Below are positions 1 through 64,000 of a DNA stretch of 64,000 bases, piece by piece; the stretch's first letter is position 1, and each line of letters starts with the position of its first letter. The translations under genes were made by a program, and so were the position numbers. Below the pieces are notes generated by a model. That model did not search any database and had not been told where the DNA came from. It was given only the letters and a program-made list of their open reading frames with translations. The stretch is from Pseudodesulfovibrio profundus (GTDB taxonomy: Bacteria; Desulfobacterota; Desulfovibrionia; Desulfovibrionales; Desulfovibrionaceae), in contig NZ_LT907975.1 of assembly GCF_900217235.1 (NCBI RefSeq), positions 3,385,001-3,449,000 on the forward strand, read 5' to 3'.

Positions 1-78
1 GCCGATGACCTTCGCAAGCAGGTCCAGAAGGACGTTCTTTCCTACAAGAATCTGACCCTGGACGATCTGAAAAACTAG
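1..78 (+). CDS. C-terminal fragment, probable phosphate-binding protein (PstS-like)
   Basis: An open frame enters from the left edge and ends at TAG 76-78, leaving only 25 lysine- and aspartate-rich residues ending LDDLKN. The fragment carries no diagnostic motif. Its position just before pstC and pstA, with a terminator hairpin between, is the usual place of the periplasmic phosphate-binding protein gene pstS, so PstS is inferred from context only. Confidence 0.45.
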   Translation, partial: ADDLRKQVQKDVLSYKNLTLDDLKN

Positions 79-95
79 TCGTCATACAAATAGTC

Positions 96-129
96 AGAGA
101 CCGGCCCCCCTCCCGGGCCGGTCTCTTTT
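96..129 (+). terminator. Hairpin between the upstream gene and pstC
   Basis: A perfect 12-bp stem (96-107 pairing with 115-126) with a 7-nt C/T loop is followed by a short T run. It lies inside the presumed pst operon, where partial termination would make the binding protein more abundant than the permeases. Confidence 0.8.
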
Positions 130-142
130 GCCGTTTAATAAC

Positions 143-1378
143 ATGGGGATAAATGTGACTACGGGAACCATATTTTTCTATCTCATCTGCGGATTGCTAC
201 CTTTATCCGTTGTCGCCTACTTTCTGGCGACCAAAAAAACGTACTCGGTCAAGTATGAGGGGGAGAAGTTCCACTCCACGCCGGGAAGTTACGGTTGGTA
301 TGCTATCGTGTGGACGTTGTCGCCAGCCTTGCTGGCTTCTTTCGTGGCTGTCGTACTGCAGTTGACCGGTGTCGTTGAGGTGCCGGGAACTGCGTTGATT
401 GCCGCGACAATTGCTGTTGCCGCCGGAGGGCTTTGGGTCGGCGTAATGACAGTCAAACCCAGTCTCAAGGCGAGACAGGTGGTCGAGGACCTCGTCGTCA
501 AGATGCTGTTCGCGGCTTCGCTGGTCTCGATCTTTACAACGATCGGTATCGTCATTTCCGTGACATTTGAGGCAATCAAGTTCTTTGAAATTGTCTCGTT
601 GTGGGATTTCATCACCGGTACGACCTGGAACCCTGATGAGGCAGTGGCTGCTGCCGATACGCATGGCGTTTTCGGCTCCATTCCATTGTTTGCGGGTACG
701 TTCATGATCACGGCCATCGCCATGGTTGTCGCGGTGCCCATCGGACTGTTCGCAGCCATCTGCATGGCAGAGTATGCGACGCCTTCTTTTCGCAAAGTAG
801 CCAAGCCAGCCCTCGAGATCCTGGCCGGTATTCCTACCGTCGTATACGGATTCTTCGCGGCAATCACTGTCAGTCCCATGATTGTAAATGCAGCCGAGTT
901 CTTTGGGTTGCAGGCTGACTTTACCAACGCGCTTTCGCCCGGAATCGTCATGGGGATCATGATCATTCCGCTCATCTCTTCACTTTCGGATGATGTTATT
1001 ACTTCGGTTCCGAACTCTCTGCGTGAAGGCTCCCTTGCTATGGGGGCGTTCCGCTCCGAGTCCATCAAGACCGTCATTCTCCCAGCAGCGTTGCCTGGTA
1101 TTGTGTCAGCCTTTTTGCTGGCCGTATCTCGAGCTGTTGGAGAAACCATGATTGTTGTCATGGCTGCTGGATTGCGGCCAAACCTGACCTGGAATCCGTT
1201 GGAAGGAATGACCACTGTTACTGTCCGCATTGTTGATGCATTTACTGGTGATCAGGCTTTTGACAGCCCCGAGACCCTGTCCGCTTTTGGGCTGGGGCTT
1301 GTGCTGCTCGTGGTCACGCTGGTGCTCAACGTTATTTCCCTGGTGGTTATCCGCCGTTTCCGTCAACAATACGAGTAA
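143..1378 (+). CDS. pstC: Phosphate ABC transporter permease PstC
   Basis: Inner-membrane permease of the high-affinity phosphate transporter. The C-terminal 270 residues form a binding-protein-dependent permease domain with the EAA-type loop (LREGSLAMGAFRSE) and the following IKTVILPAALPGI segment. At 411 residues it is longer than the usual 300-320 because of an N-terminal extension with extra membrane segments (about residues 5-25, 55-80 and 85-105). The start is uncertain: ATG 143 is chosen, but the GGGGA at 145-149 would suit GTG 155. Its stop lies 9 bases before the pstA start, so the two are co-transcribed. PstA is its expected partner in the heterodimeric channel. Confidence 0.9.
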   Translation: MGINVTTGTIFFYLICGLLPLSVVAYFLATKKTYSVKYEGEKFHSTPGSYGWYAIVWTLSPALLASFVAVVLQLTGVVEVPGTALIAATIAVAAGGLWVGVMTVKPSLKARQVVEDLVVKMLFAASLVSIFTTIGIVISVTFEAIKFFEIVSLWDFITGTTWNPDEAVAAADTHGVFGSIPLFAGTFMITAIAMVVAVPIGLFAAICMAEYATPSFRKVAKPALEILAGIPTVVYGFFAAITVSPMIVNAAEFFGLQADFTNALSPGIVMGIMIIPLISSLSDDVITSVPNSLREGSLAMGAFRSESIKTVILPAALPGIVSAFLLAVSRAVGETMIVVMAAGLRPNLTWNPLEGMTTVTVRIVDAFTGDQAFDSPETLSAFGLGLVLLVVTLVLNVISLVVIRRFRQQYE

Positions 1379-1387
1379 GAGAAGAAT

Positions 1388-2548
1388 ATGCCTATTAGTT
1401 TAGATCAAAAAACGTTGAAAAAGCGTTCCGGGGTTGACCGCCGTTTTCGGCTTTACTCGTATACTGCCATCCTGATGGCAGGAGCTTTTCTCATTTTCTT
1501 CTTTGCCGATATCGTATCAACGGCATGGACCGCTTTCGAGCAGGCCGAGTTGCGGGTTGAAGTGAGTTATAACGAGCAGGCACTGGAGATGGGTGATTAC
1601 GCTCTTGAAGAAGATGTCAGCTATCTTGTCAGTCGTGGTTTTACTCGTCTGATTCCGAATACTATTCTGGAAGACAGGACCCTGATGGGAACGTCTGAGG
1701 AGAAGTGGGTGCTGGCGGACGCAGAAGTCGATCAGTACCTGAAAGGCAAGCCCAACCGGTTGCGGAAGGCAGAGCGAAAGCTTGTGGACCAGATGCGAGC
1801 CGAAGGCCGCGCCAGACTCGCATTCAATACAGGATTCTTTGCCAATGGCGACTCCAAGTTACCGGAAATGGCCGGTATTGCCGCTGCTGCAACCGGTTCC
1901 TTTTACGTCCTGTTGATTACCTTGCTTTTTAGCTTCCCATTGGGAGTCGCAACCGCAATTTACCTTGAGGAGTTTGCCCCGGATAATCGGTTGATGCAGA
2001 TCATCGAGGTTAACATCAATAACCTGGCAGCCATTCCGTCCATCCTGTTCGGTTTGCTCGGTCTTTTCATATTCATCAACTTCATGGGCGTGCCACGTTC
2101 ATCCGCTTTGGCTGGTGGTCTGACGCTTTCCCTGATGACGCTGCCTGTCATCATCATCTCGACGCGAGCTGCCATTATGGCTATTCCCGACTCTATTCGT
2201 GAGGGAGCATTGGCGCTGGGAGCAACCCGTTGGCAGATGGTTATCACCAATATCCTGCCGCTTTCCCTGCCGGGAATCCTGACAGGAACTATCATCGGCC
2301 TTGCAAGGGCAATTGGTGAAACAGCTCCTTTGATGATTGTCGGAATGATGGCGTATATCCCGGAGGCTCCTGACGGATTCATCAGCGCGGCAACGGTTTT
2401 GCCTGCCCAGATTTATACGTGGTCCTCTGATTCGCTTCGGGCTTTTACCGAGCGGACGTCAGCCGGAATCATCGTATTGTTGGGGGTCATGCTGCTCATG
2501 AATGGACTGGCTATCTACCTGCGCAACAAGTACGAAACCAAGTGGTAG
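1388..2548 (+). CDS. pstA: Phosphate ABC transporter permease PstA
   Basis: Second permease of the Pst complex, 386 residues. One membrane segment (about 25-45) is followed by a roughly 110-residue charged, probably periplasmic insertion, then a five-helix permease domain with the EAA loop (IREGALALGATRWQM) and the PstA-like IGLARAIGETAPLM segment. PstA is usually about 290 residues, so the insertion explains the excess. An AGAGAAGA ribosome-binding site precedes the ATG. A terminator follows at once, and no pstB or phoU lies downstream in this window. Confidence 0.92.
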   Translation: MPISLDQKTLKKRSGVDRRFRLYSYTAILMAGAFLIFFFADIVSTAWTAFEQAELRVEVSYNEQALEMGDYALEEDVSYLVSRGFTRLIPNTILEDRTLMGTSEEKWVLADAEVDQYLKGKPNRLRKAERKLVDQMRAEGRARLAFNTGFFANGDSKLPEMAGIAAAATGSFYVLLITLLFSFPLGVATAIYLEEFAPDNRLMQIIEVNINNLAAIPSILFGLLGLFIFINFMGVPRSSALAGGLTLSLMTLPVIIISTRAAIMAIPDSIREGALALGATRWQMVITNILPLSLPGILTGTIIGLARAIGETAPLMIVGMMAYIPEAPDGFISAATVLPAQIYTWSSDSLRAFTERTSAGIIVLLGVMLLMNGLAIYLRNKYETKW

Positions 2549-2570
2549 AAATCAAAGTGTGAAAAAAAGA

Positions 2571-2598
2571 AAGGACGTGCCTCGGCGCGTCCTTTTTT
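2571..2598 (+). terminator. Terminator after pstA
   Basis: Stem 2571-2577 with 2588-2594 (AAGGACG/CGTCCTT) followed by six T. It closes the pstC-pstA transcript and faces the convergent nadK gene. Confidence 0.8.
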
Positions 2599-2622
2599 GT
2601 GATTATGGAGTGGGGCGGAAGG

Positions 2623-3402
2623 TTAATGAACAAACTGTTCGCTGAATATCCGCTCTTCCAATGAGTGGTCAGGATCAAAAAGTACCGTGGCGTGAACGTC
2701 TGTCTGCTCTCGAATTGTCACGTGGGTTACGTCGCGAACTTCAAACGAGTCGGCTGATGCACCCACAGGTCGTTCGACCGGATTGACTATCTTGAACTCC
2801 ACCGTGGTGGTGTGCGGGAGCAGAGCGCCGTTCCAGCGCCGTGGGCGAAACGGGGAGACCGGCGTAAGAGCCAGTACATTGGAGCCAAGAGGAATGATCG
2901 GGCCGCGAGCAGAAAGATTGTAGGCGGTTGATCCGGCGGGCGTTGCCACCATGATGCCGTCGCACACCAGTTTCTCCAGCCTTTCCCGACCATTGATGAG
3001 CACCTGAATGTGAGCCGATTGCTGTGAATAGCGCAGCAGCGCCACTTCATTGAACGCAAGGGCGGATAGTTTATGTCCCGAAAGGGTGGTGGCTGTCATC
3101 TCAAGTGGAAACAGCATGAGCGGTTCTGCCTTGTGAAGTCGCTCCAGCAGATCATCCGGTTTGAACTCGTTGAGCAGGAAGCCGATGGTTCCACGGTTCA
3201 TGCCGTAGATGGGAATATTCAATTCGAGATATTCGTGCATGGCTGAAAGGAGAAATCCATCTCCGCCAAGCACAACAAGGGCGTCGGCCTCTTTGGGCGG
3301 GACGAGTGTGTGGCGTTGGGCAATGGCCTTCAGGCCGCGCTGGGCCTTGGGAGACTTGGATGCGACGCAGGCGATCTTCTTGATTTTCCTGGGTGTGGTC
3401 AT
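2623..3402 (-). CDS. nadK: NAD kinase
   Basis: Phosphorylates NAD to NADP in the cytoplasm. The N-terminal half carries the diagnostic GGDG nucleotide/phosphate motif (about residues 46-49) preceded by the strand ADALVVLG. A conserved NE pair (FNEVAL, about 118) and the CDGIMVATPAGSTAYNLSA stretch typical of the family follow. At about 260 residues it is slightly short but complete. ATG 3402 is used; a TTG six bases upstream sits closer to the GAGGA site and is an alternative. It is a single gene, convergent with pstA. Confidence 0.93.
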   Translation of the reverse strand: MTTPRKIKKIACVASKSPKAQRGLKAIAQRHTLVPPKEADALVVLGGDGFLLSAMHEYLELNIPIYGMNRGTIGFLLNEFKPDDLLERLHKAEPLMLFPLEMTATTLSGHKLSALAFNEVALLRYSQQSAHIQVLINGRERLEKLVCDGIMVATPAGSTAYNLSARGPIIPLGSNVLALTPVSPFRPRRWNGALLPHTTTVEFKIVNPVERPVGASADSFEVRDVTHVTIREQTDVHATVLFDPDHSLEERIFSEQFVH

Positions 3403-3601
3403 GTTCAATGCGTCCTCTTGGGAGGCTGGAATTTATCCAATCAATACAGGGAAAGCCCTGCGAGGTAAAGGGCGCGCATCCGATCATAACGCCATGGCAT
3501 GCTTCAATTTACAAGAGAAATTGTCTTGCCGGATGGAGAAGCGTCCATTGAAGTGACATTAGAGTCGGTGCGTCGGATAAAAGTTGATTCCTTGAGAATA
3601 A

Positions 3602-3631
3602 AAGAACCCCGGCCTTGGGACCGGGGTTCTT
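3602..3631 (-). terminator. Terminator after gltA
   Basis: Perfect 11-bp stem (3602-3612 with 3621-3631, AAGAACCCCGG and its complement) just beyond the gltA stop. On the minus strand it is followed by TTTTATTC. Confidence 0.85.
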
Positions 3632-3635
3632 CGTT

Positions 3636-4949
3636 TTACTCGTTGTCGAGGCGCATATCGATAGGGACATACTCTCTGGTGTTGAGGCCCGTATAAATCT
3701 GGCGCGGACGAAGAATCTTCGTGCTTGCTCTGCTGGACTCGTTCCAGTGGGCGATCCAGCCGGGCATGCGGCCGATGGCGAACATGACCGGGAACATGTT
3801 GACCGGGATATTCAAGGCACGCAGGATAATCCCCGAGTAGAAGTCGACGTTGGGGTAGAGTCTGCGGTCCGTGAAGTACGGGTCATTCATGGCCACTTCA
3901 GCCAGTTCCAGTGCGATATCGAGAAGCGGATCGTCATAGCCGGATGCTTCCAGCATGTCGTGGGCTGCCTGTCGAAGTATCTTGGCGCGTGGATCAAAGG
4001 ACTTGTAGATTCTGTGGCCGAATCCCATGAGGCGGCACTCTTTGTTTTTTACCCGCTCGATATATTTTTCGATGGTGGTTTCGCCATCACGGATTTCCTG
4101 AAGCATGTTGACGACACCGGCGTTGGCTCCACCATGCAGGCGGCCCCAAAGAGCACAAATTCCTGCAGAAACCGAGGCGAACAGGTTGGCTTCGGTGGAC
4201 TGGACCATGCGGACGGTGGAGCAGGAGCAGTTCTGCTCGTGATCGGCGTGGAGCAGGAAGAAGAGCGACAGTGCGCGGACTTCCTGGTCCGTTGGTTCAA
4301 ACTGCTTGTGCGGAATGGAGTGCATCATGTGCAGGAAGTTCCGGCAGTAGGAAAGCTTCGGATCAGGGTACATGAACGGAAGGCCCTGTGCCTTGCGGTA
4401 TGACCACGCCGCGATGGTGCGGACCTTGGAGATGATCTTGGCTGCTGCGCGGTGAAAGTCCTCAAGGGAAGTCAGTTCGGTAAAGTCCGGGTGATAACAG
4501 CCCAGGGAGTTGATGACTGCCGAGAGGATGGCCATGGGGTGTCCATTGGACGGGAACCCTTCGAAATGGTGACGCAAGCCTTCGTGAAGAAGTTCCTGCT
4601 CACTCAGCAGGTCACGGAATTCCTGACGCTGTGAACGAGTCGGCAGTTCGCCGAAAATCAGTAGATAGGCTGTCTCGATGAATGTTCCGCTGGCTGCGAG
4701 GTCCTCAATGGGGTAACCTCGGTAGCGAAGTATGCCGTTTTCGCCATCAACATAGGTGATACTGCTGCTGCATGCGCCGGTATTGGCGAAGCCGGGATCG
4801 TATGTGACATATCCGCTGTCGTTGCGCAGTTTGGTGATATCAATGCCTTTCTCGTTCTCTGTTCCAACGATGATCGGCAGCTCGTAGGTCTTACCCTCAA
4901 TGATGAGCTTTGCTGTCTCGTTTTTTGCTTCCTTACTCTCTTTCAACAT
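3636..4949 (-). CDS. gltA: Type II citrate synthase
   Basis: Condenses acetyl-CoA and oxaloacetate to citrate. The 437-residue protein matches the hexameric type II family: the short beta-rich N-terminal domain ends in DPGFANTGACSSSITYVDG, and the catalytic elements are present (the histidine-containing LLHADHEQN, GGANAGVV, and MGFGHRIYKSFDPRAK with the second histidine). The start at ATG 4949 is preceded by GAGGGAG at good spacing. An upstream in-frame ATG at 4970 has no site, so it was not used. In sulfate reducers this enzyme usually serves an incomplete, biosynthetic TCA route to glutamate. It stands alone with its own terminator. Confidence 0.95.
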   Translation of the reverse strand: MLKESKEAKNETAKLIIEGKTYELPIIVGTENEKGIDITKLRNDSGYVTYDPGFANTGACSSSITYVDGENGILRYRGYPIEDLAASGTFIETAYLLIFGELPTRSQRQEFRDLLSEQELLHEGLRHHFEGFPSNGHPMAILSAVINSLGCYHPDFTELTSLEDFHRAAAKIISKVRTIAAWSYRKAQGLPFMYPDPKLSYCRNFLHMMHSIPHKQFEPTDQEVRALSLFFLLHADHEQNCSCSTVRMVQSTEANLFASVSAGICALWGRLHGGANAGVVNMLQEIRDGETTIEKYIERVKNKECRLMGFGHRIYKSFDPRAKILRQAAHDMLEASGYDDPLLDIALELAEVAMNDPYFTDRRLYPNVDFYSGIILRALNIPVNMFPVMFAIGRMPGWIAHWNESSRASTKILRPRQIYTGLNTREYVPIDMRLDNE

Positions 4950-5238
4950 CTTTCTCCCTCTCATAATCAATAATTGAGCCCCCCTCGCGGCATCGGGTGT
5001 AGAATAATATTCGGATTTTCCGCCATGGACCTGTTATGGTTTCGGCAATAGGCAGGTTGATGCGACTAACTCTATGTATGGGGAGCTGTTCACTTTCACA
5101 GCATGAGAAATCTTACCAAAAAAAATTATCCTGTCAAATGGAGAAATTGTTACGTCAAATGGAATGCTATGTAATTTAGGTGGTTAGAGTCGATATTTGA
5201 TTTTGCCTTGTCTTGCAAACACGCATTTTGATTTATAC

Positions 5239-5272
5239 TGGACAAACTTGTGTATACCCCTATAGGGTATAC
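5239..5272 (+). promoter_or_regulatory. Promoter with overlapping CsoR/FrmR-like operator
   Basis: A -35 like TGGACA (5239-5244) and a -10 like TATAGG (5261-5266) are 16 bp apart. Over the -10 lies the inverted repeat GTATACCC-N5-GGGTATAC (5252-5272). This A/T-TACCCC...GGGTA-type palindrome resembles operators bound by CsoR/RcnR-family repressors (copper, nickel, formaldehyde or persulfide sensors). The overlap predicts repression of the ferredoxin/cytochrome genes that begin 40 bp downstream. The rest of the 4950-5238 intergenic region is AT-rich with no gene visible. Confidence 0.6.
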
Positions 5273-5311
5273 GCGTGCTGAATCAAAAGTAATACAATGA
5301 GGTGGTGCCTT

Positions 5312-6331
5312 ATGAAAAAAAGGAAAAACACTCCAAATGCCATGACCCGCAGAACATTTTTGCGCAGTCTTGGAATAGGGAGTGCCGCCGCACTTGCTCC
5401 GACCGCAGCTTTGGCCGGACAGGAAAGAATACCCAATCCGTCGCAAGATGAGCTGGCGACCTTGCTGGATCTTTCCAAGTGTATCGGCTGTGGTGAGTGC
5501 GTGGATGCATGTCGTGAGTCCAATGCGACCAAGTTTCCCGAGCCACAAAAACCGTTTCCTAAAATGTCGCCTTCCCGAAAGGCCAAGCCTGAAGACTGGT
5601 CAGACAAGCGGGGAGTGGATGATAGACTCACGCCGTATAACTGGCTGTACCTGCAGACTGCGGAGCTGGAATATAATGGGGAATCCCATGAAATCCATAT
5701 CCCTCGCCGATGCATGCACTGTCAGAATCCTCCGTGTGCACATATGTGCCCATTCGGTGCAGCGAGCAAGTTGAAGAATGGCATAACGCGAATTTACGAT
5801 AGTTTTTGCATGGGAGGCGCAAAGTGTCGCGCCGTTTGCCCCTGGTCGATACCGCAAAGGCAGTCCGGCGTTGGTCTGTACCTTGATCTGACGCCACGTT
5901 TTGCCGGAAACGGTGTGATGTACAAGTGTGACAGATGTTACCAACTGGTCGAAAAGGGCGAAACCCCGGCGTGTGTTTCGGTATGTCCCGAGGATGTACA
6001 GACCATCGGGCCGCGCAATGAAATGATTCGTAAGGCGAGGGAACTTGCCCGGTCCATGAATGGATTCGTTTATGGGATCGATGAAAACGGCGGAACCAAT
6101 ACCTTTTATGTATCCCCTGTACCTTTCGAGCTTCTGAACAAGGCTGTCGAAAAGGGAAAAGGAAAGCCTCATTTGAAGCCGGTTGCATCTGTCATGGCAG
6201 ATGAAACTAAGTTGGCAGCGGCCACACTTATTGCACCCATCGCTGGTGTTGCCGCCGGATTTCTGGGTGTGGGGGCGAAGCTGCTGAGTCGTAAGGACGA
6301 TAAGAGCGAGGGAGGCAACAATGAAAGCTAG
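5312..6331 (+). CDS. Tat-exported multi [4Fe-4S] ferredoxin subunit
   Basis: A periplasmic electron-transfer subunit of the HybA/FdnH/DmsB type, 339 residues. A twin-arginine signal (TRRTFLRS, about residues 12-19) precedes a hydrophobic stretch. Four cluster motifs follow: CIGCGECVDAC, CMHCQNPPCAHMC, CMGGAKCRAVC and CDRC...CVSVC. The third lacks its second cysteine (glycine instead), so it probably binds a [3Fe-4S] or altered cluster. A hydrophobic segment near 300-320 could anchor the C-terminus. The start is ATG 5312 with GAGGTGG upstream. The gene overlaps the cytochrome b gene by 11 bases. No molybdenum or hydrogenase catalytic subunit is adjacent. Confidence 0.85.
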   Translation: MKKRKNTPNAMTRRTFLRSLGIGSAAALAPTAALAGQERIPNPSQDELATLLDLSKCIGCGECVDACRESNATKFPEPQKPFPKMSPSRKAKPEDWSDKRGVDDRLTPYNWLYLQTAELEYNGESHEIHIPRRCMHCQNPPCAHMCPFGAASKLKNGITRIYDSFCMGGAKCRAVCPWSIPQRQSGVGLYLDLTPRFAGNGVMYKCDRCYQLVEKGETPACVSVCPEDVQTIGPRNEMIRKARELARSMNGFVYGIDENGGTNTFYVSPVPFELLNKAVEKGKGKPHLKPVASVMADETKLAAATLIAPIAGVAAGFLGVGAKLLSRKDDKSEGGNNES

Positions 6332-6782
6332 ACCATACCCCTCATGGGTAACCTGGGCGTTCATAGTGATGGTGGGCTTGCTCGCCTTTACCGGGATGAT
6401 CCAGATGCCTCTTGCCAACAGATACTATCTGACAAGCGTTCCGGGCATGGCATGGACCGGTGATTTCTTCTTCGTGCACAAGCTGCATTACGTACTTGCA
6501 TCCCTGTTTTTGTTTTTCTGTGCTGTCATGTCCGTGAATTGGCTGCTCGAATGGCGAAACAGATTGGATTTGACAGCCATGGGCAAAATCCGTTTGTGGA
6601 TGATCGCGGGCATTGTCGCAAGCGGCGGTATGCGGGTTTATCGGAACCTGCCGGATGTCAATATGGACCCGACCTTGGTCCTTGTTGTGGAGTGGGTCCA
6701 TTTTGGACTGGTTATGTTGTTGGGGGTGGTCGCTTTGACCGCAGTCATCCGAAAATCATCGCAATACGTACGTTGGAAATAA
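6321..6782 (+). CDS. Four-helix membrane cytochrome b subunit
   Basis: A 153-residue integral membrane protein with four predicted segments (about 10-30, 52-72, 88-105 and 122-142). Histidines in FVHKLHYVL of helix 2 and EWVHFGL of helix 4 are well placed as heme b ligands, as in cytochrome b561-like subunits of formate dehydrogenases and related complexes. Its start overlaps the ferredoxin gene, so the two are translationally coupled and likely form a membrane module passing electrons between the quinone pool and the periplasmic iron-sulfur subunit. The exact family is not certain. Confidence 0.7.
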   Translation: MKARPYPSWVTWAFIVMVGLLAFTGMIQMPLANRYYLTSVPGMAWTGDFFFVHKLHYVLASLFLFFCAVMSVNWLLEWRNRLDLTAMGKIRLWMIAGIVASGGMRVYRNLPDVNMDPTLVLVVEWVHFGLVMLLGVVALTAVIRKSSQYVRWK

Positions 6783-6801
6783 AGTAAAATTCGATGTGAA
6801 A

Positions 6802-6826
6802 AAGGGGCGTTAAGCCCCTTCTTTCT
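6802..6826 (+). terminator. Terminator after the cytochrome b gene
   Basis: Seven-bp stem AAGGGGC/GCCCCTT (6802-6808 with 6814-6820), five-base loop, then TCTTTC. Confidence 0.7.
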
Positions 6827-6940
6827 GGACCACCGTTTCTTCCCATGCTATCCGCACAAGGTCGATTTGACTCGCTGTCTTTACTGTAGGCAGTCGAAGC
6901 AGCGGTAAGTTTTTTCTGTAAATATAGTGGGTATGGGATA

Positions 6941-7276
6941 ATGAAAAATATTGAATGGAATGACTTTGAAAAAGTTGAACTGCGCGTTGGAACCATTATC
7001 AGGGCAGAGCCTTTCCCTGAAGCACGGAATCCCGCGTATAAAATCTGGATCGACTTCGGTGAAGAGATTGGCGAGCGTAAATCCAGTGCGCAGATTACCG
7101 AGCAGTATTCCCTTGATGATCTGCTGGGCAAACAAGTGATCGCCGTGGTCAACTTTCCCCCCAAGCAAATTGGTCCGATCAAATCAGAGTGCCTGGTAAC
7201 CGGATTCTATCGTGAGGACGGTGTTGTACTGGCCGTGCCGGATAAAGCTGTCCCCAATGGAGTGAAGCTGGCGTAG
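6941..7276 (+). CDS. csaA: CsaA-like tRNA-binding domain protein
   Basis: A 111-residue protein made only of the OB-fold tRNA-binding domain also found in the C-terminus of methionyl-tRNA synthetase. Characteristic stretches are [11 protein letters not shown] near the N-terminus, then [28 protein letters not shown] and ECLVTGF near the C-terminus. The length fits stand-alone CsaA (about 110), described as a chaperone with export-related and tRNA-binding activity. It stands alone between two terminator or intergenic regions. Confidence 0.9.
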
Positions 7277-7514
7277 CACCTCCTTTGTGGAGGGTGTAGT
7301 GATTGTGAATCATAAGTATATCATTCAGCTTTCTTTCATTAAAATGATATGGTTGCTCCAGACACCAGTGGTGTCTCCGATACAGCATGCAAAGCGGCTT
7401 TGGTTCTCGTGGCCGAAAGATTGTTTTACTCTGTTGAAGTGTTAAGGTATTCAAATTGCAGACAGTTGAAAAAAATGACTGACTGTCAAAATACTGGAGC
7501 AACAGGGCGGAGGC

Positions 7515-8519
7515 ATGATTCACTTCACGACACAATTTGATTATCTGCGCGATGTTCAGCGCTCTTTCGAGGGCGGGGCTGGACGCGTTGATATGGTTGG
7601 TGTTTTTGCCAAAATACTGATTGTTGCCGCTCCAGTCGTTTTGCTGATGGCGTTCTGGCATTATCGCCACCGTATTGGTTTTGCGATCAGTCGATCCATT
7701 GTCAGGCTATTTTCTTTCCGTGGCAGGCGGATAGTACAGGATTACCTTGTTAAGAAAGGTGTTCTCTTCGAGATATTTCTCTATACGGGCAATGGGGTGG
7801 GCCGCCGAATCGGCATGGCTCGCGCTACCGATGTCCAGTCGGGAAGGATGCTTCTCGATATTGTCGACATAAAACCGCTTGGCCTGAATCTGAAAGGTGC
7901 TCGCGTCATTTGTTTCACCAAGCCCTTTACTTTGTCAGGTAAAAAAAAGAATGCGTTTGTCACGTTCGTATCCAGTTATGTGAAACGAGGTGGGACCATT
8001 CGAGAGATGTCCTTGCTGACGCCTGTGCGATATCAATTTGAAATTCGCAGAAGACACAAGCGTAAACGGATCGTTCGTGAAGGGGCGGTTCGGGTCAAGC
8101 TGTGGGATATTTCAAAGCGTAATTCGTTTTTTATGGCCAAGCCCGATTTACAGACCGTAAATAATCCGGCTCGCTACGGAAAGAAGATGCGTTTATCGGT
8201 GGAGAATATCTCGGCCGGCGGTATACGGTTGCTGATCATGAATCCTTCAGGGCGGCTTCCGTCTTTGAGTCCCGGGCATCAGTTCATTCTTCGCGTCAGC
8301 GTATGGAGCCCCAAGACTCGGAAGTTTTCCTATTTTACGGTGGTTGGGACCATCCGAAGCCGATTCAAAGGCAAGGGCGGATCCATTGGCCTTGGGATTC
8401 AGTTTACCGCGGAAGGTATGAAGATTGACGGCAAATACCAATGGAAAAGCCTCCACGGTGAGGTGAAGGCTTTGGCTCAGTTTCTGGAAGAATCGAATGA
8501 ATGGAGCGCTCGCTCCTGA
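7515..8519 (+). CDS. Membrane-anchored PilZ-domain protein (c-di-GMP effector)
   Basis: A 334-residue protein with one membrane segment (about 28-45). A middle domain of unknown family follows (about 70-170), then a PilZ-like domain with the arginine-rich RRRHKRKR motif (about 178) and the partner motif VENISAGGI (about 233). These two motifs are the c-di-GMP binding signature. A diguanylate cyclase gene lies 20 kb away in the same window. The GGCGGAGG site sits close to ATG 7515, so the start is reasonable but not certain; ATG 7593 is the alternative. The gene converges on the Fur-family gene with only 9 bases between. Confidence 0.75.
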   Translation: MIHFTTQFDYLRDVQRSFEGGAGRVDMVGVFAKILIVAAPVVLLMAFWHYRHRIGFAISRSIVRLFSFRGRRIVQDYLVKKGVLFEIFLYTGNGVGRRIGMARATDVQSGRMLLDIVDIKPLGLNLKGARVICFTKPFTLSGKKKNAFVTFVSSYVKRGGTIREMSLLTPVRYQFEIRRRHKRKRIVREGAVRVKLWDISKRNSFFMAKPDLQTVNNPARYGKKMRLSVENISAGGIRLLIMNPSGRLPSLSPGHQFILRVSVWSPKTRKFSYFTVVGTIRSRFKGKGGSIGLGIQFTAEGMKIDGKYQWKSLHGEVKALAQFLEESNEWSARS

Positions 8520-8528
8520 TCTCTTGTG

Positions 8529-8960
8529 TTACTTGCTCCGGCAATCGGAACAGATGCCATACAGATACATTTTATGCCGGAGTAGCTTGAAGCCATGCTC
8601 TTCGGCCAGTTGTTCCTGTCGGCTTTCAATGGTCTCATCGAGTATTTCGATATTTTTCCCGCACTTGTCACAAATGAGATGGTCGTGATGGGTCTGACCG
8701 TAGCGCCACTCGTAGCGAACAACACCGTCAGCGAAGTCGAGCGGTTCTATCAGTCCGGATTCGTTGAGCAGTTTTAATGTTCGGTAAACGGTTGCCTGGC
8801 CGATTGAGGAGTCTCTTTTCTTTACATTGGCATATAATTCTTCAGAAGAGAGATGGCCATCCTGCTTGAGGAACGTGTCAAGAATGAGCCGTCTTTGCGG
8901 TGTCACTTTGAGATTCTTGTCAGCCAGATAGTCTGCGAATAGTTCTTGAGGATTCTTCAT
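8529..8960 (-). CDS. Fur-family metalloregulator (Fur/PerR type)
   Basis: A 143-residue DNA-binding repressor. The N-terminal winged helix contains VTPQRRLILDTF and SIGQATVYRTLKLLNESGLI (recognition helix). The C-terminal half has the metal region THHDHLICDKCGK and a second CxxC (CSDC) near the C-terminus, giving the structural zinc site. The sequence cannot decide between iron (Fur) and peroxide (PerR) sensing. It is a single gene oriented away from the tRNA-Ser. Confidence 0.88.
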   Translation of the reverse strand: MKNPQELFADYLADKNLKVTPQRRLILDTFLKQDGHLSSEELYANVKKRDSSIGQATVYRTLKLLNESGLIEPLDFADGVVRYEWRYGQTHHDHLICDKCGKNIEILDETIESRQEQLAEEHGFKLLRHKMYLYGICSDCRSK

Positions 8961-9061
8961 ATTCTTGCGTGGTTAGTTTTTGTACAAAGCCGTTCATTTT
9001 CCAATACGATATGGATGAAGCCATGTCAAAGAGGTAAAGTGAATTCATGTTTCATTGCTCC

Positions 9062-9090
9062 TTGACATTTCCCAACTTGATTTCTACAAT
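9062..9090 (+). promoter_or_regulatory. Sigma70 promoter of tRNA-Ser
   Basis: TTGACA (9062-9067) and TACAAT (9085-9090) separated by exactly 17 bp, 41 bp upstream of the tRNA. This is a near-consensus housekeeping promoter. Confidence 0.8.
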
Positions 9091-9131
9091 GTTTCACTCA
9101 CTTCACAGGCACTGCTTGTGAGGCACCATAC

Positions 9132-9223
9132 GGAGAGGTGGCAGAGCTCGGTTTAATGCGCTGGTCTTGAAAACCAGAGGCGGGGTGACTCGTCCGGGGG
9201 TTCGAATCCCTCCCTCTCCGCCA
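9132..9223 (+). tRNA. tRNA-Ser (anticodon TGA)
   Basis: A 92-nt class II tRNA. The acceptor GGAGAGG pairs with CCTCTCC (9213-9219), followed by G and an encoded CCA (9221-9223). The anticodon stem CTGGT/ACCAG encloses CTTGAAA with anticodon TGA at 9168-9170. A long variable arm and a T-loop GTTCGAATC are present. Its 3' end is the attachment site of the element that follows; integration restored the full tRNA sequence. Confidence 0.97.
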
Positions 9224-9227
9224 TAGA
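9206..9227 (+). repeat. attL direct repeat in the tRNA-Ser 3' end
   Basis: A 22-bp sequence spanning the T-arm, acceptor and CCA of tRNA-Ser is repeated exactly at 13662-13683 in the same orientation. Identity stops on both sides (A versus G before, G versus A after). This is the expected core of a tRNA-targeting tyrosine integrase. Confidence 0.9.
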
Positions 9228-9257
9228 GCATAATCACTTTGTCTCATGAAGTGTCAT

Positions 9258-9282
9258 AAGCCCTCAAAATGAGGGCTTTTTT
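9258..9282 (+). terminator. Terminator downstream of tRNA-Ser (inside the element)
   Basis: Nine-bp stem AAGCCCTCA/TGAGGGCTT (9258-9266 with 9270-9278), three-base loop, six T. It is supplied by the element and replaces the host terminator now found beyond attR. Confidence 0.85.
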
Positions 9283-9404
9283 GTTGCTTTTATTGTGTCT
9301 TGCGGTGTCATAGGGTGTCTTGAGATGGCTGGTATAAAGGTACAAAAAGTGGTATAAATCGAAATATACCATTTTTCATTATACCACTCTCAGGAGAAAA
9401 CCAC

Positions 9405-10625
9405 ATGCCGCTGACAGATGCCAAGATTAAAGCAGCCAAGCCGAAATCCAAAGAATACTCCCTGAATGATGGTGAAGGCCTATCTCTTGTCGTTAACCCG
9501 AAAGGGCGCAAGTGGTGGCGTTTTCGCTACCAGATGAACGGCAAGCAAACCATGCTGTCTTTGGGGGCGTATCCTTACATCAGTTTACAAGACGCACGAC
9601 TCAAGCGCGGTGATATGAAAACCCTCATTGCCAAAGGCCATGATCCTTCACGGAAACGCAAGGAGGACAAGAGGAAGGCAAGTGCTAGTGAAGGATTTGA
9701 AGCCATCGCACGGGAGTGGTTTGAAAAACAGGTAGACTCCGGGTGGAGTGATCGTCACGCAAAAACCACAATGGAACGGATGAAGAAGAACATCTTCCCC
9801 TTCATTGGAGACAGGCCCATATCGGAGCTTGGCGTTGAGGATATGCTTGGAGTCGTTCAACGATGCGAGAAACGAGGAGCCGTGGAGACAGCTCGGCGTA
9901 TTCGTCAAATAATGTCGCAAGTCTTTCGCTACGCAGTGGCTGCTGGACGAGCTGAGCGAGATCCTGCTGCGGATATTAAAGGTGCGCTCCCTCCGGCTAG
10001 GAAGGTGAAGCACCATGCTTCTATTACCGCCCCTAAGGAAATTGGCCCTCTCTTGAGGGCTATAGATGGCTTCTCTGGAACTTTGGTGGTGCATTGCGCT
10101 CTCAAGTTCGCTCCCTTGGTTTTTGTGCGTCCAGGGGAGCTTAGGAACGCAGAATGGAGTGAAATAAACTTGGAAGGGAGAGAGTGGCGGATACCTTCGG
10201 AGAAAATGAAAGGAGGGAGCCCTCATATCGTTCCCCTGTCTACTCAGGCCGTGGATGTCTTAACAGAACTCCATTCACTTACTGGCCCCTCTGGCTATGT
10301 CTTTCCAAGTGTGCGAACAGCCTCACGCCCGATGTCTGAGAATACGATCAACGTTTCTTTGCGGCGTATCGGATACGACAAAACCGAAATGACCGGCCAT
10401 GGATTCAGGTCTATGGCGTCTACGCTATTAAATGAGCATGGATGGCATAAGGATGCCATTGAAAGACAATTGGCTCATACGCCCAAAGACAAGGTGAGGG
10501 CGAGCTACAACTACGCCGAGCATTTGCCGGAACGTAAGCGGATGATGCAGGCGTGGGCTGATTATTTGGATAGCTTGAAAGATGGTGGGAAAGTAGTCCC
10601 GTTGTTTGCGCAGAAGGTGGGGTAA
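9405..10625 (+). CDS. int: P4-type tyrosine integrase
   Basis: A 406-residue site-specific recombinase. The N-terminal 90 residues form the arm-binding domain typical of P4-like integrases (LTDAKIKAAKPK, then DGEGLSLVVNPKGRKWWRFRY). A core-binding domain follows (about 105-190), then the catalytic domain with arginine in RPGELRNAEW, HGFRS (H-x-x-R) and tyrosine in ASYNYAEH. All catalytic residues are visible, so the enzyme may be active. The gene lies 180 bp from the tRNA and reads away from it. AGGAG precedes the ATG. Confidence 0.95.
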   Translation: MPLTDAKIKAAKPKSKEYSLNDGEGLSLVVNPKGRKWWRFRYQMNGKQTMLSLGAYPYISLQDARLKRGDMKTLIAKGHDPSRKRKEDKRKASASEGFEAIAREWFEKQVDSGWSDRHAKTTMERMKKNIFPFIGDRPISELGVEDMLGVVQRCEKRGAVETARRIRQIMSQVFRYAVAAGRAERDPAADIKGALPPARKVKHHASITAPKEIGPLLRAIDGFSGTLVVHCALKFAPLVFVRPGELRNAEWSEINLEGREWRIPSEKMKGGSPHIVPLSTQAVDVLTELHSLTGPSGYVFPSVRTASRPMSENTINVSLRRIGYDKTEMTGHGFRSMASTLLNEHGWHKDAIERQLAHTPKDKVRASYNYAEHLPERKRMMQAWADYLDSLKDGGKVVPLFAQKVG

Positions 10626-10627
10626 GT

Positions 10628-11368
10628 ATGAGTATCATGGCTAAAGGTTGGTCTTGGTCGGGGGTTAATCTAAATGTCCTGCCTGAAATTGATTTTGATA
10701 AATTAGAAAAACAAATAGATCTCCAGCTTACTCAAGATACTCGGGAACTTATAAAAATAGGTCTCTCGGACTACATCTGTCAAATGCGGGGGTGGAAAGA
10801 TAAACCATCACCAAAGAGTAGGAAGGCCTCATTAAAAAGGATTGTGAAAGCCTGTAAGGTGCTTGAGCCTATTTTTGAATTGGATTCTCCTGGCATTTCA
10901 AATGAAGATGAATATGATCCGCTTAAGCTGCATGAGTGGAAGTGTATAATGCCTTTGGGGCAGTATTCTTTTGATGGGGAAGCTGTGGCTGATTACTTAG
11001 CAAGATGTCGCGGCCAGGCTGAAGATGAGTTAAAAGCGATGATTAGGAGGGAGGAGGAGAGGAAGGAGGAGGAAAGGAAGAAAGGGAAGGAGGAGAAGTC
11101 AAAAAAAATTGAAAAGAAAAATGATAAACCTGGTCCTCGTAAAGATTTTGCAAGACCTCTTTGTTTGGAATGGCTTCACAAAGTTTTTGTCGAGGCTGGG
11201 GGAGATGGTCGAATAAAAAGGTACGACAATGTTTATACTGGGCCGTTTTATTTGTTTGCCGGAAAGTTATTTAGTCTTATTGGTGTTCCTCTTTCTCCAG
11301 GTTCTATCTATGAAAATCTTCAATCTTCACTGTATTATAAATGGTATCTTCAGAGAATTAAGCCCTAA
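10628..11368 (+). CDS. Hypothetical element protein with charged coiled-coil region
   Basis: A 246-residue protein I cannot assign. It starts two bases after the integrase stop, so the two are probably co-transcribed. The first 130 residues are mixed. A highly charged stretch (about 140-175, runs of Glu, Arg and Lys) probably forms an extended helix or coiled coil. The last 70 residues look globular and aromatic-rich. Its base composition is clearly AT-richer than the host genes, in line with acquisition by transfer. Confidence 0.6.
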   Translation: MSIMAKGWSWSGVNLNVLPEIDFDKLEKQIDLQLTQDTRELIKIGLSDYICQMRGWKDKPSPKSRKASLKRIVKACKVLEPIFELDSPGISNEDEYDPLKLHEWKCIMPLGQYSFDGEAVADYLARCRGQAEDELKAMIRREEERKEEERKKGKEEKSKKIEKKNDKPGPRKDFARPLCLEWLHKVFVEAGGDGRIKRYDNVYTGPFYLFAGKLFSLIGVPLSPGSIYENLQSSLYYKWYLQRIKP

Positions 11369-11468
11369 AGTTGCTTTAATAAACTGTTAGAAAAATCTTA
11401 TAGTGCTTCATACGGTTCCATCAAGAGTAAAGGCATTCATGTGAATGCCACAATCTATGGAGGAACCT

Positions 11469-11672
11469 ATGAAACAACCTTTTCCGCAAGTGGGCTTTGT
11501 TCGCCTACCCCAAGTCCTCTCCGTTATTCCCCTCAGTCGCAGTACTTGGTTGCGTGGGGTTAAATCTGGGAAATATCCACAACCGGTGTCGTTGACTGAA
11601 AGAACCCGGGCTTGGCGTGTTGAGGATATCCTTGAGTTGATAGACTCCCTATCTGAAACGGCAGCCAGCTAA
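11469..11672 (+). CDS. AlpA-family transcriptional regulator
   Basis: A 67-residue MerR-like helix-turn-helix protein of the AlpA/phage excisionase-activator family. It has FVRLPQVLSVIPLSRSTWLRGVKSGKYPQPVSL followed by the AWRVEDILELI strand-helix, which is close to the family consensus. ATG 11469 has GGAGG five bases upstream, so the longer frame from 11445 was not used. AlpA proteins in P4-like elements regulate the integrase or act in excision. Confidence 0.85.
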   Translation: MKQPFPQVGFVRLPQVLSVIPLSRSTWLRGVKSGKYPQPVSLTERTRAWRVEDILELIDSLSETAAS

Positions 11673-11676
11673 AGTT

Positions 11677-12135
11677 ATGCAATCCGGTATGCGCTTTTTG
11701 CCTTACAAGCTTTTTGTGGGGTTATTCATTCCTGATATTGTAGCGAGTTTCGATGGGTTACAGCTTTCATCGAAACTTGTTTGGGGAAAGTTGGCACAAC
11801 ATGCAGGTGAAACCGGTGATTGTTTTCCTGGTGTTGATACCATTGCAGAAGGGCTCGGCTGTAGCGGACGAACCGTACAACGCTGTCTCAATGAGTTGAT
11901 TGAAAAAAAGTTCATTGAAGTTGAGCGTTGCTTCAGAAAGAAAAGTCGTCTGCAGACAACCAATCGCTATTATTTCCTTTGGCATCCAATTTTTGATTCA
12001 GCTTTGACTCGGACAAAGCAAGAGTCTGACAGGGTGACAAAAAGTCGCCCTAGGGATGACAAAAAGTCACCCCTAGGAGCGACAAAAAGTCACCCCTCCA
12101 ACGGTGACAAGATGTCACCCAAAGAGAATCAGTAA
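11677..12135 (+). CDS. Initiator-like winged-helix protein, possibly truncated by the IS
   Basis: A 152-residue protein starting 4 bases after alpA. Residues 20-100 form a helix-turn-helix domain (SSKLVWGKLAQHAGETGDCFPGVDTIAEGLGCSGRTVQRCLNELIEKKFIEVE), as in Rep-type and phage replication proteins. The C-terminal 40 residues are low-complexity Asp/Lys/Ser/Pro and arise from four DNA repeats (12035-12120) read in different frames. The stop TAA at 12133-12135 abuts the inserted IS3 element, so the original protein may have been longer. A replication-initiator role is inferred from the fold and embedded repeats; a plain transcription factor is possible. Confidence 0.6.
   Translation: MQSGMRFLPYKLFVGLFIPDIVASFDGLQLSSKLVWGKLAQHAGETGDCFPGVDTIAEGLGCSGRTVQRCLNELIEKKFIEVERCFRKKSRLQTTNRYYFLWHPIFDSALTRTKQESDRVTKSRPRDDKKSPLGATKSHPSNGDKMSPKENQ
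12035..12120 (+). repeat. Four iteron-like repeats with internal dyad
   Basis: Copies of TGACAAAAAGTCRCCC begin at 12035, 12057, 12080 and 12105 (spacings 22, 23 and 25 bp; the third begins with C, the fourth reads TGACAAGATGTCACCC). Each holds the dyad GAC-N5-GTC. The spacings are near two helical turns and are not all multiples of three, so the repeat is conserved as DNA, not as peptide. They lie inside the initiator-like gene, as phage lambda origin iterons lie inside gene O. Confidence 0.75.
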
Positions 12136-12200
12136 GAAGTGGGTTCAGGAAACTGGACCACGAGCTAAGGTGGACGTAAGAAGCCCAAAGGAGGCTTTTG

Positions 12201-12488
12201 ATGTCCAGGAAAAGAAGGAACTTTACCGCCGAATTCAAGACCCGTGTCGCGTTGGATGCCTTGTCCGGCGAACACACCCTGTCCGAGCTCGCCAGCAGGT
12301 ACGGCGTGCATCCCAACCAGGTTTCCCAGTGGAAGAAGCAGGCCAAGGAGCAGATCGTAGCTGGCTTTGCGGGCAAGGCCCAAAAGACCCAACAAAGCGA
12401 TGAGGCCCGGATAAAAGAGCTTCACGCCAAGATCGGCCAGCTCACGGTGGAGAAGGATTTTTTGCAACAAGCCTTCGCAAAGATATGA
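12201..12488 (+). CDS. IS3-family transposase OrfA
   Basis: A 95-residue DNA-binding half of the transposase. The helix-turn-helix (KRRNFTAEFKTRVALDAL, then LSELASRYGVHPNQVSQWKKQ) is followed by a leucine-zipper-like helix ending in [16 protein letters not shown] 12201 is preceded by GGAGG at six bases. The stop overlaps the orfB start in ATGA, so orfB is probably translated by coupling or frameshifting. The reading frame is intact. Confidence 0.92.
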   Translation: MSRKRRNFTAEFKTRVALDALSGEHTLSELASRYGVHPNQVSQWKKQAKEQIVAGFAGKAQKTQQSDEARIKELHAKIGQLTVEKDFLQQAFAKI

Positions 12489-13366
12489 GCTGCGAGCGAA
12501 GGCGAGACATCGTCGACAAGGGGCATCCGATGCTCAGTGTTCGACGGCAGTGCGAAATCCTCAAGCTGCACCGCTCAACGTACTATTACCAGCCGATCGG
12601 CGAGTCCGCGTCCAACTTGGCGCTCATGAAGCGCATCGACGAGTTGTTCCTGGAGTTGCCGTTCTTCGGCTCCCGGCAGATGCGCAACATCCTGCGCGAT
12701 GAGGGCCATCAACTCGGGCGCAATCGCGTCCGGCGGCTCATGCGCAAGATGGGGTTGATGGCGGTCTATCAGAAGCCGCGAACCAGCCAGCCTCATCCGC
12801 AGCACAAGACGTATCCGTATCTGCTGCGCGGCAAGGCGATCACGAGGCCGAACCAGGTGTGGTGCGCCGACATCACGTACATCCCGATGAAGCGGGGCTT
12901 CCTGTACCTCGTGGCGATCATGGACTGGCACAGCCGCGCGGTGCTCTCCTGGCGGCTGTCGAACACCATGGAAGCGGACTTCTGCGTGTCCGCCCTGGAG
13001 GAGGCCCTGAACCGCTACGGCGTGCCCGAAATCTTCAACACGGACCAAGGCTCGCAGTTTACGAGCTACGAGTTCACACGGACGCTCCGGGAAGCCGGAG
13101 CCCGCATCTCCATGGACGGCCGCGGCCGCTGGATGGACAACGTCATGATCGAACGCCTGTGGCGATCACTGAAATACGAATGCGTGTATCTGCGGGAATT
13201 GGAAACGGGAAGCGAGTTGCGGCAGGCCCTGGCCTGGTGGATCGATTTCTACAACAACCGCCGCCCACACAAGGCGTTTGACGGCAGAAAGCCGATGGAG
13301 ATATATCAGGAAGGCCCCAAGCCAGAGGGGGTACCCCCTCTGGCTTGGCCCCACAAGGCGGCGTAG
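12485..13366 (+). CDS. IS3-family transposase OrfB (DDE integrase)
   Basis: A 293-residue catalytic subunit. An N-terminal HTH_21-type segment ([42 protein letters not shown]) precedes the rve integrase core. The DDE residues are in [20 protein letters not shown] and [12 protein letters not shown], and the family ending [15 protein letters not shown] is present. All catalytic residues and full length are seen, so the copy may be active. Confidence 0.94.
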
Positions 13367-13661
13367 CCTATGAAACTGTCCACCTTAAATTCGCCGCTGA
13401 CTGGTCCAAGGAAGTGAACCCACTTCTGATTTCGATAATTTTCTGAGTCTGTTCGGTTGATAATGTGCTCATAATTTACCTCGGTTTGTTATTGAGGTAT
13501 TTACATAAAGAACAGAAAAGCTTCAAGGCAGAAGAACTTGACCTCCATAAATAAGTTCATTTTGGCGAGGTGAATCGTTGTGTGTGGTATATAAAGTGGT
13601 ATAATATTTTTTTTGATATATTTATCAATTTGAAATAATTGTAAAATATTATCAAATATTG

Positions 13662-13683
13662 ATCCCTCCCTCTCCGCCATAGA
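13662..13683 (+). repeat. attR direct repeat
   Basis: Exact 22-bp copy of the tRNA-Ser 3' end (9206-9227), marking the right boundary of the integrative element. The preserved CCA and flanking TAGA match the tRNA side. Confidence 0.9.
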
Positions 13684-13690
13684 ATGTCAG

Positions 13691-13722
13691 GGGCTTATCT
13701 CGAAAGAGGTAGGCCCTTTTTT
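13691..13722 (+). terminator. Original tRNA-Ser terminator, displaced by integration
   Basis: Stem 13691-13701 with 13706-13716 (G-T pairs included), GAAA tetraloop, six T. It lies 8 bp beyond attR, where the host tRNA terminator would be before integration. It abuts the convergent gene that ends at 13721. Confidence 0.75.
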
Positions 13723-14041
13723 ATAGGAATATGCCTTCCAGGTCTTTCACGGATTCTTCTCTTGCAGAACTGGATGGTTCCAGCAGGATCAGGTTGCAGT
13801 TCCATAGAGGTAGTTGAGCGGCCTGCTGTTCTATGCTGTTGGCGAAGGTCGCGTGAATATTATCGCTATGATGAATGAGCAGAGGGTGTACCTGCCATCC
13901 TGCCAGGTGGCCCCGAGGGTGAGCGTAACCTAGAATGAGAATACCGGGAGACTGCGGTAATTCATCACTTTTTGCCAGGTTTGAGAATTGATATTTTGTG
14001 CCGGAAGCCCCTGTGAAGGTCCATTCTTTTAGCTTGTACAT
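13721..14041 (-). CDS. Conserved hypothetical protein, 106 residues
   Basis: A soluble small protein with a well-ordered composition and the stretch ILILGYAHPRGHLAGWQVHPLLIHHSDN rich in His and Gly. I recall similar short proteins in desulfovibrios but know no function, and no metal-binding motif is certain. It is encoded on the host side of attR, convergent with the tRNA. The ribosome-binding site is weak (TTGGA). The 211 bp upstream (14042-14252) contain no visible gene before the IS5-family element. Confidence 0.6.
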   Translation of the reverse strand: MYKLKEWTFTGASGTKYQFSNLAKSDELPQSPGILILGYAHPRGHLAGWQVHPLLIHHSDNIHATFANSIEQQAAQLPLWNCNLILLEPSSSAREESVKDLEGIFL

Positions 14042-14252
14042 TCCAATCAGATAACTAAATCCATTCTATCTGCCAATATCTCAGGCAATTAATCTCACGT
14101 ACTTACAAAAGCCGCATTTATAGAGAAGGGCTTCGCAGGCTCAATATGACGGTGCTTCTGCTCTCTGTTTTCTCCACCATATGCTGTTTTTTATGCAACA
14201 CTACACTGCTGCTCAATAAGTGATTATCCATGTTTTCACCTGTTTTACTATT

Positions 14253-15520
14253 GAGACCTCTGCGCATCCCCTTTTCGCGTCCGTGCCTTGCGCTCCGCAC
14301 CCAATTTGATGTTCTGACCGCACCCCAGCTTGGGCTCATTCCCGGCCTTTTCCTGCCATTTCTGGCCGAAATGCCGGATTTTGGACGCACCTCTCCCTTC
14401 AGGCTCGCGCCAGTCGAACAGCTTTTTTCAAATTGAACGCCATGGCGAGGATGTGGAACTCTCCCTCCACCTTCTCACGACCCACGTATCGGGACCGAAA
14501 GAATGCGTAGCCACGTTTGAGTGTGCCGAAGGCCCGCTCGACTATTTGCCGAATGCTGCTGATGTCACGGTTGCGGGTCTTTTCGAAGTCTGTCAGCCTG
14601 CCGCCACGAGGCGTCTTGTCCATGGTTCCGTCCTCCAAATCGCGATCAAACAGAATGTCCCGGTTCTTCCCGCTGCAATAGCCCTTGTCCGCATAAACCC
14701 GTGCGCCGGGATCAAGGCCGACGCCATTCACGAGCCGCTCGAATTCGCCCGTGTCCGAATGGTTCGCGGGAGTGATGTGACCACAGAGCAGAAACCCGTC
14801 TCGACTGTCCGTCGCGGCATGGAGCTTGTAGCCGTAATAGGCCCGATTTCTCTTGCGGAGCCAGGCCGCCTCCTCGTCATCCGAATAGCTGACCCGGCAG
14901 TCCACCGGCCCATCCTGTTCTTCGGCGTCCTCGGAACGGTCCTCAGGCATCACGTCGATAACCTTGCGCGGCCGCCGCTGCGACTCGACTACCGAGGCGT
15001 CCACCACGGCTCCCTCACGGACAAGAAGCCCTTGTCCTTCAAGCTGGCGGTTAAGCATGTCGAGCAAGGAGTCCAGCACCTTCAGGCGGATCAAACCGTT
15101 ACGGAAACGGCATATGGTGGTCTCGTCCGGCACGTCGTCCTCGATGGAAAAACCGGTAAATCTGACAAAGGAGAGCCGGTCGAGCAGCGCCTGCTCCACG
15201 CCCGGATCACTCAGGTTGTACCAACGCTGCAAGAGCAGAATCTTGAACATCGCCAGAGGCGGATAGGCGGGATTGCCCACGGCGTTGGCCTTGCGCCTGA
15301 TCTTCTTGCACAGAAAGGCGTTGATGGGCTGCCAGTCGATGAGTTCGTTGATCTCATCCAGAAATGTGGTCTTGGTTCTGCGGTGCCCCAGGAAGTAATC
15401 ACCCAACCGAGGTCCTTTCTGCCGAATAGCCATGCCTTCCTCCTTTGGATGGAGAAATAATAGCATAATAAATCAAATAGTTAAAGAGTAAAAGTGTGGG
15501 ATTTGCCGTGCAGAGGTCTC
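14253..15520 (-). mobile_element. IS5-family insertion sequence
   Basis: About 1.27 kb bounded by inverted repeats GAGACCTCTGCRC (14253-14265 and, complemented, 15508-15520; one mismatch). It carries one transposase gene on the minus strand. About 146 bp at the left end (14253-14398) are non-coding. No convincing target duplication is seen. It separates the tRNA-Ser region from alaS. Confidence 0.87.
14399..15433 (-). CDS. IS5-family transposase
   Basis: A 344-residue DDE transposase. An N-terminal DUF772-type domain (INELIDWQPINAFLCKKI, NPAYPPLAMFKILLLQRWYNLSDPGVEQALLDRLSFVRF) precedes the catalytic core. Acidic residues lie in VVDASVVES, VYADKGYCSGKNR and QIVERAFGTLKRGYAFFR (the Y-2-R-3-E-6-K region). 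ATG 15433 has AAAGGAGG at ideal spacing. The gene appears intact. Confidence 0.93.
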   Translation of the reverse strand: MAIRQKGPRLGDYFLGHRRTKTTFLDEINELIDWQPINAFLCKKIRRKANAVGNPAYPPLAMFKILLLQRWYNLSDPGVEQALLDRLSFVRFTGFSIEDDVPDETTICRFRNGLIRLKVLDSLLDMLNRQLEGQGLLVREGAVVDASVVESQRRPRKVIDVMPEDRSEDAEEQDGPVDCRVSYSDDEEAAWLRKRNRAYYGYKLHAATDSRDGFLLCGHITPANHSDTGEFERLVNGVGLDPGARVYADKGYCSGKNRDILFDRDLEDGTMDKTPRGGRLTDFEKTRNRDISSIRQIVERAFGTLKRGYAFFRSRYVGREKVEGEFHILAMAFNLKKAVRLARA

Positions 15521-15571
15521 TGTCATCGGAAAATACACTTTTATCAGTAGCGTCGAGCGCATCTTTCAAGC

Positions 15572-15604
15572 AAAAAAAGCCCCCCGTTTTTGTGCGGGGG
15601 GCTT
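15572..15604 (-). terminator. Terminator after alaS
   Basis: Ten-bp stem AAGCCCCCCG/CGGGGGGCTT (15577-15586 with 15595-15604), followed on the minus strand by a run of seven T. Confidence 0.9.
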
Positions 15605-15620
15605 GCTGTTCAAATGCAAA

Positions 15621-18260
15621 TTATCCGGCTACCAACTCTTTGAGCTTGGCAATGGCATCAGGGATACCGGAAGCGTCAGAGCCTCCAGCCCGAGCCAGGT
15701 CCGGGCGACCGCCGCCACCGCCGCCGACTGCACCGGCAACGGGTTTGATCAGGTCTCCGGCCTTGAACCGGTCATGCAGGTCTTTGGTTACTGCCAGCGC
15801 GACCGAGACCTTGCCTTCGTCGTGTCCTGCCAAGAGGCAGATGATGCCGGAATCGATCTTGGAGCGCAGGGCGTCCATCTGTTCGAGCATGACACCCATG
15901 TTCGGCGCTTCCAGCTCGACAGCCAGCACTTTCACGCCGTTTATCTCCTCGATTTCGCTCATCATGTCACGACCGGCACCGGAAGCGAGCTTGGCCTGGA
16001 GCGATTTCATCTCCTTGCCCATCTCCTTGACCTGCTTCTGGAGTTCGCTGACTTTCTTGGTCAGCTCTTCCGGGCGGGCCTTGAGCATGGCACCGGCTTC
16101 TGCAACAGCGCGACGGCGTTCGTTGAGGTAGGCAATGGCGTTGCCACCGGTGGCGGCTTCGATACGACGAATGCCGGCAGCAACTCCGGCTTCACTGGTG
16201 ATGACGAAGGAACCGGCAATGCCGGTATTCTCCAGATGGGTTCCGCCGCAAAGCTCCATGGAAACACCGGGGACTTCGATGATGGATACCGTGTCGCCAT
16301 ACTTTTCACCGAAGAGGGCGGTTGCACCCTTGGCCTTGGCGTCCTCGATGGACATGACCTGACGCTCGACCGGGATGGCATTCAGGATGCTCTGGTTGAC
16401 GAGTTCTTCAACCTTGGCGATCTCGTCGGGGGTCAATCCTTTGATGTGAGTGAAGTCGAAACGGAGTCGATCAGGGCCAACAAGGGAACCGGCCTGCTTG
16501 GCGTGGTCGCCGAGCACGGTCTGGAGCGCCGCGTGCAGCAGATGGGTCACGGTATGGTTACGCATGGTTGCCAGTCGCTGGCTGCGATCGACATTCAGAA
16601 ATGCGCTGCTACCGGCATTCATTTCGCCCTCAAGAACTTTGACCTTATGTGCGGTCAGGGCCTGGGACGGCTTGACAGTATCAAGGACTTCAGCCTTGCC
16701 GGATGATGCAGCAATCTCACCGGTATCACCAACCTGACCACCGGATTCGCCGTAGAAAGGTGTTGTCTCGGCTACCAGCCAGCCTTCGGAGCCGGTGGGC
16801 AACGAATCAACGACCTTGCCATCAAGGCTCATCAGGTGCGTGATGGTGGATTGTTCGCTCATGGCTTCGTAGCCGCAGAATTCGGAGGTGACATCCTGCT
16901 CAAGCAATGTCTGGAAGATGGAAGCCACATCCTTTTCGCCGGACCCTTTCCAGGCAGCCTTGGAGCGCTCTTTCTGCTCCTGCATGAGCGCATCGAAAGC
17001 GGGTTCGTCAACATCGATACCCTGCTTCTCGGCGATGTCGCGGACGATATCGATGGGGAAACCGTAGGTGTCGTAGAGCTTGAAGGTGGTCTCGCCGGGA
17101 ACGGTGATGCTGCCGGATTTCTTGAGTTCTGCCAGTTCCTCTTCAAGCATTTCCAGGCCCTTGTCGAGAGTCTTGGCAAATCCTTCTTCCTCGCCTTGGA
17201 CCACTTCGATCATGAAGTCCTTGGACTCCTGCAACTCGGTGTAGTGATCGCCCATGTCTTCGACAACCTTGGACGCGGTCTTCCACAGGAAGGAACCTTC
17301 GAGGCCCATGAGCTTGCCGAAGCGGTAGGCGCGGCGAATGAGGCGGCGCAGGATATAGCCGCGGCCTTCATTAGAGGGCAGTACCTGATCGGGAATCAGA
17401 AAAGCGATGGCGCGGGAGTGGTCGGCAATGACCTGCAGGGCGGTGTCGATTTCCTCGTTTTCACGGTATTTCACACCGGCCATGTCGGCGGTGTACTGGA
17501 TGATGGACTGAAAAAGATCGGTCTCGTAGTTGGAAGCAACGCCCTGACAGACGGCGGCGATACGCTCCAGGCCCATGCCTGTGTCGATGGAGGGGCGGGG
17601 CAGATCACTGCGCGTGCCGTCCTCGGCCTGGTCGTACTGCATGAACACGAGGTTCCAGATTTCGAGGTAGCGGTCGCAGTCGCACTTGCCAATGCCGCAG
17701 TCCGGGCCGCAGCCGACTTCTTCACCCTGGTCGAAGTGGACTTCGGAGCAGGGGCCGCAGGGGCCGGTATCGCCCATGGACCAGAAGTTGTCCTTTTCAC
17801 CCAGTTTGTAGATGCGTTCTGCCGGAACACCGGCAACCTTTTTCCAGAGATCGCCTGCTTCGTCATCGTCATTATATATAGTAATGTACAGACGTTCCTT
17901 GTCGAGCTTCAACTCCTCGGTGAGGAATTCCCAACAGAACTTGATGGCGTCTTCCTTGAAGTAGTCGCCAAAGGAGAAGTTGCCGAGCATCTCGAAAAAG
18001 GTGTGGTGGCGGGCAGTGCGGCCAACGTTTTCGAGGTCGTTGTGCTTGCCGCCGACGCGCAGGCATTTCTGTGAAGTGGTGGCTCGGTTGTAATCGCGTT
18101 TTTCCTGTCCCAAAAAGAGCTTTTTGAACTGGACCATGCCCGCATTGGTGAACATCAGCGTCGGATCATCTTTCGGGATGAGCGGTGCGGACTCCACAAT
18201 GGAGTGGCCATTTTTCTCAAAGTATTCAAGGAACCGTTTACGGATTTCAGCAGCATTCAT
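15621..18260 (-). CDS. alaS: Alanyl-tRNA synthetase
   Basis: An 879-residue class II synthetase charging tRNA-Ala, complete in all domains. The aminoacylation core begins [17 protein letters not shown] with motif 1 and the [15 protein letters not shown] motif-2 region. The editing domain has zinc ligands in HTVTHLLH and CGGTH. The C-Ala domain ends in [19 protein letters not shown] 18260 has GGAGAG seven bases upstream; the frame also starts at 18275. It lies 87 bp downstream of recA, on the same strand, with a terminator between; the recA-alaS order is common in desulfovibrios (recalled). Confidence 0.97.
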
Positions 18261-18293
18261 TGGTTGTCTCTCCAAAAAAATAAATTTCCAGAC

Positions 18294-18323
18294 AAAAACG
18301 CCCCGGGGAACCGACCCGAGGCG
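18294..18323 (-). terminator. Terminator after recA
   Basis: Nine-bp stem (18299-18307 with 18315-18323, one G-T pair) followed on the minus strand by TTTTT. Confidence 0.8.
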
Positions 18324-18347
18324 CCTTATCCAGTTTAAATAACCGTA

Positions 18348-19397
18348 TTATTCGCCGGCATCTCCGGCCTCGGCATCAGGATCTTCCTTGAAGCCGAGGT
18401 GGATCATGAGCTTGTCCTCGATGGACTGGGCAAGCCCGGGGTTGTCCTGCAGCAACTGGCGGACATTTTCCTTGCCCTGTCCCAGTTTTTCCGAGCCGAA
18501 GGCAAACCAAGAGCCGGACTTGTCGATAATTCCATGCTCAACTCCCATGTCGATGATCTCGCCCATTCGCGAGACACCTTGTCCATAGAGTACGTCGACA
18601 AGAGCCTGACGGAAGGGCGGAGCAACCTTGTTCTTCACGACCTTGATTCGGGCGCGAATACCATAGGACTCTTCCTTGTCCTTGAGGGTCTGGATGCGAC
18701 GGATGTCGAGTCGGCAGGATGCGTAGAATTTGAGCGCGTTACCGCCGGATGTCGTTTCCGGATTGCCGTAACCGGTCATGCCGATCTTCATGCGGATCTG
18801 GTTGATGAAGATGACGACGCAGTTGGATTTGTGGATGGTACCGGTCAATTTGCGCAGAGCATGGGACATCAGGCGCGCCTGTCCGCCGACCTGTGTCTCA
18901 CCCATCTGGCCTTCAAGTTCGGCCTGGGGGATGAGAGCGGCAACGGAGTCGATGACAACGACGTCCATGGCACCGGAGCGGACCAGCAGGTCGGCAATTT
19001 CCAGTGCCTGCTCACCGTAGTCGGGCTGCGAAATAAGCAATTCGTCGGTTTTTACGCCGAGTCGCTTGGCGTAGCCGGGATCGAGTGCGTGCTCGGCATC
19101 GACAAATGCCGCATTGCCGCCAGCCTTCTGGGCTTCGGCAACGATATGCAGAGCGAGGGTTGTTTTACCCGATGACTCCGGACCGTAAATTTCGATCACG
19201 CGACCGCGTGGAACGCCGCCGATGCCAAGGGCCATGTCCAGGCCGATGGAACCAGTGGGAATATACGGAATGGAGTGCGATGCCTCGTCGTCGAGCCGCA
19301 TGATGGACCCTTTGCCGAACTTACGTTCGATGGTGGTCAGAGCGGTTCCGAGAGCTTCCTTTCGTAAAACTTCGGGGTCGACGGCTTTTCGTGCCAT
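18348..19397 (-). CDS. recA: Recombinase RecA
   Basis: A 349-residue DNA strand-exchange ATPase, also the co-protease for LexA-type repressors. Walker A is GPESSGKTT (about 67-75). Walker B is in [10 protein letters not shown]. The L2-loop [29 protein letters not shown] and the acidic C-terminus ([11 protein letters not shown]) are typical. AGGAGA precedes ATG 19397. I could not find a convincing LexA box in the upstream 200 bp. It could trigger self-cleavage of the S24 repressor encoded at 26.8 kb. Confidence 0.98.
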
Positions 19398-19817
19398 GGG
19401 TATCTCCTTAAATGATTACAGGCGCAATAATTGAGCAACACGTACAACTATCAGATACAGCCCCGGCGAGCAACAGCCTTGTGCAGGGTAAAAAACGCTG
19501 GTGTGAGCGACATAATCGGCATCGAGAAGAAAATAAAAACGGCTTTTTTTACGTGTCGATACGTTTGATTTCGTGGTGCTCGAACAGCGAATGAAACAGC
19601 AACATCTTGGAATGCTGATCTATCCGGTTTGCTGCAATAAAAAAAGAAAATCAATTTGTTCTGTATGGCAGGAGAGAGTGCCGCGGCCATGGAACAAATG
19701 TATTGTATTCGTGGTATGGTTCAGGAGAAAAGTAGTCTGATTTGACGTAGGTCAGTGCCACGAAAACCGTTGATGGTAATGCTTGCCCTTCGAGCAAATC
19801 TCCAATAAGGGACGCCC
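19398..19817. other. Intergenic region between divergent recA and the PP-loop gene
   Basis: 420 bp holding the promoters of both genes. No open frame with a ribosome-binding site, no strong hairpin and no clear LexA-type palindrome were found. Confidence 0.5.
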
Positions 19818-20894
19818 ATGACCAATACGGCACGAAAACAATACGACGCACTTGCGCTGCTTTCAGGCGGCCTGGATTCCATCCTCGCCATGCGCACTAT
19901 TATGGATCAGGGACTGAGTGTCCTCGGCCTGCATTTTGTCACGCCTTTTTTTGGCAAACCCCACCTCATTCCATTCTGGAAGGAGCACTACGGCATCGAA
20001 GTAATCGAAGTCGATATTCGCTCCAAATACGTGGATATGATGTTGGATGGCCCGTCCCAGGGATATGGCAAATGGTTGAATCCATGCATTGACTGCAAGA
20101 TAACCATGCTTACTCATGCCAGAGAACTGATGAAACAGTATGGAGCCAAGTTCATCATTTCCGGCGAAGTCATCGGGCAGCGCCCCATGAGCCAGCGTGA
20201 GGATGCGCTGAACCTGATCACCAAACGGGCAGATGTACGGGACGTGCTCATTCGCCCGCTGTGTGCCAAGAAACAACCCATCACCCCCATGGAAGAATCC
20301 GGGCTGGTGGATCGCGAACGGTTGCACGACTGGTATGGACGTGGACGCAAGCCCCAGATGGCACTGGCCAAGGAGTACGGTTTTACGGAAATACCGACTC
20401 CGGCAGGCGGCTGCTGCCTGACCGAAGCGCAGGGGGCAGCACGATTCGTCAAGCTGTTACAGGAGAAGGAGCGTCCCTCTCCTAATGATTTTTCTCTGGC
20501 TCGTGTCGGTCGCCAGTATTGGGCCGGAAATCACTGGCTCACCTTTGGCCGTACCGCTGATGACAATGCCCAGATCGGGGCATGCATCGAGCCGACTGAT
20601 TATGTGTTGAAAACTCAGGGATTCCCCGGACCACTCGCTGTCTGTCGTCCGTTGGACGGACCATGGGAGCCGGAGGTGATCAAGGATGCTGCCGCCTTGG
20701 TCGCATCTTACTCCACCAAGGCTCGCAGACATTTTGACGAGACAGGCGAGCTTATTGTCATACGGGTGAAGCAGGGGGATTCCGTTGAGGATATATCCGT
20801 AGCTCCATCCCGAGATAATGCCTTGCCATGGGCGGAACCCATGGCGGAAATTGTCAAGGGGTGGAAGAAGGACCAGTTGGAAATTGACGGGTAA
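19818..20894 (+). CDS. PP-loop thiouridylase-like protein (MnmA/ThiI-related)
   Basis: A 358-residue cytoplasmic protein with an N-terminal adenylation domain: the PP-loop LLSGGLDSILA (about 14-24) and cysteines in NPCIDCKI (about 90-95) and AGGCCLT (about 196-202), placed like the catalytic cysteines of tRNA 2-thiouridine synthases. The C-terminal 140 residues (from about 220) are a separate domain not found in MnmA. Proteins of this kind are often annotated tRNA (5-methylaminomethyl-2-thiouridylate) methyltransferase, a name that overstates what is known. Sulfur transfer to tRNA or another substrate is inferred. The gene stands alone, 39 bp before the antiporter gene. Confidence 0.75.
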   Translation: MTNTARKQYDALALLSGGLDSILAMRTIMDQGLSVLGLHFVTPFFGKPHLIPFWKEHYGIEVIEVDIRSKYVDMMLDGPSQGYGKWLNPCIDCKITMLTHARELMKQYGAKFIISGEVIGQRPMSQREDALNLITKRADVRDVLIRPLCAKKQPITPMEESGLVDRERLHDWYGRGRKPQMALAKEYGFTEIPTPAGGCCLTEAQGAARFVKLLQEKERPSPNDFSLARVGRQYWAGNHWLTFGRTADDNAQIGACIEPTDYVLKTQGFPGPLAVCRPLDGPWEPEVIKDAAALVASYSTKARRHFDETGELIVIRVKQGDSVEDISVAPSRDNALPWAEPMAEIVKGWKKDQLEIDG

Positions 20895-20933
20895 CCCTTG
20901 CTCCAAAACCTCTCATAGAATACAAAGGCCTAC

Positions 20934-21863
20934 ATGACCATCGATATTATTACGTTTTTGGCTTCCTCTTTGCTCCTCTGGTTCGGGGCAAACTGGATTG
21001 TGACTTCCGCAGCGTTGATCGCACGGAAATTCAACGTTTCGGAACTGGTAATCGGGTTGACCATCGTTGCCCTTGGCACATCTGCGCCCGAGTTTCTTGT
21101 AACCGTCAACGCCGCCATGCGCGGTCACAACGACATATCCTTATCCAATGTCGTTGGCTCCAATATTTTCAACCTCGGCTTCATTCTCGGCCTCATGGCC
21201 ATGATCAAGCCGCTGGTCTCCAACAAGACCATCGTGTACCGGGACGGGTTGCTCCTGTTCCTTACGACGGTCGGTATTCTGCTCGTTTCCATGACGGGTG
21301 AGCTTGGGCATCTGTTCGGTGCCAGCCTCATGGCACTCCTGATCGCCTACCTCGTCTATCTCGGTTTCAAGCGCGAGAACGTGGGAGATGAAGAACTGGA
21401 TGATCTGGAAGGAAAAGAGGCCAATTGGCTTCATTTCGGCATCCTGATAGCGGGATTTGTCGCTATTTCAGCCGGTGGACACCTCATGGTTACGGCTGCA
21501 ACATCCATTGCCTCTGCATTGGGTGTCTCCTCATGGGTCATCGGCGTGACCATTGTCGCGGCTGGTACAAGCCTGCCCGAACTGGTTACCTGTCTGGCTG
21601 CGTCGGTCAAGGGCAAGAACCAGATGCTCCTTGGCAACCTGATTGGTTCAGACTTCTTCAACTTTGCCGGAGTCCTTGGACTGACATGCCTTATCAAGCC
21701 GCTGCCGGTGTCTCCTGAAGCCTCTTCAGGGTTGATTGTGCTGGTTGGTATGGTGGGACTGGTGCTGATTCTGCTGCGGACAGGATGGCGTGTCAGCCGT
21801 CTTGAAGGCGCACTGCTGGTCGGTATCAACATGGTCCGCTGGATCGGTGACTTTACGAGTTAG
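20934..21863 (+). CDS. Calcium/sodium antiporter (CaCA family, YrbG-like)
   Basis: A 309-residue membrane protein of ten predicted helices made of two inverted repeats. Each repeat holds the alpha motif: LTIVALGTSAPEFLVTVNAA with SNVVGSNIFNLGFILGL, and VTIVAAGTSLPELVTCLAAS with GNLIGSDFFNFAGVLGL. The acidic residues (E in SAPEF and LPEL) and the GSN/GSD motifs are those that bind cations. A short acidic cytoplasmic loop (about 145-160, VGDEELDDLEGKE) joins the halves. It is probably co-transcribed with the upstream PP-loop gene (39 bp apart). Confidence 0.92.
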   Translation: MTIDIITFLASSLLLWFGANWIVTSAALIARKFNVSELVIGLTIVALGTSAPEFLVTVNAAMRGHNDISLSNVVGSNIFNLGFILGLMAMIKPLVSNKTIVYRDGLLLFLTTVGILLVSMTGELGHLFGASLMALLIAYLVYLGFKRENVGDEELDDLEGKEANWLHFGILIAGFVAISAGGHLMVTAATSIASALGVSSWVIGVTIVAAGTSLPELVTCLAASVKGKNQMLLGNLIGSDFFNFAGVLGLTCLIKPLPVSPEASSGLIVLVGMVGLVLILLRTGWRVSRLEGALLVGINMVRWIGDFTS

Positions 21864-21910
21864 TATAGATAATCACCGTTACCAAACAGCTATCGACATT
21901 CGATAATAAA

Positions 21911-21938
21911 ACAGGCCGCTCCAGAAGGAGCGGCCTGT
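21911..21938. terminator. Bidirectional hairpin between the antiporter gene and rnr
   Basis: Perfect 12-bp stem ACAGGCCGCTCC (21911-21922 with 21927-21938) between convergent genes. Confidence 0.75.
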
Positions 21939-21966
21939 TCGCGTTGTACTCTAGTACATCTGGTGA

Positions 21967-24168
21967 TTATTCGATCAGGTCCTTGTAATCCTTGGCAGAA
22001 GCGCTGACATATTTCAATGTGAAGTTCAGCTCCAACCGTTCAAGGCTGACATCCTCCAATACGACCTCAACGGTCTGGCCCAGTTGGAATGACTGGCCGG
22101 TCCGCTCGCCCACCAGCATCTCGCGATGAGCCCAGTAGGTGTAGTAATCGTCATCCATGGAGGAAAGACGAACCATGCCTTCAGCCATGACTTCACGCAG
22201 TTCCACGTAGAACCCGTAGTCTGTGATGTGGCTGATGACGCCGCCGAACGTGCCTCCCACCTTGTCGCGCATGAACAGGACCATGACGCGCTTGTGGATT
22301 TCGCGTTCGGCATCCATTCCGGCCCGTTCACGTCCAAACAAATGTCCGGCAATATTCAGCAGGCGTTTCTGGCCGGGAATGGCAGGAGCCGGAGCATCCT
22401 GATCCTTCAGGGCCAGGGCGGCCTTGACCAGTCGGTGAACCACAAGGTCGGCGTATCGGCGGATGGGCGAAGTGAAGTGGGCGTACTCTTCGGATGCAAG
22501 GCCGAAGTGCCCCTCATTGTCCGGTGAATATTTGGCCTGCTTCATGGAACGCAGCAGCAGACGGTTGACGATATACTCCCTGTCTGTACCCTTTTGTGAT
22601 GCGATGAGCCGTTGGATGGCCTTGGGCGTCATCTCCTTGGGCATCAAGATGTCCTTGTCCGTCTGGGAAAGGAGGCGGAAGAGATTCTTGAGCTTCTCCT
22701 CGTCTGCAGGCGGGTGGATGCGGAAGAGGCAGGGCATGTCCTGCTCGATGAGAAAATGGGCCACGGCTTCGTTGGCCGCGATCATGAACTCTTCGATGAG
22801 CTGGTGCCCGAAATGACGGGTCTTGGGACGGATGTCCGAAGTCTCGCCGTTGATATCAAAGAGAATTTCCGGCTCTGGCAGGTCGAAATCGAGGGAGCCT
22901 CGCTCACGGCGCAGGGCGTTGATCTTCCGGGCCAGTTCCTCGGCCAGTTCCAGCATGGGAACAACGTGGGAAATCTCCTCCCGCGCTTCCGGTTCCTTGT
23001 CCAGAATGGCTTTTTTAACCTGCCCATAGGTCAGTCGGGCATGGCTCTGGATGACCGCCGGAAACATCTCTGCCGAGCGGGTGCGACCTTGCTGATCCGT
23101 GTCCATACACGCGACCATGACCAGTCGCTTCACGTTCGGATTCAGGGAGCAGAGACCGTTGGACAACCGTTCAGGGAACATGGGCTCAACGGATTGGGGG
23201 AAATAGTAGGAGTTGCCGCGCTCAAGAGCTTCGCGATCCAGCGGTGATCCTTCGGGAACGTAGTGAGATACATCGGCAATGGCGACCCACAGGCGGTAGC
23301 CATTCTTGATGCGCTCCACCAGTATTGCGTCATCGAAATCCTTGGCCGTGGTGCCGTCGATGGTCACGAACGGCATTTTGGTCAGGTCACGTCGATCACG
23401 CAGGTCCTTGGCAGACGGTTCGCTGGGCAGGGCCTCCGCCTGATTGACGGAGCCGGACGGGAATCGAAGGCGAATGTTGTGGTTGGATTTGACCAGCGCC
23501 TCCTGCACCGAGATGTCTTCTTCGGGGCCGAGGTAGGCGGTGATTTCGCCCTCCCACATGGTGGGGTCGATTTTTTCGCCGGGAACACACAGGGCGATGT
23601 CGCCACGTTTGATCTGGATGGACTCGTCGTTGAGCTCGGCGATAATGCCGAATGCAAGGCGCGGGTCTGTGGGACGGCACAGCCAGTCGCCTCCGCGCAT
23701 CTGCTTGTATACCTTGACGGGCAGGGTTTTGCGTCCACGTTCCAGAACGCGAACGATGCGTCCCTCATTGTTACGCTGTCCCTTGTTTTCGCGGATGACT
23801 GCAGCGATGACTTTGTCGCCATGCCATGCGTCGTTGATGTCGCGCTGGTTGATGAAAATGTCTTTGCGACGAGAATCCTCGGGGATGACGAATCCGAATC
23901 CGCCACGCTGTATTTCCAGTCGGCCGGTGACGCAGTGCATGGCGTCGGCCAGACCATAGCCCCGGCGGATGCGGATGAGCTTGCCCTGCTCAACCAAATC
24001 GCCGAGCATGTCTTTGACCACGCGCTTGTCTTTCTTTTTCAGCTTCAACTGCCGGATGACTTCCGCGCGCGAAAGCGGGCGTTTCACTTCTTTGAAGAGC
24101 TTGAGCAGGCCACTGGTGCTGAGTGGTGGCGAGGATGGACGGGGCTGTTTGCGTTTATTCTTAGCCAT
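21967..24168 (-). CDS. rnr: Ribonuclease R
   Basis: A 733-residue 3'-to-5' exoribonuclease of the RNB family. An N-terminal winged helix (LSRAEVIRQLKL...KDMLGDLVEQGKLIRIRRGYGL) and cold-shock domains precede the RNB catalytic domain. The latter has TIDGTTAKDFDDAI with its catalytic aspartates and HFTSPIRRYADLVVHR; a C-terminal S1 domain (GVISHITDYGFYVELREVMAEGMVRL) follows. The lysine-rich tail of many RNase R proteins is short here. ATG 24168 lies 4 bases after the lpxK stop with CGGAG upstream, so the genes form one operon; the frame is open further upstream but that part is lpxK sequence. Confidence 0.94.
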   Translation of the reverse strand: MAKNKRKQPRPSSPPLSTSGLLKLFKEVKRPLSRAEVIRQLKLKKKDKRVVKDMLGDLVEQGKLIRIRRGYGLADAMHCVTGRLEIQRGGFGFVIPEDSRRKDIFINQRDINDAWHGDKVIAAVIRENKGQRNNEGRIVRVLERGRKTLPVKVYKQMRGGDWLCRPTDPRLAFGIIAELNDESIQIKRGDIALCVPGEKIDPTMWEGEITAYLGPEEDISVQEALVKSNHNIRLRFPSGSVNQAEALPSEPSAKDLRDRRDLTKMPFVTIDGTTAKDFDDAILVERIKNGYRLWVAIADVSHYVPEGSPLDREALERGNSYYFPQSVEPMFPERLSNGLCSLNPNVKRLVMVACMDTDQQGRTRSAEMFPAVIQSHARLTYGQVKKAILDKEPEAREEISHVVPMLELAEELARKINALRRERGSLDFDLPEPEILFDINGETSDIRPKTRHFGHQLIEEFMIAANEAVAHFLIEQDMPCLFRIHPPADEEKLKNLFRLLSQTDKDILMPKEMTPKAIQRLIASQKGTDREYIVNRLLLRSMKQAKYSPDNEGHFGLASEEYAHFTSPIRRYADLVVHRLVKAALALKDQDAPAPAIPGQKRLLNIAGHLFGRERAGMDAEREIHKRVMVLFMRDKVGGTFGGVISHITDYGFYVELREVMAEGMVRLSSMDDDYYTYWAHREMLVGERTGQSFQLGQTVEVVLEDVSLERLELNFTLKYVSASAKDYKDLIE

Positions 24169-24172
24169 GAAA

Positions 24173-25279
24173 TTATTCTCCGGGTGTAAGGTGTCCGCCG
24201 TGACTGGCTTTTTGCGAGAGCAGTTGCTCGTGTCGGCGGTCCCACCATGTGTCGAATCGGTTTTCCTTGCCGATGGATGACGGGCCGAATTGCACACGAA
24301 GGTCAAATTTCCAGAACAAGTCCGAACACATGGGGCCGAGCTTTACTGCGTCCTTGGGGGTGCAGAGAATTGCTTCGCAGCCACGTGCTCGTGCTTCGCT
24401 TTCAATTCGGAAGACATCGTTCTTGGTGTAGGTGTGATGGTCTCGAAATACAATGTGTTTTGCCGGTTTGTAGCCCAGGTATTGCTTGGCGGTGCGCTCT
24501 ACCTGATCCGGTGCACCCACGCCGGTCACGAGGAGATAATTCTTTTTGTCGAAATTCTTTTTGACCTGTCCGGTGAGCACATGGCGCAATCCGGTCGGGA
24601 TGATCTGGAAGCTGAAAATCGGGCGGCGCAGATGGCTGAGCAGTGTGTCGAAATGGGGAAGGAGACTATCAAATCCTTCGGGGCCGATCTTGATCAGAAA
24701 GGCGTCGGCACGATGCAACGCTTCCTTGGGTTCACGCCATGATCCGGCTGGAATGAGTGCGTTCCATTGATGGGAAAGGTCTTCGGGTTTGAGCAGGACC
24801 AGATTGCAGTGGCGTTTGACTGCCATGTGCTGAAAGCCGTCATCCAGAATGATCAGTTGCGGGTCGAATTGCTTGACTCCCAACTTGCCGGAGCGGGAGC
24901 GGACAGGATCTACCAGAACAACGGCTTCGGGGTGTTCTGTTGCGAGCATGAGCGGTTCATCACCCGCTTCCTCGGCCAGTGCTCCGGGGACGACGTGATA
25001 GGGATAGGAGTTGGGATGAGCCTTGTATCCCCGTGTCAGCAGCATGGCTTTTCGGTTGTGTGCTTCGGCCCAGTTCAGGAACCAGCCTGCAATGGGGGTT
25101 TTGCCAGTGCCGCCCCAGCCTATGTTGCCCACGGCAACGGTGACGACAGGGGGCGTCCATGCTTTCATGACGCCTCTGCGATAGGCCCATTCACGCAGTC
25201 GCATTGCCTTGGCGTTGGCCCAGGCAAATGGCTTGAGAAGGGGGGCAAAGGATTGTTGGAGGGTGGTTATATCGCTCAT
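24173..25279 (-). CDS. lpxK: Tetraacyldisaccharide 4'-kinase LpxK
   Basis: Phosphorylates the lipid A precursor to lipid IVA at the inner membrane. The 368-residue protein has an N-terminal membrane-associated helix, the P-loop GNIGWGGTGKTP (about 51-62), and LLTRGYKAHP. Other family blocks are GDEPLMLA, then IILDDGFQHMAVKRHCNLVLL with the catalytic acid region, and VTGVGAPDQVERT. It presupposes an outer membrane with lipid A. No strong ribosome-binding site is seen before ATG 25279, because the terminator of the upstream gene occupies that space. Confidence 0.94.
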   Translation of the reverse strand: MSDITTLQQSFAPLLKPFAWANAKAMRLREWAYRRGVMKAWTPPVVTVAVGNIGWGGTGKTPIAGWFLNWAEAHNRKAMLLTRGYKAHPNSYPYHVVPGALAEEAGDEPLMLATEHPEAVVLVDPVRSRSGKLGVKQFDPQLIILDDGFQHMAVKRHCNLVLLKPEDLSHQWNALIPAGSWREPKEALHRADAFLIKIGPEGFDSLLPHFDTLLSHLRRPIFSFQIIPTGLRHVLTGQVKKNFDKKNYLLVTGVGAPDQVERTAKQYLGYKPAKHIVFRDHHTYTKNDVFRIESEARARGCEAILCTPKDAVKLGPMCSDLFWKFDLRVQFGPSSIGKENRFDTWWDRRHEQLLSQKASHGGHLTPGE

Positions 25280-25284
25280 GAGAA

Positions 25285-25312
25285 AAAAAAGGGGAGGCGT
25301 TGGCCTCCCCGT
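25285..25312 (-). terminator. Terminator after the BI-1 family gene
   Basis: Eight-bp stem GGGGAGGC/GCCTCCCC (25293-25300 with 25305-25312), followed on the minus strand by eight T that end only 5 bases before the lpxK start codon. Reading through it may control lpxK-rnr expression. Confidence 0.85.
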
Positions 25313-25319
25313 TGTGGTC

Positions 25320-26051
25320 TTATTCGCGGTTGCCCAGGAGTCTGAGCAGCATGATGAAGAGGTTGATAAAGTCGAGATACAGGGTCAGTGCTCCGAGGAT
25401 CGTTCCGCGCCGAATGGCTGCGGTGTCACCTTCAGGTACGGTTTCTCCCATGGTCTTGAGCTTCTGCGTATCGTAGGCGGTGAGGCCCAGGAAGATGATG
25501 ACGCCGATTACGGAGATGGCGAATGCCATGGCCGAGCTCTGCAGGAAGAAGTTGACCACCATGGCGATCACGATACCGATGAGGCCCATGAATAGCAGGC
25601 TTCCCCAGCTGGTGAGGTCCTTTTTGGTGACCATGCCGTAAATGGACATGGTTCCGAACATCCCTGCCGTGATGATGAAGGTGGATGCAACGGACTCAGC
25701 GGTGTAGGCCAGAAGGATCGGTGTGAGCGTCAGACCGTTGAGCCCTGAGTAGAGCATGAACAGACCTGTGGCCGTACCGGGCGCCATAGTGGAGATGCGT
25801 GCGCTGAGGTAGAAAACGATGCCCAATTCGGCAATGAACAGGACGAAGACCATGCTGGACATGCCCACCGCTCCGGTGGCCGGGTCCACTGTGAAAAACA
25901 TCTGGAGCAGGGTCTGGGACTGGGTCACGGCAAATGCCACGAGCGCTGTGAGGCCGAGGCCGGCGCTCATCCAGCCATACACCCCGCGCATGAAGGCATT
26001 GACTACCTCCGGTTTGGCGGCAGAGCGTTGCATGCTGGGATACTGATTCAT
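25320..26051 (-). CDS. Bax inhibitor-1/YccA family membrane protein
   Basis: A 243-residue protein with seven predicted membrane helices after a short cytoplasmic N-terminus. Family signatures are FMRGVYGWMSAGLGLTALVAF, then LTLTPILLAYT, and near the end FLGLTAYDTQKLK and LYLDFINLFIMLLRLLG. Members are pH-sensitive ion leak channels or regulators of membrane proteases; the role here is unknown. GGAGG precedes the ATG. Confidence 0.93.
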   Translation of the reverse strand: MNQYPSMQRSAAKPEVVNAFMRGVYGWMSAGLGLTALVAFAVTQSQTLLQMFFTVDPATGAVGMSSMVFVLFIAELGIVFYLSARISTMAPGTATGLFMLYSGLNGLTLTPILLAYTAESVASTFIITAGMFGTMSIYGMVTKKDLTSWGSLLFMGLIGIVIAMVVNFFLQSSAMAFAISVIGVIIFLGLTAYDTQKLKTMGETVPEGDTAAIRRGTILGALTLYLDFINLFIMLLRLLGNRE

Positions 26052-26176
26052 TGATTTCCTCCGAAAGGTTGTATTCTTACTTCGTCGGGTTGCTTCCCGT
26101 CGTGCTCATAAAATAAGCAGCTTTTTATCGACTGGCAAGAGAAACCGGAAATTGCACAACTAATCTGAAATCGGGG

Positions 26177-26608
26177 TTAAACTACCCGGTTTGCATGATT
26201 TTCGGCCTGTTCAATAGGTACGATTGCCATACCTACGGGGGCCAGTGTGATGGCTGCTATCTTCAGGTGCTGCCAGCCCCAGGGGATACCGATGATGGTC
26301 ACGGCGCAGGCCAAACCAGACAGAATATGACCTATGCAGAGCCACCAGCCTGCAATGACGAACCAGATGACGTTGCCGATGAAGCCGAATCCGCCGGTGC
26401 CTATGTCTTTTTTACCGGTCAGCACATCGCGTCGAATGAGGGTGTTGCCAAAAGGAACGAGAGTGAATTTGGCGATGACGAATGCCGAACGCGCCCAGGG
26501 AAGGCCGACAATGGATATTGCCATGAGGCAGCCAGCCAGGAACCACCCCAGAGCCATAAATACGCCACCCATGACGAACCATATTACATTACCAAGAAAT
26601 GAAAGCAT
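26177..26608 (-). CDS. YccF-family inner membrane protein
   Basis: A 143-residue membrane protein of two tandem YccF (DUF307) repeats. LGNVIWFVMGGVFMALGWFLAGCLMAISIVGLPWARSAFVIAKFTLVPFG is echoed by IGNVIWFVIAGWWLCIGHILSGLACAVTIIGIPWGWQHLKIAAITLAPVG. Four helices are predicted. The function is unknown. It diverges from the S24 repressor gene across a 163-bp promoter region. Confidence 0.9.
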   Translation of the reverse strand: MLSFLGNVIWFVMGGVFMALGWFLAGCLMAISIVGLPWARSAFVIAKFTLVPFGNTLIRRDVLTGKKDIGTGGFGFIGNVIWFVIAGWWLCIGHILSGLACAVTIIGIPWGWQHLKIAAITLAPVGMAIVPIEQAENHANRVV

Positions 26609-26710
26609 ATTGTCCTGCCTTTATGTTTTGTAAGAGTTCATCCAGTTTGTGACTGATTACTAAAAGAAGGTCAACTGATTGTTTTTTTTATGATGACAAT
26701 TGACAGGATG

Positions 26711-26727
26711 GTATACTAATAGTAAAC
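26711..26727 (+). promoter_or_regulatory. Putative operator of the CI/S24 repressor
   Basis: The near-perfect palindrome GTATACTAATAGTAAAC (core TACTA-A-TAGTA) lies 6 bp downstream of a TTGACA (26700-26705) and 45 bp upstream of the repressor ATG. Its position suits autorepression, and it could also affect the divergent yccF gene. Confidence 0.45.
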
Positions 26728-26771
26728 GTATTGTGTGTATTGAGCAACAAATTAGAAACTAGGGCGCAACT

Positions 26772-27431
26772 ATGAATTATGGATTTGAAGCTTTTTTCAA
26801 AAGACTCTGTGCTGAAACAGAAATAACCAATCAGTCCCAGTTGGCTCGAGAGCTTGATGTCGGACGGGCTGCGGTATCGCTTGCCAAGCGAAAGGATTCG
26901 GTACCGGCCCGTTGGATTTTGGACTTGTCGGCCAAGTATGGGTTGAACCCCTTGTGGCTCGAAATGGGAAAGGGGTTCCCACGCCCGGAAAGTACCATGC
27001 CTGCTGCTGATGATATCTCGGCATATCAAGAAGTTCCAAAGGTTCGGGCCAGGCTCTCTGCTGGCGGTGGTTCTTTCGAGACCGAAAGCCAGGTCGAAGG
27101 TTACTACTCGTTTCGGTCCGATTGGCTGAATATGCGTGGCAACCCTTCGAACATGGTCCTTATGGAAGTGATTGGTAATTCCATGGAGCCGGAAATCAAG
27201 GAAGGCGACATGGTTCTTATCGATGAATCGCGGACAGATGTTCTGTCTGGCGGTATTTATGCCGTGGGTGTTGAGGACACAGTCATGGTCAAGCGCGTGG
27301 AACGCCTGCCCGGTACACTGGTTTTGCGCAGTGACAATGTGGATTATTCCCCCATTCATCTTTCGGGCGATGAGTTGAACAATGTTCGCGTCATTGGAAA
27401 GGTTTTGTGGGCCTCTAGAGAATACAGATAG
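26772..27431 (+). CDS. CI-type repressor with S24 autocleavage domain
   Basis: A 219-residue protein like phage CI or LexA. The N-terminal helix-turn-helix (SQLARELDVGRAAVSLAKRKDSVPARWILDLSAKYGLNPLWLEMG) is of the phage CI-repressor type. The S24 peptidase-like domain has its serine in VIGNSMEPEIKEGD and its lysine in VMVKRVER. An Ala-Gly bond at RLSAGGGS (about residue 98) is a fitting cleavage site. No phage genes are adjacent, so it is probably a host stress regulator or a relic. A terminator follows the gene. Confidence 0.88.
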   Translation: MNYGFEAFFKRLCAETEITNQSQLARELDVGRAAVSLAKRKDSVPARWILDLSAKYGLNPLWLEMGKGFPRPESTMPAADDISAYQEVPKVRARLSAGGGSFETESQVEGYYSFRSDWLNMRGNPSNMVLMEVIGNSMEPEIKEGDMVLIDESRTDVLSGGIYAVGVEDTVMVKRVERLPGTLVLRSDNVDYSPIHLSGDELNNVRVIGKVLWASREYR

Positions 27432-27460
27432 TTAGCGCATTTGTCTCTTCGATTTACATG

Positions 27461-27491
27461 TGCCCGGCGGTTTTCCGTCGGGCATTTTTTT
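27461..27491 (+). terminator. Terminator after the S24 repressor gene
   Basis: Ten-bp stem TGCCCGGCGG/CCGTCGGGCA (27461-27470 with 27475-27484; one G-T pair), TTTT loop, then seven T. Confidence 0.85.
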
Positions 27492-27657
27492 ATTCACTTG
27501 CTCGAAGCTTGTTGTTGGAGTGTCTCTGAATTGATTTCGTTATTTGATAGATATGTTGTTTAATAAAATGGTCATATGTTAAATTCAATAAAATAGCACA
27601 TTTGCATTGTGTTGTGGTTTTTTGTCGGTTTTTTGTCTACGTTGTGTAAATAATTAG

Positions 27658-27686
27658 TTGACAAATTTTTGTTGTTTTGTTTATTA
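27658..27686 (+). promoter_or_regulatory. Promoter of the small zinc-ribbon gene
   Basis: TTGACA (27658-27663) and TTATTA (27681-27686) are 17 bp apart in a very AT-rich 150-bp stretch, placing a transcription start about 50 bp before ATG 27745. The rest of 27492-27657 shows nothing else. Confidence 0.55.
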
Positions 27687-27744
27687 ATGACTCACGTTGA
27701 TTGGTTGAGAGCAACTCGGTTTTAATAAACAAGGAGAGAGCTTC

Positions 27745-27909
27745 ATGCAGGAACGTTTTTGCAAATGTGGTCATCGGCTGAAGGTTCAATATACCCTCGA
27801 CGGCTTCATTCCCTGGGAAGCCTTGATACTGAACGACGAGTCCGTGGAGTCACCTGTCAAAGTGTGTCCCCGTTGCGGAACGTATCTTTCCATTCATTTC
27901 CTTCGCTAA
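27745..27909 (+). CDS. Small zinc-ribbon protein, 54 residues
   Basis: A short gene with a strong AAGGAGAG site seven bases before ATG 27745 and a TAA stop at 27907-27909. The product has a split zinc ribbon: CKCGH near the N-terminus (residues 6-10) and CPRCG at 41-45, which together supply four cysteines for one zinc. The middle is a mixed hydrophobic segment (YTLDGFIPWEALILND). The gene has its own promoter, upstream AT-rich DNA and a long 3' region ending in a strong terminator. I do not recognise the family; nucleic-acid or protein binding is a guess. Confidence 0.7.
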   Translation: MQERFCKCGHRLKVQYTLDGFIPWEALILNDESVESPVKVCPRCGTYLSIHFLR

Positions 27910-28341
27910 TCCCGGCAGGGTGGGTGAAAACGTTGATTGAACATCTTCGCCATCTGGTTGCGAAAACACGGTGATGTCTATGTTCACCATGCTTCGCCAA
28001 AGCTGAGCTACTGAGTTGATTTACATATTTAGACGGGGCGCCGACCCATTTCGGCACCCTGTGTCCCCGTCTCCCTGTTAAGCAGGTGGTGTACATTTTC
28101 CCCGAATGCACACCACCTGTTTTTTTGTGATGAATAATACGGCAACGGTTCCCGACCCAGACCAGAAATCGGGACGGGTCTCTCTACTGTGTATAATGGG
28201 ATTTATTTTTGAGAAGTAGGGTAGCGCGATGCCTCGTAGCGAGGTGCCAGCAGCAGTATCTGAAATCAGAGCGTTGAATGAAATGTCACGAACGCTGTGG
28301 GGACATCGAAAATGAATCGCGACCCACGCAAGGAAATGTCG
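27910..28341. other. Non-coding region with two hairpins
   Basis: The 432 bp after the zinc-ribbon gene contain no open frame with a start signal. One hairpin (AGACGGGG 28031-28038 with CCCCGTCT 28065-28072, inner CCGA/TCGG) precedes the terminator at 28083-28127. A TATAAT (28191-28196) and a small GCCTCG/CGAGGT hairpin lie further on, near the 3' end of the diguanylate cyclase gene. The first hairpin could be part of a structured 3' UTR or small RNA. Confidence 0.5.
28083..28127 (+). terminator. Strong terminator
   Basis: Perfect ten-bp stem CAGGTGGTGT/ACACCACCTG (28083-28092 with 28110-28119) followed by eight T. It ends the transcript of the zinc-ribbon gene some 170 nt past its stop. Confidence 0.88.
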
Positions 28342-29313
28342 TTACCGCTTGGTCTGCCCGAGGCAGACGACTTCCGTACGGTTTCGCCCGTTTTGTTTCG
28401 CCCTGTACAAGGCCGTGTCTGCCGCAGTGAGTAGCTGGGCTGGTGTGGTCTGACAGGAAGGGATGCAGGATGCAACGCCTATGGAGACAGTGACGTTGTG
28501 CCCGGCATAGCTGTGTGGATGATGAATGTTGCTGCCGTTGATATTCGTGTGGATAGTGTCAGCTACTGCGTGTGCTCCTTCATACCCTGTATGAGAGAGG
28601 ATCACGGCGAATTCCTCGCCTCCATATCGGGCAGCCATGTCGCCGGGGCGATGGATGGAAGCCATGATCCCTTCGGCTACAGCAACAAGGCAATCATCGC
28701 CAAGCACATGACCAAGGGTGTCATTGTATGCTTTGAAGTGGTCGATATCGATCATCAGCAGGGCCATGGGTGTGTCATGTCGTCCGTTGCGCACCCATTC
28801 CTTGACCAGTGCATCGTCAAAGCAGCGTCTGTTGGCTATGCCGGTCAACCCATCCAGATTCGACATCTTCTCCAGTTTTCTCGCCAGCGCTTCCAGTTCC
28901 CGTTCGCGCATTTTTCGCTTGTCCATCTCTTCGCGCAATTGAAGAACCGAGCGGATGCGGGCGCGTAATTCGATCATGCTGACCGGCTTGACGATGAAGT
29001 CGGACGCACCCGCCGCAAAGGAGCGATCAAGGATGCTCTCTTCGTTATGGTTGGTCACGATGACGATGGGAATATCCTCAAATGTCTTGTCTGCCTTGAT
29101 AGTCAGTGTAGCGGCAATGCCGTCAGTGCCCGGAAGCGAAATGTCCATGAGAATGAGATCGATAGGTTGTCTGCGTTGGGCAGCAGCGTGTAACATCGAT
29201 ATTGCCTGACAATAGTCGCGTGCAACCGAAGTCTTCGGATAACCGGCTTGCTTCAGCAATCCACACATGTGGATTGTCGTGGTTGGGCAATCATCAACGA
29301 TTAGTATTCTCAT
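28342..29313 (-). CDS. Response regulator with GGDEF diguanylate cyclase domain
   Basis: A 323-residue PleD-like enzyme making c-di-GMP. The N-terminal receiver has the acidic pair in IVDDCP, phosphoacceptor Asp in LILMDISLPGTDG (about 56), and conserved Thr and Lys (VTNH and VKPV). A coiled linker (about 125-150) joins the GGDEF domain, which contains DGLTGIANRRCFD, a MIDIDHFKAYNDTLGH metal site and the active-site loop RYGGEEFAVIL (GGEEF). No RxxD inhibitory site is obvious five residues upstream of it. No kinase gene is adjacent. The PilZ protein at 7.5 kb is one possible receiver of its product. Confidence 0.93.
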   Translation of the reverse strand: MRILIVDDCPTTTIHMCGLLKQAGYPKTSVARDYCQAISMLHAAAQRRQPIDLILMDISLPGTDGIAATLTIKADKTFEDIPIVIVTNHNEESILDRSFAAGASDFIVKPVSMIELRARIRSVLQLREEMDKRKMRERELEALARKLEKMSNLDGLTGIANRRCFDDALVKEWVRNGRHDTPMALLMIDIDHFKAYNDTLGHVLGDDCLVAVAEGIMASIHRPGDMAARYGGEEFAVILSHTGYEGAHAVADTIHTNINGSNIHHPHSYAGHNVTVSIGVASCIPSCQTTPAQLLTAADTALYRAKQNGRNRTEVVCLGQTKR

Positions 29314-29575
29314 GGCAGGGGATACCTAACAAATTAAATCTGAATAATCGAGTGTCATGTAGCGGGTCCAGTATGTTTTTCGCACCCATGTCGATTGCTA
29401 CTGAATAAACTATTTTTGTCGATATAGACACCAGGAGAAAGAGAAAATCCGAAGCCGGTAGAGGATGATATTATATGTTAATATTTTGCAAAAAAGGTTC
29501 AGGCTATGTAACATGATCAGGAATGAGCATGATATCAATGCTTGTAATACAACTGTTCCCGCGAACGGAGGCATA

Positions 29576-30982
29576 ATGAACAGGTCTATATCTCATCTGA
29601 TTATAATGATTTTTTCTATTCCACTCTTTTTCTCTTCACAACAGGCCCAGGCTTCGAGCGTCAAAGGTGCGGCTGTGACCGTATATAATTCCGGTGACGC
29701 CCTGGTTCGTGAAACTCGTTCGGTCAATCTTCCTGCCGGGTTGGCTTCGGTTGTCTTCAAGGATGTTCCCGGTACGCTTGATCCAACTTCTGTTCATGCG
29801 TCGGCAAAGAACATGGTTATTCGTGATGTGCAGTATAACTACACGCCCATCACACAGAAAAACCTCCTCGATTATTACGTGGGCAAGGAAATAACGGTTG
29901 TCATGGCCGATCCAACTGATGCCCAGGGGCGTGTTCGTCGCAAGGCCGTACTGCTTGGTAATGAAGGCCAGCCCATCTTTCAGATCGGTGAAGAGGTCTT
30001 TGCCGGAAATTACTATGGTTTCGTGTTCCCGGAGCTTCCCAAAGAACTGCAAGGCAAGCCTATGCTCTCTTTGACCACAGACAGTTCTACTGCCGGTTCC
30101 AGAGAAGTGGCACTCAGCTACCTGATGGGCGGCATTAGCTGGAATGCTGATTATTCGCTGGTGTTGGATACCAATACCAAGGGCAAGCTGGAAGCATGGG
30201 CCACCATCGCCAATAACTCCGGCACTGCCTTCAACAATGCTTCGCTCAAGCTGGTGGCCGGAAATGTCAATCGCCAGAACCGATATGGAAACTCCATGCA
30301 TATGAAGGGTGACATGGTCATGGCGGAATCCATGCCTGCCATGTCGTCGCAGCCTCGACAGGAGCAGTTTGCACAGTTTCATCTGTATGACATCGACTGG
30401 CCTGTACGCCTCCCTGCAAATGGAACCAAGCAGTTGAGCCTTTTTTCTTCTTCCGACGTCACACTGGAAGAAGAACTGGTCAGCCGTTTTCATGTGCGGG
30501 CTTCCCAGTGGCGTAAGCCGGTGATTCAGCAGGTGGAATGGAACCTGAAGCTGATGAACACAAAGAAGAATGGATTGGGTTCGCCCATGCCCGCAGGTCG
30601 CGTACGTGTGTTCAAGCAGTCGTCAGATGATTCCCTGCTGTTGGCCGGTGAAGATTCCATAGGACACATTGCCAAGAACGGCAGTGCAACAATCAATATG
30701 GGGCGCGCCTTTGATATCGCCATAGAACGTCGTCAAACCGAATATGAAAAGCTCGGGAAGAACACTTACCGTCTTGGCTGGGCAATCGATGTGACCAATG
30801 GCCGTGAAACAGCCCAGAAGATTGTCTTGCGGGAATCCTATGACGGCCAGTGGGAAGTGATCACCTCTGAGCAGGGATATGAAAAGACTGATGCCGGGAC
30901 AATAGAGATTCCAGTGGAACTGCCCCCGGCAAAAGAAAACAAGACCGTTACCGTGAACTACACCGTCCAAGTGACGTACTAG
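29576..30982 (+). CDS. Exported DUF4139 domain protein
   Basis: A 468-residue protein with a signal peptide (about 1-26, ending SQQAQA-S) and therefore a periplasmic or surface location. The mature part is mostly beta strand. The N-terminal region (VTVYNSGDALVRETRSVNLPAGLASVVFKDVP) and the following NADYSLVL...ASLKLVAGNV region match the DUF4139 family; the function is unknown. ATG 29576 has GGAGG upstream; the frame opens earlier but without signals. It ends 9 bp before the HAD gene, so it may share an operon with the trehalose-related genes. Confidence 0.82.
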   Translation: MNRSISHLIIMIFSIPLFFSSQQAQASSVKGAAVTVYNSGDALVRETRSVNLPAGLASVVFKDVPGTLDPTSVHASAKNMVIRDVQYNYTPITQKNLLDYYVGKEITVVMADPTDAQGRVRRKAVLLGNEGQPIFQIGEEVFAGNYYGFVFPELPKELQGKPMLSLTTDSSTAGSREVALSYLMGGISWNADYSLVLDTNTKGKLEAWATIANNSGTAFNNASLKLVAGNVNRQNRYGNSMHMKGDMVMAESMPAMSSQPRQEQFAQFHLYDIDWPVRLPANGTKQLSLFSSSDVTLEEELVSRFHVRASQWRKPVIQQVEWNLKLMNTKKNGLGSPMPAGRVRVFKQSSDDSLLLAGEDSIGHIAKNGSATINMGRAFDIAIERRQTEYEKLGKNTYRLGWAIDVTNGRETAQKIVLRESYDGQWEVITSEQGYEKTDAGTIEIPVELPPAKENKTVTVNYTVQVTY

Positions 30983-30991
30983 GAGCCGAAG

Positions 30992-32188
30992 ATGGTTGAG
31001 ATTCCGAATGAGAGACCGAAATCGCTCAAGGATTTCTACGCATTGATGGCAGCATCGCGAACAGTTCGTCATGCTGCAGTGGATGCTATAATGTCCGGTC
31101 GCCCCATACCCGAGGTGACCGTTCCAGCCCTGCACAATCTACTGGATGCGCTGGAATCCATCCCTGAAAACGGTGGCAAGCGAACGTTATGGTTGGATGA
31201 GGATCGGACCATCGACCTCGAAATGGACTATGAAATCAATGAAACGCGCAAGGATCTCTTTTACCTTGAAGAAGGGGAAGGGACCTTCCTTGATCTGCTC
31301 GGTGATCTGCATCCCGATTTTGATGAAACGGTCGAGCGAGGCAGGGAGCTGCTGCGAGGTCTGGATTTCAACTGCCTTATCACCGACAGGGATGGCACCA
31401 TCAACAACTATTGCGCCCGGTACCTGACGTCCATTCAGTCCATCTACAATGCGGTTTTTGTTTCTCGGTTCGCCATGAACAAGACCCAACGCCCCGTGAT
31501 ACTGACTTCGGCTCCGTTGGACGGACTGGTTCGTATCTCCGTCAACCCAGAGAATAAGATGTATTATGCCGCATCCAAGGGACGGGAGTGCCTCGATCTG
31601 GAAGGCCGCATTCGTCGCTTGCCCATATCGAAAAATAAACAGTTGGCCATCAATGAACTCAACAAGCGCCTGGAGGTGCTTGTGTCCCTGCCCGAATACG
31701 AAAAGTTCTCACTCATCGGTTCGGGTTTGCAGTTCAAATTCGGGCAGTCCACGGTCGCGCGGCAGGATATTGCCAAATCGATTCCCGAAGTGGAGTCCGA
31801 GCAGTTCCTGCGGGTCATTGAGCAGATCGTGGATGAAGTGGACCCGGAAAAAGTCAACTTCCGTATCGAAGATACCGGACTTGATGTGGAGATCATCCTG
31901 ACCATTGAAACATCGGGTGACGGGCTCAAGGATTTCGACAAGGGGGACGGGGTAAAATATCTCAACAGTGAATTGGGACTGGACATGTTTCGTGGCCCGC
32001 ACCTTATCTGCGGCGATACGAATAGCGATGTCCCGATGCTCGAAGCTGCTTTGGAGGAGACTCCGGACAGCCGTGCAATCTATGTTACAAAGAATGCGGA
32101 TCTGGCCAAGCGCGTTTCAGGCTTGACCGATAACGCGCTCATTGTGCCTGAACCCGACATGCTGGTTGCTATTCTGGGCACCCTGTAA
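30992..32188 (+). CDS. Trehalose-6-phosphate phosphatase-like HAD protein
   Basis: A 398-residue HAD phosphatase. The first 120 residues are mostly helical and not of a family I know. The catalytic aspartates are in LITDRDGTINNY (D132 and D134). Motif II serine/threonine lies in PVILTSAP. Motif IV is HLICGDTNSDVPML (about 340). The cap (about 210-320) resembles trehalose-phosphatase caps. It directly precedes a beta-phosphoglucomutase-GH65 fusion, which supports a role in trehalose or a related disaccharide phosphate, but the exact substrate cannot be read from sequence. GGAG is near the start. Confidence 0.72.
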   Translation: MVEIPNERPKSLKDFYALMAASRTVRHAAVDAIMSGRPIPEVTVPALHNLLDALESIPENGGKRTLWLDEDRTIDLEMDYEINETRKDLFYLEEGEGTFLDLLGDLHPDFDETVERGRELLRGLDFNCLITDRDGTINNYCARYLTSIQSIYNAVFVSRFAMNKTQRPVILTSAPLDGLVRISVNPENKMYYAASKGRECLDLEGRIRRLPISKNKQLAINELNKRLEVLVSLPEYEKFSLIGSGLQFKFGQSTVARQDIAKSIPEVESEQFLRVIEQIVDEVDPEKVNFRIEDTGLDVEIILTIETSGDGLKDFDKGDGVKYLNSELGLDMFRGPHLICGDTNSDVPMLEAALEETPDSRAIYVTKNADLAKRVSGLTDNALIVPEPDMLVAILGTL

Positions 32189-32225
32189 CAGGAAACAAAG
32201 TCAATTCTAGCGTCAAGGAGCAATT

Positions 32226-35200
32226 GTGTCCGAAATTACATTGAAAGGCGTCGTGTTCGATCTCGATGGAGTTATTACCAGAACCGCCAGCGTGCACGCG
32301 CAGGCCTGGGAAACGGCATTCAACGAGTTTCTGAAAATGCGTGCGGAAGAATTGAATATTCAGTTCGACCCCTTTGATCGGACCCACGACTACCATAATT
32401 ACGTGGATGGCAAGCCGCGTTTTGAAGGCGTGCTGAGCTTCCTGAAATCCCGTAATATCAAACTGCCTCCGGGAAATCCGGACGACGAGCCGTGCATGGA
32501 TTCCATCTGCGGTATCGGTAATCGAAAGAATGAATTGTATCAGGACATTCTGCGATCCGAAGGACCGGAGGTGTTCAAGACATCGGTCGATTTGATCAAT
32601 GAATTGAAAAAACAGGGGATACGTGTTGGTGTTGCCACTTCCAGTCGCAATTGCGACCTTGTGCTGCAACTGGCCGGTTTGGAGAATGTTTTTGAGTCAC
32701 AGGTCGATGGCGTCTATTCGGCTGATAATGATCTGAAAGGTAAACCCGAGCCGGACATTTTCGTTGAAGCTGCCAAAAAACTGGGCCTGAATCCGGGCGA
32801 ATGCGTGGTTGTGGAAGACGCTATCTCGGGCGTGCAGGCTGGACGGGCCGGTAATTTCGGCCTGACATTGGGTATCGCCCGCAACGTAGCTGGTGAAATG
32901 CTGCTCCGGTTCGGTGCTGATATGGTCGTTTCCGACCTGGGAGAGATCACGGTTGATGATCTGCACGAATGGTTTGATTCCGGCATGGCCAGCGATGACT
33001 GGTACCTGACCTACTCCGGCTTCGATCCGGGTGATGAAAAACTGCGTGAGACCCTGACGGCCGTAGGTAACGGCTATCTCGGCACCCGAGGCGCCTATGA
33101 GTGCGAACGGGCGTCCTTCAATTTTTATCCGGGCACATACATTTCTGGTGTCTTCAATAAAACTTCGTCCAAGGTGCAGGGGCGCGATATCTGGAATAAT
33201 GATTTCGTGAACTGCCCCAACTGGCTGCTGGTAGAATTCAAAATCGGCAATGGCGAGTTCATCAGTCCGTTGTCCATGGAACTGCTCAGCTACAGCCAAC
33301 GATTGAACATGCGCGAAGGCGCGTTGGAACGGGATATCGTGGTCAAGGACAAGGTCGGTCGAATCACGCGTATCTCGTCGCGGAGGATGGTATCCATGGC
33401 CGATCCGCATCTTTGCGCATTGACCTTTGACCTGACTCCTCTCAACTATTCGGCCAAGATCACGTTCCGATCATCCATTGATGGCAACGTCGAGAATAGT
33501 GGCGTGGCGAGGTACTCCTCACTTAACAAGCATCACCTTTGCCGTGTATCCGGTGGCAAGGCCGAAGACGGGATCTTCCTGCATACCGAGACCACACACT
33601 CGCGCTATCAGATCGTGATGGCGGCGAAAAACGTGCTGCTGGAAGATGGCAGAGTGATGACCCCGCCTCGTGAAGTGTTGCAGGACAAGGCCCAGGTATC
33701 GGAGGAATTGCAGTTCTCCGCAGTGGTCAACACGCGATATACTCTGGAAAAATTCGTCTATATCCGTACTTCCCTCGATCGGACTCCCGGTGACCTCAAG
33801 GAAATGTGTCTCGACTCATTAAGTCGAGTCCGCACATTCCAGGGTGTTTTCGGTCCTCACGCCAAGGCATGGAAAGCCATGTGGCAGAAGGCCGACATCC
33901 GTGTGACCGGTGATCGCTTCGTGCAACGGGTGCTCCGTCTGCATACGTATCATCTGCTGGTCACAGCCAGCCCGCACAACGTCAATCGTGACGCAGGCAT
34001 GCCTGCTCGCGGGTTGCACGGCGAGGCGTATCGCGGACATATCTTCTGGGATGAACTGTACATCCTGCCGTTTTTCGATTCAGCCTTCCCTGATATCTCC
34101 AAAGCGCTGCTCATGTATCGATACAACCGTCTGGATGCGGCGCGGGAATATGCCAGAGAGCATGGGTATACCGGCGCCATGTATCCGTGGCAGACGGCTG
34201 ACGACGGCGTGGAGGAAACACAGGAGGTCCACTACAACCCCGAGGCAAAGAACTGGGGGCCGGACCTGTCGCGCAATCAGCGCCATGTTTCCATTGCCGT
34301 GTTCGTCAACGCGTGGCGCTACGTGTCATGGACGGGCGATACCACTTTCCTCAAGGAGTACGGCGCGGAACTGATGCTCGATATCGCACGGTTCTGGGGC
34401 GATATCGCCCACTACAGCGAAGAAACCGGCAAGTATCATATCTCGGGTGTCATGGGGCCGGATGAATTCCACGAAGCCCTTCCCGGCAGCGATAAGCATG
34501 GGCTGACGGATAACGCCTATACCAACATCATGGTTGTCTGGCTGCTGGAGCGTTCTCTGGAAATCCTCGACGAACTCCCACAGCGAGTACGTCAGCATGT
34601 GGTCGAAACCATCGGTCTGACCGACGAAGAGATCGCCAAGTGGAAGGATATGACTACCAAGATGAATGTCATCCTGACCGAAGATGGCATCATCAGCCAG
34701 TTTGACGGCTACATGGAGCTTGATGAGCTGGATTGGGAAAGCTACCGCAAGCGGTTCTACTCCATTCACCGCATGGACCGCATCCTCAAGGCGGAAGGCG
34801 ATTCGCCGGACCACTACAAGGTCGCGAAGCAGGCGGATACGCTGATGACATGGTACGTGCTGGAGCCGGAAGAGGTTGCCCGCATCCTGAACCAGTTGGG
34901 ATACAAGGTGGACGATCCGATCAAGCTGCTCAAGGATAACTATGACTTCTACGAGCAGCGGACCAGTCACGGCTCGACCCTTTCCAAGGTCGTGCACGCG
35001 GTTATCTCCAAGTATATCTATTCCACGGAAGTCTCATGGGACTGGTTCATGGAAGCCATGCATTCGGATATTTTCGATACGCAGGGCGGTACGACCATCG
35101 AAGGCATCCATACCGGCGTCATGGCCGGTACCCTGGAAGTGCTCAAGCAGGATTTTGCCGGATTGAACCTCTCTTCAATCCCGATGAAAATCGACCCGGA

Positions 35201-35393
35201 GATTCCTCCTCACTGGGGTGAGATGCGGCTCAGTTTCACATGGCGCAAAATCTGGTTTGACCTGAATGTGACGCATAATTCCGTCAAGATGACCGCGTAC
35301 CACAAGGGCGACAAGGTTGTACCTGTCCAGATCATGGGCAAAGACTATGATCTCAAGCCAGGCATGACCATCGAGGCAAAACGCGAACAGTAA
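32226..35393 (+). CDS. Beta-phosphoglucomutase/GH65 disaccharide phosphorylase fusion
   Basis: A 1055-residue two-enzyme protein. Residues 1-245 form a beta-phosphoglucomutase-type HAD domain (nucleophile and acid Asp12 and Asp14 in VFDLDGV; VVEDAISGVQAG at 195-206). Residues 255-1055 form a GH65 domain: N-terminal beta-sandwich, then an (alpha/alpha)6 barrel with catalytic Glu747 in GPDEFHE and the phosphate-binding SHGSTLS (914-920). GH65 phosphorolysis of trehalose, maltose or kojibiose gives beta-glucose 1-phosphate, which the HAD domain would turn into glucose 6-phosphate. GTG start with AAGGAG six bases upstream, 37 bp after the phosphatase-like gene. Confidence 0.9.
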   Translation: MSEITLKGVVFDLDGVITRTASVHAQAWETAFNEFLKMRAEELNIQFDPFDRTHDYHNYVDGKPRFEGVLSFLKSRNIKLPPGNPDDEPCMDSICGIGNRKNELYQDILRSEGPEVFKTSVDLINELKKQGIRVGVATSSRNCDLVLQLAGLENVFESQVDGVYSADNDLKGKPEPDIFVEAAKKLGLNPGECVVVEDAISGVQAGRAGNFGLTLGIARNVAGEMLLRFGADMVVSDLGEITVDDLHEWFDSGMASDDWYLTYSGFDPGDEKLRETLTAVGNGYLGTRGAYECERASFNFYPGTYISGVFNKTSSKVQGRDIWNNDFVNCPNWLLVEFKIGNGEFISPLSMELLSYSQRLNMREGALERDIVVKDKVGRITRISSRRMVSMADPHLCALTFDLTPLNYSAKITFRSSIDGNVENSGVARYSSLNKHHLCRVSGGKAEDGIFLHTETTHSRYQIVMAAKNVLLEDGRVMTPPREVLQDKAQVSEELQFSAVVNTRYTLEKFVYIRTSLDRTPGDLKEMCLDSLSRVRTFQGVFGPHAKAWKAMWQKADIRVTGDRFVQRVLRLHTYHLLVTASPHNVNRDAGMPARGLHGEAYRGHIFWDELYILPFFDSAFPDISKALLMYRYNRLDAAREYAREHGYTGAMYPWQTADDGVEETQEVHYNPEAKNWGPDLSRNQRHVSIAVFVNAWRYVSWTGDTTFLKEYGAELMLDIARFWGDIAHYSEETGKYHISGVMGPDEFHEALPGSDKHGLTDNAYTNIMVVWLLERSLEILDELPQRVRQHVVETIGLTDEEIAKWKDMTTKMNVILTEDGIISQFDGYMELDELDWESYRKRFYSIHRMDRILKAEGDSPDHYKVAKQADTLMTWYVLEPEEVARILNQLGYKVDDPIKLLKDNYDFYEQRTSHGSTLSKVVHAVISKYIYSTEVSWDWFMEAMHSDIFDTQGGTTIEGIHTGVMAGTLEVLKQDFAGLNLSSIPMKIDPEIPPHWGEMRLSFTWRKIWFDLNVTHNSVKMTAYHKGDKVVPVQIMGKDYDLKPGMTIEAKREQ

Positions 35394-35420
35394 ATATCGA
35401 GGCACAACGCAGAAACAATA

Positions 35421-35454
35421 AAAAAAGGGAGCAAAATGACGCTCCCTTTTTTTA
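35421..35454. terminator. Bidirectional terminator
   Basis: Nine-bp stem AAAGGGAGC/GCTCCCTTT (35425-35433 with 35442-35450) with A and T runs on both sides, between convergent genes. Confidence 0.9.
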
Positions 35455-35496
35455 TTGCAGTTGGTTCACCGAATGATTCATTGCGTATACGGACGG

Positions 35497-37878
35497 TTAC
35501 GAGTCTTCCCGGTTGCGTATACGCATCCCGTTCAAACGTCCTTCAATATACTGACTGAGCGCAGAGACCGCTCTGTCCGATGAGCGGAAGACCGGAATGC
35601 CTGCGGCAATGAGTTGGCGAATCAGAGGCTCGTAGAGCAACCCGGCATCCACGGTGCAGACAATAGGGGTGGTGGTTTCGCGAGCCAGCTCTGCCAGCAT
35701 GGGAACAATGGCCGCTTCTTCGGTGTCACCCAGTTTCGCACCAAGTGAGGGCGACATGGGAACCAGACCGATGACCACCGCGTCAACACTGGGGGCGTTG
35801 CACAGCGCCCGGGCCGCTTCAACATGGGTTTCATCATCGGCGGCAGGGGTTACGTCCAGTGGATTTCTGGCTGTTACCAGACTGTCCAGTCGCTTCTCTC
35901 TGAACAGCTGTTCGAGTCGCTCAAGGGTCTCTTCTCCGATGGGCGCCAATTGCATGGCAAAGTCGTCGGACTCGATGGAATCCGCCATGCCCACCGCCTC
36001 GAAACCTGCGGCGGAAAGGGCAGCCAGCCGGTTGCCCCTGATCTCTTTGCCGTTGAGGCGCTGGGCAAGGACAACGAGATTCTGGAATTCCGTGAAGCTG
36101 CGCGCAACGATGGCACCGGCCTGTCGCACGCAGGATTCGCAGACCATGTAGTCCCCGGCCAGCGATGCGGTGTGACCTGCGGTGGCATCTTTGCCTTCCT
36201 GGGTGCGCCCCGCCTTGTAAAAGATGACGTCCTTGCCGGAGAGCACGGCTTCCCGTACGGCTTTGCAAAAGGCCAGCCCGTCGAGGTCCTTGAATCCCTC
36301 GGCGTAGATGGCGATGACATCCACATCGTCGGCATCCTTGAAAAACGTTGCCATGTCGCCAAGGGTGAGATCGTTCTGATTCCCCATGGAGATCATGTAG
36401 GCTGGTTCGATCTCCGGGCTTTGGGCCAGTCGGGTGAGCATGAACGCGCCGGACTGCGACACCAGAGCCGTGCGCTGATACGGTTTGCCGTGGGATTTGG
36501 GAAACTTGTTTTCCGGTATGAACCATGTGTCGTACCGCCCCGGATGCGAGACCACGCCCATGCTGTTACCGCCAAGGAAAACTGGACCGGTGCCCCGCTT
36601 GTGGGCGGCATCCACCTTGGCTGCCATGACTTCGGCCCGTTCGCGGCTCTCTTCGGTTTCGCCCATGCCGCCGGGGATAAGCATGACGCTGTTCACCTTG
36701 TCCGAGGCAAGCACTTCGTCGATCAGTTCCGGCACCTGCTGGGCCGCCACTGCCACTACCAGTAAATCCAGATCATCTGTCAAAGCATCAAGATCAGGAA
36801 TGCAGCGCACTCCGTCCACGTCCTCAGCTCCCGGTTTGATGACCACGACATTGTCCTTGTTGAATCCGGCATCAAGCACATTCTTGAGAATGATCCGCCC
36901 AAAGTTCATGCGGGTGGTCGAAACACCCACGATGCCGATGGATTGGGGTGTGGTGATGGACTCGATCTTGTGAACAGGCCGTGGAACCGGTGTCGATTCG
37001 GGTAGAGAGAACTTGCACAGCCCATCGAGAGGCACCATCAGGTAGTCCGTGAAGGCAAAGGGGTTGATCTCCAATTCCTGCAAGACGAACGGCGCATCGG
37101 GATTTTGATAGGAAAAGTGACGACCGACTTCGATGAAAGCGCTGAAACATTCGATGATCTGCTCATCGGTGACGATGCGGCGTTGTCCGCGTGTCAGTCC
37201 GGCCAGTTTTTTGTAGGAGATGGTTTTCTTGAACAGCTCGAAAAACTGTGGCCCATCGATCATTTCCACGGACGCTGCCACAATGGCCTGACCTTTGCGA
37301 AAACGCTCGGCATACAGTTCGGTGTCCGTGCCTCCCAGTCCTGCGCTGAGGATGGTGCCGAACTCCCGGGTATGGCGCAGGCCAACGATCAGTTCGTTGC
37401 CGAAAGCCTCGGAATCAGGCGGCATGAACTGGACCAGCAGCACGCCTTTGATATCCTTGCTGATGGCCGAGACCAGTGTCTCGCCACTCAACCTCTGATA
37501 TGGCTCGGGTACGGTTTCCGGGTGACGCTCCATGAGCAGTGCGGCCTGCTCCGGGACTTCGTAGACCATGCGCCGGACTGTGGAGCGGACCTTGTTCGGG
37601 TCTTTGTCCACAATCCGCACGCCGCCCACTTCGGTTTTGTGCAGAATGGTGGGCGATACGATTTTGAGGACCGCCTTGTCGCCGGGCAGCGACAGGATGT
37701 CTTCATCGGGAATATGGTCGGTTCTCGGCAGCAGAAAACTGCGGGGCGGTGTCTCGGAACCGAGGTTGGCCAGAAAGTCATAGACCTCTGATTCATATAG
37801 GAAAAACCGACCTTCCGCGTGCGCCTGTTGCAGGCAGTTGGTCAGTGCGTCGAAGTTGATATGTGTACGTGGCTGCAT
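35497..37878 (-). CDS. ADP-forming acyl-CoA synthetase (acetate-CoA ligase type), copy 1
   Basis: A 793-residue single-chain NDP-forming acyl-CoA synthetase with rearranged order. An ATP-grasp domain comes first (about 10-290, LKIVSPTILHKTEVGGVRIV). A CoA-binding Rossmann domain follows (about 305-430, IGIVGVSTTRMNFGRIILKN), then the succinyl-CoA-ligase-like domains (about 460-790). Phospho-histidine His569 sits in AGHTASLAGD. Such enzymes conserve the acyl-CoA bond as ATP in anaerobes. Substrate choice is unknown. AAGGA precedes the ATG. A close paralog lies at 50334-52757. Confidence 0.88.
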   Translation of the reverse strand: MQPRTHINFDALTNCLQQAHAEGRFFLYESEVYDFLANLGSETPPRSFLLPRTDHIPDEDILSLPGDKAVLKIVSPTILHKTEVGGVRIVDKDPNKVRSTVRRMVYEVPEQAALLMERHPETVPEPYQRLSGETLVSAISKDIKGVLLVQFMPPDSEAFGNELIVGLRHTREFGTILSAGLGGTDTELYAERFRKGQAIVAASVEMIDGPQFFELFKKTISYKKLAGLTRGQRRIVTDEQIIECFSAFIEVGRHFSYQNPDAPFVLQELEINPFAFTDYLMVPLDGLCKFSLPESTPVPRPVHKIESITTPQSIGIVGVSTTRMNFGRIILKNVLDAGFNKDNVVVIKPGAEDVDGVRCIPDLDALTDDLDLLVVAVAAQQVPELIDEVLASDKVNSVMLIPGGMGETEESRERAEVMAAKVDAAHKRGTGPVFLGGNSMGVVSHPGRYDTWFIPENKFPKSHGKPYQRTALVSQSGAFMLTRLAQSPEIEPAYMISMGNQNDLTLGDMATFFKDADDVDVIAIYAEGFKDLDGLAFCKAVREAVLSGKDVIFYKAGRTQEGKDATAGHTASLAGDYMVCESCVRQAGAIVARSFTEFQNLVVLAQRLNGKEIRGNRLAALSAAGFEAVGMADSIESDDFAMQLAPIGEETLERLEQLFREKRLDSLVTARNPLDVTPAADDETHVEAARALCNAPSVDAVVIGLVPMSPSLGAKLGDTEEAAIVPMLAELARETTTPIVCTVDAGLLYEPLIRQLIAAGIPVFRSSDRAVSALSQYIEGRLNGMRIRNREDS

Positions 37879-38053
37879 TGATTATTCCTTGGGATTGGTG
37901 GCGTTCTACCCTTTGTAGCGTAGGGTTGTATGGTCTATCAAGTGGTGATGGATCGGGGGGTATGGCGGAAAAGTTGCTTGCATCCTGCCACGAAGGACGG
38001 TACTAACCACCGCGCCGGGGATTGCCCCGGCAATGCATTTTCCAGGAGCACCC

Positions 38054-39151
38054 ATGTCACTTAGTATAGGAATCGTCGGATTGCCCAACGTCGGCAAGTC
38101 CACCTTGTTCAACGCATTGACCAAGGCCCAGAACGCCGAAAGCGCCAACTATGCTTTCTGCACCATCGAACCCAACAAGGCCGTTGTGCCGGTCCCGGAC
38201 CCGCGCATCGACGTGCTGGCCGAACTGGTCAATCCCCAGCGTGTTCAGTATTCCACGGTGGATTTCGTGGATATCGCCGGACTGGTGGCAGGAGCCAGCA
38301 AGGGTGAGGGACTGGGTAACAAGTTCCTCGGCAACATTCGCGAAACGCAGGCCATTCTGCATGTCGTCCGTTGTTTCGATAACGACGACGTTATCCACGT
38401 GTCCAATTCCGTGGACCCGATCCGCGATATCGACGTCATCGAGACCGAGTTGATCCTGGCTGATGTACAGGTGCTGGAGAATCGTCTGGAGCGTATGGAA
38501 AAGATGCTCAAGGGCGACAAAACCCTGGCCCCGAAGATCGAGGCAGCCAAGGCGCTTGTCGAGCACATGAACGAAGGCCAGCCTGCATCGACCTTTGACA
38601 AGGAGATGAAAGGACTGGACGAACTGCTCGCCGAACTGCGTCTGATCACGGCCAAGAACGTCATCTATTGTGCCAATGTGGATGACGAAGGGGTCATGGA
38701 AGACAACGAGTACGTGAAGTTGGTTCGCGCCCTTGCAGAAGAGCGTGGTGCCGAGTTCGTCAAAATTTCCGCCAAGATGGAAGAAGAACTGCTCGGCCTC
38801 GACGATGAAGAGGCGCAGGAATTTCTTGATTCCTTCGGCATTGAAGAGTCCGGCTTGCATCAGATCATCCGCACCGGATTCAAATCCCTTGGGCTTATCA
38901 GCTATTTCACGGCCGGTGTGAAAGAGGTTCGCGCATGGACCATACATGACGGCGACAAGGCTCCGCAGGCAGCCGGTGTCATCCACACCGATTTCGAGCG
39001 CGGCTTCATTCGCGCCGAGGTTGTCGGATACGATCAGTACGTGGAGCACGGCTCCGAATCCAAATGTCGCACCGCTGGTGTGCTTCGGGTGGAAGGAAAG
39101 GAATACGTCATGAAAGATGGCGACGTCGTTCACTTTCTGTTCAACGTCTAG
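38054..39151 (+). CDS. ychF: Ribosome-binding ATPase YchF
   Basis: A 365-residue OBG-family P-loop protein that binds ATP more than GTP. G1 is [12 protein letters not shown] at the N-terminus, and G3 is in [24 protein letters not shown] helical insert (about 120-190) and the C-terminal TGS domain ([37 protein letters not shown]) follow. The start is ATG 38054 with CAGGAGC upstream. It stands alone with its own terminator. Confidence 0.96.
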
Positions 39152-39192
39152 TCGATTTGGCCTTTCGCGGTTCGACCGCAACAGAATATATG

Positions 39193-39231
39193 CGATGCAT
39201 CATCGGTTTATCCGGTGATGCATCGTTTTTT
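39193..39231 (+). terminator. Terminator after ychF
   Basis: Perfect ten-bp stem CGATGCATCA/TGATGCATCG (39193-39202 with 39216-39225) followed by seven T. Confidence 0.9.
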
Positions 39232-39257
39232 TGTGCGATCGTAGCCGAAGGGCCAAA

Positions 39258-40823
39258 TCAGGCGGCCGGTTCCACATTGTCCTGTGCAGGCGATTCCTTG
39301 ATAGCGGGCTCTCCAGCAACATACACTTGGGAAATGTAGATATCGGCAATGGTCTCGGGCGCTACGGCAGTGGGGTCTGCTGCCAGCACCACCAGATCGG
39401 CAACCTTGCCGACCTCGATGCTGCCACGCTCGGTTTCATCGAAGCCACTGTACGCTGCATCGCTGGTGAACATCCGCAACGCCTCGGTTACCGTGAGCGC
39501 CTGTTCCGGCACGGGGTGGAGTACGGCAGACTGTACGCCTTTGAGCGGGCTGTACGGAGTGATGGGGCCGTCGGAGCCGCCACACATGACTATGCCCTTG
39601 TCGAGCATGGTTCGGTACGGCTGAATCCGCTGCATGCGCTCCGGCCCAAACCACCGAATGTAATCGTCCCAGACCACGAGGTACGGGAGAAAGGAAGGTT
39701 GCATGGAGGCAATAATACCTGCGGCTGCCATCCTGTTCATCTGATCCTCGGTGGGGATTTCGCAGTGCTCGATGCGGTGCCGGTGGTTGTCGCGGGGATG
39801 GGCGGCAATGGCCCGTTCCATGGCCGTCAGTACCTGTTCGACCGCGCCGTCCATCTCGCAGTGAATGGCAACCTGCAAGCCTGCCCGGTGGGAGTGGAGG
39901 ATGAAGTCATCCATCTGCTTCTGTGTGAAATTCAGTGATCCATAATTGTCTGGATCATGGGAATACGGCTCTAATACCGCAGCAGTTTGAGCGCTCATGG
40001 CTCCATCGGCGCAGATGCATCCGCCAATGCGCGGCAGGCCGAGTTCCACTGTCTCTTCAATGTCCATGACCTGATTCCAGACAATGGTATGCACCGGGAA
40101 ACGGTTCTGGTTGGCTACTACAACCCGTGTGCCGCCCGGGCCGAATTCCCCACCCTCCAGACAGTGCATGGAGGTGATGCCCTGCTTGAGTGCGGCGTGA
40201 CAGGCTGCTTCGTACCCGGCCAATCGTACCCGCTCGGGGGTCAGGTTGTTGACCATGGGAAAGACATGGCTGAGTGCACCGGGATCACGCACGACACCGG
40301 TGGGACCATTTGGCCCGATATCCATGCCGGGTAAGTCGGGTGGCAGGTCGAGCAGGTCAAGGGCGAGGCTGTTGAGCATGCATAAATGCCATGAAGCGTG
40401 CACGAGCATGACCGGCCGATCCGGGCTGGCTGCATCCAGTTCTTCCTTGAGCGGAACCCGCGCCTCACGCAGGTTGAGTTCATTCATGGAATACCCGAGC
40501 ACCCACGCATCAGCTGCAGTGGTGCTCGCACGCTGGCTTACCCTGTCGTAAACGGTTTCCAGACAATCCGTATCGCGCAGATCAATGCCGTTGAGCACTT
40601 GACCGGTCAGCCCGAGGTGCTGGTGAGTATCGATGAAGCCGGGAAGGATGGTTTGTCCCTGCATGTCGTAGGCATCCCAGCCCGCGTGGATGAGATGGGC
40701 GAGATCCGCATGGGAGCCGAGCGCAGCGATGCGACCGTTATCCACGCCCACGCAGTCATACCGCGTTTCGTTTGCGTCCATGGAGATGACAACCGCATTG
40801 GTCAGAATGAATCGTTCGTGCAT
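39258..40823 (-). CDS. YtcJ-type metal-dependent amidohydrolase
   Basis: A 521-residue TIM-barrel hydrolase of the Amidohydro_3/YtcJ group. Metal ligands are visible: HxH in FIDTHQHLG, then VAIHCEMDG, HRIEHCE and the aspartate in CGGSDGP. The N- and C-terminal strands form the usual composite beta domain (ILPGFIDTH, then GKVADLVVLAADP). There is no signal peptide, so it is cytoplasmic. The substrate is unknown; the family acts on N-acyl amides and cyclic imides. ATG 40823 has AAAGGA seven bases upstream. It is convergent with ychF. Confidence 0.87.
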   Translation of the reverse strand: MHERFILTNAVVISMDANETRYDCVGVDNGRIAALGSHADLAHLIHAGWDAYDMQGQTILPGFIDTHQHLGLTGQVLNGIDLRDTDCLETVYDRVSQRASTTAADAWVLGYSMNELNLREARVPLKEELDAASPDRPVMLVHASWHLCMLNSLALDLLDLPPDLPGMDIGPNGPTGVVRDPGALSHVFPMVNNLTPERVRLAGYEAACHAALKQGITSMHCLEGGEFGPGGTRVVVANQNRFPVHTIVWNQVMDIEETVELGLPRIGGCICADGAMSAQTAAVLEPYSHDPDNYGSLNFTQKQMDDFILHSHRAGLQVAIHCEMDGAVEQVLTAMERAIAAHPRDNHRHRIEHCEIPTEDQMNRMAAAGIIASMQPSFLPYLVVWDDYIRWFGPERMQRIQPYRTMLDKGIVMCGGSDGPITPYSPLKGVQSAVLHPVPEQALTVTEALRMFTSDAAYSGFDETERGSIEVGKVADLVVLAADPTAVAPETIADIYISQVYVAGEPAIKESPAQDNVEPAA

Positions 40824-40953
40824 GAGCGTGTCCTTTGAGAATAAGCGATATCCTGCACCGCACCTCATGCCTTGTCCAGATGGAATGCATGCCTCACCTC
40901 CATCTTTCTTGCATTAATGCGCTTGGAGCACTCGATCCGTGTTGGCAAGACAC

Positions 40954-40986
40954 AAAAAAGCCCGCCTCATAGATGAAGCGGGCTTT
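40954..40986 (-). terminator. Terminator after the aldolase gene
   Basis: Nine-bp stem AAAGCCCGC/GCGGGCTTT (40957-40965 with 40978-40986), followed on the minus strand by TTTTTT. Confidence 0.85.
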
Positions 40987-41006
40987 GGTCTGAACATGTG
41001 ATTTGT

Positions 41007-42275
41007 CTAGTCGTCGAAGTCGCCTTCGGGACCCTTGTCGGTGTCGATCTCGGCAGCAAGAGACTTGATCTTTTCCTCGGTCCATTCGTTGGGATCTTCA
41101 AACTGTTCAACCTTGGCGCCCAGGTCGTAGGAACCGGCCTTGAGGATCAGGTCGCAGGCGATGTCTGCGGTGTCCTTGGCATTGAAGACGTCGACGAGCA
41201 GGTGGTGGACAAAGCCATCAACGGCATCGACCATACGCTCGCGCACGGCTTCGGACTGTCCCTGCCAACGACGCTCGAAGGGCAGGTTGAGCTTCTTGTA
41301 GTTGCCGCCGGAGATGCCGTTGGCGTCGGCGTATTCGACCATCTCATTCCAGAGTGCGTCTTCGAGACCTTCGCCGGTGACTTTGTCGAACCGACCGTCC
41401 TCGGTCATGATGGCGTTGCCGAAGTCATTGACTTTGACTCCCCAGCCGATCATCTGCAGGGCAGTGGCCACGTTGGCCTTGGTGGTTCTGGTCTTGGCAG
41501 CGATTTCTCTCAGGCGGCTGGAGTCGTTACCGGAGGTACCGTGCTGTGCACCGGAAGTTCCGTACGGCTCAAGGGCCTTGTGGATGTCGGCGGTGATGTC
41601 CACCTGGATGCCTTCGCCGGAAGCCTCGATGCCGTGAGTGGTGCCGTTGTTCAGGGCGATCCAGTCAGGACACAGGCCGTGGGCATTCAGGCCCTGGCAA
41701 AGAAATTTAGCTTCAACAGGCGTGGAGAGACCGAACTCACCCTTGATTTCACCGATCTCGGTTTCGTAGCCGGCCCAACCCGGGATGGCGGAGGAAACTT
41801 CGATGTTGGCGAGGAGGTTGAGGTCGTCGGTCATGTGGGATGCATCAATGGCAATGGAGGTTACGCCAGTGTCGAAAAGGGAGGGGATTTCCGCTTTGGC
41901 AACCGGAACGTCTTCCCATTTCTTCATGAAGTAATGGTCAGCGTGCACGGCCACCGGAATGGTGATGCCGAGCTTGTTGCATGCGTAATCCACACGACGA
42001 GCTATGTTCCACAGGGTGGTGGGGCAGTAGGTGGATTCGCTTCGTGCAATCTCGATGATGATGGCTGCATTGGCACGCTGCGCAGCTTTCAGGGCACCCT
42101 CGATAATGAACATGTTGCGCCCGTTGGCAGCGATTGTCATGGCCTGGCCCTTTTCGAGCATTGCGCGGTCAATGACCTTGCCGCTGACGATCAACGCCTG
42201 TGAATTGGGGAAATTCTGGACGACATTCGGCGGACGGCCTACAGCGAGTGCTTTTTTGAACGTATCTTGGGACAT
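41007..42275 (-). CDS. fba: Class II fructose-bisphosphate aldolase-family protein
   Basis: A 422-residue zinc-dependent aldolase of the long class II type, used in glycolysis or gluconeogenesis. Ligand and active-site stretches include VAVHADHYFMKK (zinc histidine), TSIAIDASHMT, then EIGEIKGEFGLSTPVEAKF, the late histidine in IALNNGTTHGI, and GAQHGTSG. It is longer than E. coli FbaA (359) through a C-terminal extension from about 320 to the end. ATG 42275 has TAAGGAGG at ideal spacing. It is a single gene between two terminators. Confidence 0.85.
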   Translation of the reverse strand: MSQDTFKKALAVGRPPNVVQNFPNSQALIVSGKVIDRAMLEKGQAMTIAANGRNMFIIEGALKAAQRANAAIIIEIARSESTYCPTTLWNIARRVDYACNKLGITIPVAVHADHYFMKKWEDVPVAKAEIPSLFDTGVTSIAIDASHMTDDLNLLANIEVSSAIPGWAGYETEIGEIKGEFGLSTPVEAKFLCQGLNAHGLCPDWIALNNGTTHGIEASGEGIQVDITADIHKALEPYGTSGAQHGTSGNDSSRLREIAAKTRTTKANVATALQMIGWGVKVNDFGNAIMTEDGRFDKVTGEGLEDALWNEMVEYADANGISGGNYKKLNLPFERRWQGQSEAVRERMVDAVDGFVHHLLVDVFNAKDTADIACDLILKAGSYDLGAKVEQFEDPNEWTEEKIKSLAAEIDTDKGPEGDFDD

Positions 42276-42400
42276 GCCCTTCCTCCTTAAAAGAAAAAAA
42301 TGTGCGATTGTGAAGCGTCGAAGCGCAAACACCAATTAAAACCAATTGTACTGAAAAGTCAAAATACAACGTGGAGATTTTGTCAAAAAACACATGAAAT

Positions 42401-42436
42401 CCCCTCCCCGGTGTCGCTAGTGACCCGGAGAGGGGG
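42401..42436 (-). terminator. Hairpin after the first CII-like gene
   Basis: GC-rich imperfect stem-loop (CCCCTC...CCGG pairing with CCGG...AGGGG) downstream of the CII-like gene on the minus strand and upstream of the aldolase promoter region. It is followed there by TTTCATGTGTTTTTTG. Confidence 0.6.
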
Positions 42437-42460
42437 GCGCTTTGGGTTCTCGCAAGGCTG

Positions 42461-42778
42461 CTACATGGTTGCAGCCTGGCGGCGTACACGCTTGGAGGCC
42501 TTTCTGTGCTGCCTCGGTTCGGGTGTTTCAACACCCTCCAGCGGTATCAGCGTGTAGCCGAGTTCTCGGGCCATGAACTCAAGAATGGAGACATTGCGTG
42601 TCACCTTGCAGATCTTGAACATGGTCTCTGCGCCCAGCTTTGCATGGTTGTCGAACGGGTTCAATTCTCGAAGCAGTGTCGAATACGGCTTCTTGATTTC
42701 CCTGCATACCTGTTTGGCAGGTACGCGGCCTTCCAAAACGATGTCTTGCATCTTTTTGGTCAGATTCTTCTCAAACAT
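42461..42778 (-). CDS. Phage CII-like regulator, copy 1
   Basis: A 105-residue protein of the phage regulatory CII/CP76 family. The helix-turn-helix region AKQVCREIKKPYSTLLRELNPFD (about 21-43) and AKLGAETMFKICKVTRNVSILEFMARELGY are characteristic. A basic tail (RQHRKASKRVRR) is unique to this copy. It shares about half its first 80 residues with the protein at 46090-46338. No phage structural gene is near, so it is likely a domesticated regulator with unknown targets. GGGGGT precedes the ATG. Confidence 0.8.
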   Translation of the reverse strand: MFEKNLTKKMQDIVLEGRVPAKQVCREIKKPYSTLLRELNPFDNHAKLGAETMFKICKVTRNVSILEFMARELGYTLIPLEGVETPEPRQHRKASKRVRRQAATM

Positions 42779-42958
42779 GCTTTACCCCCCACATGTTTAA
42801 AGTTGCTGCCTAGTCACAAAGTTAGCCTAATTTTCAGTTTTGCGTCAACGGCTATCGGAAAAAGAATAGCCCTTTTTCCCTTTGCCACCGTGTTTTAAAC
42901 GTCGATCGGTAGTTATGTTGACCAGTTGGCTGATATAGGGATGGTGTATAAAAAATAC

Positions 42959-42996
42959 AAAAAAACTTCGCCTGAACGAGAAGTCCAGGCGAAGTT
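42959..42996 (-). terminator. Terminator after the alpha/beta hydrolase gene
   Basis: Perfect 11-bp stem AACTTCGCCTG/CAGGCGAAGTT (42964-42974 with 42986-42996), followed on the minus strand by seven T. Confidence 0.9.
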
Positions 42997-43022
42997 GCAA
43001 GATTGTGACGTAAAAACCGGTT

Positions 43023-43538
43023 TTATGGAGAAGGGAACGACTGGAGATAATGGGCAAGCAGTGAGGTCATGGTGTCGATGGAAGCTGAAAGACGGTGGTC
43101 GTCGGGAAGAGCGTGCAATGCCGCACGATGGAGTTTGGCAAAACGAATGGAGTTGTCCACTGGCACGACATCGTCCTGCCAGCCGTGGATCACGGTGATG
43201 GATTCTGGGAGTCCCGAGAATACATGAACGTCATAGCCTTTGAGGTAAAAGGCGGGAGCGAGGAGAAACAGCCCGTCAACCTGGGCCTGCTTGGCAACGG
43301 CAGTCGCTACGTAGCCGCCCATGCTGGAGCCGAGCAGGATAGTCGGACCTTTGGCATCGGAAAGGATGTCTGCCAGACGTTGGACGCGGTCGTCGGGATT
43401 TTCCAGGTCGCTGAAGTCCGGTGCTTCAAGCGTGTATCCCAGAGATTTTGCGGTTTCAGCAAAGGCAGTGCTTTTGGCTCCCCATGGTTCACTCAATGAA
43501 CCATGGCACCAGATCAGGCGAGTAGGCGTACTTGTCAT
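43023..43538 (-). CDS. Small alpha/beta hydrolase (YqiA-like)
   Basis: A 171-residue single-domain hydrolase. The strand RLIWCHGSLSEPWGAKS carries the oxyanion region, and the nucleophile elbow is ILLGSSMGGYVA (serine in GSSMGG, about 72). The acid is in HGWQDDVVP (about 122) and the histidine in PDDHRL (about 150). It lacks a lid domain and is cytoplasmic, as expected for an esterase or thioesterase of unknown substrate. It ends 52 bp before the hybrid kinase gene on the same strand but reads first in neither; co-transcription after the kinase (36 bp gap) is likely. Confidence 0.78.
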   Translation of the reverse strand: MTSTPTRLIWCHGSLSEPWGAKSTAFAETAKSLGYTLEAPDFSDLENPDDRVQRLADILSDAKGPTILLGSSMGGYVATAVAKQAQVDGLFLLAPAFYLKGYDVHVFSGLPESITVIHGWQDDVVPVDNSIRFAKLHRAALHALPDDHRLSASIDTMTSLLAHYLQSFPSP

Positions 43539-43574
43539 GCGAGGCTCCCTTGGTCTTGCTGTGTTAGTGAATTA

Positions 43575-45830
43575 TTATAGCTTGCTAATCCTTTTCACGT
43601 AATCGTCGAGTCGGGACAGGGTGTGCTCCATGGCTTCGCTGGATGCTTCGTCACGAATGTCCTTCATGAGTTGCCCACCTATGTCGATAATCTTCTGAAG
43701 CGGAATGCTGTGGCCTCGGTCGATGATGTCTTCACCAAGGGCCTTGAGTGAACTGATATCGTTTCGCTCCAGGGCAAAACGGGAAGCGTCAAGCGTCCGT
43801 TGTAATTCGTTCAGGTCATCAACCGTCGGTCGGGGCGCACTTGTATCCGGGGCGGTCACGGATATCAGCATGTCGAACAGCGCGCTCTTTTTTACCGGTT
43901 TGGCCAGATAGCCGTCAGCGCCGGCATCCATGCATTTTTGTGCATCCTCAGCCATTGCATATGCGGTCATGGCAATAATCGGAGTGGGCGGACGTTTTTG
44001 TTCCTTTTCCCATTCCCGGATCGTCCGGATGGCTTCATAGCCGTCCATGGTGGGCATTTGGATATCCATGAGTACGCAGTCGTACTCTGCTTCCATGAAA
44101 TCTTCGACTCCGGCTTTGCCGTTTGTCTTTACCGTGAGTGTGCAGGGCGTATTGCGCAGATAGGTCTGAATGACGAAGGCATTGTAACTGGAGTCTTCGA
44201 CCATCAGGATGTTCAGTTCAGGTGGTACGTTGATAGCGACTTCCTGCGCCGGTGACGGAACAGAAGGAACAGCATCGAGCTGGTCCCGTTCCAGGCTGAT
44301 GGTGAAATTGAATGTGCACCCTTTCCCCAGCTCGCTTTCGACCCAAATACGCCCGTCCATCAGTTGAACAAGCTGTTTGCTGATGGCGAGTCCGAGTCCG
44401 GTTCCACCGAATTCGCGGGTTGTGGACCCGTCGGCCTGCGTGAATGCATCGAATATGGAGTCCAGTTTGTTCGTGGGGATTCCCGGGCCGGTGTCGCTCA
44501 CCGAAAAGAGCAGTGTCATGCGATTTGACTGTTCTTCGACTCGTTCAACCGTGAACTTGATATCCCCTTCCTGAGTGAACTTGGCCGCATTGCCCAGCAG
44601 GTTTATCATGATCTGCTGGAGTCGCTCCGGGTCGCCAATGTATCGGTCTGGCAAGGTTGCATTGACCGTGCAGGAGAAGTTGATGGGCTTTTCATTAAGC
44701 TTGGCATCGATGAGCGTGCAGGTCTTGTCCACGACTTCGCTGAGGCTGAAACCGCGCTTTTCAAGAGAGAGGTGGCCGGCTTCGATCTTGGAAAGGTCGA
44801 GGATATCGTTGAGGATGATGAGCAGGTTCTCTCCGGCATTTCGGAAGACCTGAACATACTGAGCCTGATCCTTGTCCAGTTTGGTGTCGGCCAGCACATC
44901 GGCCATCCCGAGAATGGCGTTCATGGGTGTGCGGATTTCATGGCTCATGCTGGCAAGAAAACTGCTTTTGGCCAGGTTTGCCACTTCCGCATACCGTTTG
45001 GCGTTCTGGACATCGATCAACGCCTGATTCAGTGATTCGTTCTTCTGCTTGAGTTCCAGGGTACGGTCCCGGACAGTCTGCTCAAGGGCGTTCTTGTGCT
45101 CTTCAAGTCGAGTCTTGGAAAGCTGGAGGTCATCCACGAGGTGTTTGAGGGAGTCGCGCATGTCGTCGATGGCGCGAGCCAGAGAACCAAGTTCCCCCTT
45201 GAGGTCTGTTTCGATTGGCGCGTCGAGATCGCCTTCGGCAATGGTGATGGTTGCTTCTTCAAGTCGCTTCAACGGATCAAAGAGGTGCTTGCGCGAACAG
45301 GATATGATCATCCGTGAAAGCAGAAAAATCATGATGGCACTCAGGCCAAGGGTGATCCCTGCATAGACCATCATATCGTGGTGAATCTTATCAAGGGAGA
45401 TGGCGATATTGAAGGTGCCGATCCAGTCGTCGAACTTGCGAATTTCTACGGATCGCGTTTTGAAGCCGCTATTGTTTTTAAAGAACGCGAAGGAGTTTCC
45501 TGTATAGGGCGCCTTGGTCTGCGACGCCATGGTTTCGCGGCCGGTGATGACCTGGGCGAAGACCACCATGGAATCCTGGTGCAAGGCATGGATAAAGTCT
45601 CTTGCGGCTGTGTGATCCACCTGCCAGACGGCTGAACTCAGCGTGGATTCGGCCAGAGTGGCCAGGCTGTCAATTCGCTCGTCCACCTGCTGGAGGGTCC
45701 GAAGGGTATTGAGGCCTACAATAATGAAGGAGAAAAGGACGACGCCCACTGTTACCATCAATGTTTGAGACAGGGCCGCCTTGCGACATAGGGGGCCTGG
45801 TGGAGTCGTTTTCCTTGTGTTGCTGCTCAT
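43575..45830 (-). CDS. Hybrid sensor histidine kinase with receiver domain
   Basis: A 751-residue inner-membrane kinase. Two membrane segments (about 20-42 and 155-175) bracket a periplasmic sensor, followed by HAMP (about 180-235), a coiled coil, HisKA with the phosphorylated His in [18 protein letters not shown] (about 297), and HATPase_c ([26 protein letters not shown]). A receiver domain has Asp in [15 protein letters not shown]. The last 100 residues are helical and might be a degenerate HPt domain, but no clear HxxKG motif is seen. The frame opens at TTG 45869; ATG 45830 is preferred although its ribosome-binding site is weak. Confidence 0.92.
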
Positions 45831-46033
45831 GTTTTCCGCGGGTATAGGGTTCAAAATACCCCTATTCAATATGTTTTTCAGAAAAAATGCGCAAGGATGG
45901 TCGGATTATTTTTGATAAGTTTCGGATATTCATGCCTTGTTCACTTCTGTGAGGGGCGTGCTTGTCAATGTCCAAAGCAATGTCGGCCTTGGCTGTAGTA
46001 CGATCTGTAGGATGATGAGTGCTGGTGTGAAGA

Positions 46034-46062
46034 CAAAAAAAGGCTGATCCGAAGATCAGCCT
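46034..46062 (-). terminator. Terminator after the second CII-like gene
   Basis: Perfect nine-bp stem AGGCTGATC/GATCAGCCT (46041-46049 with 46054-46062) with a CGAA loop, followed on the minus strand by seven T. Confidence 0.9.
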
Positions 46063-46089
46063 GAGGAGTGTTGCCTTGGTTGCGATGAT

Positions 46090-46338
46090 TTATGCGTGTC
46101 CGCTATCCAGAGAATAGCCCATTTCTGTAGCCATGAACTGCAGGGGTCTAATGTCGGAAGTGACCTTCATGATTTCGAGCAGTGTCTCGGCTCCGAGCTT
46201 TGCGCTGGCGTCGAACGGGTTGATTTCGCGCATCAGGGTCGAATAGGGCTTGTTAATCCTTTGAGCCACGACCTTTGCCTGGATGCCGCTGTCGAGAATG
46301 CAGTCCTGAACTACCTTGGTTACGTTGCGATCAAACAT
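46090..46338 (-). CDS. Phage CII-like regulator, copy 2
   Basis: An 82-residue paralog of the protein at 42461-42778: KVVAQRINKPYSTLMREINPFDASAKLGAETLLEIMKVTSDIRPLQFMATEMGY aligns along its length, but without the basic tail. DNA binding is inferred from the CII/CP76 family. A strong GGAGGGG precedes the ATG. The 150 bp upstream end in an unusual dyad of TGCGAC elements that could be an operator. Confidence 0.8.
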   Translation of the reverse strand: MFDRNVTKVVQDCILDSGIQAKVVAQRINKPYSTLMREINPFDASAKLGAETLLEIMKVTSDIRPLQFMATEMGYSLDSGHA

Positions 46339-46493
46339 GTCCCCTCCACAGTGTAAATTGGGTTGGCGGTTGAAATATGTTTTGTATAAAGCAATCTGTG
46401 TGCCAAAGCGTCTTTATTCTGATTATTATCAAGAATATAAGGGGTTATAAAAAGTCTAACAAATTGACAATGACATATAGGGGGAGGGGGTAG

Positions 46494-46560
46494 TGTCGCA
46501 TGCAACGTCGCATTGCAGCATGTGCGACAATTATGTCGCAATGCGACGCTTTGTGCGACA
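46494..46560. repeat. 67-bp dyad of six GTCGCA/TGCGAC elements
   Basis: GTCGCA occurs at 46495, 46507 and 46535, and its complement TGCGAC at 46523, 46542 and 46554. Outer arms TGTCGCA (46494-46500) with TGCGACA (46554-46560), and inner arms GTCGCATTG (46507-46515) with CAATGCGAC (46539-46547), share one centre at 46527. The array is either an operator cluster or a long hairpin. It is in the 385-bp gap between copy 2 of the CII-like gene and a small ORF; no coding frame explains it. Confidence 0.8.
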
Positions 46561-46594
46561 GTATGGTTATGCGTGAGTTTTTATTGCCCAATAG

Positions 46595-46623
46595 AAAAGG
46601 GAGTCGCTGTTGCGACTCCCTTT
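46595..46623 (-). terminator. Terminator of the tetR/small-ORF transcript
   Basis: Perfect 12-bp stem AAAGGGAGTCGC/GCGACTCCCTTT (46596-46607 with 46612-46623), TGTT loop, followed on the minus strand by TTTTCTATT. It lies about 100 bp after the small ORF. Confidence 0.8.
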
Positions 46624-46723
46624 CGAGGTCCCGGCATGCCGGGTTCCGAACCAGGATTTCAGGCTATCAGGTGTGGGTTGCGGTCCATTCCTTTTTGTGC
46701 CGTCGGAGGTGTTCAGGTTCGGC

Positions 46724-46846
46724 CTAAGAGTTCGAGTTTCCTGTCCAGTCCTGTGACCAGGACTTCCAGGACTCAAGGTACTGGTGCCAGCACTGGCGTC
46801 CGATGATGATATCCATAATTTTGGTGATATTAATATTGGAAAACAT
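46724..46846 (-). CDS. Small Trp-rich ORF, 40 residues
   Basis: ATG 46846 is preceded at five bases by AGGAGAG and the frame ends at TAG 46724-46726. The N-terminal 16 residues are hydrophobic (Ile-rich). The C-terminal half has four Trp in WHQYLESWKSWSQDW, giving an amphipathic aromatic helix. It lies 74 bp after tetR on the same strand and before a strong terminator, so it is probably the second gene of the tetR operon. I know no family. A membrane-active peptide or a small regulator partner are guesses; it could be a chance frame. Confidence 0.5.
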   Translation of the reverse strand: MFSNINITKIMDIIIGRQCWHQYLESWKSWSQDWTGNSNS

Positions 46847-46920
46847 GTCGCTCTCCTATCTCGCTTCTTTTTAAAATCAGGTTTGTAAAAAACAAATCCT
46901 CTGTTTCGGCGGACTTTGTA

Positions 46921-47517
46921 TCAACAGCCGTCCTTGCCAGGGCTGTTCTTGAGGCTGCGTGTCACGTGGTTGATGGTCTCCTCAAATATCCCATCCGATT
47001 CGTAGGGAGTGAGGAGCGTGGTGCGAACGCTACCGACGATATTTCCGTAGATGATCAACGCTGTTTTCTCCTGGGGGAGATCGCGGATCGATCCGTCGGC
47101 AATGCCCATGGACACGCACCGTTTCAGCTCATCGATGAAGAAGCTGAACTTCTCTGCCACCATGGCGGCGTCAACGCCTGGTTCCATGTGGCTGAACGGA
47201 GAGCAGCGGAGTAATACGGGAAACCGTGTCCGGTGCTCTTCGGTAAATTCAAAGTAGGCGGTCATATACTTCTGTATGCCATCAAGCCCTGAAGAGACTT
47301 CCTTAGTGGAGTCATGCAACCGGGCGATAAGCCTGTCCGCCATGTCAAAACCCGCGGCGATAAACAACTCGTGTTTGCTGCCGAAATAGTGGGAGACCAG
47401 TCCAAAAGATACTTCTGCCCGACTCGCCACATCCTTAACAGTGGCTGCAGTGAATCCAAGTTGCCCGAAGGCCTCCTGGGCCGCTCTCAGTATCGCTTCT
47501 TTCTTTGTCATCGCCAT
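46921..47517 (-). CDS. TetR/AcrR-family repressor
   Basis: A 198-residue repressor. The N-terminal helix-turn-helix AILRAAQEAFGQLGFTAATVKDVASRAEVSFGLVSHYFGSKHELF (about 8-52) is typical. The C-terminal ligand domain is all-helical (about 60-195) and of unknown ligand. AAAGGA precedes ATG 47517. Two identical palindromes occupy its promoter region, so it is likely autoregulated. No efflux or metabolic gene is adjacent; only the small ORF follows. Confidence 0.9.
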   Translation of the reverse strand: MAMTKKEAILRAAQEAFGQLGFTAATVKDVASRAEVSFGLVSHYFGSKHELFIAAGFDMADRLIARLHDSTKEVSSGLDGIQKYMTAYFEFTEEHRTRFPVLLRCSPFSHMEPGVDAAMVAEKFSFFIDELKRCVSMGIADGSIRDLPQEKTALIIYGNIVGSVRTTLLTPYESDGIFEETINHVTRSLKNSPGKDGC

Positions 47518-47542
47518 CGGCCGTCCTTTCTACGGCGAGTTC

Positions 47543-47594
47543 GATTGATCATGCAATCAATCTGTCTTCTTTTTAGATTGATCATGCAATCAAT
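47543..47594 (-). promoter_or_regulatory. Tandem operators upstream of tetR
   Basis: Two exact copies of GATTGATCATGCAATCAAT (47543-47561 and 47576-47594), 33 bp apart (three helical turns), each with the dyad ATTGAT-N6-ATCAAT. They lie 26-77 bp before the tetR start, the usual place for TetR operators. Confidence 0.75.
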
Positions 47595-47664
47595 GTCAAG
47601 CCGTTTTCGGAAATTTTTTGTTCAGTTTATAACGTTGAAACTGTAATTGCCTATAATAATTGAA

Positions 47665-47704
47665 CATGGCGACACTTCGTCCACAAGGGAAAAGTGTCGC
47701 CATG
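47665..47704 (-). terminator. Hairpin after glnS
   Basis: Perfect 13-bp stem CATGGCGACACTT (47665-47677) with its complement at 47692-47704. The following minus-strand sequence (TTCAATTATT) is only moderately T-rich, so termination may be imperfect. Confidence 0.65.
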
Positions 47705-47720
47705 TCATGTAAAACCAGTG

Positions 47721-49493
47721 CTATTTCATATTCTTTTGAATCTTGGCCCAGCTGTCACGCAGGGTTGCAGTGCGGTTGAAGACGAGCTTCTCACCGGGTT
47801 TGTGGTCCTTGTTATCAGCACAGTAATAGCCCGTGCGCTCGAACTGGAAGTTGGTTCCGGGCTTCATGGCAGCCAGTGACGGCTCCACCCAGCACTCGGA
47901 AAGCACTTCAAGGGAGTCGGGATCCACGTAATCCACGAAGGTCTTGCCTTCTTCGGGCGCATTGGGATTTTCACAGGAAAACAGGTTCGAGTAGTTGCGC
48001 ACCTCGGCCTTGAGGCCCTTGGTGGCGGATACCCAGTGCAGGGTTCCCTTGACCTTGCGGCCACCTTCGAGCCAGCCACCGCGGGTTTCGGGATCGTACG
48101 TGGCGCGAATCAGGGTCACATTGCCCTGCTCGTCGGTTTCGTAGCCGGTGCATTTCACATAATAGGCGGCACGCAGGCGTACTTCTCGGTCCGGTCCCAT
48201 GCGGAAAAACTTCTTGGGCGGATCAATCATGAAGTCGGCCCGTTCGATCCACAATTCGCGGGTGAACGGAACAATGCGCTTGCCGTATGATTCATATTCG
48301 GGGTGCAGGGGGACTTCAAATTCATCCACCTGATCCTCGGGGTAGTTCTCGATGACCAGTTTGACCGGATCGACAACGCCCATGTAGCGGGCAGCGCGGT
48401 CGTTAAGGTCCTGACGCACGCAGTGTTCGAGCAGGGCGTAATCGACCATGGAGTCCGCTTTTGCCACGCCGATGCGCTCGCAGAAATCACGGATGGATTC
48501 CGGGGTGTAGCCTCTGCGGCGGAAGCCGGAAATGGTCGGCATGCGCGGATCGTCCCAGCCCGAGACATGTCCTTCCTGCACCAACTGGATGAGTTTGCGC
48601 TTGGAGAGAACCGTGCCGGAGATGTTCAGCCGCGCGAACTCGTACTGGTACGGACGCTCGTTGAAACCGGGCAGGGCAGCCAACTCATTATATATGGCTT
48701 CATGCTCGCCAAAAAGCTCGGTCTGCTTGAGACCTTCCATCAGGGTGTCCACGCACCAGTCATAGATGGGCCGGTTGTTCTCGAACTCCAGCGTACAGAT
48801 GGAGTGGGTGATGCCTTCGATGGCATCGGAAAGCCCGTGGGTGAAATCGTACATGGGGTAAATGCACCATGCGTCGCCGGTACGGTGGTGATCGGCGTGC
48901 TTGATGCGATAGAGAGCAGGGTCTCGCAGCATGACATTGGGTGCTGCCATGTCGATCTTGCCGCGAAGGATGCATTCGCCGTCTTTCATCTCGCCAGCAC
49001 GCATGCGACGGAACAGGTCGAGGTTCTCCTCGGGTGTACGATCGCGGTACGGGGAGTTGACCCCCGGCTCCTTGAGGGTCCCGCGGTTTTCGCGAATCTC
49101 TTCAGGGGACTGGTGGTCGACGTACGCCTTGCCCATTTTGATGAACAGTTCGGCAATGTAGTACAACTTCTCGAAGTAGTCGGAAGCAAAAGGATTGGCA
49201 TCCCATGTGTAACCGAGCCACTCGACGTCCTTGCGGATGGAATCCACGTATTCCACATCTTCCTTGACCGGGTTGGTGTCGTCGAATCGGAGGTTGCACC
49301 TGCCATTGTAATCCTGGGCAATCCCGAAGTTCAAACAGATGGACTTGGCGTGACCGATATGCAGGTAGCCGTTGGGCTCGGGCGGGAACCGGGTGTGTAC
49401 CCGTTTGCCGTATTTGCCGGTCTCGTTGTCCTTGTCGATGATGGTTCGGATGAAATCTTTACCTTTTTCAGGTGTTTCTGGCGTTTTGCTCAT
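47721..49493 (-). CDS. glnS: Glutaminyl-tRNA synthetase
   Basis: A 590-residue class I synthetase charging tRNA-Gln directly. The HIGH motif is in FPPEPNGYLHIGHAKSICLNFG (about 41-48). The KMSKS counterpart is VLSKRKLIQLV (about 298). The GlnRS-specific CGWDDPRM-like segment (GWDDPRMPTISGFRRRGYTPE) and the C-terminal beta-barrel anticodon domains are complete. AAGGA precedes the ATG. Its presence suggests that this genome does not rely only on the Gat amidotransferase for Gln-tRNA. Confidence 0.97.
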   Translation of the reverse strand: MSKTPETPEKGKDFIRTIIDKDNETGKYGKRVHTRFPPEPNGYLHIGHAKSICLNFGIAQDYNGRCNLRFDDTNPVKEDVEYVDSIRKDVEWLGYTWDANPFASDYFEKLYYIAELFIKMGKAYVDHQSPEEIRENRGTLKEPGVNSPYRDRTPEENLDLFRRMRAGEMKDGECILRGKIDMAAPNVMLRDPALYRIKHADHHRTGDAWCIYPMYDFTHGLSDAIEGITHSICTLEFENNRPIYDWCVDTLMEGLKQTELFGEHEAIYNELAALPGFNERPYQYEFARLNISGTVLSKRKLIQLVQEGHVSGWDDPRMPTISGFRRRGYTPESIRDFCERIGVAKADSMVDYALLEHCVRQDLNDRAARYMGVVDPVKLVIENYPEDQVDEFEVPLHPEYESYGKRIVPFTRELWIERADFMIDPPKKFFRMGPDREVRLRAAYYVKCTGYETDEQGNVTLIRATYDPETRGGWLEGGRKVKGTLHWVSATKGLKAEVRNYSNLFSCENPNAPEEGKTFVDYVDPDSLEVLSECWVEPSLAAMKPGTNFQFERTGYYCADNKDHKPGEKLVFNRTATLRDSWAKIQKNMK

Positions 49494-49733
49494 CTTCTGT
49501 TCCTTACTGTGTATTGAATTCCCCTTGCAGGGTTCATAGCTGTTTGGGTGTGGGCGGACAATGATATCCGCGCCCCGGAATGGATACGGTAAAACGGATG
49601 TTGGGTCAACGAATCAACCCTGGTCGGGCGGCTGTTCATGGCCGAGGGCTGCGCAAAGGAGCAAAAAGGTGGTCATGAACAGGGGGTTGGTGGTAGGGTC
49701 GGGTAAAACAATCAATGCTGTTGGGAGATGCTC

Positions 49734-50195
49734 ATGAACCTCGATGCCGGACTGCCTCACACTGACGAAGACTACGCCGCCTTTGTACAAGGCAATGCCC
49801 ACACCTACCTGCCCAAGTTTCACAGCTACGGCGCCACGCCTTCGGGTTTTCATGCCGGATGGAACTGGGCCGCGTTCTTTTTTTCCTTCTGGTGGTTCCT
49901 GTATCGAAAGATGTACATGTGGGCCGCTATTGCCTTTGTCACCCTCTGGTTGCCCTATTTCAATTTACTGGTGATCATCGGCTGGGCCATTGCCGCCAAT
50001 TACCTCTACTTCAAGCATGCCAACGAGAAGATTAGCGAGCTCAAGTCATATCACGGCCAGAATTACGTCAATTATCTTCGGAGTTTTGGTGGGGTTAATA
50101 GCTGGGTGCCGTGGGTGGCACTTCTCGTCTGCGGCGGAATGCTTCTGCTCCTGCTTTTGGGGATATTCGGCTTTGCGCTTCTTGCTTCAGCATGA
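49734..50195 (+). CDS. DUF2628-type membrane protein
   Basis: A 153-residue protein. A soluble N-terminus (about 1-40, FVQGNAHTYLPKF) is followed by an aromatic hydrophobic block (GWNWAAFFFSFWWFLYRKMYMWAAIAF, typical of DUF2628), a second helix pair (about 70-90) and a C-terminal helix (about 128-150). The function is unknown. GGGAG lies seven bases before ATG 49734. It diverges from glnS across 240 bp in which only a GGGCGGA/TCCGC hairpin is visible. Confidence 0.78.
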   Translation: MNLDAGLPHTDEDYAAFVQGNAHTYLPKFHSYGATPSGFHAGWNWAAFFFSFWWFLYRKMYMWAAIAFVTLWLPYFNLLVIIGWAIAANYLYFKHANEKISELKSYHGQNYVNYLRSFGGVNSWVPWVALLVCGGMLLLLLLGIFGFALLASA

Positions 50196-50333
50196 TCTGG
50201 CTAGGCGAACAGTTCCCCAGATACCTGATTGTTGGAAAAGAGTGACCGACAGTCATTTTTCTCATGCCCCCATTGACCCAACCCGAGTGGTCCCGTATTG
50301 TCAGACATTTACCTTTGCGCTTTGGGGAAGAGT

Positions 50334-52757
50334 ATGACCAACGGGAATTTTGCTTTTGGCACAGTGGAAGTCAGCATCGATTACGATGCCATCACGCATC
50401 TGTTTGAGCGGGCTCATGAAGAAGGGCGAGACACCCTGTTTGAGTATGAGGTGTATGAGCTGCTTCGGGAGTCGGGCGCAGAAACACCACCCGGAACCGT
50501 ACTGCTGCCGCGAGGTGGCAAGCCGTCCGATGAGGCTCTGAGCGGTCTGCCCGGGCCAAAAGTTGTCCTGAAAATAGTCTCCCCCAATATCATCCACAAG
50601 ACCGAAGTCGGTGGCGTGCGCGTGGTGGAAAACGCGCCGGACAAGATACGTTCTGCGTGGCGACGCATGCTGTATGAAGTGCCGGAGGCTTTTGCCGCGC
50701 TCCTCGAAAAAACGCCGGATATGGCTCCCGTTGAGTACGCCGGATTGACCGGGGAAGCGCTGATCGCTGCCATCTCCCGCGATATCCGTGGTGTGCTGCT
50801 TGTTCAGTTCATGGAAACCGATTCCCAGGCATTTGGTAATGAGTTGATCGTGGGCATTCGCCGGACCCGGGAGTTCGGCATGGTGCTCGGCGCAGGGTTG
50901 GGCGGCACAGATACCGAGCTGTACGCTGAACGATTCCGCAAAGGACAGGCTGTGGTTGCCGCGTCTGCTGCGCTGACCGATGGCGAGACCTTTTTCGAGT
51001 TGTTTCGCAAGACCCTTTCCTACAAGAAGCTGGCCGGACTGACTCGCGGCCAACGACGTATTGTTTCCGACGAGCAGCTTATCGAGTGCTTCTCGTCGTT
51101 CATCGACATGGCCAACCACTATTCTCCCGACAATCCCGATGCACCGTTTGTCATCGAAGAGTTGGAAATCAATCCCTTTGCTTATTCGGATTACCTGATG
51201 GTCCCGCTGGACGGCATGTGTCGCTTCTCCCTGCCCGAGCAACTCCCTGCATCGCGCCCCGTGGAAAAGATCGATGCACTGCTGCACCCCAAGCGTATCG
51301 GTATCATCGGCGTGTCTGGCAGTCGCATGAATTTTGGGCGCATCATCCTCAATAACGTCATGCAGGCCGGGTTCAACAAGGATGACATGGTTGTCATCCG
51401 ACCTGGCGGTGGCGAGATCGACGGCGTTCGCTGTGTTGAGTCCCTTGCCGCATTGGGGCAGCCCCTCGATTTGTTTGTGGTGGCCGTGGGGTCGGCCCAG
51501 GTGCCGGGACTGGTGGAAGAGGTGCTGGAGCTTGATTGTGCACAATCCGTCATGATCATTCCCGGCGGCATGGGTGAAACCGAGGAAAGTCGGGCGCGAG
51601 CGCAGGAGGTCATCGACAAGATCGTGGCGTCCCATGCCACGGGTGTCGGGCCGGTCTTCCTGGGCGGCAATTGTATGGGAGTGGTTTCTCGGCCAGGTGC
51701 ATACGATACGTGGTTCATTCCCGAGGAGAAACTGCCCGTGCTTACTCCGGGCAAACATCATAGGGCAGCCTTTATTTCCCAGTCGGGCGCATTCATGCTG
51801 ACCCGCCTGTCGCAGTGTCCCATTCTCGATCCGGCCTACATGATTTCCGTGGGCAATCAGACCGACCTGACCCTGGGGGATCTGACCGCCTACTTTGCGG
51901 ATTCCAGCGAGGTGGATGTCATCGCCATTTATGCCGAAGGGTTCAACGATATGGATGGTCTCGAATTCTGCCGGGCTGTGCGACGGGCTGTGCTCGCCGG
52001 TAAGGAAGTCGTCTTCTACAAGGCGGGGCGCACCCCGGAGGGCAAATCCGCCACCAGCGGGCATACCGCGTCGCTGGCAGGTGACTATACCGTGTGCGAG
52101 TCCTGTGTCCGTCAGGCCGGTGCTATCGTGGCCGACTCGTTCTCCCAGTTCGAGAACCTGTTCATGCTGGCCGAGCGACTGCACGGCAAGACCATCCGAG
52201 GCAATCGACTGGCAGCCATGTCGGGCGCAGGCTTCGAGGCCGTGGGCATGGCCGATTCCATCCAGTCGGATACCTACCGCATGGAGTTGGCGCCACTCTC
52301 CGAGGAAAGCCGAACACGACTGGACAAGCTCTTTATCGCCAACAGGCTGGATAACCTCGTTACGGTGACCAACCCTCTGGATATCACGCCCGGGGCCGAT
52401 GACAAGGTGCATGCCGATGTGATCCGAATCCTCGCTGAAGACCCGATGGTCGATGCAGTGGTCGCCGGTCTTGATCCCATGTCCCCGGTCATGCGTACGC
52501 TGGCCGATCCCGAACATGACCAGTTCACCTTCGAGGATGAGCGGTCCATCGCCGCACTGCTTGAGGACCTCCTGCCGCAACTGGACACGCCGATCATCGG
52601 TGTTGTGGATGGTGGCCGTTTGTACGATCCGCTGGTGGATAAGCTCAAGGAGGCGGGGCTGTGTACGTTCCGCACTTCGGATCAGGCAGTGGCAGCCATT
52701 GCGCAGTACATCGAAGGAAGGCTCAACGTCGATACCATTCGCAGGAAGGTCGGGTAG
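50334..52757 (+). CDS. ADP-forming acyl-CoA synthetase (acetate-CoA ligase type), copy 2
   Basis: An 807-residue paralog of the protein at 35497-37878 with the same order: ATP-grasp (LKIVSPNIIHKTEVGGVRVV), CoA-binding (IGIIGVSGSRMNFGRIILNN) and ligase domains with the phospho-histidine in SGHTASLAGD. The N-terminus differs (FAFGTVEVSIDYDAI added), and a short acidic insert (DPEHDQFTFEDER) precedes the last helix. Likely role is ATP formation from an acyl-CoA; the substrate may differ from copy 1. GGGGAAG precedes ATG 50334. Confidence 0.88.
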   Translation: MTNGNFAFGTVEVSIDYDAITHLFERAHEEGRDTLFEYEVYELLRESGAETPPGTVLLPRGGKPSDEALSGLPGPKVVLKIVSPNIIHKTEVGGVRVVENAPDKIRSAWRRMLYEVPEAFAALLEKTPDMAPVEYAGLTGEALIAAISRDIRGVLLVQFMETDSQAFGNELIVGIRRTREFGMVLGAGLGGTDTELYAERFRKGQAVVAASAALTDGETFFELFRKTLSYKKLAGLTRGQRRIVSDEQLIECFSSFIDMANHYSPDNPDAPFVIEELEINPFAYSDYLMVPLDGMCRFSLPEQLPASRPVEKIDALLHPKRIGIIGVSGSRMNFGRIILNNVMQAGFNKDDMVVIRPGGGEIDGVRCVESLAALGQPLDLFVVAVGSAQVPGLVEEVLELDCAQSVMIIPGGMGETEESRARAQEVIDKIVASHATGVGPVFLGGNCMGVVSRPGAYDTWFIPEEKLPVLTPGKHHRAAFISQSGAFMLTRLSQCPILDPAYMISVGNQTDLTLGDLTAYFADSSEVDVIAIYAEGFNDMDGLEFCRAVRRAVLAGKEVVFYKAGRTPEGKSATSGHTASLAGDYTVCESCVRQAGAIVADSFSQFENLFMLAERLHGKTIRGNRLAAMSGAGFEAVGMADSIQSDTYRMELAPLSEESRTRLDKLFIANRLDNLVTVTNPLDITPGADDKVHADVIRILAEDPMVDAVVAGLDPMSPVMRTLADPEHDQFTFEDERSIAALLEDLLPQLDTPIIGVVDGGRLYDPLVDKLKEAGLCTFRTSDQAVAAIAQYIEGRLNVDTIRRKVG

Positions 52758-52903
52758 GGACTTATGCCGTTGTAAGCGTAAAGGCATATTCGGGCGAAGT
52801 ATGTTGAAGTACCCAACCTATTTTGTTATATTCCGGTAGACTGTATCCCCCTCAGCGTATCCGATCGTGGTGAGTGGAGAGGAACATTTTCCCGGAGGCA
52901 CGA

Positions 52904-54592
52904 GTGTCCGAAGCTCCTTATTATCAAGGTCTGACCAAGTCGATGATGTTCACCATCATCCTTGTTTCATTCACGCCCCTGCTGATCGTGACGATCATTG
53001 CAGGATACCAGTACAGCGTGGCCTACAAGGCCAAGGTGGAAGCACATCTGCATGAACTGGTGCTCAAACACGACCAGTCTGTCGATGTCTATCTTGGCGA
53101 AAAAGCCGAAGAGTTGCAGGTCATAGCCGAAGTCGTCGGCATCGATCACCTTCGTGAGAAGGGTGGCGTTGCTCGCGTTCTTGATGCGCTGGTGCGCATG
53201 CACGGCAGCGATTTTGTCGATCTGGGCCTGGTCAACGAGCAGGGCGTTCAGATAGCCTACGCCGGGCCGTATAAGTTGACCGGGGTGAACTACTCCGACG
53301 CCGACTGGTTCAAGGCCGTGGCCGAGCGCGGTGTTCATATCAGTGATGTGGAGCTTGGCATTCGCGGTGTACCCCACTTTACCATTTCCCTGCTGCTCCG
53401 TGACGGGGAACAGGAATGGGTACTCAGGACAACCCTTGATTTTATCGCCTTTACCGAGTTGGTGGAGGATATCCGCATCGGTGAAACGGGACTGGCATAT
53501 ATAATCAATAAAGAGGGTGAATTCCAGACCACGCCGCGCCGGGACATGACCGGCGAGGTGGATTTCCTGCGTGAACTCGTGGCTGATCTCGATGATGCAC
53601 CCATGGGGCGCGGTCGGGCCGCCATGACCATTGAAACCAATCCCGTGACCGGCAATGACACCATTTATGTGACCAGCCCGCTCAAGTCCGGCGACTGGAT
53701 CATGGTTTTTCAGCAGGATGTGGCCGATGCCTATTCCGCCCAGCATCAGGCACGGAATGTAGCCATGGTCATCATGCTGATCGGTGGCGTGGCCATCGCG
53801 GTCATGGCTTACCTGATGAGTCGTCGCATGGCTCGCAAGGTCGAGCTGGCCGACATTGAAAAGGAAATGATGAACGATCAGGTCATCGAGGCCGGAAAGC
53901 TTGCCAGCGTGGGCGAGTTGGCCGCCGGAATCGCTCATGAGATCAACAATCCCGTCGCCATCATGGTCGAAGAGGCCGGTTGGATTCAGGACCTCCTTGA
54001 TGAGGGACTGGAAGAGGACGACAACGAGCGTGAAGTACAGCGCGCCCTGAACCAGATTCGCACACAGGGTGCACGGTGTCGGGAAATCACGCACAAGCTG
54101 CTCAGTTTTGCCCGGAAGATCGACCCCACCATCGAGCATATCGACTTGAACGAGTTGGTGTTGGAAATGGTGGAGTTCTGCGAGCAGCGGGCAAGATTTG
54201 CCAACGTGGTGATGGAAGCGAGTCTGGATGACGCCATTGCCCAGGTGGAAGGGAGCAGCTCGGAGATGCAGCAGGTCTTGCTCAATCTCATCAATAACGC
54301 CATCGACGCCATGGACCCGGGCGGGGGTAATCTTGATATCATGACGCGACGGGATAATGGTTCGGTCTCCATCGCCATATCCGATACCGGTTGCGGCATT
54401 CCCCAGGCCAATCTGCAACGTATTTTCGACCCGTTCTTCACCACCAAGCCGGTGGGCAAGGGAACAGGGTTGGGGCTTTCAATCATCTACGGCATAATCA
54501 ACAAGATGGGCGGAACCATTTCTGTCAGTTCCGTGGTAAACAGAGGAACGACATTTACCATTGTCTTGCCTGCTGTGACCGAGGAGGTGTAA
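52904..54592 (+). CDS. Membrane sensor histidine kinase with Cache-like domain
   Basis: A 562-residue kinase. Membrane segments at about 14-36 and 286-307 enclose a periplasmic Cache-type ligand domain (about 40-280; YSDADWFKAVAERGVHISDVELGIRGVPHFTISLL is typical). HisKA has His345 in GELAAGIAHEINNPVAIM, of the NtrB-like HEINNP type. HATPase_c motifs are LLNLINNAIDAM, DTGCGIP and GKGTGLGLSI. There is no receiver domain of its own; three receiver genes follow. The GTG start at 52904 has GGAGG five bases upstream, better than the GTG at 52874. Confidence 0.93.
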   Translation: MSEAPYYQGLTKSMMFTIILVSFTPLLIVTIIAGYQYSVAYKAKVEAHLHELVLKHDQSVDVYLGEKAEELQVIAEVVGIDHLREKGGVARVLDALVRMHGSDFVDLGLVNEQGVQIAYAGPYKLTGVNYSDADWFKAVAERGVHISDVELGIRGVPHFTISLLLRDGEQEWVLRTTLDFIAFTELVEDIRIGETGLAYIINKEGEFQTTPRRDMTGEVDFLRELVADLDDAPMGRGRAAMTIETNPVTGNDTIYVTSPLKSGDWIMVFQQDVADAYSAQHQARNVAMVIMLIGGVAIAVMAYLMSRRMARKVELADIEKEMMNDQVIEAGKLASVGELAAGIAHEINNPVAIMVEEAGWIQDLLDEGLEEDDNEREVQRALNQIRTQGARCREITHKLLSFARKIDPTIEHIDLNELVLEMVEFCEQRARFANVVMEASLDDAIAQVEGSSSEMQQVLLNLINNAIDAMDPGGGNLDIMTRRDNGSVSIAISDTGCGIPQANLQRIFDPFFTTKPVGKGTGLGLSIIYGIINKMGGTISVSSVVNRGTTFTIVLPAVTEEV

Positions 54593-54628
54593 CAGCAATG
54601 TCGAATGAAACAGAAAATGGAGGTGACC

Positions 54629-55057
54629 GTGTCTGCCAGAATTCTACTCGTTGATGATGAACAGGGATTTACCGAAACCATGGCCAAGCGGTTGAGCAAG
54701 CGGGGGTACGACGTGACAACCGCTCTGGACGGCCAGTCCGGTATCGACATCCTGTCGGAAAAGACCATTGATGTGGTTGTTCTGGATGTGAAAATGCCGG
54801 TCATGGATGGCATGGAAACACTCAAGGCCATGAAAAGCGCTCACCCACTGGTCGAGGTGATCATGCTGACCGGACATGCCACGGTGGAAACCGCCATCGA
54901 GGGGATGAAATCGGGCGCATTCGATTACATGATGAAACCGTGCGACATGAATGAGCTGATCAGCAAGATCACCGAAGCCCATGATAAAAAGCAGGGACAG
55001 GAAAACAAGATTCTTGAGGCGAGGGCGCGTCATATCGCTCTTCGTCGGGGAGACTAG
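54629..55057 (+). CDS. Single-domain response regulator 1
   Basis: A 142-residue receiver protein: acidic pair in LLVDDEQGF, phosphoacceptor Asp in VVLDVKMPVMDG (about 54), Thr in IMLTGHATVE and Lys in MMKPCD. A helical, basic C-terminal tail (about 118-142) has no recognised output domain. The GTG start 54629 has GGAGGTG upstream; ATG 54605 is an alternative with a poorer site. It lies 36 bp after the kinase gene. Confidence 0.9.
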   Translation: MSARILLVDDEQGFTETMAKRLSKRGYDVTTALDGQSGIDILSEKTIDVVVLDVKMPVMDGMETLKAMKSAHPLVEVIMLTGHATVETAIEGMKSGAFDYMMKPCDMNELISKITEAHDKKQGQENKILEARARHIALRRGD

Positions 55058-55063
55058 AAGCTC

Positions 55064-55432
55064 ATGAGCGAAGAAAGTACACGCGTCCTTCTGGTGGACG
55101 ACGAGGTAGGTTTTGTCGAAGTACTTCATAAACGCCTGAACAAACGCGGTTTTGCCGTTACGCCGGCGACGAGTGGAACCGAGGGGATTCAGGTGTTGCG
55201 AAAAAACGATTTCGATGTGGCTATTCTCGATCTGAAACTGGAAGACATGGACGGCATTGAGGTGCTCGAAATTTTTAAGAAAATGGTTCCGGAGATGCCG
55301 GTTATCATGCTGACCGGTCATGGAAGCGAGCAGGCTGCCCGGGATGGAATGGAACATGGCGCGTTCGATTATCTGCTCAAACCGTGCGCTCTGGAAGAGC
55401 TGATCGAAAAAATCGATCAGGCTGTGCAATAA
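55064..55432 (+). CDS. Single-domain response regulator 2
   Basis: A 122-residue stand-alone receiver: LLVDDEVGF, phosphoacceptor Asp in AILDLKLEDMDG, Thr in IMLTGHGSE and Lys in LLKPCA. It has no output domain, so it acts by protein binding or phosphotransfer. It begins 6 bp after regulator 1, and the three receivers share the pattern HKRLNKRGF/AKRLSKRGY, which points to gene duplication. Confidence 0.9.
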   Translation: MSEESTRVLLVDDEVGFVEVLHKRLNKRGFAVTPATSGTEGIQVLRKNDFDVAILDLKLEDMDGIEVLEIFKKMVPEMPVIMLTGHGSEQAARDGMEHGAFDYLLKPCALEELIEKIDQAVQ

Positions 55433-55444
55433 CGGGAGAATGGT

Positions 55445-55846
55445 ATGGAAGGAATCAAAGTACTTCTGGTGGATGACGAGATTCCGTTCATCACCACACT
55501 GGGAAAACGATTGGCCAAACGTGGATTTGATGTGACTGAGGCCCATGATGGAGAGGAAGCATTGGCCGCCATGGAACAGCGCGAGGTCGAAGTGGTCATC
55601 CTTGATGTCAAGATGCCCGGCATGGACGGGCTGACCGCGCTGTACAAGATCAAGCAGCAGTGGCCCATGGCCGAAGTCATCATGCTCACGGGACATGCGT
55701 CTATGGAAGCGGCTATTCGCGGTATGGAGCTGGGTGCGTTCGATTATCTGATGAAGCCCGTTGAGTTCGTCGATGTTCTTTATAAAATTGAAGATGCTGC
55801 AGCGCGGTATCGTCTGCATTTGGCAAAAATAGAGCAGGCGGGTTGA
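55445..55846 (+). CDS. Single-domain response regulator 3
   Basis: A 133-residue stand-alone receiver: LLVDDEIPF, phosphoacceptor Asp in VILDVKMPGMDG, Thr in IMLTGHASME and Lys in LMKPVE. A short helical tail follows. It starts 12 bp after regulator 2 and ends 31 bp before the PEP-synthase-like gene, in the same transcript. Confidence 0.9.
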   Translation: MEGIKVLLVDDEIPFITTLGKRLAKRGFDVTEAHDGEEALAAMEQREVEVVILDVKMPGMDGLTALYKIKQQWPMAEVIMLTGHASMEAAIRGMELGAFDYLMKPVEFVDVLYKIEDAAARYRLHLAKIEQAG

Positions 55847-55877
55847 TCTTCTTGTTATCCGTACTACGGAAGGAATC

Positions 55878-58484
55878 ATGTTCGATACGATAAAGCAGGC
55901 AGTGCGAAAGGGATTTGGTGGATTATTCGGTTCCTCCAAACCCACTCCGGAAGAATTGGCCGAGGTCCGCAAGATGTATGCGGCTCGGTACGATCATTTT
56001 CGTTCGTTGATCCAGGCCAACACCAGAGCCCATGAACTGATGGGGGAGCTGGAAGAGGCGCTCAGGGGGTATACGCCCTACGGCATGCACTATGTGCGTT
56101 CATTGTGCACCCGGATATCGACATCCATTTTTCAGATGATCCGCCATCTTTCCGAGTTGAACCCCGGCACCTATGATCGCCTGTTTGATCGATTCGAGGA
56201 TATTCAGGACAAAATCATGCCGTATGTCGAGCCGGAAGATCCGCCAGCGAAGCCACGGGCGCTGGTGCTCGACCTGCATGAAATCGGGCGTGACCATGTG
56301 GATTTGTGCGGCCCGAAGATGTCCATGCTCGGAGAAGCCAAGAACGCATTGGGGCTGGATGTTCCCGAAGGGTTCGTCATCACCACGGATGCCTTCTGGA
56401 AGTTCATGAAATCCGGCAGCAAGGAGCTGGAGATCGATCGGCTCATTCAGTCTGCCGACCCCGAAGATCGGGAAGTCATGTTCCAGACCTCATCACGGAT
56501 CATGCAGATGATCATATCCACGCAGCTGCCTGATGCGTTGGCCGACGCCATTCTTGATGCATATGATGCCATGGCTGAGCGCAGCGGCACTCAATTCAAG
56601 CTGGCTATCCGCTCCAGTGCGCTGGGCGAAGACGCGGAAGGCTCTTCCTTTGCCGGTCAGTATCGGTCGATTCTGAATGTCGATCGAGGCTCACTCCTCG
56701 ACGCCTACAAGGAAGTGGTCGCCTCCAAATATTCCATGCAGGCCATGGCCTATCGAGTGTCCAAGGGAATCCGTGACGAAGATGTCGCCATGAGTGTGGG
56801 GTGCATGAGCATGGTTTCGGCCCTGGCAGGTGGAGTCGCCTATTCCCGCAGTCCTGTGAATATCAGAAACGAAAATGTCTCCATCCAGTCCGTGTGGGGG
56901 TTGCCCAAGGCGGTGGTCGATGGTTCGGCAGATACCGACGAACTGGTGGTGAACCGTGCCGATCCCATGAAGGTGGTCGAGCGTAATATTGCCAGCAAGA
57001 CCGAACAGTATGTCTGTCATGAAGGTGAAGGCATCTGCCGTTCGGATTTGTTGGAGGATCAGCATGATGAATCATCGCTGACGGATGAGCAGGCCATTGC
57101 CGTGGCTCGTATGGCTGTGGAGATAGAAGAATATTTCGGAACCCCCCAGGATATCGAGTGGGCAATCACCGAGGACGGCGGACTGCACCTGTTGCAGTGC
57201 CGACCGCTTATGCTGCTGGAAAATGAAGAATCATCGGTTCCGAATACCGATCTGCCGGAGCCGTTGTTGTCCGGTGGGCGTGTTGCCAGCCCCGGCGTTG
57301 GTGTCGGACCGGTTCACTGCATCAGAAAAGATGCGGATACGCTCTCCTTTCCTGACGGCGGTGTCATGGTGCTTCGACAGGCACTGCCCAGTCGTGCGGC
57401 CTTGCTCGACAGGTGTAGTGCGGTCATCGCCGAGCAGGGTGGCATCGCCGGTCACCTTGCCAACGTGGCGCGTGAGTTCGGTGTCCCGGCACTGTTCGGC
57501 GTTAAAGGCGCTTTGGACGCGGTGAAAAACGGACAGATTCTGACCGTGGATGCTGACGGCCATGGAGTCTACGACGGCGCGGTCGAAGCGTTGCTCAAGG
57601 AGAAGCCCAAACAGCGGGTCATGAGCGGCAGTCCGGTACTGAAGAGCTTGCGCAAGGCAGCCCGTCATATCGTGCGGCTCAACCTCACCAACCCCGAGAG
57701 CCCGGATTTCCGGCCATCAAAATGCATGACCTTTCATGATATTATGCGTTTTTGTCATGAGATGGCCGTTCGCGAAATGTTTGAATTCGGCACCAACGAG
57801 GCGTTTGTTCAGGCCGCCTCCAAGCAGCTTATTTGTGACGTTCCCAAGCAGTTCTGGGTGCTGAATCTGGGTAATGGCATCCTGCCGGAAGGCGAGGATC
57901 GCGAAGACCGGTGCGTGCTGTTCGAGCATGTGGACTCCTTCCCCATGCGCGCTCTGTGGGCCGGAATGCAGGCCGTGCCGTGGGATGGGCCGCCGCCGGT
58001 TCATGGCAAGGGCTTGATGTCGGTCATGTTCGAGGCCACGGCCAATCCCAATTTGGTGACAGCCGGACGGTCCCAGTACACCCAGAAAAACTATTTCATG
58101 ATTTCAAAGAACTACTGCTGTCTGCAATCACGCTTTGGCTTCCACTTCTGTGGTGTCGAGTCGCTTGTCAGTGATCGTGTCAGTGAAAACTATGCCAGCT
58201 TCCAGTTCAAGGGCGGCGCTGCCAGTGAAAGCCGTCGCATCAGCCGAGCCAAATTTGTCGGCGATATACTTGAAGAATTCGATTTCCGGGTGAAGGTTCG
58301 AGCCGACGCAGTGACGGCGCGTGTGGAAGGCTTGGACAAAGAGACCATGGGACACCGATTGAAGATTCTGGGCTACCTGATCACCCATACCCGGCAGTTG
58401 GATATGATCATGTCCAATCCGGGTGAAGTGGAAAAGCGCAGGCAGCGTTTCTTTGAGGATTTCGCAAAATTCGACGAGGAATAG
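55878..58484 (+). CDS. PEP-synthase-like ATP-grasp/phosphohistidine protein with novel C-terminus
   Basis: An 868-residue cytoplasmic protein. Residues 1-130 are helical and unassigned. Residues about 135-445 are the pyruvate-phosphate-dikinase ATP-grasp domain (AIRSSALGEDAEGSSFAGQY at 243-262; GTPQDIEWAI...LLQCRP at 421-443). Residues about 460-570 are the swivelling phosphohistidine domain with His526 in EQGGIAGHLANVAREFGVPA. The C-terminal 270 residues do not show the PEP/pyruvate TIM-barrel motifs and are of no family I recognise. It therefore probably moves a phosphate from ATP to His526 and on to an unknown acceptor. It sits between three receivers and a sigma54 activator. Confidence 0.83.
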   Translation: MFDTIKQAVRKGFGGLFGSSKPTPEELAEVRKMYAARYDHFRSLIQANTRAHELMGELEEALRGYTPYGMHYVRSLCTRISTSIFQMIRHLSELNPGTYDRLFDRFEDIQDKIMPYVEPEDPPAKPRALVLDLHEIGRDHVDLCGPKMSMLGEAKNALGLDVPEGFVITTDAFWKFMKSGSKELEIDRLIQSADPEDREVMFQTSSRIMQMIISTQLPDALADAILDAYDAMAERSGTQFKLAIRSSALGEDAEGSSFAGQYRSILNVDRGSLLDAYKEVVASKYSMQAMAYRVSKGIRDEDVAMSVGCMSMVSALAGGVAYSRSPVNIRNENVSIQSVWGLPKAVVDGSADTDELVVNRADPMKVVERNIASKTEQYVCHEGEGICRSDLLEDQHDESSLTDEQAIAVARMAVEIEEYFGTPQDIEWAITEDGGLHLLQCRPLMLLENEESSVPNTDLPEPLLSGGRVASPGVGVGPVHCIRKDADTLSFPDGGVMVLRQALPSRAALLDRCSAVIAEQGGIAGHLANVAREFGVPALFGVKGALDAVKNGQILTVDADGHGVYDGAVEALLKEKPKQRVMSGSPVLKSLRKAARHIVRLNLTNPESPDFRPSKCMTFHDIMRFCHEMAVREMFEFGTNEAFVQAASKQLICDVPKQFWVLNLGNGILPEGEDREDRCVLFEHVDSFPMRALWAGMQAVPWDGPPPVHGKGLMSVMFEATANPNLVTAGRSQYTQKNYFMISKNYCCLQSRFGFHFCGVESLVSDRVSENYASFQFKGGAASESRRISRAKFVGDILEEFDFRVKVRADAVTARVEGLDKETMGHRLKILGYLITHTRQLDMIMSNPGEVEKRRQRFFEDFAKFDEE

Positions 58485-58632
58485 TTTAGCGGATTTTCAC
58501 ATATGTAGATTGTGAATGGGGCAAATAACAAAATTGTGATTGCCCCGTTTTCTAGAGTGTTTCGTAGGTTACCAATATAATACAACTTTTCCCTGTAGTG
58601 ATTCTGGCATCGCCTTTGCTTGTATGTGAGGC

Positions 58633-60216
58633 ATGTCTTCTACAGTGCATGGATTGAAACTCTCCGCCCTCCTGACCATCTGTCAGGCCATTGATCAGGC
58701 TCTGGATCTGGAATCCGCCCTGGACGGTGTCCTGCGCATCCTTTCCGAACAGCTATCCATGCAACGCGCCACTGTGACGTTGTATGACTCCAAAACCGGC
58801 CACCTCTCCATCAACGCATCCTATGGGTTGACCAGTGAGGAGAAACAGCGTGGCGTGTATCGGTTGGATGAGGGCGTTACCGGGCGTATTTTCCAGACCG
58901 GTGAGCCGTTTTATGTGCCAGATATTGATAAGGAGCCATTGTTTCTTGATAAGACCGGCTCCAGACGATTGAAGCGGGGCATGATCTCCTTTGTGGGTGT
59001 GCCGATTGTTTTGCATGGCGATCCCATCGGAGTCCTCAATGTGGACCGGTTGTTCGCTGACGATGTGGCCCTTGAAGAGGATGTGGACTTCCTCAAGGTT
59101 GTTGCGACACTTATCGGTCAGTTTATCTCGCTCAATGAGAAGGTGCTGAAACGGGAGGCCGTGCTCAAGCGGGAAAACACCTCCCTTAAATATCAGATTT
59201 CCAAGAATTCCAAGGGCCCGTATATCGTCGGCCAGTCGCAGCCCATGGTCGAGGTCCAGCGGCAGATGGAGAAGGTATCTCCCACTCGCGCCACCGTTCT
59301 TCTGCTGGGCGAATCCGGTGTGGGAAAAACGCTCATCGCACGCATCATACATGAACTTTCCGAGCGAAAAGGGCACCCGTTCATTAAAGTGAACTGCGCG
59401 TCCATCCCCGGCAATCTGCTCGAATCCGAACTGTTCGGTCATGAAAAGGGTGCGTTCACCGGAGCCAGTGGTTCGCGCCCCGGTCGTTTCGAGGAAGCAG
59501 ACAGCGGAACGATCTTTTTGGACGAGATTGGCGAACTCCCCTTGGGGTTGCAGGCCAAGCTGTTGCGTGTGCTGCAGGAAAAGGAACTGGAACGCCTCGG
59601 CTCCAACCGTACCCGTGCAGTTGATGTGCGAATCCTTGCCGCAACGAACCGTGACCTCGGTGATCTGGTAGAGCGCAACAAGTTCCGGCTCGACCTCTAT
59701 TATCGACTCAATGTCTTCCCCATACGTATCCCCCCTCTGCGGGAGCGAAAGGAAGATATCACATCGCTGCTCAATCATTTTATCAATCAGATGGCCGAGA
59801 ACTACGGGCGTCAGATGATCTTTACTTCCACTGCGCTCGATGCCCTCATCCGGTACGACTGGCCGGGTAATGTTCGCGAGATGCAGAATCTGATCGAACG
59901 GCTGGTCATTATGTCCGATACCGAGCGCATCAGCCTGGAGTTCCTCAAATCCTACCTCGCACCGGGGCAGACTGCCGCTGTGCAGGAAGTTGTGGGGTTT
60001 TCCGAGGAAGCACCGCGCCATTCCACGCTCCGTGAGTTTGAGCGTAATGAGGTGCTGGCCGCTCTGGAGCGCAGCGGCTGGATTCAGTACAAGGCTGCTG
60101 AGGCACTCGGGTTGTCAGCCAGACAGATGGGGTATCGCGTGAAGAAATATGGACTTGAATCGATGATAGCGGAAGGGCGGGCCAACCTGCGACGCAGGAA
60201 AGAAAAAATTTCATGA
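58633..60216 (+). CDS. GAF-AAA+-Fis sigma54-dependent activator (NifA-like)
   Basis: A 527-residue enhancer-binding protein. The GAF domain (about 20-165) would bind a small molecule or a partner. The AAA+ domain has Walker A GESGVGKT (226-233), the sigma54 loop GAFTGA (273-278) and Walker B in [12 protein letters not shown]. The C-terminal Fis-type helix-turn-helix (about 478-510, [36 protein letters not shown]) binds upstream enhancers. There is no receiver domain. It follows the PEP-synthase-like gene by 148 bp and precedes ald, its likely target. Confidence 0.94.
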
Positions 60217-60251
60217 TCAGTCATGACCTAGTACCTCCCATCCCCTAACCG

Positions 60252-60289
60252 GACAGGCCCCGTCATAATATGACGGGGCCTGTCTTGTT
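60252..60289 (+). terminator. Terminator after the sigma54 activator
   Basis: Perfect 14-bp stem GACAGGCCCCGTCA (60252-60265) with its complement (60271-60284), TAATA loop, then TTGTTT. It separates the regulatory block from ald. Confidence 0.9.
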
Positions 60290-60509
60290 TATTGGGCAAG
60301 TGTTTTAGTCAGGTATTGTACGCTGTTGGTGTAAAAAACAGCGTGGTGACAATTACATCATAAAGCCATTTTTATTGTTTTTTCCCGTAGTTGTATTGTT
60401 TGCCGTGAAATTTTTTGATAGTGATTTGGCCGCTGTAATTACGCAGGCGCTTCATCCACAGATGTTCATGGGGCGCTGTTCCGTGTTCATGAGAGAAAGA
60501 GGAGTTCCC

Positions 60510-61637
60510 TTGCGCATAGGTGTGCTGAAAGAGGTGAAAGCGGGAGAAAACCGCGTTGCCCTGACCCCTGGCGGTGTCAAAACCCTGGCCGGCGACGGCC
60601 ATGAATTGTTTGTGGAAGCAGGTGCCGGTGCGCGTTGCGATGCGCCCGATGCAGAATACCAGGCAGCTGGTGCGATCATCGTACCCGATGCCATGGCGGT
60701 TTCGGAAAACAGCGATCTGCTGACCAAGGTGAAGGAACCGCAGCCCGAAGAATTTGACATTTTTCGTGAAGGGCAGATCCTTTACAGCTATGTGCACAGT
60801 GAAACGCGACTGCCGCTGATTCGCACGCTGCTTGATAAAAAGATTACGGCCATTGCGCTGGAAAACGTCCGGACCGATGATGGCCGTTTTCCGCTGTTGG
60901 AGCCCATGTCCATTATTGCAGGCCAGTATGGTGTCATGATCGGCGGCGAATATCTTCAGTGTCGTCACGGTGGGCGTGGCATCAGTCTTGTCCGCTTTCC
61001 CGGTCTGCCTCCGGCAAAGGTCGTGGTCCTTGGTGCCGGTCCTGCTGGTGAGTCCGCAGCCCGTACCGCTGCCGGTCTCGGGGCGCAGGTTACACTGACA
61101 GAACTTTCATTCGACAAAATCCGCGAACTCACCCCTGTTCTTCCGGCCAATATCAAGCTGGTCAACGCGTCCGAGCCTTCTGTTCACGACGAAATCCTTG
61201 AGGCGGACATGGTAGTGCATACCACCACCATCCCGCCCGACAGCAGCTATCATATCATTCCCCGGACCATGCTCCCGCAGATGAAGCGTGGCTCCGTAAT
61301 TGTAGATGTCACTGCCAACCTTCGTGGCGGCGTCGAGAGTATCGACCGGTATACCACCCACGCCGATCCGGTATGGGAAGTGGACGGTGTCATTCATTAT
61401 GCCGTGACGAATATCCCCAGCGCCGTGGCCGCGACTGCCTCCCGCGCTTACGAAGCCGCCCATCTGGGCTGGTTGCGGCAGGTGGCAGCGAAAGGGGCGA
61501 AGACTGCCCTTGCCGAGAATCCTCCATTGTTGCGTGGCCTGACTGCCGCTGAGGGTATTCTCAGTTGGCATGAAGCAGGCACCATGCAGCAGCTCGACTG
61601 GATGGAGCCTCACAAAGCTTTGGAACAAATGGTGTAA
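60510..61637 (+). CDS. ald: Alanine dehydrogenase
   Basis: A 375-residue NAD-dependent enzyme converting L-alanine to pyruvate and ammonia. The N-terminus RIGVLKEVKAGENRVALTPGGVKTL matches the family start, so TTG 60510 with AGAGGAG upstream is chosen over the earlier ATG 60489. Catalytic Lys is in LTKVKEP and His in SYVHSE (about 95). The Rossmann motif is VVVLGAGPAGESAARTAAGLGAQV (about 171-194). It is 44 bp before the amino acid binding-protein gene, so uptake and oxidation are linked. Confidence 0.95.
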   Translation: MRIGVLKEVKAGENRVALTPGGVKTLAGDGHELFVEAGAGARCDAPDAEYQAAGAIIVPDAMAVSENSDLLTKVKEPQPEEFDIFREGQILYSYVHSETRLPLIRTLLDKKITAIALENVRTDDGRFPLLEPMSIIAGQYGVMIGGEYLQCRHGGRGISLVRFPGLPPAKVVVLGAGPAGESAARTAAGLGAQVTLTELSFDKIRELTPVLPANIKLVNASEPSVHDEILEADMVVHTTTIPPDSSYHIIPRTMLPQMKRGSVIVDVTANLRGGVESIDRYTTHADPVWEVDGVIHYAVTNIPSAVAATASRAYEAAHLGWLRQVAAKGAKTALAENPPLLRGLTAAEGILSWHEAGTMQQLDWMEPHKALEQMV

Positions 61638-61681
61638 TGCCAGATTGTTATATACACAGTTTTAACTCTAGGAGAGAGATG

Positions 61682-62473
61682 ATGAAACGTATTGTTAGTC
61701 TTGCCCTTATGCTCTGTATGGTTCTGGGTGCCGTCCAGACCGCTTCTGCCGATGCATTGGATGAAATCATCAAACGTGGTGAGCTGCGTGTCGCAGTTCA
61801 GACCCAGGGCCCTCCGTTCAGCTTTGTTGACAAGAACGGTGAGCGCACCGGTAGCTCCGTTGAATTCTGTAAGATGATGGCCGAAGAAATGGGCGTTAAG
61901 ATCAAGTTCCTCGATTACGACTGGGACGGCCTGATCCCCGCACTGCTTTCCGGTAAAGCCGACATGCTCGCTGGCGACATGACCGCAAACCTGAAGCGTG
62001 CCCTGCGTGTTTCTTTCACTGATGCTTTCTACTACACCGGCTCCGTTGCCGTGACCAAGTCCGGTTCCGAGCTGACCTCCTGGGAACAGCTGAACAACCC
62101 TGACGTGAAAATCGCCGTTCTGATCGGTGGTACCGGTGAAGCCGACGCCAAGCGTCTCTTCCCCAACGCCGAAATCAAGTCCTACAAGGGCGGCGGTCCT
62201 ATCCTGCTGAACGCCATCATGGCCGGTCATGCTGATGTTGCCGTCAATGACAAGTCCGCTATCGTCGGTGGTATGACTTCTTTCCCCGAAGGCTCCATGA
62301 CCATCATTCCCGGTGTCATGTCCGAGCAGCCTCTGGCATTTGCCGTTCGTCCCCAGGATGAGCACCTGCGCCAGTGGATCAATCTGTTCTTCAAGTGGGT
62401 TAAGGCCGATGGCCGCTACGATGCCAATATCGACTACTGGGTCGATTCCCTGGATTGGAAGAAAGACCACTAG
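61682..62473 (+). CDS. Amino acid ABC transporter substrate-binding protein
   Basis: A 263-residue periplasmic binding protein of the polar amino acid class (family 3). A signal peptide (about 1-24, ending TASA) is followed by LDEIIKRGELRVAVQTQGPPFSFVDKNG and GSSVEFCKMMAEEMGVKIKFLDYDWDGLIPALLSGKADMLAGDMT. These carry the usual ligand residues, and AVLIGGTGE and ADVAVND lie in the second lobe. GGAGAG precedes ATG 61682. A terminator after the gene would make this protein more abundant than the permeases. Confidence 0.92.
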   Translation: MKRIVSLALMLCMVLGAVQTASADALDEIIKRGELRVAVQTQGPPFSFVDKNGERTGSSVEFCKMMAEEMGVKIKFLDYDWDGLIPALLSGKADMLAGDMTANLKRALRVSFTDAFYYTGSVAVTKSGSELTSWEQLNNPDVKIAVLIGGTGEADAKRLFPNAEIKSYKGGGPILLNAIMAGHADVAVNDKSAIVGGMTSFPEGSMTIIPGVMSEQPLAFAVRPQDEHLRQWINLFFKWVKADGRYDANIDYWVDSLDWKKDH

Positions 62474-62493
62474 AACACCATTGGTTGAATCAG

Positions 62494-62522
62494 CCGCGCT
62501 CCGCTTGACGGGGCGCGGTTTT
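62494..62522 (+). terminator. Attenuating terminator inside the ABC operon
   Basis: Ten-bp stem CCGCGCTCCG/CGGGGCGCGG (62494-62503 with 62509-62518; one G-T pair) followed by TTTT, between the binding-protein gene and the first permease gene. Confidence 0.8.
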
Positions 62523-62544
62523 CACATTTTAAAATAAGTTTATC

Positions 62545-63210
62545 ATGCTAGAATATTTCAATTTTCGTATTATATGGGAGTACATGCCGCTCTTTCTGGA
62601 CGGCTTGGTGCAGACCTCGTGGATTTCGTTGGTCGGCATTATCGGCTCCCTGATCATTGGCATGATCGCGTGTGCCTGCCGTATCTCAGGCATCAAGGCT
62701 TTGGTCGCCATTTCAGTGGTCTACATCGAAGTCATTCGCTCCACGCCGCTGCTCGTGCAACTCTACTTTCTCTACTTCGGCCTGCCGTCCCTCGGATTCC
62801 AGGTCAATGAACTCAATACCGGACTGGTCGCATTGTCGTGCAACTCCGGGGCGTACGTGGCGGAAATCCTCCGGTCGGGCATCAAAGGTATTCCCGTTGG
62901 TCAGGTGGAAGCAGCCATGGGCCAGGGGTTCAATATCGTGCAGCGGTTCGGATACATCATCCTGCCCCAGGCGTTGGCCAATACCATGCCTTCCATGCTG
63001 GGACAGGCCATCGTGCTGGTCAAGGACTCTGCCGTGCTGTCGCTGATCTCCGTCATGGAGCTGACCCGTGCGGGCCAGTTGCTCAACTCCGAGCGTTTCA
63101 TGCCCACCGAAGCCTTTTTCACCGTGGCCGCCTTCTATCTCTTCCTGTACTACCTGCTTAAAGGCGCCACCAAGTTATTCCAACGACGTCTGACCTTCAG
63201 GAGCGCGTAA
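62545..63210 (+). CDS. Amino acid ABC transporter permease 1 (HisM/GlnP family)
   Basis: A 221-residue inner-membrane permease with five predicted helices. The family start FLDGLVQTSWISLVGIIGSLIIG and the charged VIRSTPLLVQLYFLYFGLP are present. The EAA loop is IPVGQVEAAMGQGFNIVQRFGYIILPQALANTMPS. It ends 2 bp before permease 2, so the pair probably forms a heterodimer. Confidence 0.93.
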   Translation: MLEYFNFRIIWEYMPLFLDGLVQTSWISLVGIIGSLIIGMIACACRISGIKALVAISVVYIEVIRSTPLLVQLYFLYFGLPSLGFQVNELNTGLVALSCNSGAYVAEILRSGIKGIPVGQVEAAMGQGFNIVQRFGYIILPQALANTMPSMLGQAIVLVKDSAVLSLISVMELTRAGQLLNSERFMPTEAFFTVAAFYLFLYYLLKGATKLFQRRLTFRSA

Positions 63211-63212
63211 TC

Positions 63213-63881
63213 ATGTGGGGATTCTATTTCGACCAACTCATGGCTAGCCTGCCCCTGTTCTACAAGGGGCTGGGGATGACAGTCGCTGTTTCCGCCCTCA
63301 GTCTGGTGGGTGGAACGATCATTGGTGTCATGGCGGGTATCTTCCGCGCCAACTCGGGGTCATTCATGTCCCGCCTGCTGTCGATTTATGTCGACTTCAT
63401 GCGCGGAACACCGTTCCTGGTCCAGGTCTTCATCATTTTCTTCATCCTTCCGGAAGTCGGTTTGCATCTGGAAGCGTTTGAAGCGGCCGTATTCAGCCTC
63501 ACGCTCTATTCGGGCGCGTATATCTGCGAGATCGTGTCCGCAGCCATCCAGGCGGTGCCGCCCGGACAGGCCGAGGCATGCCGTTCGTTGGGCCATACCT
63601 GGCGACAGACCATGTGGCTTGTCATTCTGCCTCAGGCGCTGCGAATGGCTTTGCCGTCCCTTGTCGGGCAGTATGTGCTGCTGATCAAGGACTCTTCCAT
63701 CGTATCCGTTATCGGTGTCACCGACATCACCCGCGCCGGATGGTTGACCGTGCAGCGCATCCCCGAGGGGGTCATGGTCTTTGGACTGGTCGGCTTGATG
63801 TACTTTCTGGTTTGCTTCCCGCTCATCCAGATATCGAACAGGCTTGAGAAGCGCTATTCGACAGGGGAGTTGAAGCTCTAA
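63213..63881 (+). CDS. Amino acid ABC transporter permease 2 (HisM/GlnP family)
   Basis: A 222-residue permease like its neighbour: LPLFYKGLGMTVAVSALSLVGGTIIG, FMRGTPFLVQVFIIFFILPE, and the EAA loop VPPGQAEACRSLGHTWRQTMWLVILPQALRMALPS. It is followed by a terminator rather than by the usual ATPase gene, so the energising subunit must be encoded elsewhere or beyond the window. Confidence 0.93.
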   Translation: MWGFYFDQLMASLPLFYKGLGMTVAVSALSLVGGTIIGVMAGIFRANSGSFMSRLLSIYVDFMRGTPFLVQVFIIFFILPEVGLHLEAFEAAVFSLTLYSGAYICEIVSAAIQAVPPGQAEACRSLGHTWRQTMWLVILPQALRMALPSLVGQYVLLIKDSSIVSVIGVTDITRAGWLTVQRIPEGVMVFGLVGLMYFLVCFPLIQISNRLEKRYSTGELKL

Positions 63882-63932
63882 CAAGCCTCACCCCGGTTGG
63901 AAGGGCCGCTTTCAACCAGCATTGAAACAATA

Positions 63933-63966
63933 CGCCTCGGAGTTTGATTGCTCCGAGGCGTTTTTT
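63933..63966 (+). terminator. Terminator after the ABC permease genes
   Basis: Perfect ten-bp stem CGCCTCGGAG/CTCCGAGGCG (63933-63942 with 63951-63960) followed by six T. Confidence 0.9.
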
Positions 63967-64000
63967 GTAGCTTCTTCTTGTCGATGTTTTCGCATTTGTT

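Follow-up and report, generated by a model that had tools for sequence, protein, structure and literature searches.

An electron-transfer gene pair behind a predicted CsoR/CstR-type operator in Pseudodesulfovibrio is probably turned on by reactive sulfur

Results

An Fe-S/cytochrome b gene pair behind a palindromic promoter

We analyzed a 64,000-nucleotide stretch of the Pseudodesulfovibrio profundus genome (NZ_LT907975.1, positions 3,385,001 to 3,449,000 of the forward strand), referred to as the window and numbered from its first letter. Two overlapping genes, for an Fe-S protein and a cytochrome b-like membrane protein, follow a promoter that contains a palindrome:

5239-5244, + strand: predicted -35 element TGGACA, its position relative to the palindrome kept across 31 aligned upstream regions
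5252-5272, no strand: predicted CsoR/CstR-type operator GTATACCC-CTATA-GGGTATAC, from the window match and a perfect core in 31 of 36 genus genomes
5261-5266, + strand: predicted -10 element TATAGG, lying within the operator after a 16-nt spacer, central TATA kept in 26 to 30 of 31 regions
5299-5305, + strand: ribosome-binding site GAGGTGG, from reading the sequence
5312-6331, + strand: Tat-signal Fe-S protein, HmcB/HybA/OhcB-like, from Pfam Fer4 domains, NCBIfam and reading
6321-6782, + strand: helical cytochrome b-like membrane protein, from alignment and a predicted model
6802-6820, + strand: terminator-like hairpin after the second gene (z -2.33; 6 of 200 shuffles fold equally well)

The Fe-S protein has Fer4 domains in Pfam and, by eye, a twin-arginine motif, four cysteine groups and a hydrophobic stretch at the C-terminus. 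Its closest models are HmcB and HybA, both far below their cut-offs; the score against NCBIfam HmcB (NF045715) is 130.4 bits with a cut-off of 420, so by this measure the protein is not HmcB. The second gene overlaps the first by 11 nt, and its product has no Pfam match at E 0.001 and no NCBIfam match at E 1. Its residues His56 and His127 are invariant in all 90 aligned sequences, the window protein included, and the protein is modelled with confidence as a bundle of helices (pLDDT 92), which together make a haem b role likely. Foldseek gave no match for this model at E up to 0.001. When testing for a HyaC/FdnI-type fold with VIA, the best match was 6g94_B, a hydrogenase-1 cytochrome b (Z 12.0, rmsd 4.5, 130 aligned), a score that may reflect only a common arrangement, as Z 13 is advised for helical bundles. 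An earlier note on this DNA had described a Tat ferredoxin and a cytochrome b gene behind the promoter, which agrees with the Fer4 domains, the twin-arginine motif and the invariant histidines; the haem itself we infer.

Because the hairpin lies 3' of the cytochrome b gene, the transcription unit probably consists of these two genes; the consensus scanner did not list this hairpin. No gene for a redox partner is encoded beside the pair in this genome, and a search with one octaheme cytochrome homologue and no positive control, a weak negative, found no match in the genome. We also looked for a C-terminal fusion that would reveal the partner and saw none; long stop-to-stop frames were not cytochrome fusions.

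A small protein with a tRNA-binding domain (PF01588) is encoded at 6941-7276, after the pair, and a relative follows the pair in loci L133, L137 and L154 too. Further downstream we noted a phage- or island-type integrase (9405-10625, by eye) and an IS3-like transposase pair (12198-13366), and a mobile island may begin downstream of the pair (9405-13366). Here and below, the labels transposase, [NiFe] hydrogenase, copA, ABC-type ATPase and periplasmic rhodanese were assigned by eye rather than by a family scan.

Operator and promoter are conserved together

The sequence GTATACCCCTATAGGGTATAC is present exactly at 5252-5272, the sole match in the window at up to three mismatches; shuffled windows gave a mean of 0.03 matches per shuffle, with one match in 3 of 100 shuffles. 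We aligned 31 upstream regions of the genus on the palindrome. These had been picked by a perfect palindrome and a C at the next position, so the informative parts are the rest of the centre, the -35 region and the flanks. A shared -35 sequence TTGAC (26 to 28 of 31 at each position) stands 15 nt before ATACCC and reads TTGACA or TTGACT in most relatives, versus TGGACA in the window; the window promoter is TGGACA-N16-TATAGG and the genus-derived form TTGACA-N16-TATAGG. The central TATA is kept although the selection did not require it, presumably because it is the -10 element, and the flanks have a mean identity of 28%. One aligned region, that of G217, which has two sites, is possibly on the wrong strand. 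The consensus promoter scanner listed no promoter on the + strand at the palindrome. Since the -35 element, the palindrome and the central TATA are conserved together, operator and promoter appear to be one element, and the predicted operator before the pair is under selection. The palindrome had been proposed to overlap the -10 element, and the aligned genus promoters bear this out as a prediction.

The genus set comprised 36 genomes assigned to Pseudodesulfovibrio by named relatives (the close named relatives are mostly Pseudodesulfovibrio), and all 36 encode a homologue of the cytochrome. Perfect copies of ATACCC-N5-GGGTAT number 67 in these genomes, compared with 4 for the reversed control, and at least one is present in 34 of the 36. 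A chance palindrome was ruled out by this comparison and the window shuffles. The earlier note would have been contradicted by orthologous pairs lacking the palindrome; a perfect copy precedes the pair in 31 of the 36 genomes. A one-mismatch site at 6335-6351, inside the coding sequence at the start of the cytochrome b gene, was taken as coincidence.

The 67 sites fall into few classes: 32 precede the pair, 28 precede an operon for a PhsA-like molybdoenzyme and rhodaneses, by position, 3 precede an FmdE-MoeA gene and 4 lie elsewhere. The 32 pair sites (31 genomes) are 1.03-1.15 kb before the cytochrome b gene. Another 26 sites (22 genomes) lie upstream of csoR at no more than 10 kb. For 24 of these the distance is 7.2-7.5 kb, which is the start of the PhsA-like/rhodanese operon; we read the operon content itself in 11 genus genomes (G000 among them) and assigned the remaining operon sites by position. 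The other two of the 26 are in G116, a genome without the PhsA operon, 0.8 kb before csoR. Among the other nine sites, four precede the operon's cytochrome gene (G199, G206, G209, G210), three the FmdE-MoeA gene (G000, G164, G185), one an octaheme cytochrome gene (G171) and one an ABC-type ATPase gene (G148). The last (L280:2452-2468) lies between tRNA-Glu and the ATPase gene and possibly marks a further regulon member or a chance match.

A single CsoR-family repressor lies beside sulfur genes

A further condition of the earlier note was that the genome encode a CsoR-family protein. It encodes exactly one at E up to 0.001 (at 1,778.6 kb), which scored 93.1 bits against PF02583 (CsoR/RcnR; gathering cut-off 22.8). 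The neighbours of csoR are a TorD-like gene, divergently oriented, and an operon that encodes a c-type cytochrome, the PhsA-like molybdoenzyme, an Fe-S protein, a cytochrome b561-type protein, two rhodaneses, the first of them triple, and an AhpC/TSA protein with a thioredoxin fold. A family scan assigned the operon rhodanese to PF00581. The best family of the PhsA-like protein is NF012032, at 539.7 bits and below the cut-off of 694, so that it does not count as a thiosulfate reductase by this model.

In this genome, a perfect site precedes the FmdE-MoeA gene, and one-mismatch sites precede the PhsA-like operon (two close, one further up) and the periplasmic rhodanese-like gene and lie between the TorD-like gene and csoR. 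At up to two mismatches we counted 122 sites versus 94 for the control, and one-mismatch sites are mostly expected by chance (about 9, by arithmetic). We therefore relied on sites common to several genomes. The FmdE-MoeA gene with its perfect operator stands directly after a nap-like cluster (L010:4652-6340 and 6361-10724), whose genes are NapA/NapG/NapH-like with scores below the cut-offs. The octaheme cytochrome gene has a perfect operator upstream in two genera (L282:2533 and L330:1501), in G171 and in G021, the CsoR of G021 being Cys-Tyr-Cys at the sensor positions described next.

The sensor residues point away from copper

The copper-site ligand set of CsoR is Cys-His-Cys. Alignment of the repressor with CsoR proteins, including the CsoR and CstR chains of the PDB, identified Cys43, Tyr68 and Cys72 at these positions, with Tyr68 standing where copper-type CsoR has histidine. 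Cys-Tyr-Cys is present in 34 of 35 genus CsoR proteins, and the exception, G139, has Cys-Arg-Phe; 32 of the 35 (31 of them Cys-Tyr-Cys) were in the alignment and the last three were read separately. Over all distinct CsoR proteins aligned, 34 were Cys-Tyr-Cys, 13 Cys-His-Cys and 1 Cys-Arg-Phe. The repressor thus has two cysteines and no copper-site histidine, and sulfurtransferase genes are in its predicted regulon, as in the CstR type. In our reading, its residues are as expected of CstR-like sulfane-sulfur sensors.

The repressor could instead be a sensor of copper or another metal, with the pair belonging to a metal response. Its best PDB chain is the copper CsoR 4m1p (60.8 bits), followed by CstR chains (55.3), and its best NCBIfam model is the copper-sensing RicR, at 58.6 bits and below the cut-off of 175. 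A copA-like gene lies near csoR in G171, and copper-type csoR genes of other genera carry the same operator (see below). Moreover, according to excerpts of PMC10318464, Cu(II) abolishes DNA binding by TTHA1953 via disulfides, and this CsoR-like protein has two cysteines as well. Against this, the copper-site histidine is replaced in every genus protein (tyrosine in 34, arginine in one), and the predicted regulon consists mostly of sulfur genes. We also scanned the 1.5 kb upstream of this genome's closest CopA, which shares 79% identity with the G171 protein: the 17-mer does not occur there at up to two mismatches, and the one three-mismatch site is more than 1.3 kb away. Hence, we rejected copper efflux as a function under this operator, and regard a metal sensor as unlikely.

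The CsoR family also includes FrmR, and the signal might be formaldehyde or another electrophile. The repressor scored 42.5 bits against the NCBIfam FrmR model, below the cut-off of 133, and lacks a histidine that FrmR keeps. By reading of the genes rather than by family search, the loci inspected showed no gene for formaldehyde oxidation, either close to csoR or behind the operator. We consider an FrmR-like signal highly improbable.

The pair keeps its operator where the PhsA operon is missing

In five genus genomes no perfect site was found at the pair. The contig of G214 starts 606 bases before the cytochrome gene, so that the pair promoter is missing from the assembly; this genome, 82% complete, encodes a Cys-Tyr-Cys CsoR, has no perfect palindrome and has a one-mismatch site at the operon. 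The four others are G139, G199, G206 and G213. Cytochrome identity is 43% in G139 and 39-40% in G199, G206 and G213, and the pairs of these last three have no upstream site at up to one mismatch; the three genomes have a Cys-Tyr-Cys CsoR and the operon site. In G139, where CsoR is without its second cysteine, a perfect palindrome and the PhsA operon are both absent.

Six genus genomes contain only a distant relative (32-36%) of the PhsA-like protein. One is G139, and the other five (G046, G116, G171, G205, G217) keep both the Cys-Tyr-Cys CsoR and the perfect operator on the pair, suggesting that the pair is more than a passenger of the reductase operon. By this comparison, the pair is a predicted regulon target in its own right, beyond the PhsA operon.

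CsoR control of the pair looks like an addition made in one lineage

We found matches to the cytochrome in 111 of 199 family genomes, in other Desulfobacterota and in two Eisenbacteria records, and the pair occurs widely without any operator site. Our survey of pairs took the 90 of these 111 genomes with a cytochrome b match and left out the weaker 21. Of the 90 pairs, 73 are outside the genus and two of these (L034, L111) end before the promoter; none of the remaining 71 has a perfect site before it. Two-mismatch variants, mostly ATACCCCC-N-GGGGTT, are found at the same place before six non-genus pairs (L030, L036, L038, L073, L075, L085), which is suggestive only; G153, the genome of L030, is absent from the CsoR matches.

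We also read 20 hand-chosen csoR regions from 18 genomes outside the genus. The csoR/PhsA cluster is present in 13 of them, each time with a perfect or one-mismatch site in front. The FmdE-MoeA gene adjoins csoR in L307, L309, L310 and L326 and lies at the other end of the cluster in L313, and G016 (L320) has the Fe-S/cytochrome b pair directly downstream of csoR. With a site at 13 of 13 such clusters versus 0 of 71 pairs, CsoR control of the pair seems to have been added, in this lineage, to a csoR/PhsA regulon that is older.

Outside the genus, the exact 17-mer also immediately precedes a copper-type (Cys-His-Cys) csoR gene in three genomes, which belong to two genera (L329 in G095, G113:C21:9900 and G086:C3:22163), and in G009 similar sites precede csoR and a copA-like gene. 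An operator shared with copper-type csoR genes does not by itself reveal which inducer acts. These sites bear as well on whether the palindrome belongs to another regulator and is shared with the csoR locus only indirectly. The assignment to CsoR is comparative, and G209 has both the pair and the operon site and no CsoR match, though its assembly is 82% complete. However, the sites cluster before csoR's own neighbours, the exact 17-mer directly precedes csoR-family genes in the three genomes above, and no perfect site is found in G139, where CsoR lost its second cysteine. A different regulator is thus very unlikely in our view.

The gene neighbourhood of the pair may point to a broader role. 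Among 80 named loci, five have an octaheme cytochrome gene adjoining the pair, and in five there is a PF01292-type cytochrome b gene close by as well; the octaheme was assigned to the tetrathionate-reductase family, with both families scanned on L166 and the remaining octahemes assigned by similarity. In L139, L140, L145-L148, L150 and L159, all from Desulfovibrionaceae-type genomes (two named Humidesulfovibrio), the pair is near opposite-strand [NiFe] hydrogenase genes. Together with its wide distribution, this could mean that the pair is a general Ohc-like or hydrogenase-linked carrier and that CsoR control is incidental to sulfur reduction. Yet the pair retains the operator in five genomes that lack the PhsA operon, and the octaheme, of the tetrathionate-reductase family, itself has the operator upstream in G171 and G021. 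We regard a general carrier as a real possibility, if not the one we would choose; it is compatible with our best explanation of the switch.

Discussion

The signal is named, in our reading, by the sensor residues and the regulon, as the operator does not identify it. Of the inducers that the earlier note had left side by side, reactive sulfur is now favoured over a metal or an aldehyde by the Cys-Tyr-Cys residues, the rhodanese/PhsA-like operon under the same operator and the lack of a near match at the copper ATPase. Overall, we propose, with a probability of about three in four, that a CstR-type repressor relieved by per- or polysulfide controls the quinone-linked pair together with genes for sulfur-compound reduction. 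The palindrome would be the operator of the genome's single CsoR-family repressor, a CstR-like dithiol sensor. Bound in its reduced form, the repressor would cover the -10 element and the spacer and silence the pair. A rise in sulfane sulfur (per- or polysulfide) in the cell would lead to modification of the cysteines and departure of the repressor, so that the electron-transfer pair is probably turned on by reactive sulfur. It would be made together with the rest of the regulon: the operon for the c-type cytochrome, PhsA-like molybdoenzyme, Fe-S protein, cytochrome b and rhodaneses, the TorD-like chaperone, the periplasmic rhodanese and the FmdE-MoeA protein. As a presumed quinone-linked carrier, the pair would connect the quinone pool, through the cytochrome b, with a putative periplasmic partner, through the Fe-S protein, and carry electrons in one or the other direction while sulfur compounds are reduced or detoxified.

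The proposed repressor resembles CstR of Staphylococcus aureus and YrkD of Bacillus licheniformis, which are CsoR-family proteins with two sensor cysteines, no copper histidine and rhodanese genes in the regulon. Repression of rhodaneses is common among CstR homologues, as stated in excerpts of PMC10318464, and the CstR regulons in the excerpts of PMC5480029 and PMC9918477 serve sulfide oxidation and detoxification (cstA, cstB, sqr; sqr, pdo). The predicted targets here are different, namely a PhsA-like reductase, FmdE-MoeA and a quinone-linked pair, in an anaerobe. Similar in operator and in its two cysteines is ScCsoR of Streptomyces coelicolor, which, according to excerpts of PMC7533328, senses sulfane sulfur, binds a 16-bp site ATACC-n6-GGTAT with a spacer one base shorter than here, is released by polysulfide, needs Cys37 and Cys66 for release, and regulates a persulfide dioxygenase, a rhodanese and a sulfite transporter. 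TTHA1953 of Thermus is a two-cysteine CsoR-family repressor of energy sulfur metabolism and differs in that the operator given in excerpts of PMC10318464 is without G/C tracts and the target is Sox oxidation.

The pair itself recalls the Ohc complex, formed by the Fe-S protein OhcB, the octaheme OhcA and the cytochrome b OhcC, in its Fe-S and cytochrome b proteins and in other genera also in neighbouring genes, where homologues stand beside an octaheme and mostly also a PF01292-type cytochrome b. Unlike the Ohc complex, the two-gene unit has no octaheme, in line with the search of this genome. The ohc genes of D. vulgaris are predicted to be under the sigma54 regulator DVU3142 (excerpts of PMC4641369).

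A survey of titles and abstract openings found no report of a CsoR/CstR regulon in sulfate reducers. The new regulatory link that the earlier note expected in a sulfate reducer is supported by comparison, mostly within one genus. More tentatively, at slightly less than even odds, we suggest that the Cys-Tyr-Cys sensor treats sulfane sulfur as a respiratory signal in sulfate reducers, switching on a dedicated quinone-linked carrier, a PhsA-like reductase and rhodaneses, with sulfur-compound reduction rather than sulfide oxidation as the output and the pair as its core target, kept even without the operon. In the descriptions that we found, persulfide sensors of this family act on sulfide oxidation, detoxification or Sox oxidation. 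Such a regulon in sulfide producers, if true, would tell us what amounts to sulfur excess for a cell that lives by making sulfide, and would give a directly testable function to an unnamed electron-transfer pair that is widespread in the Desulfobacterota.
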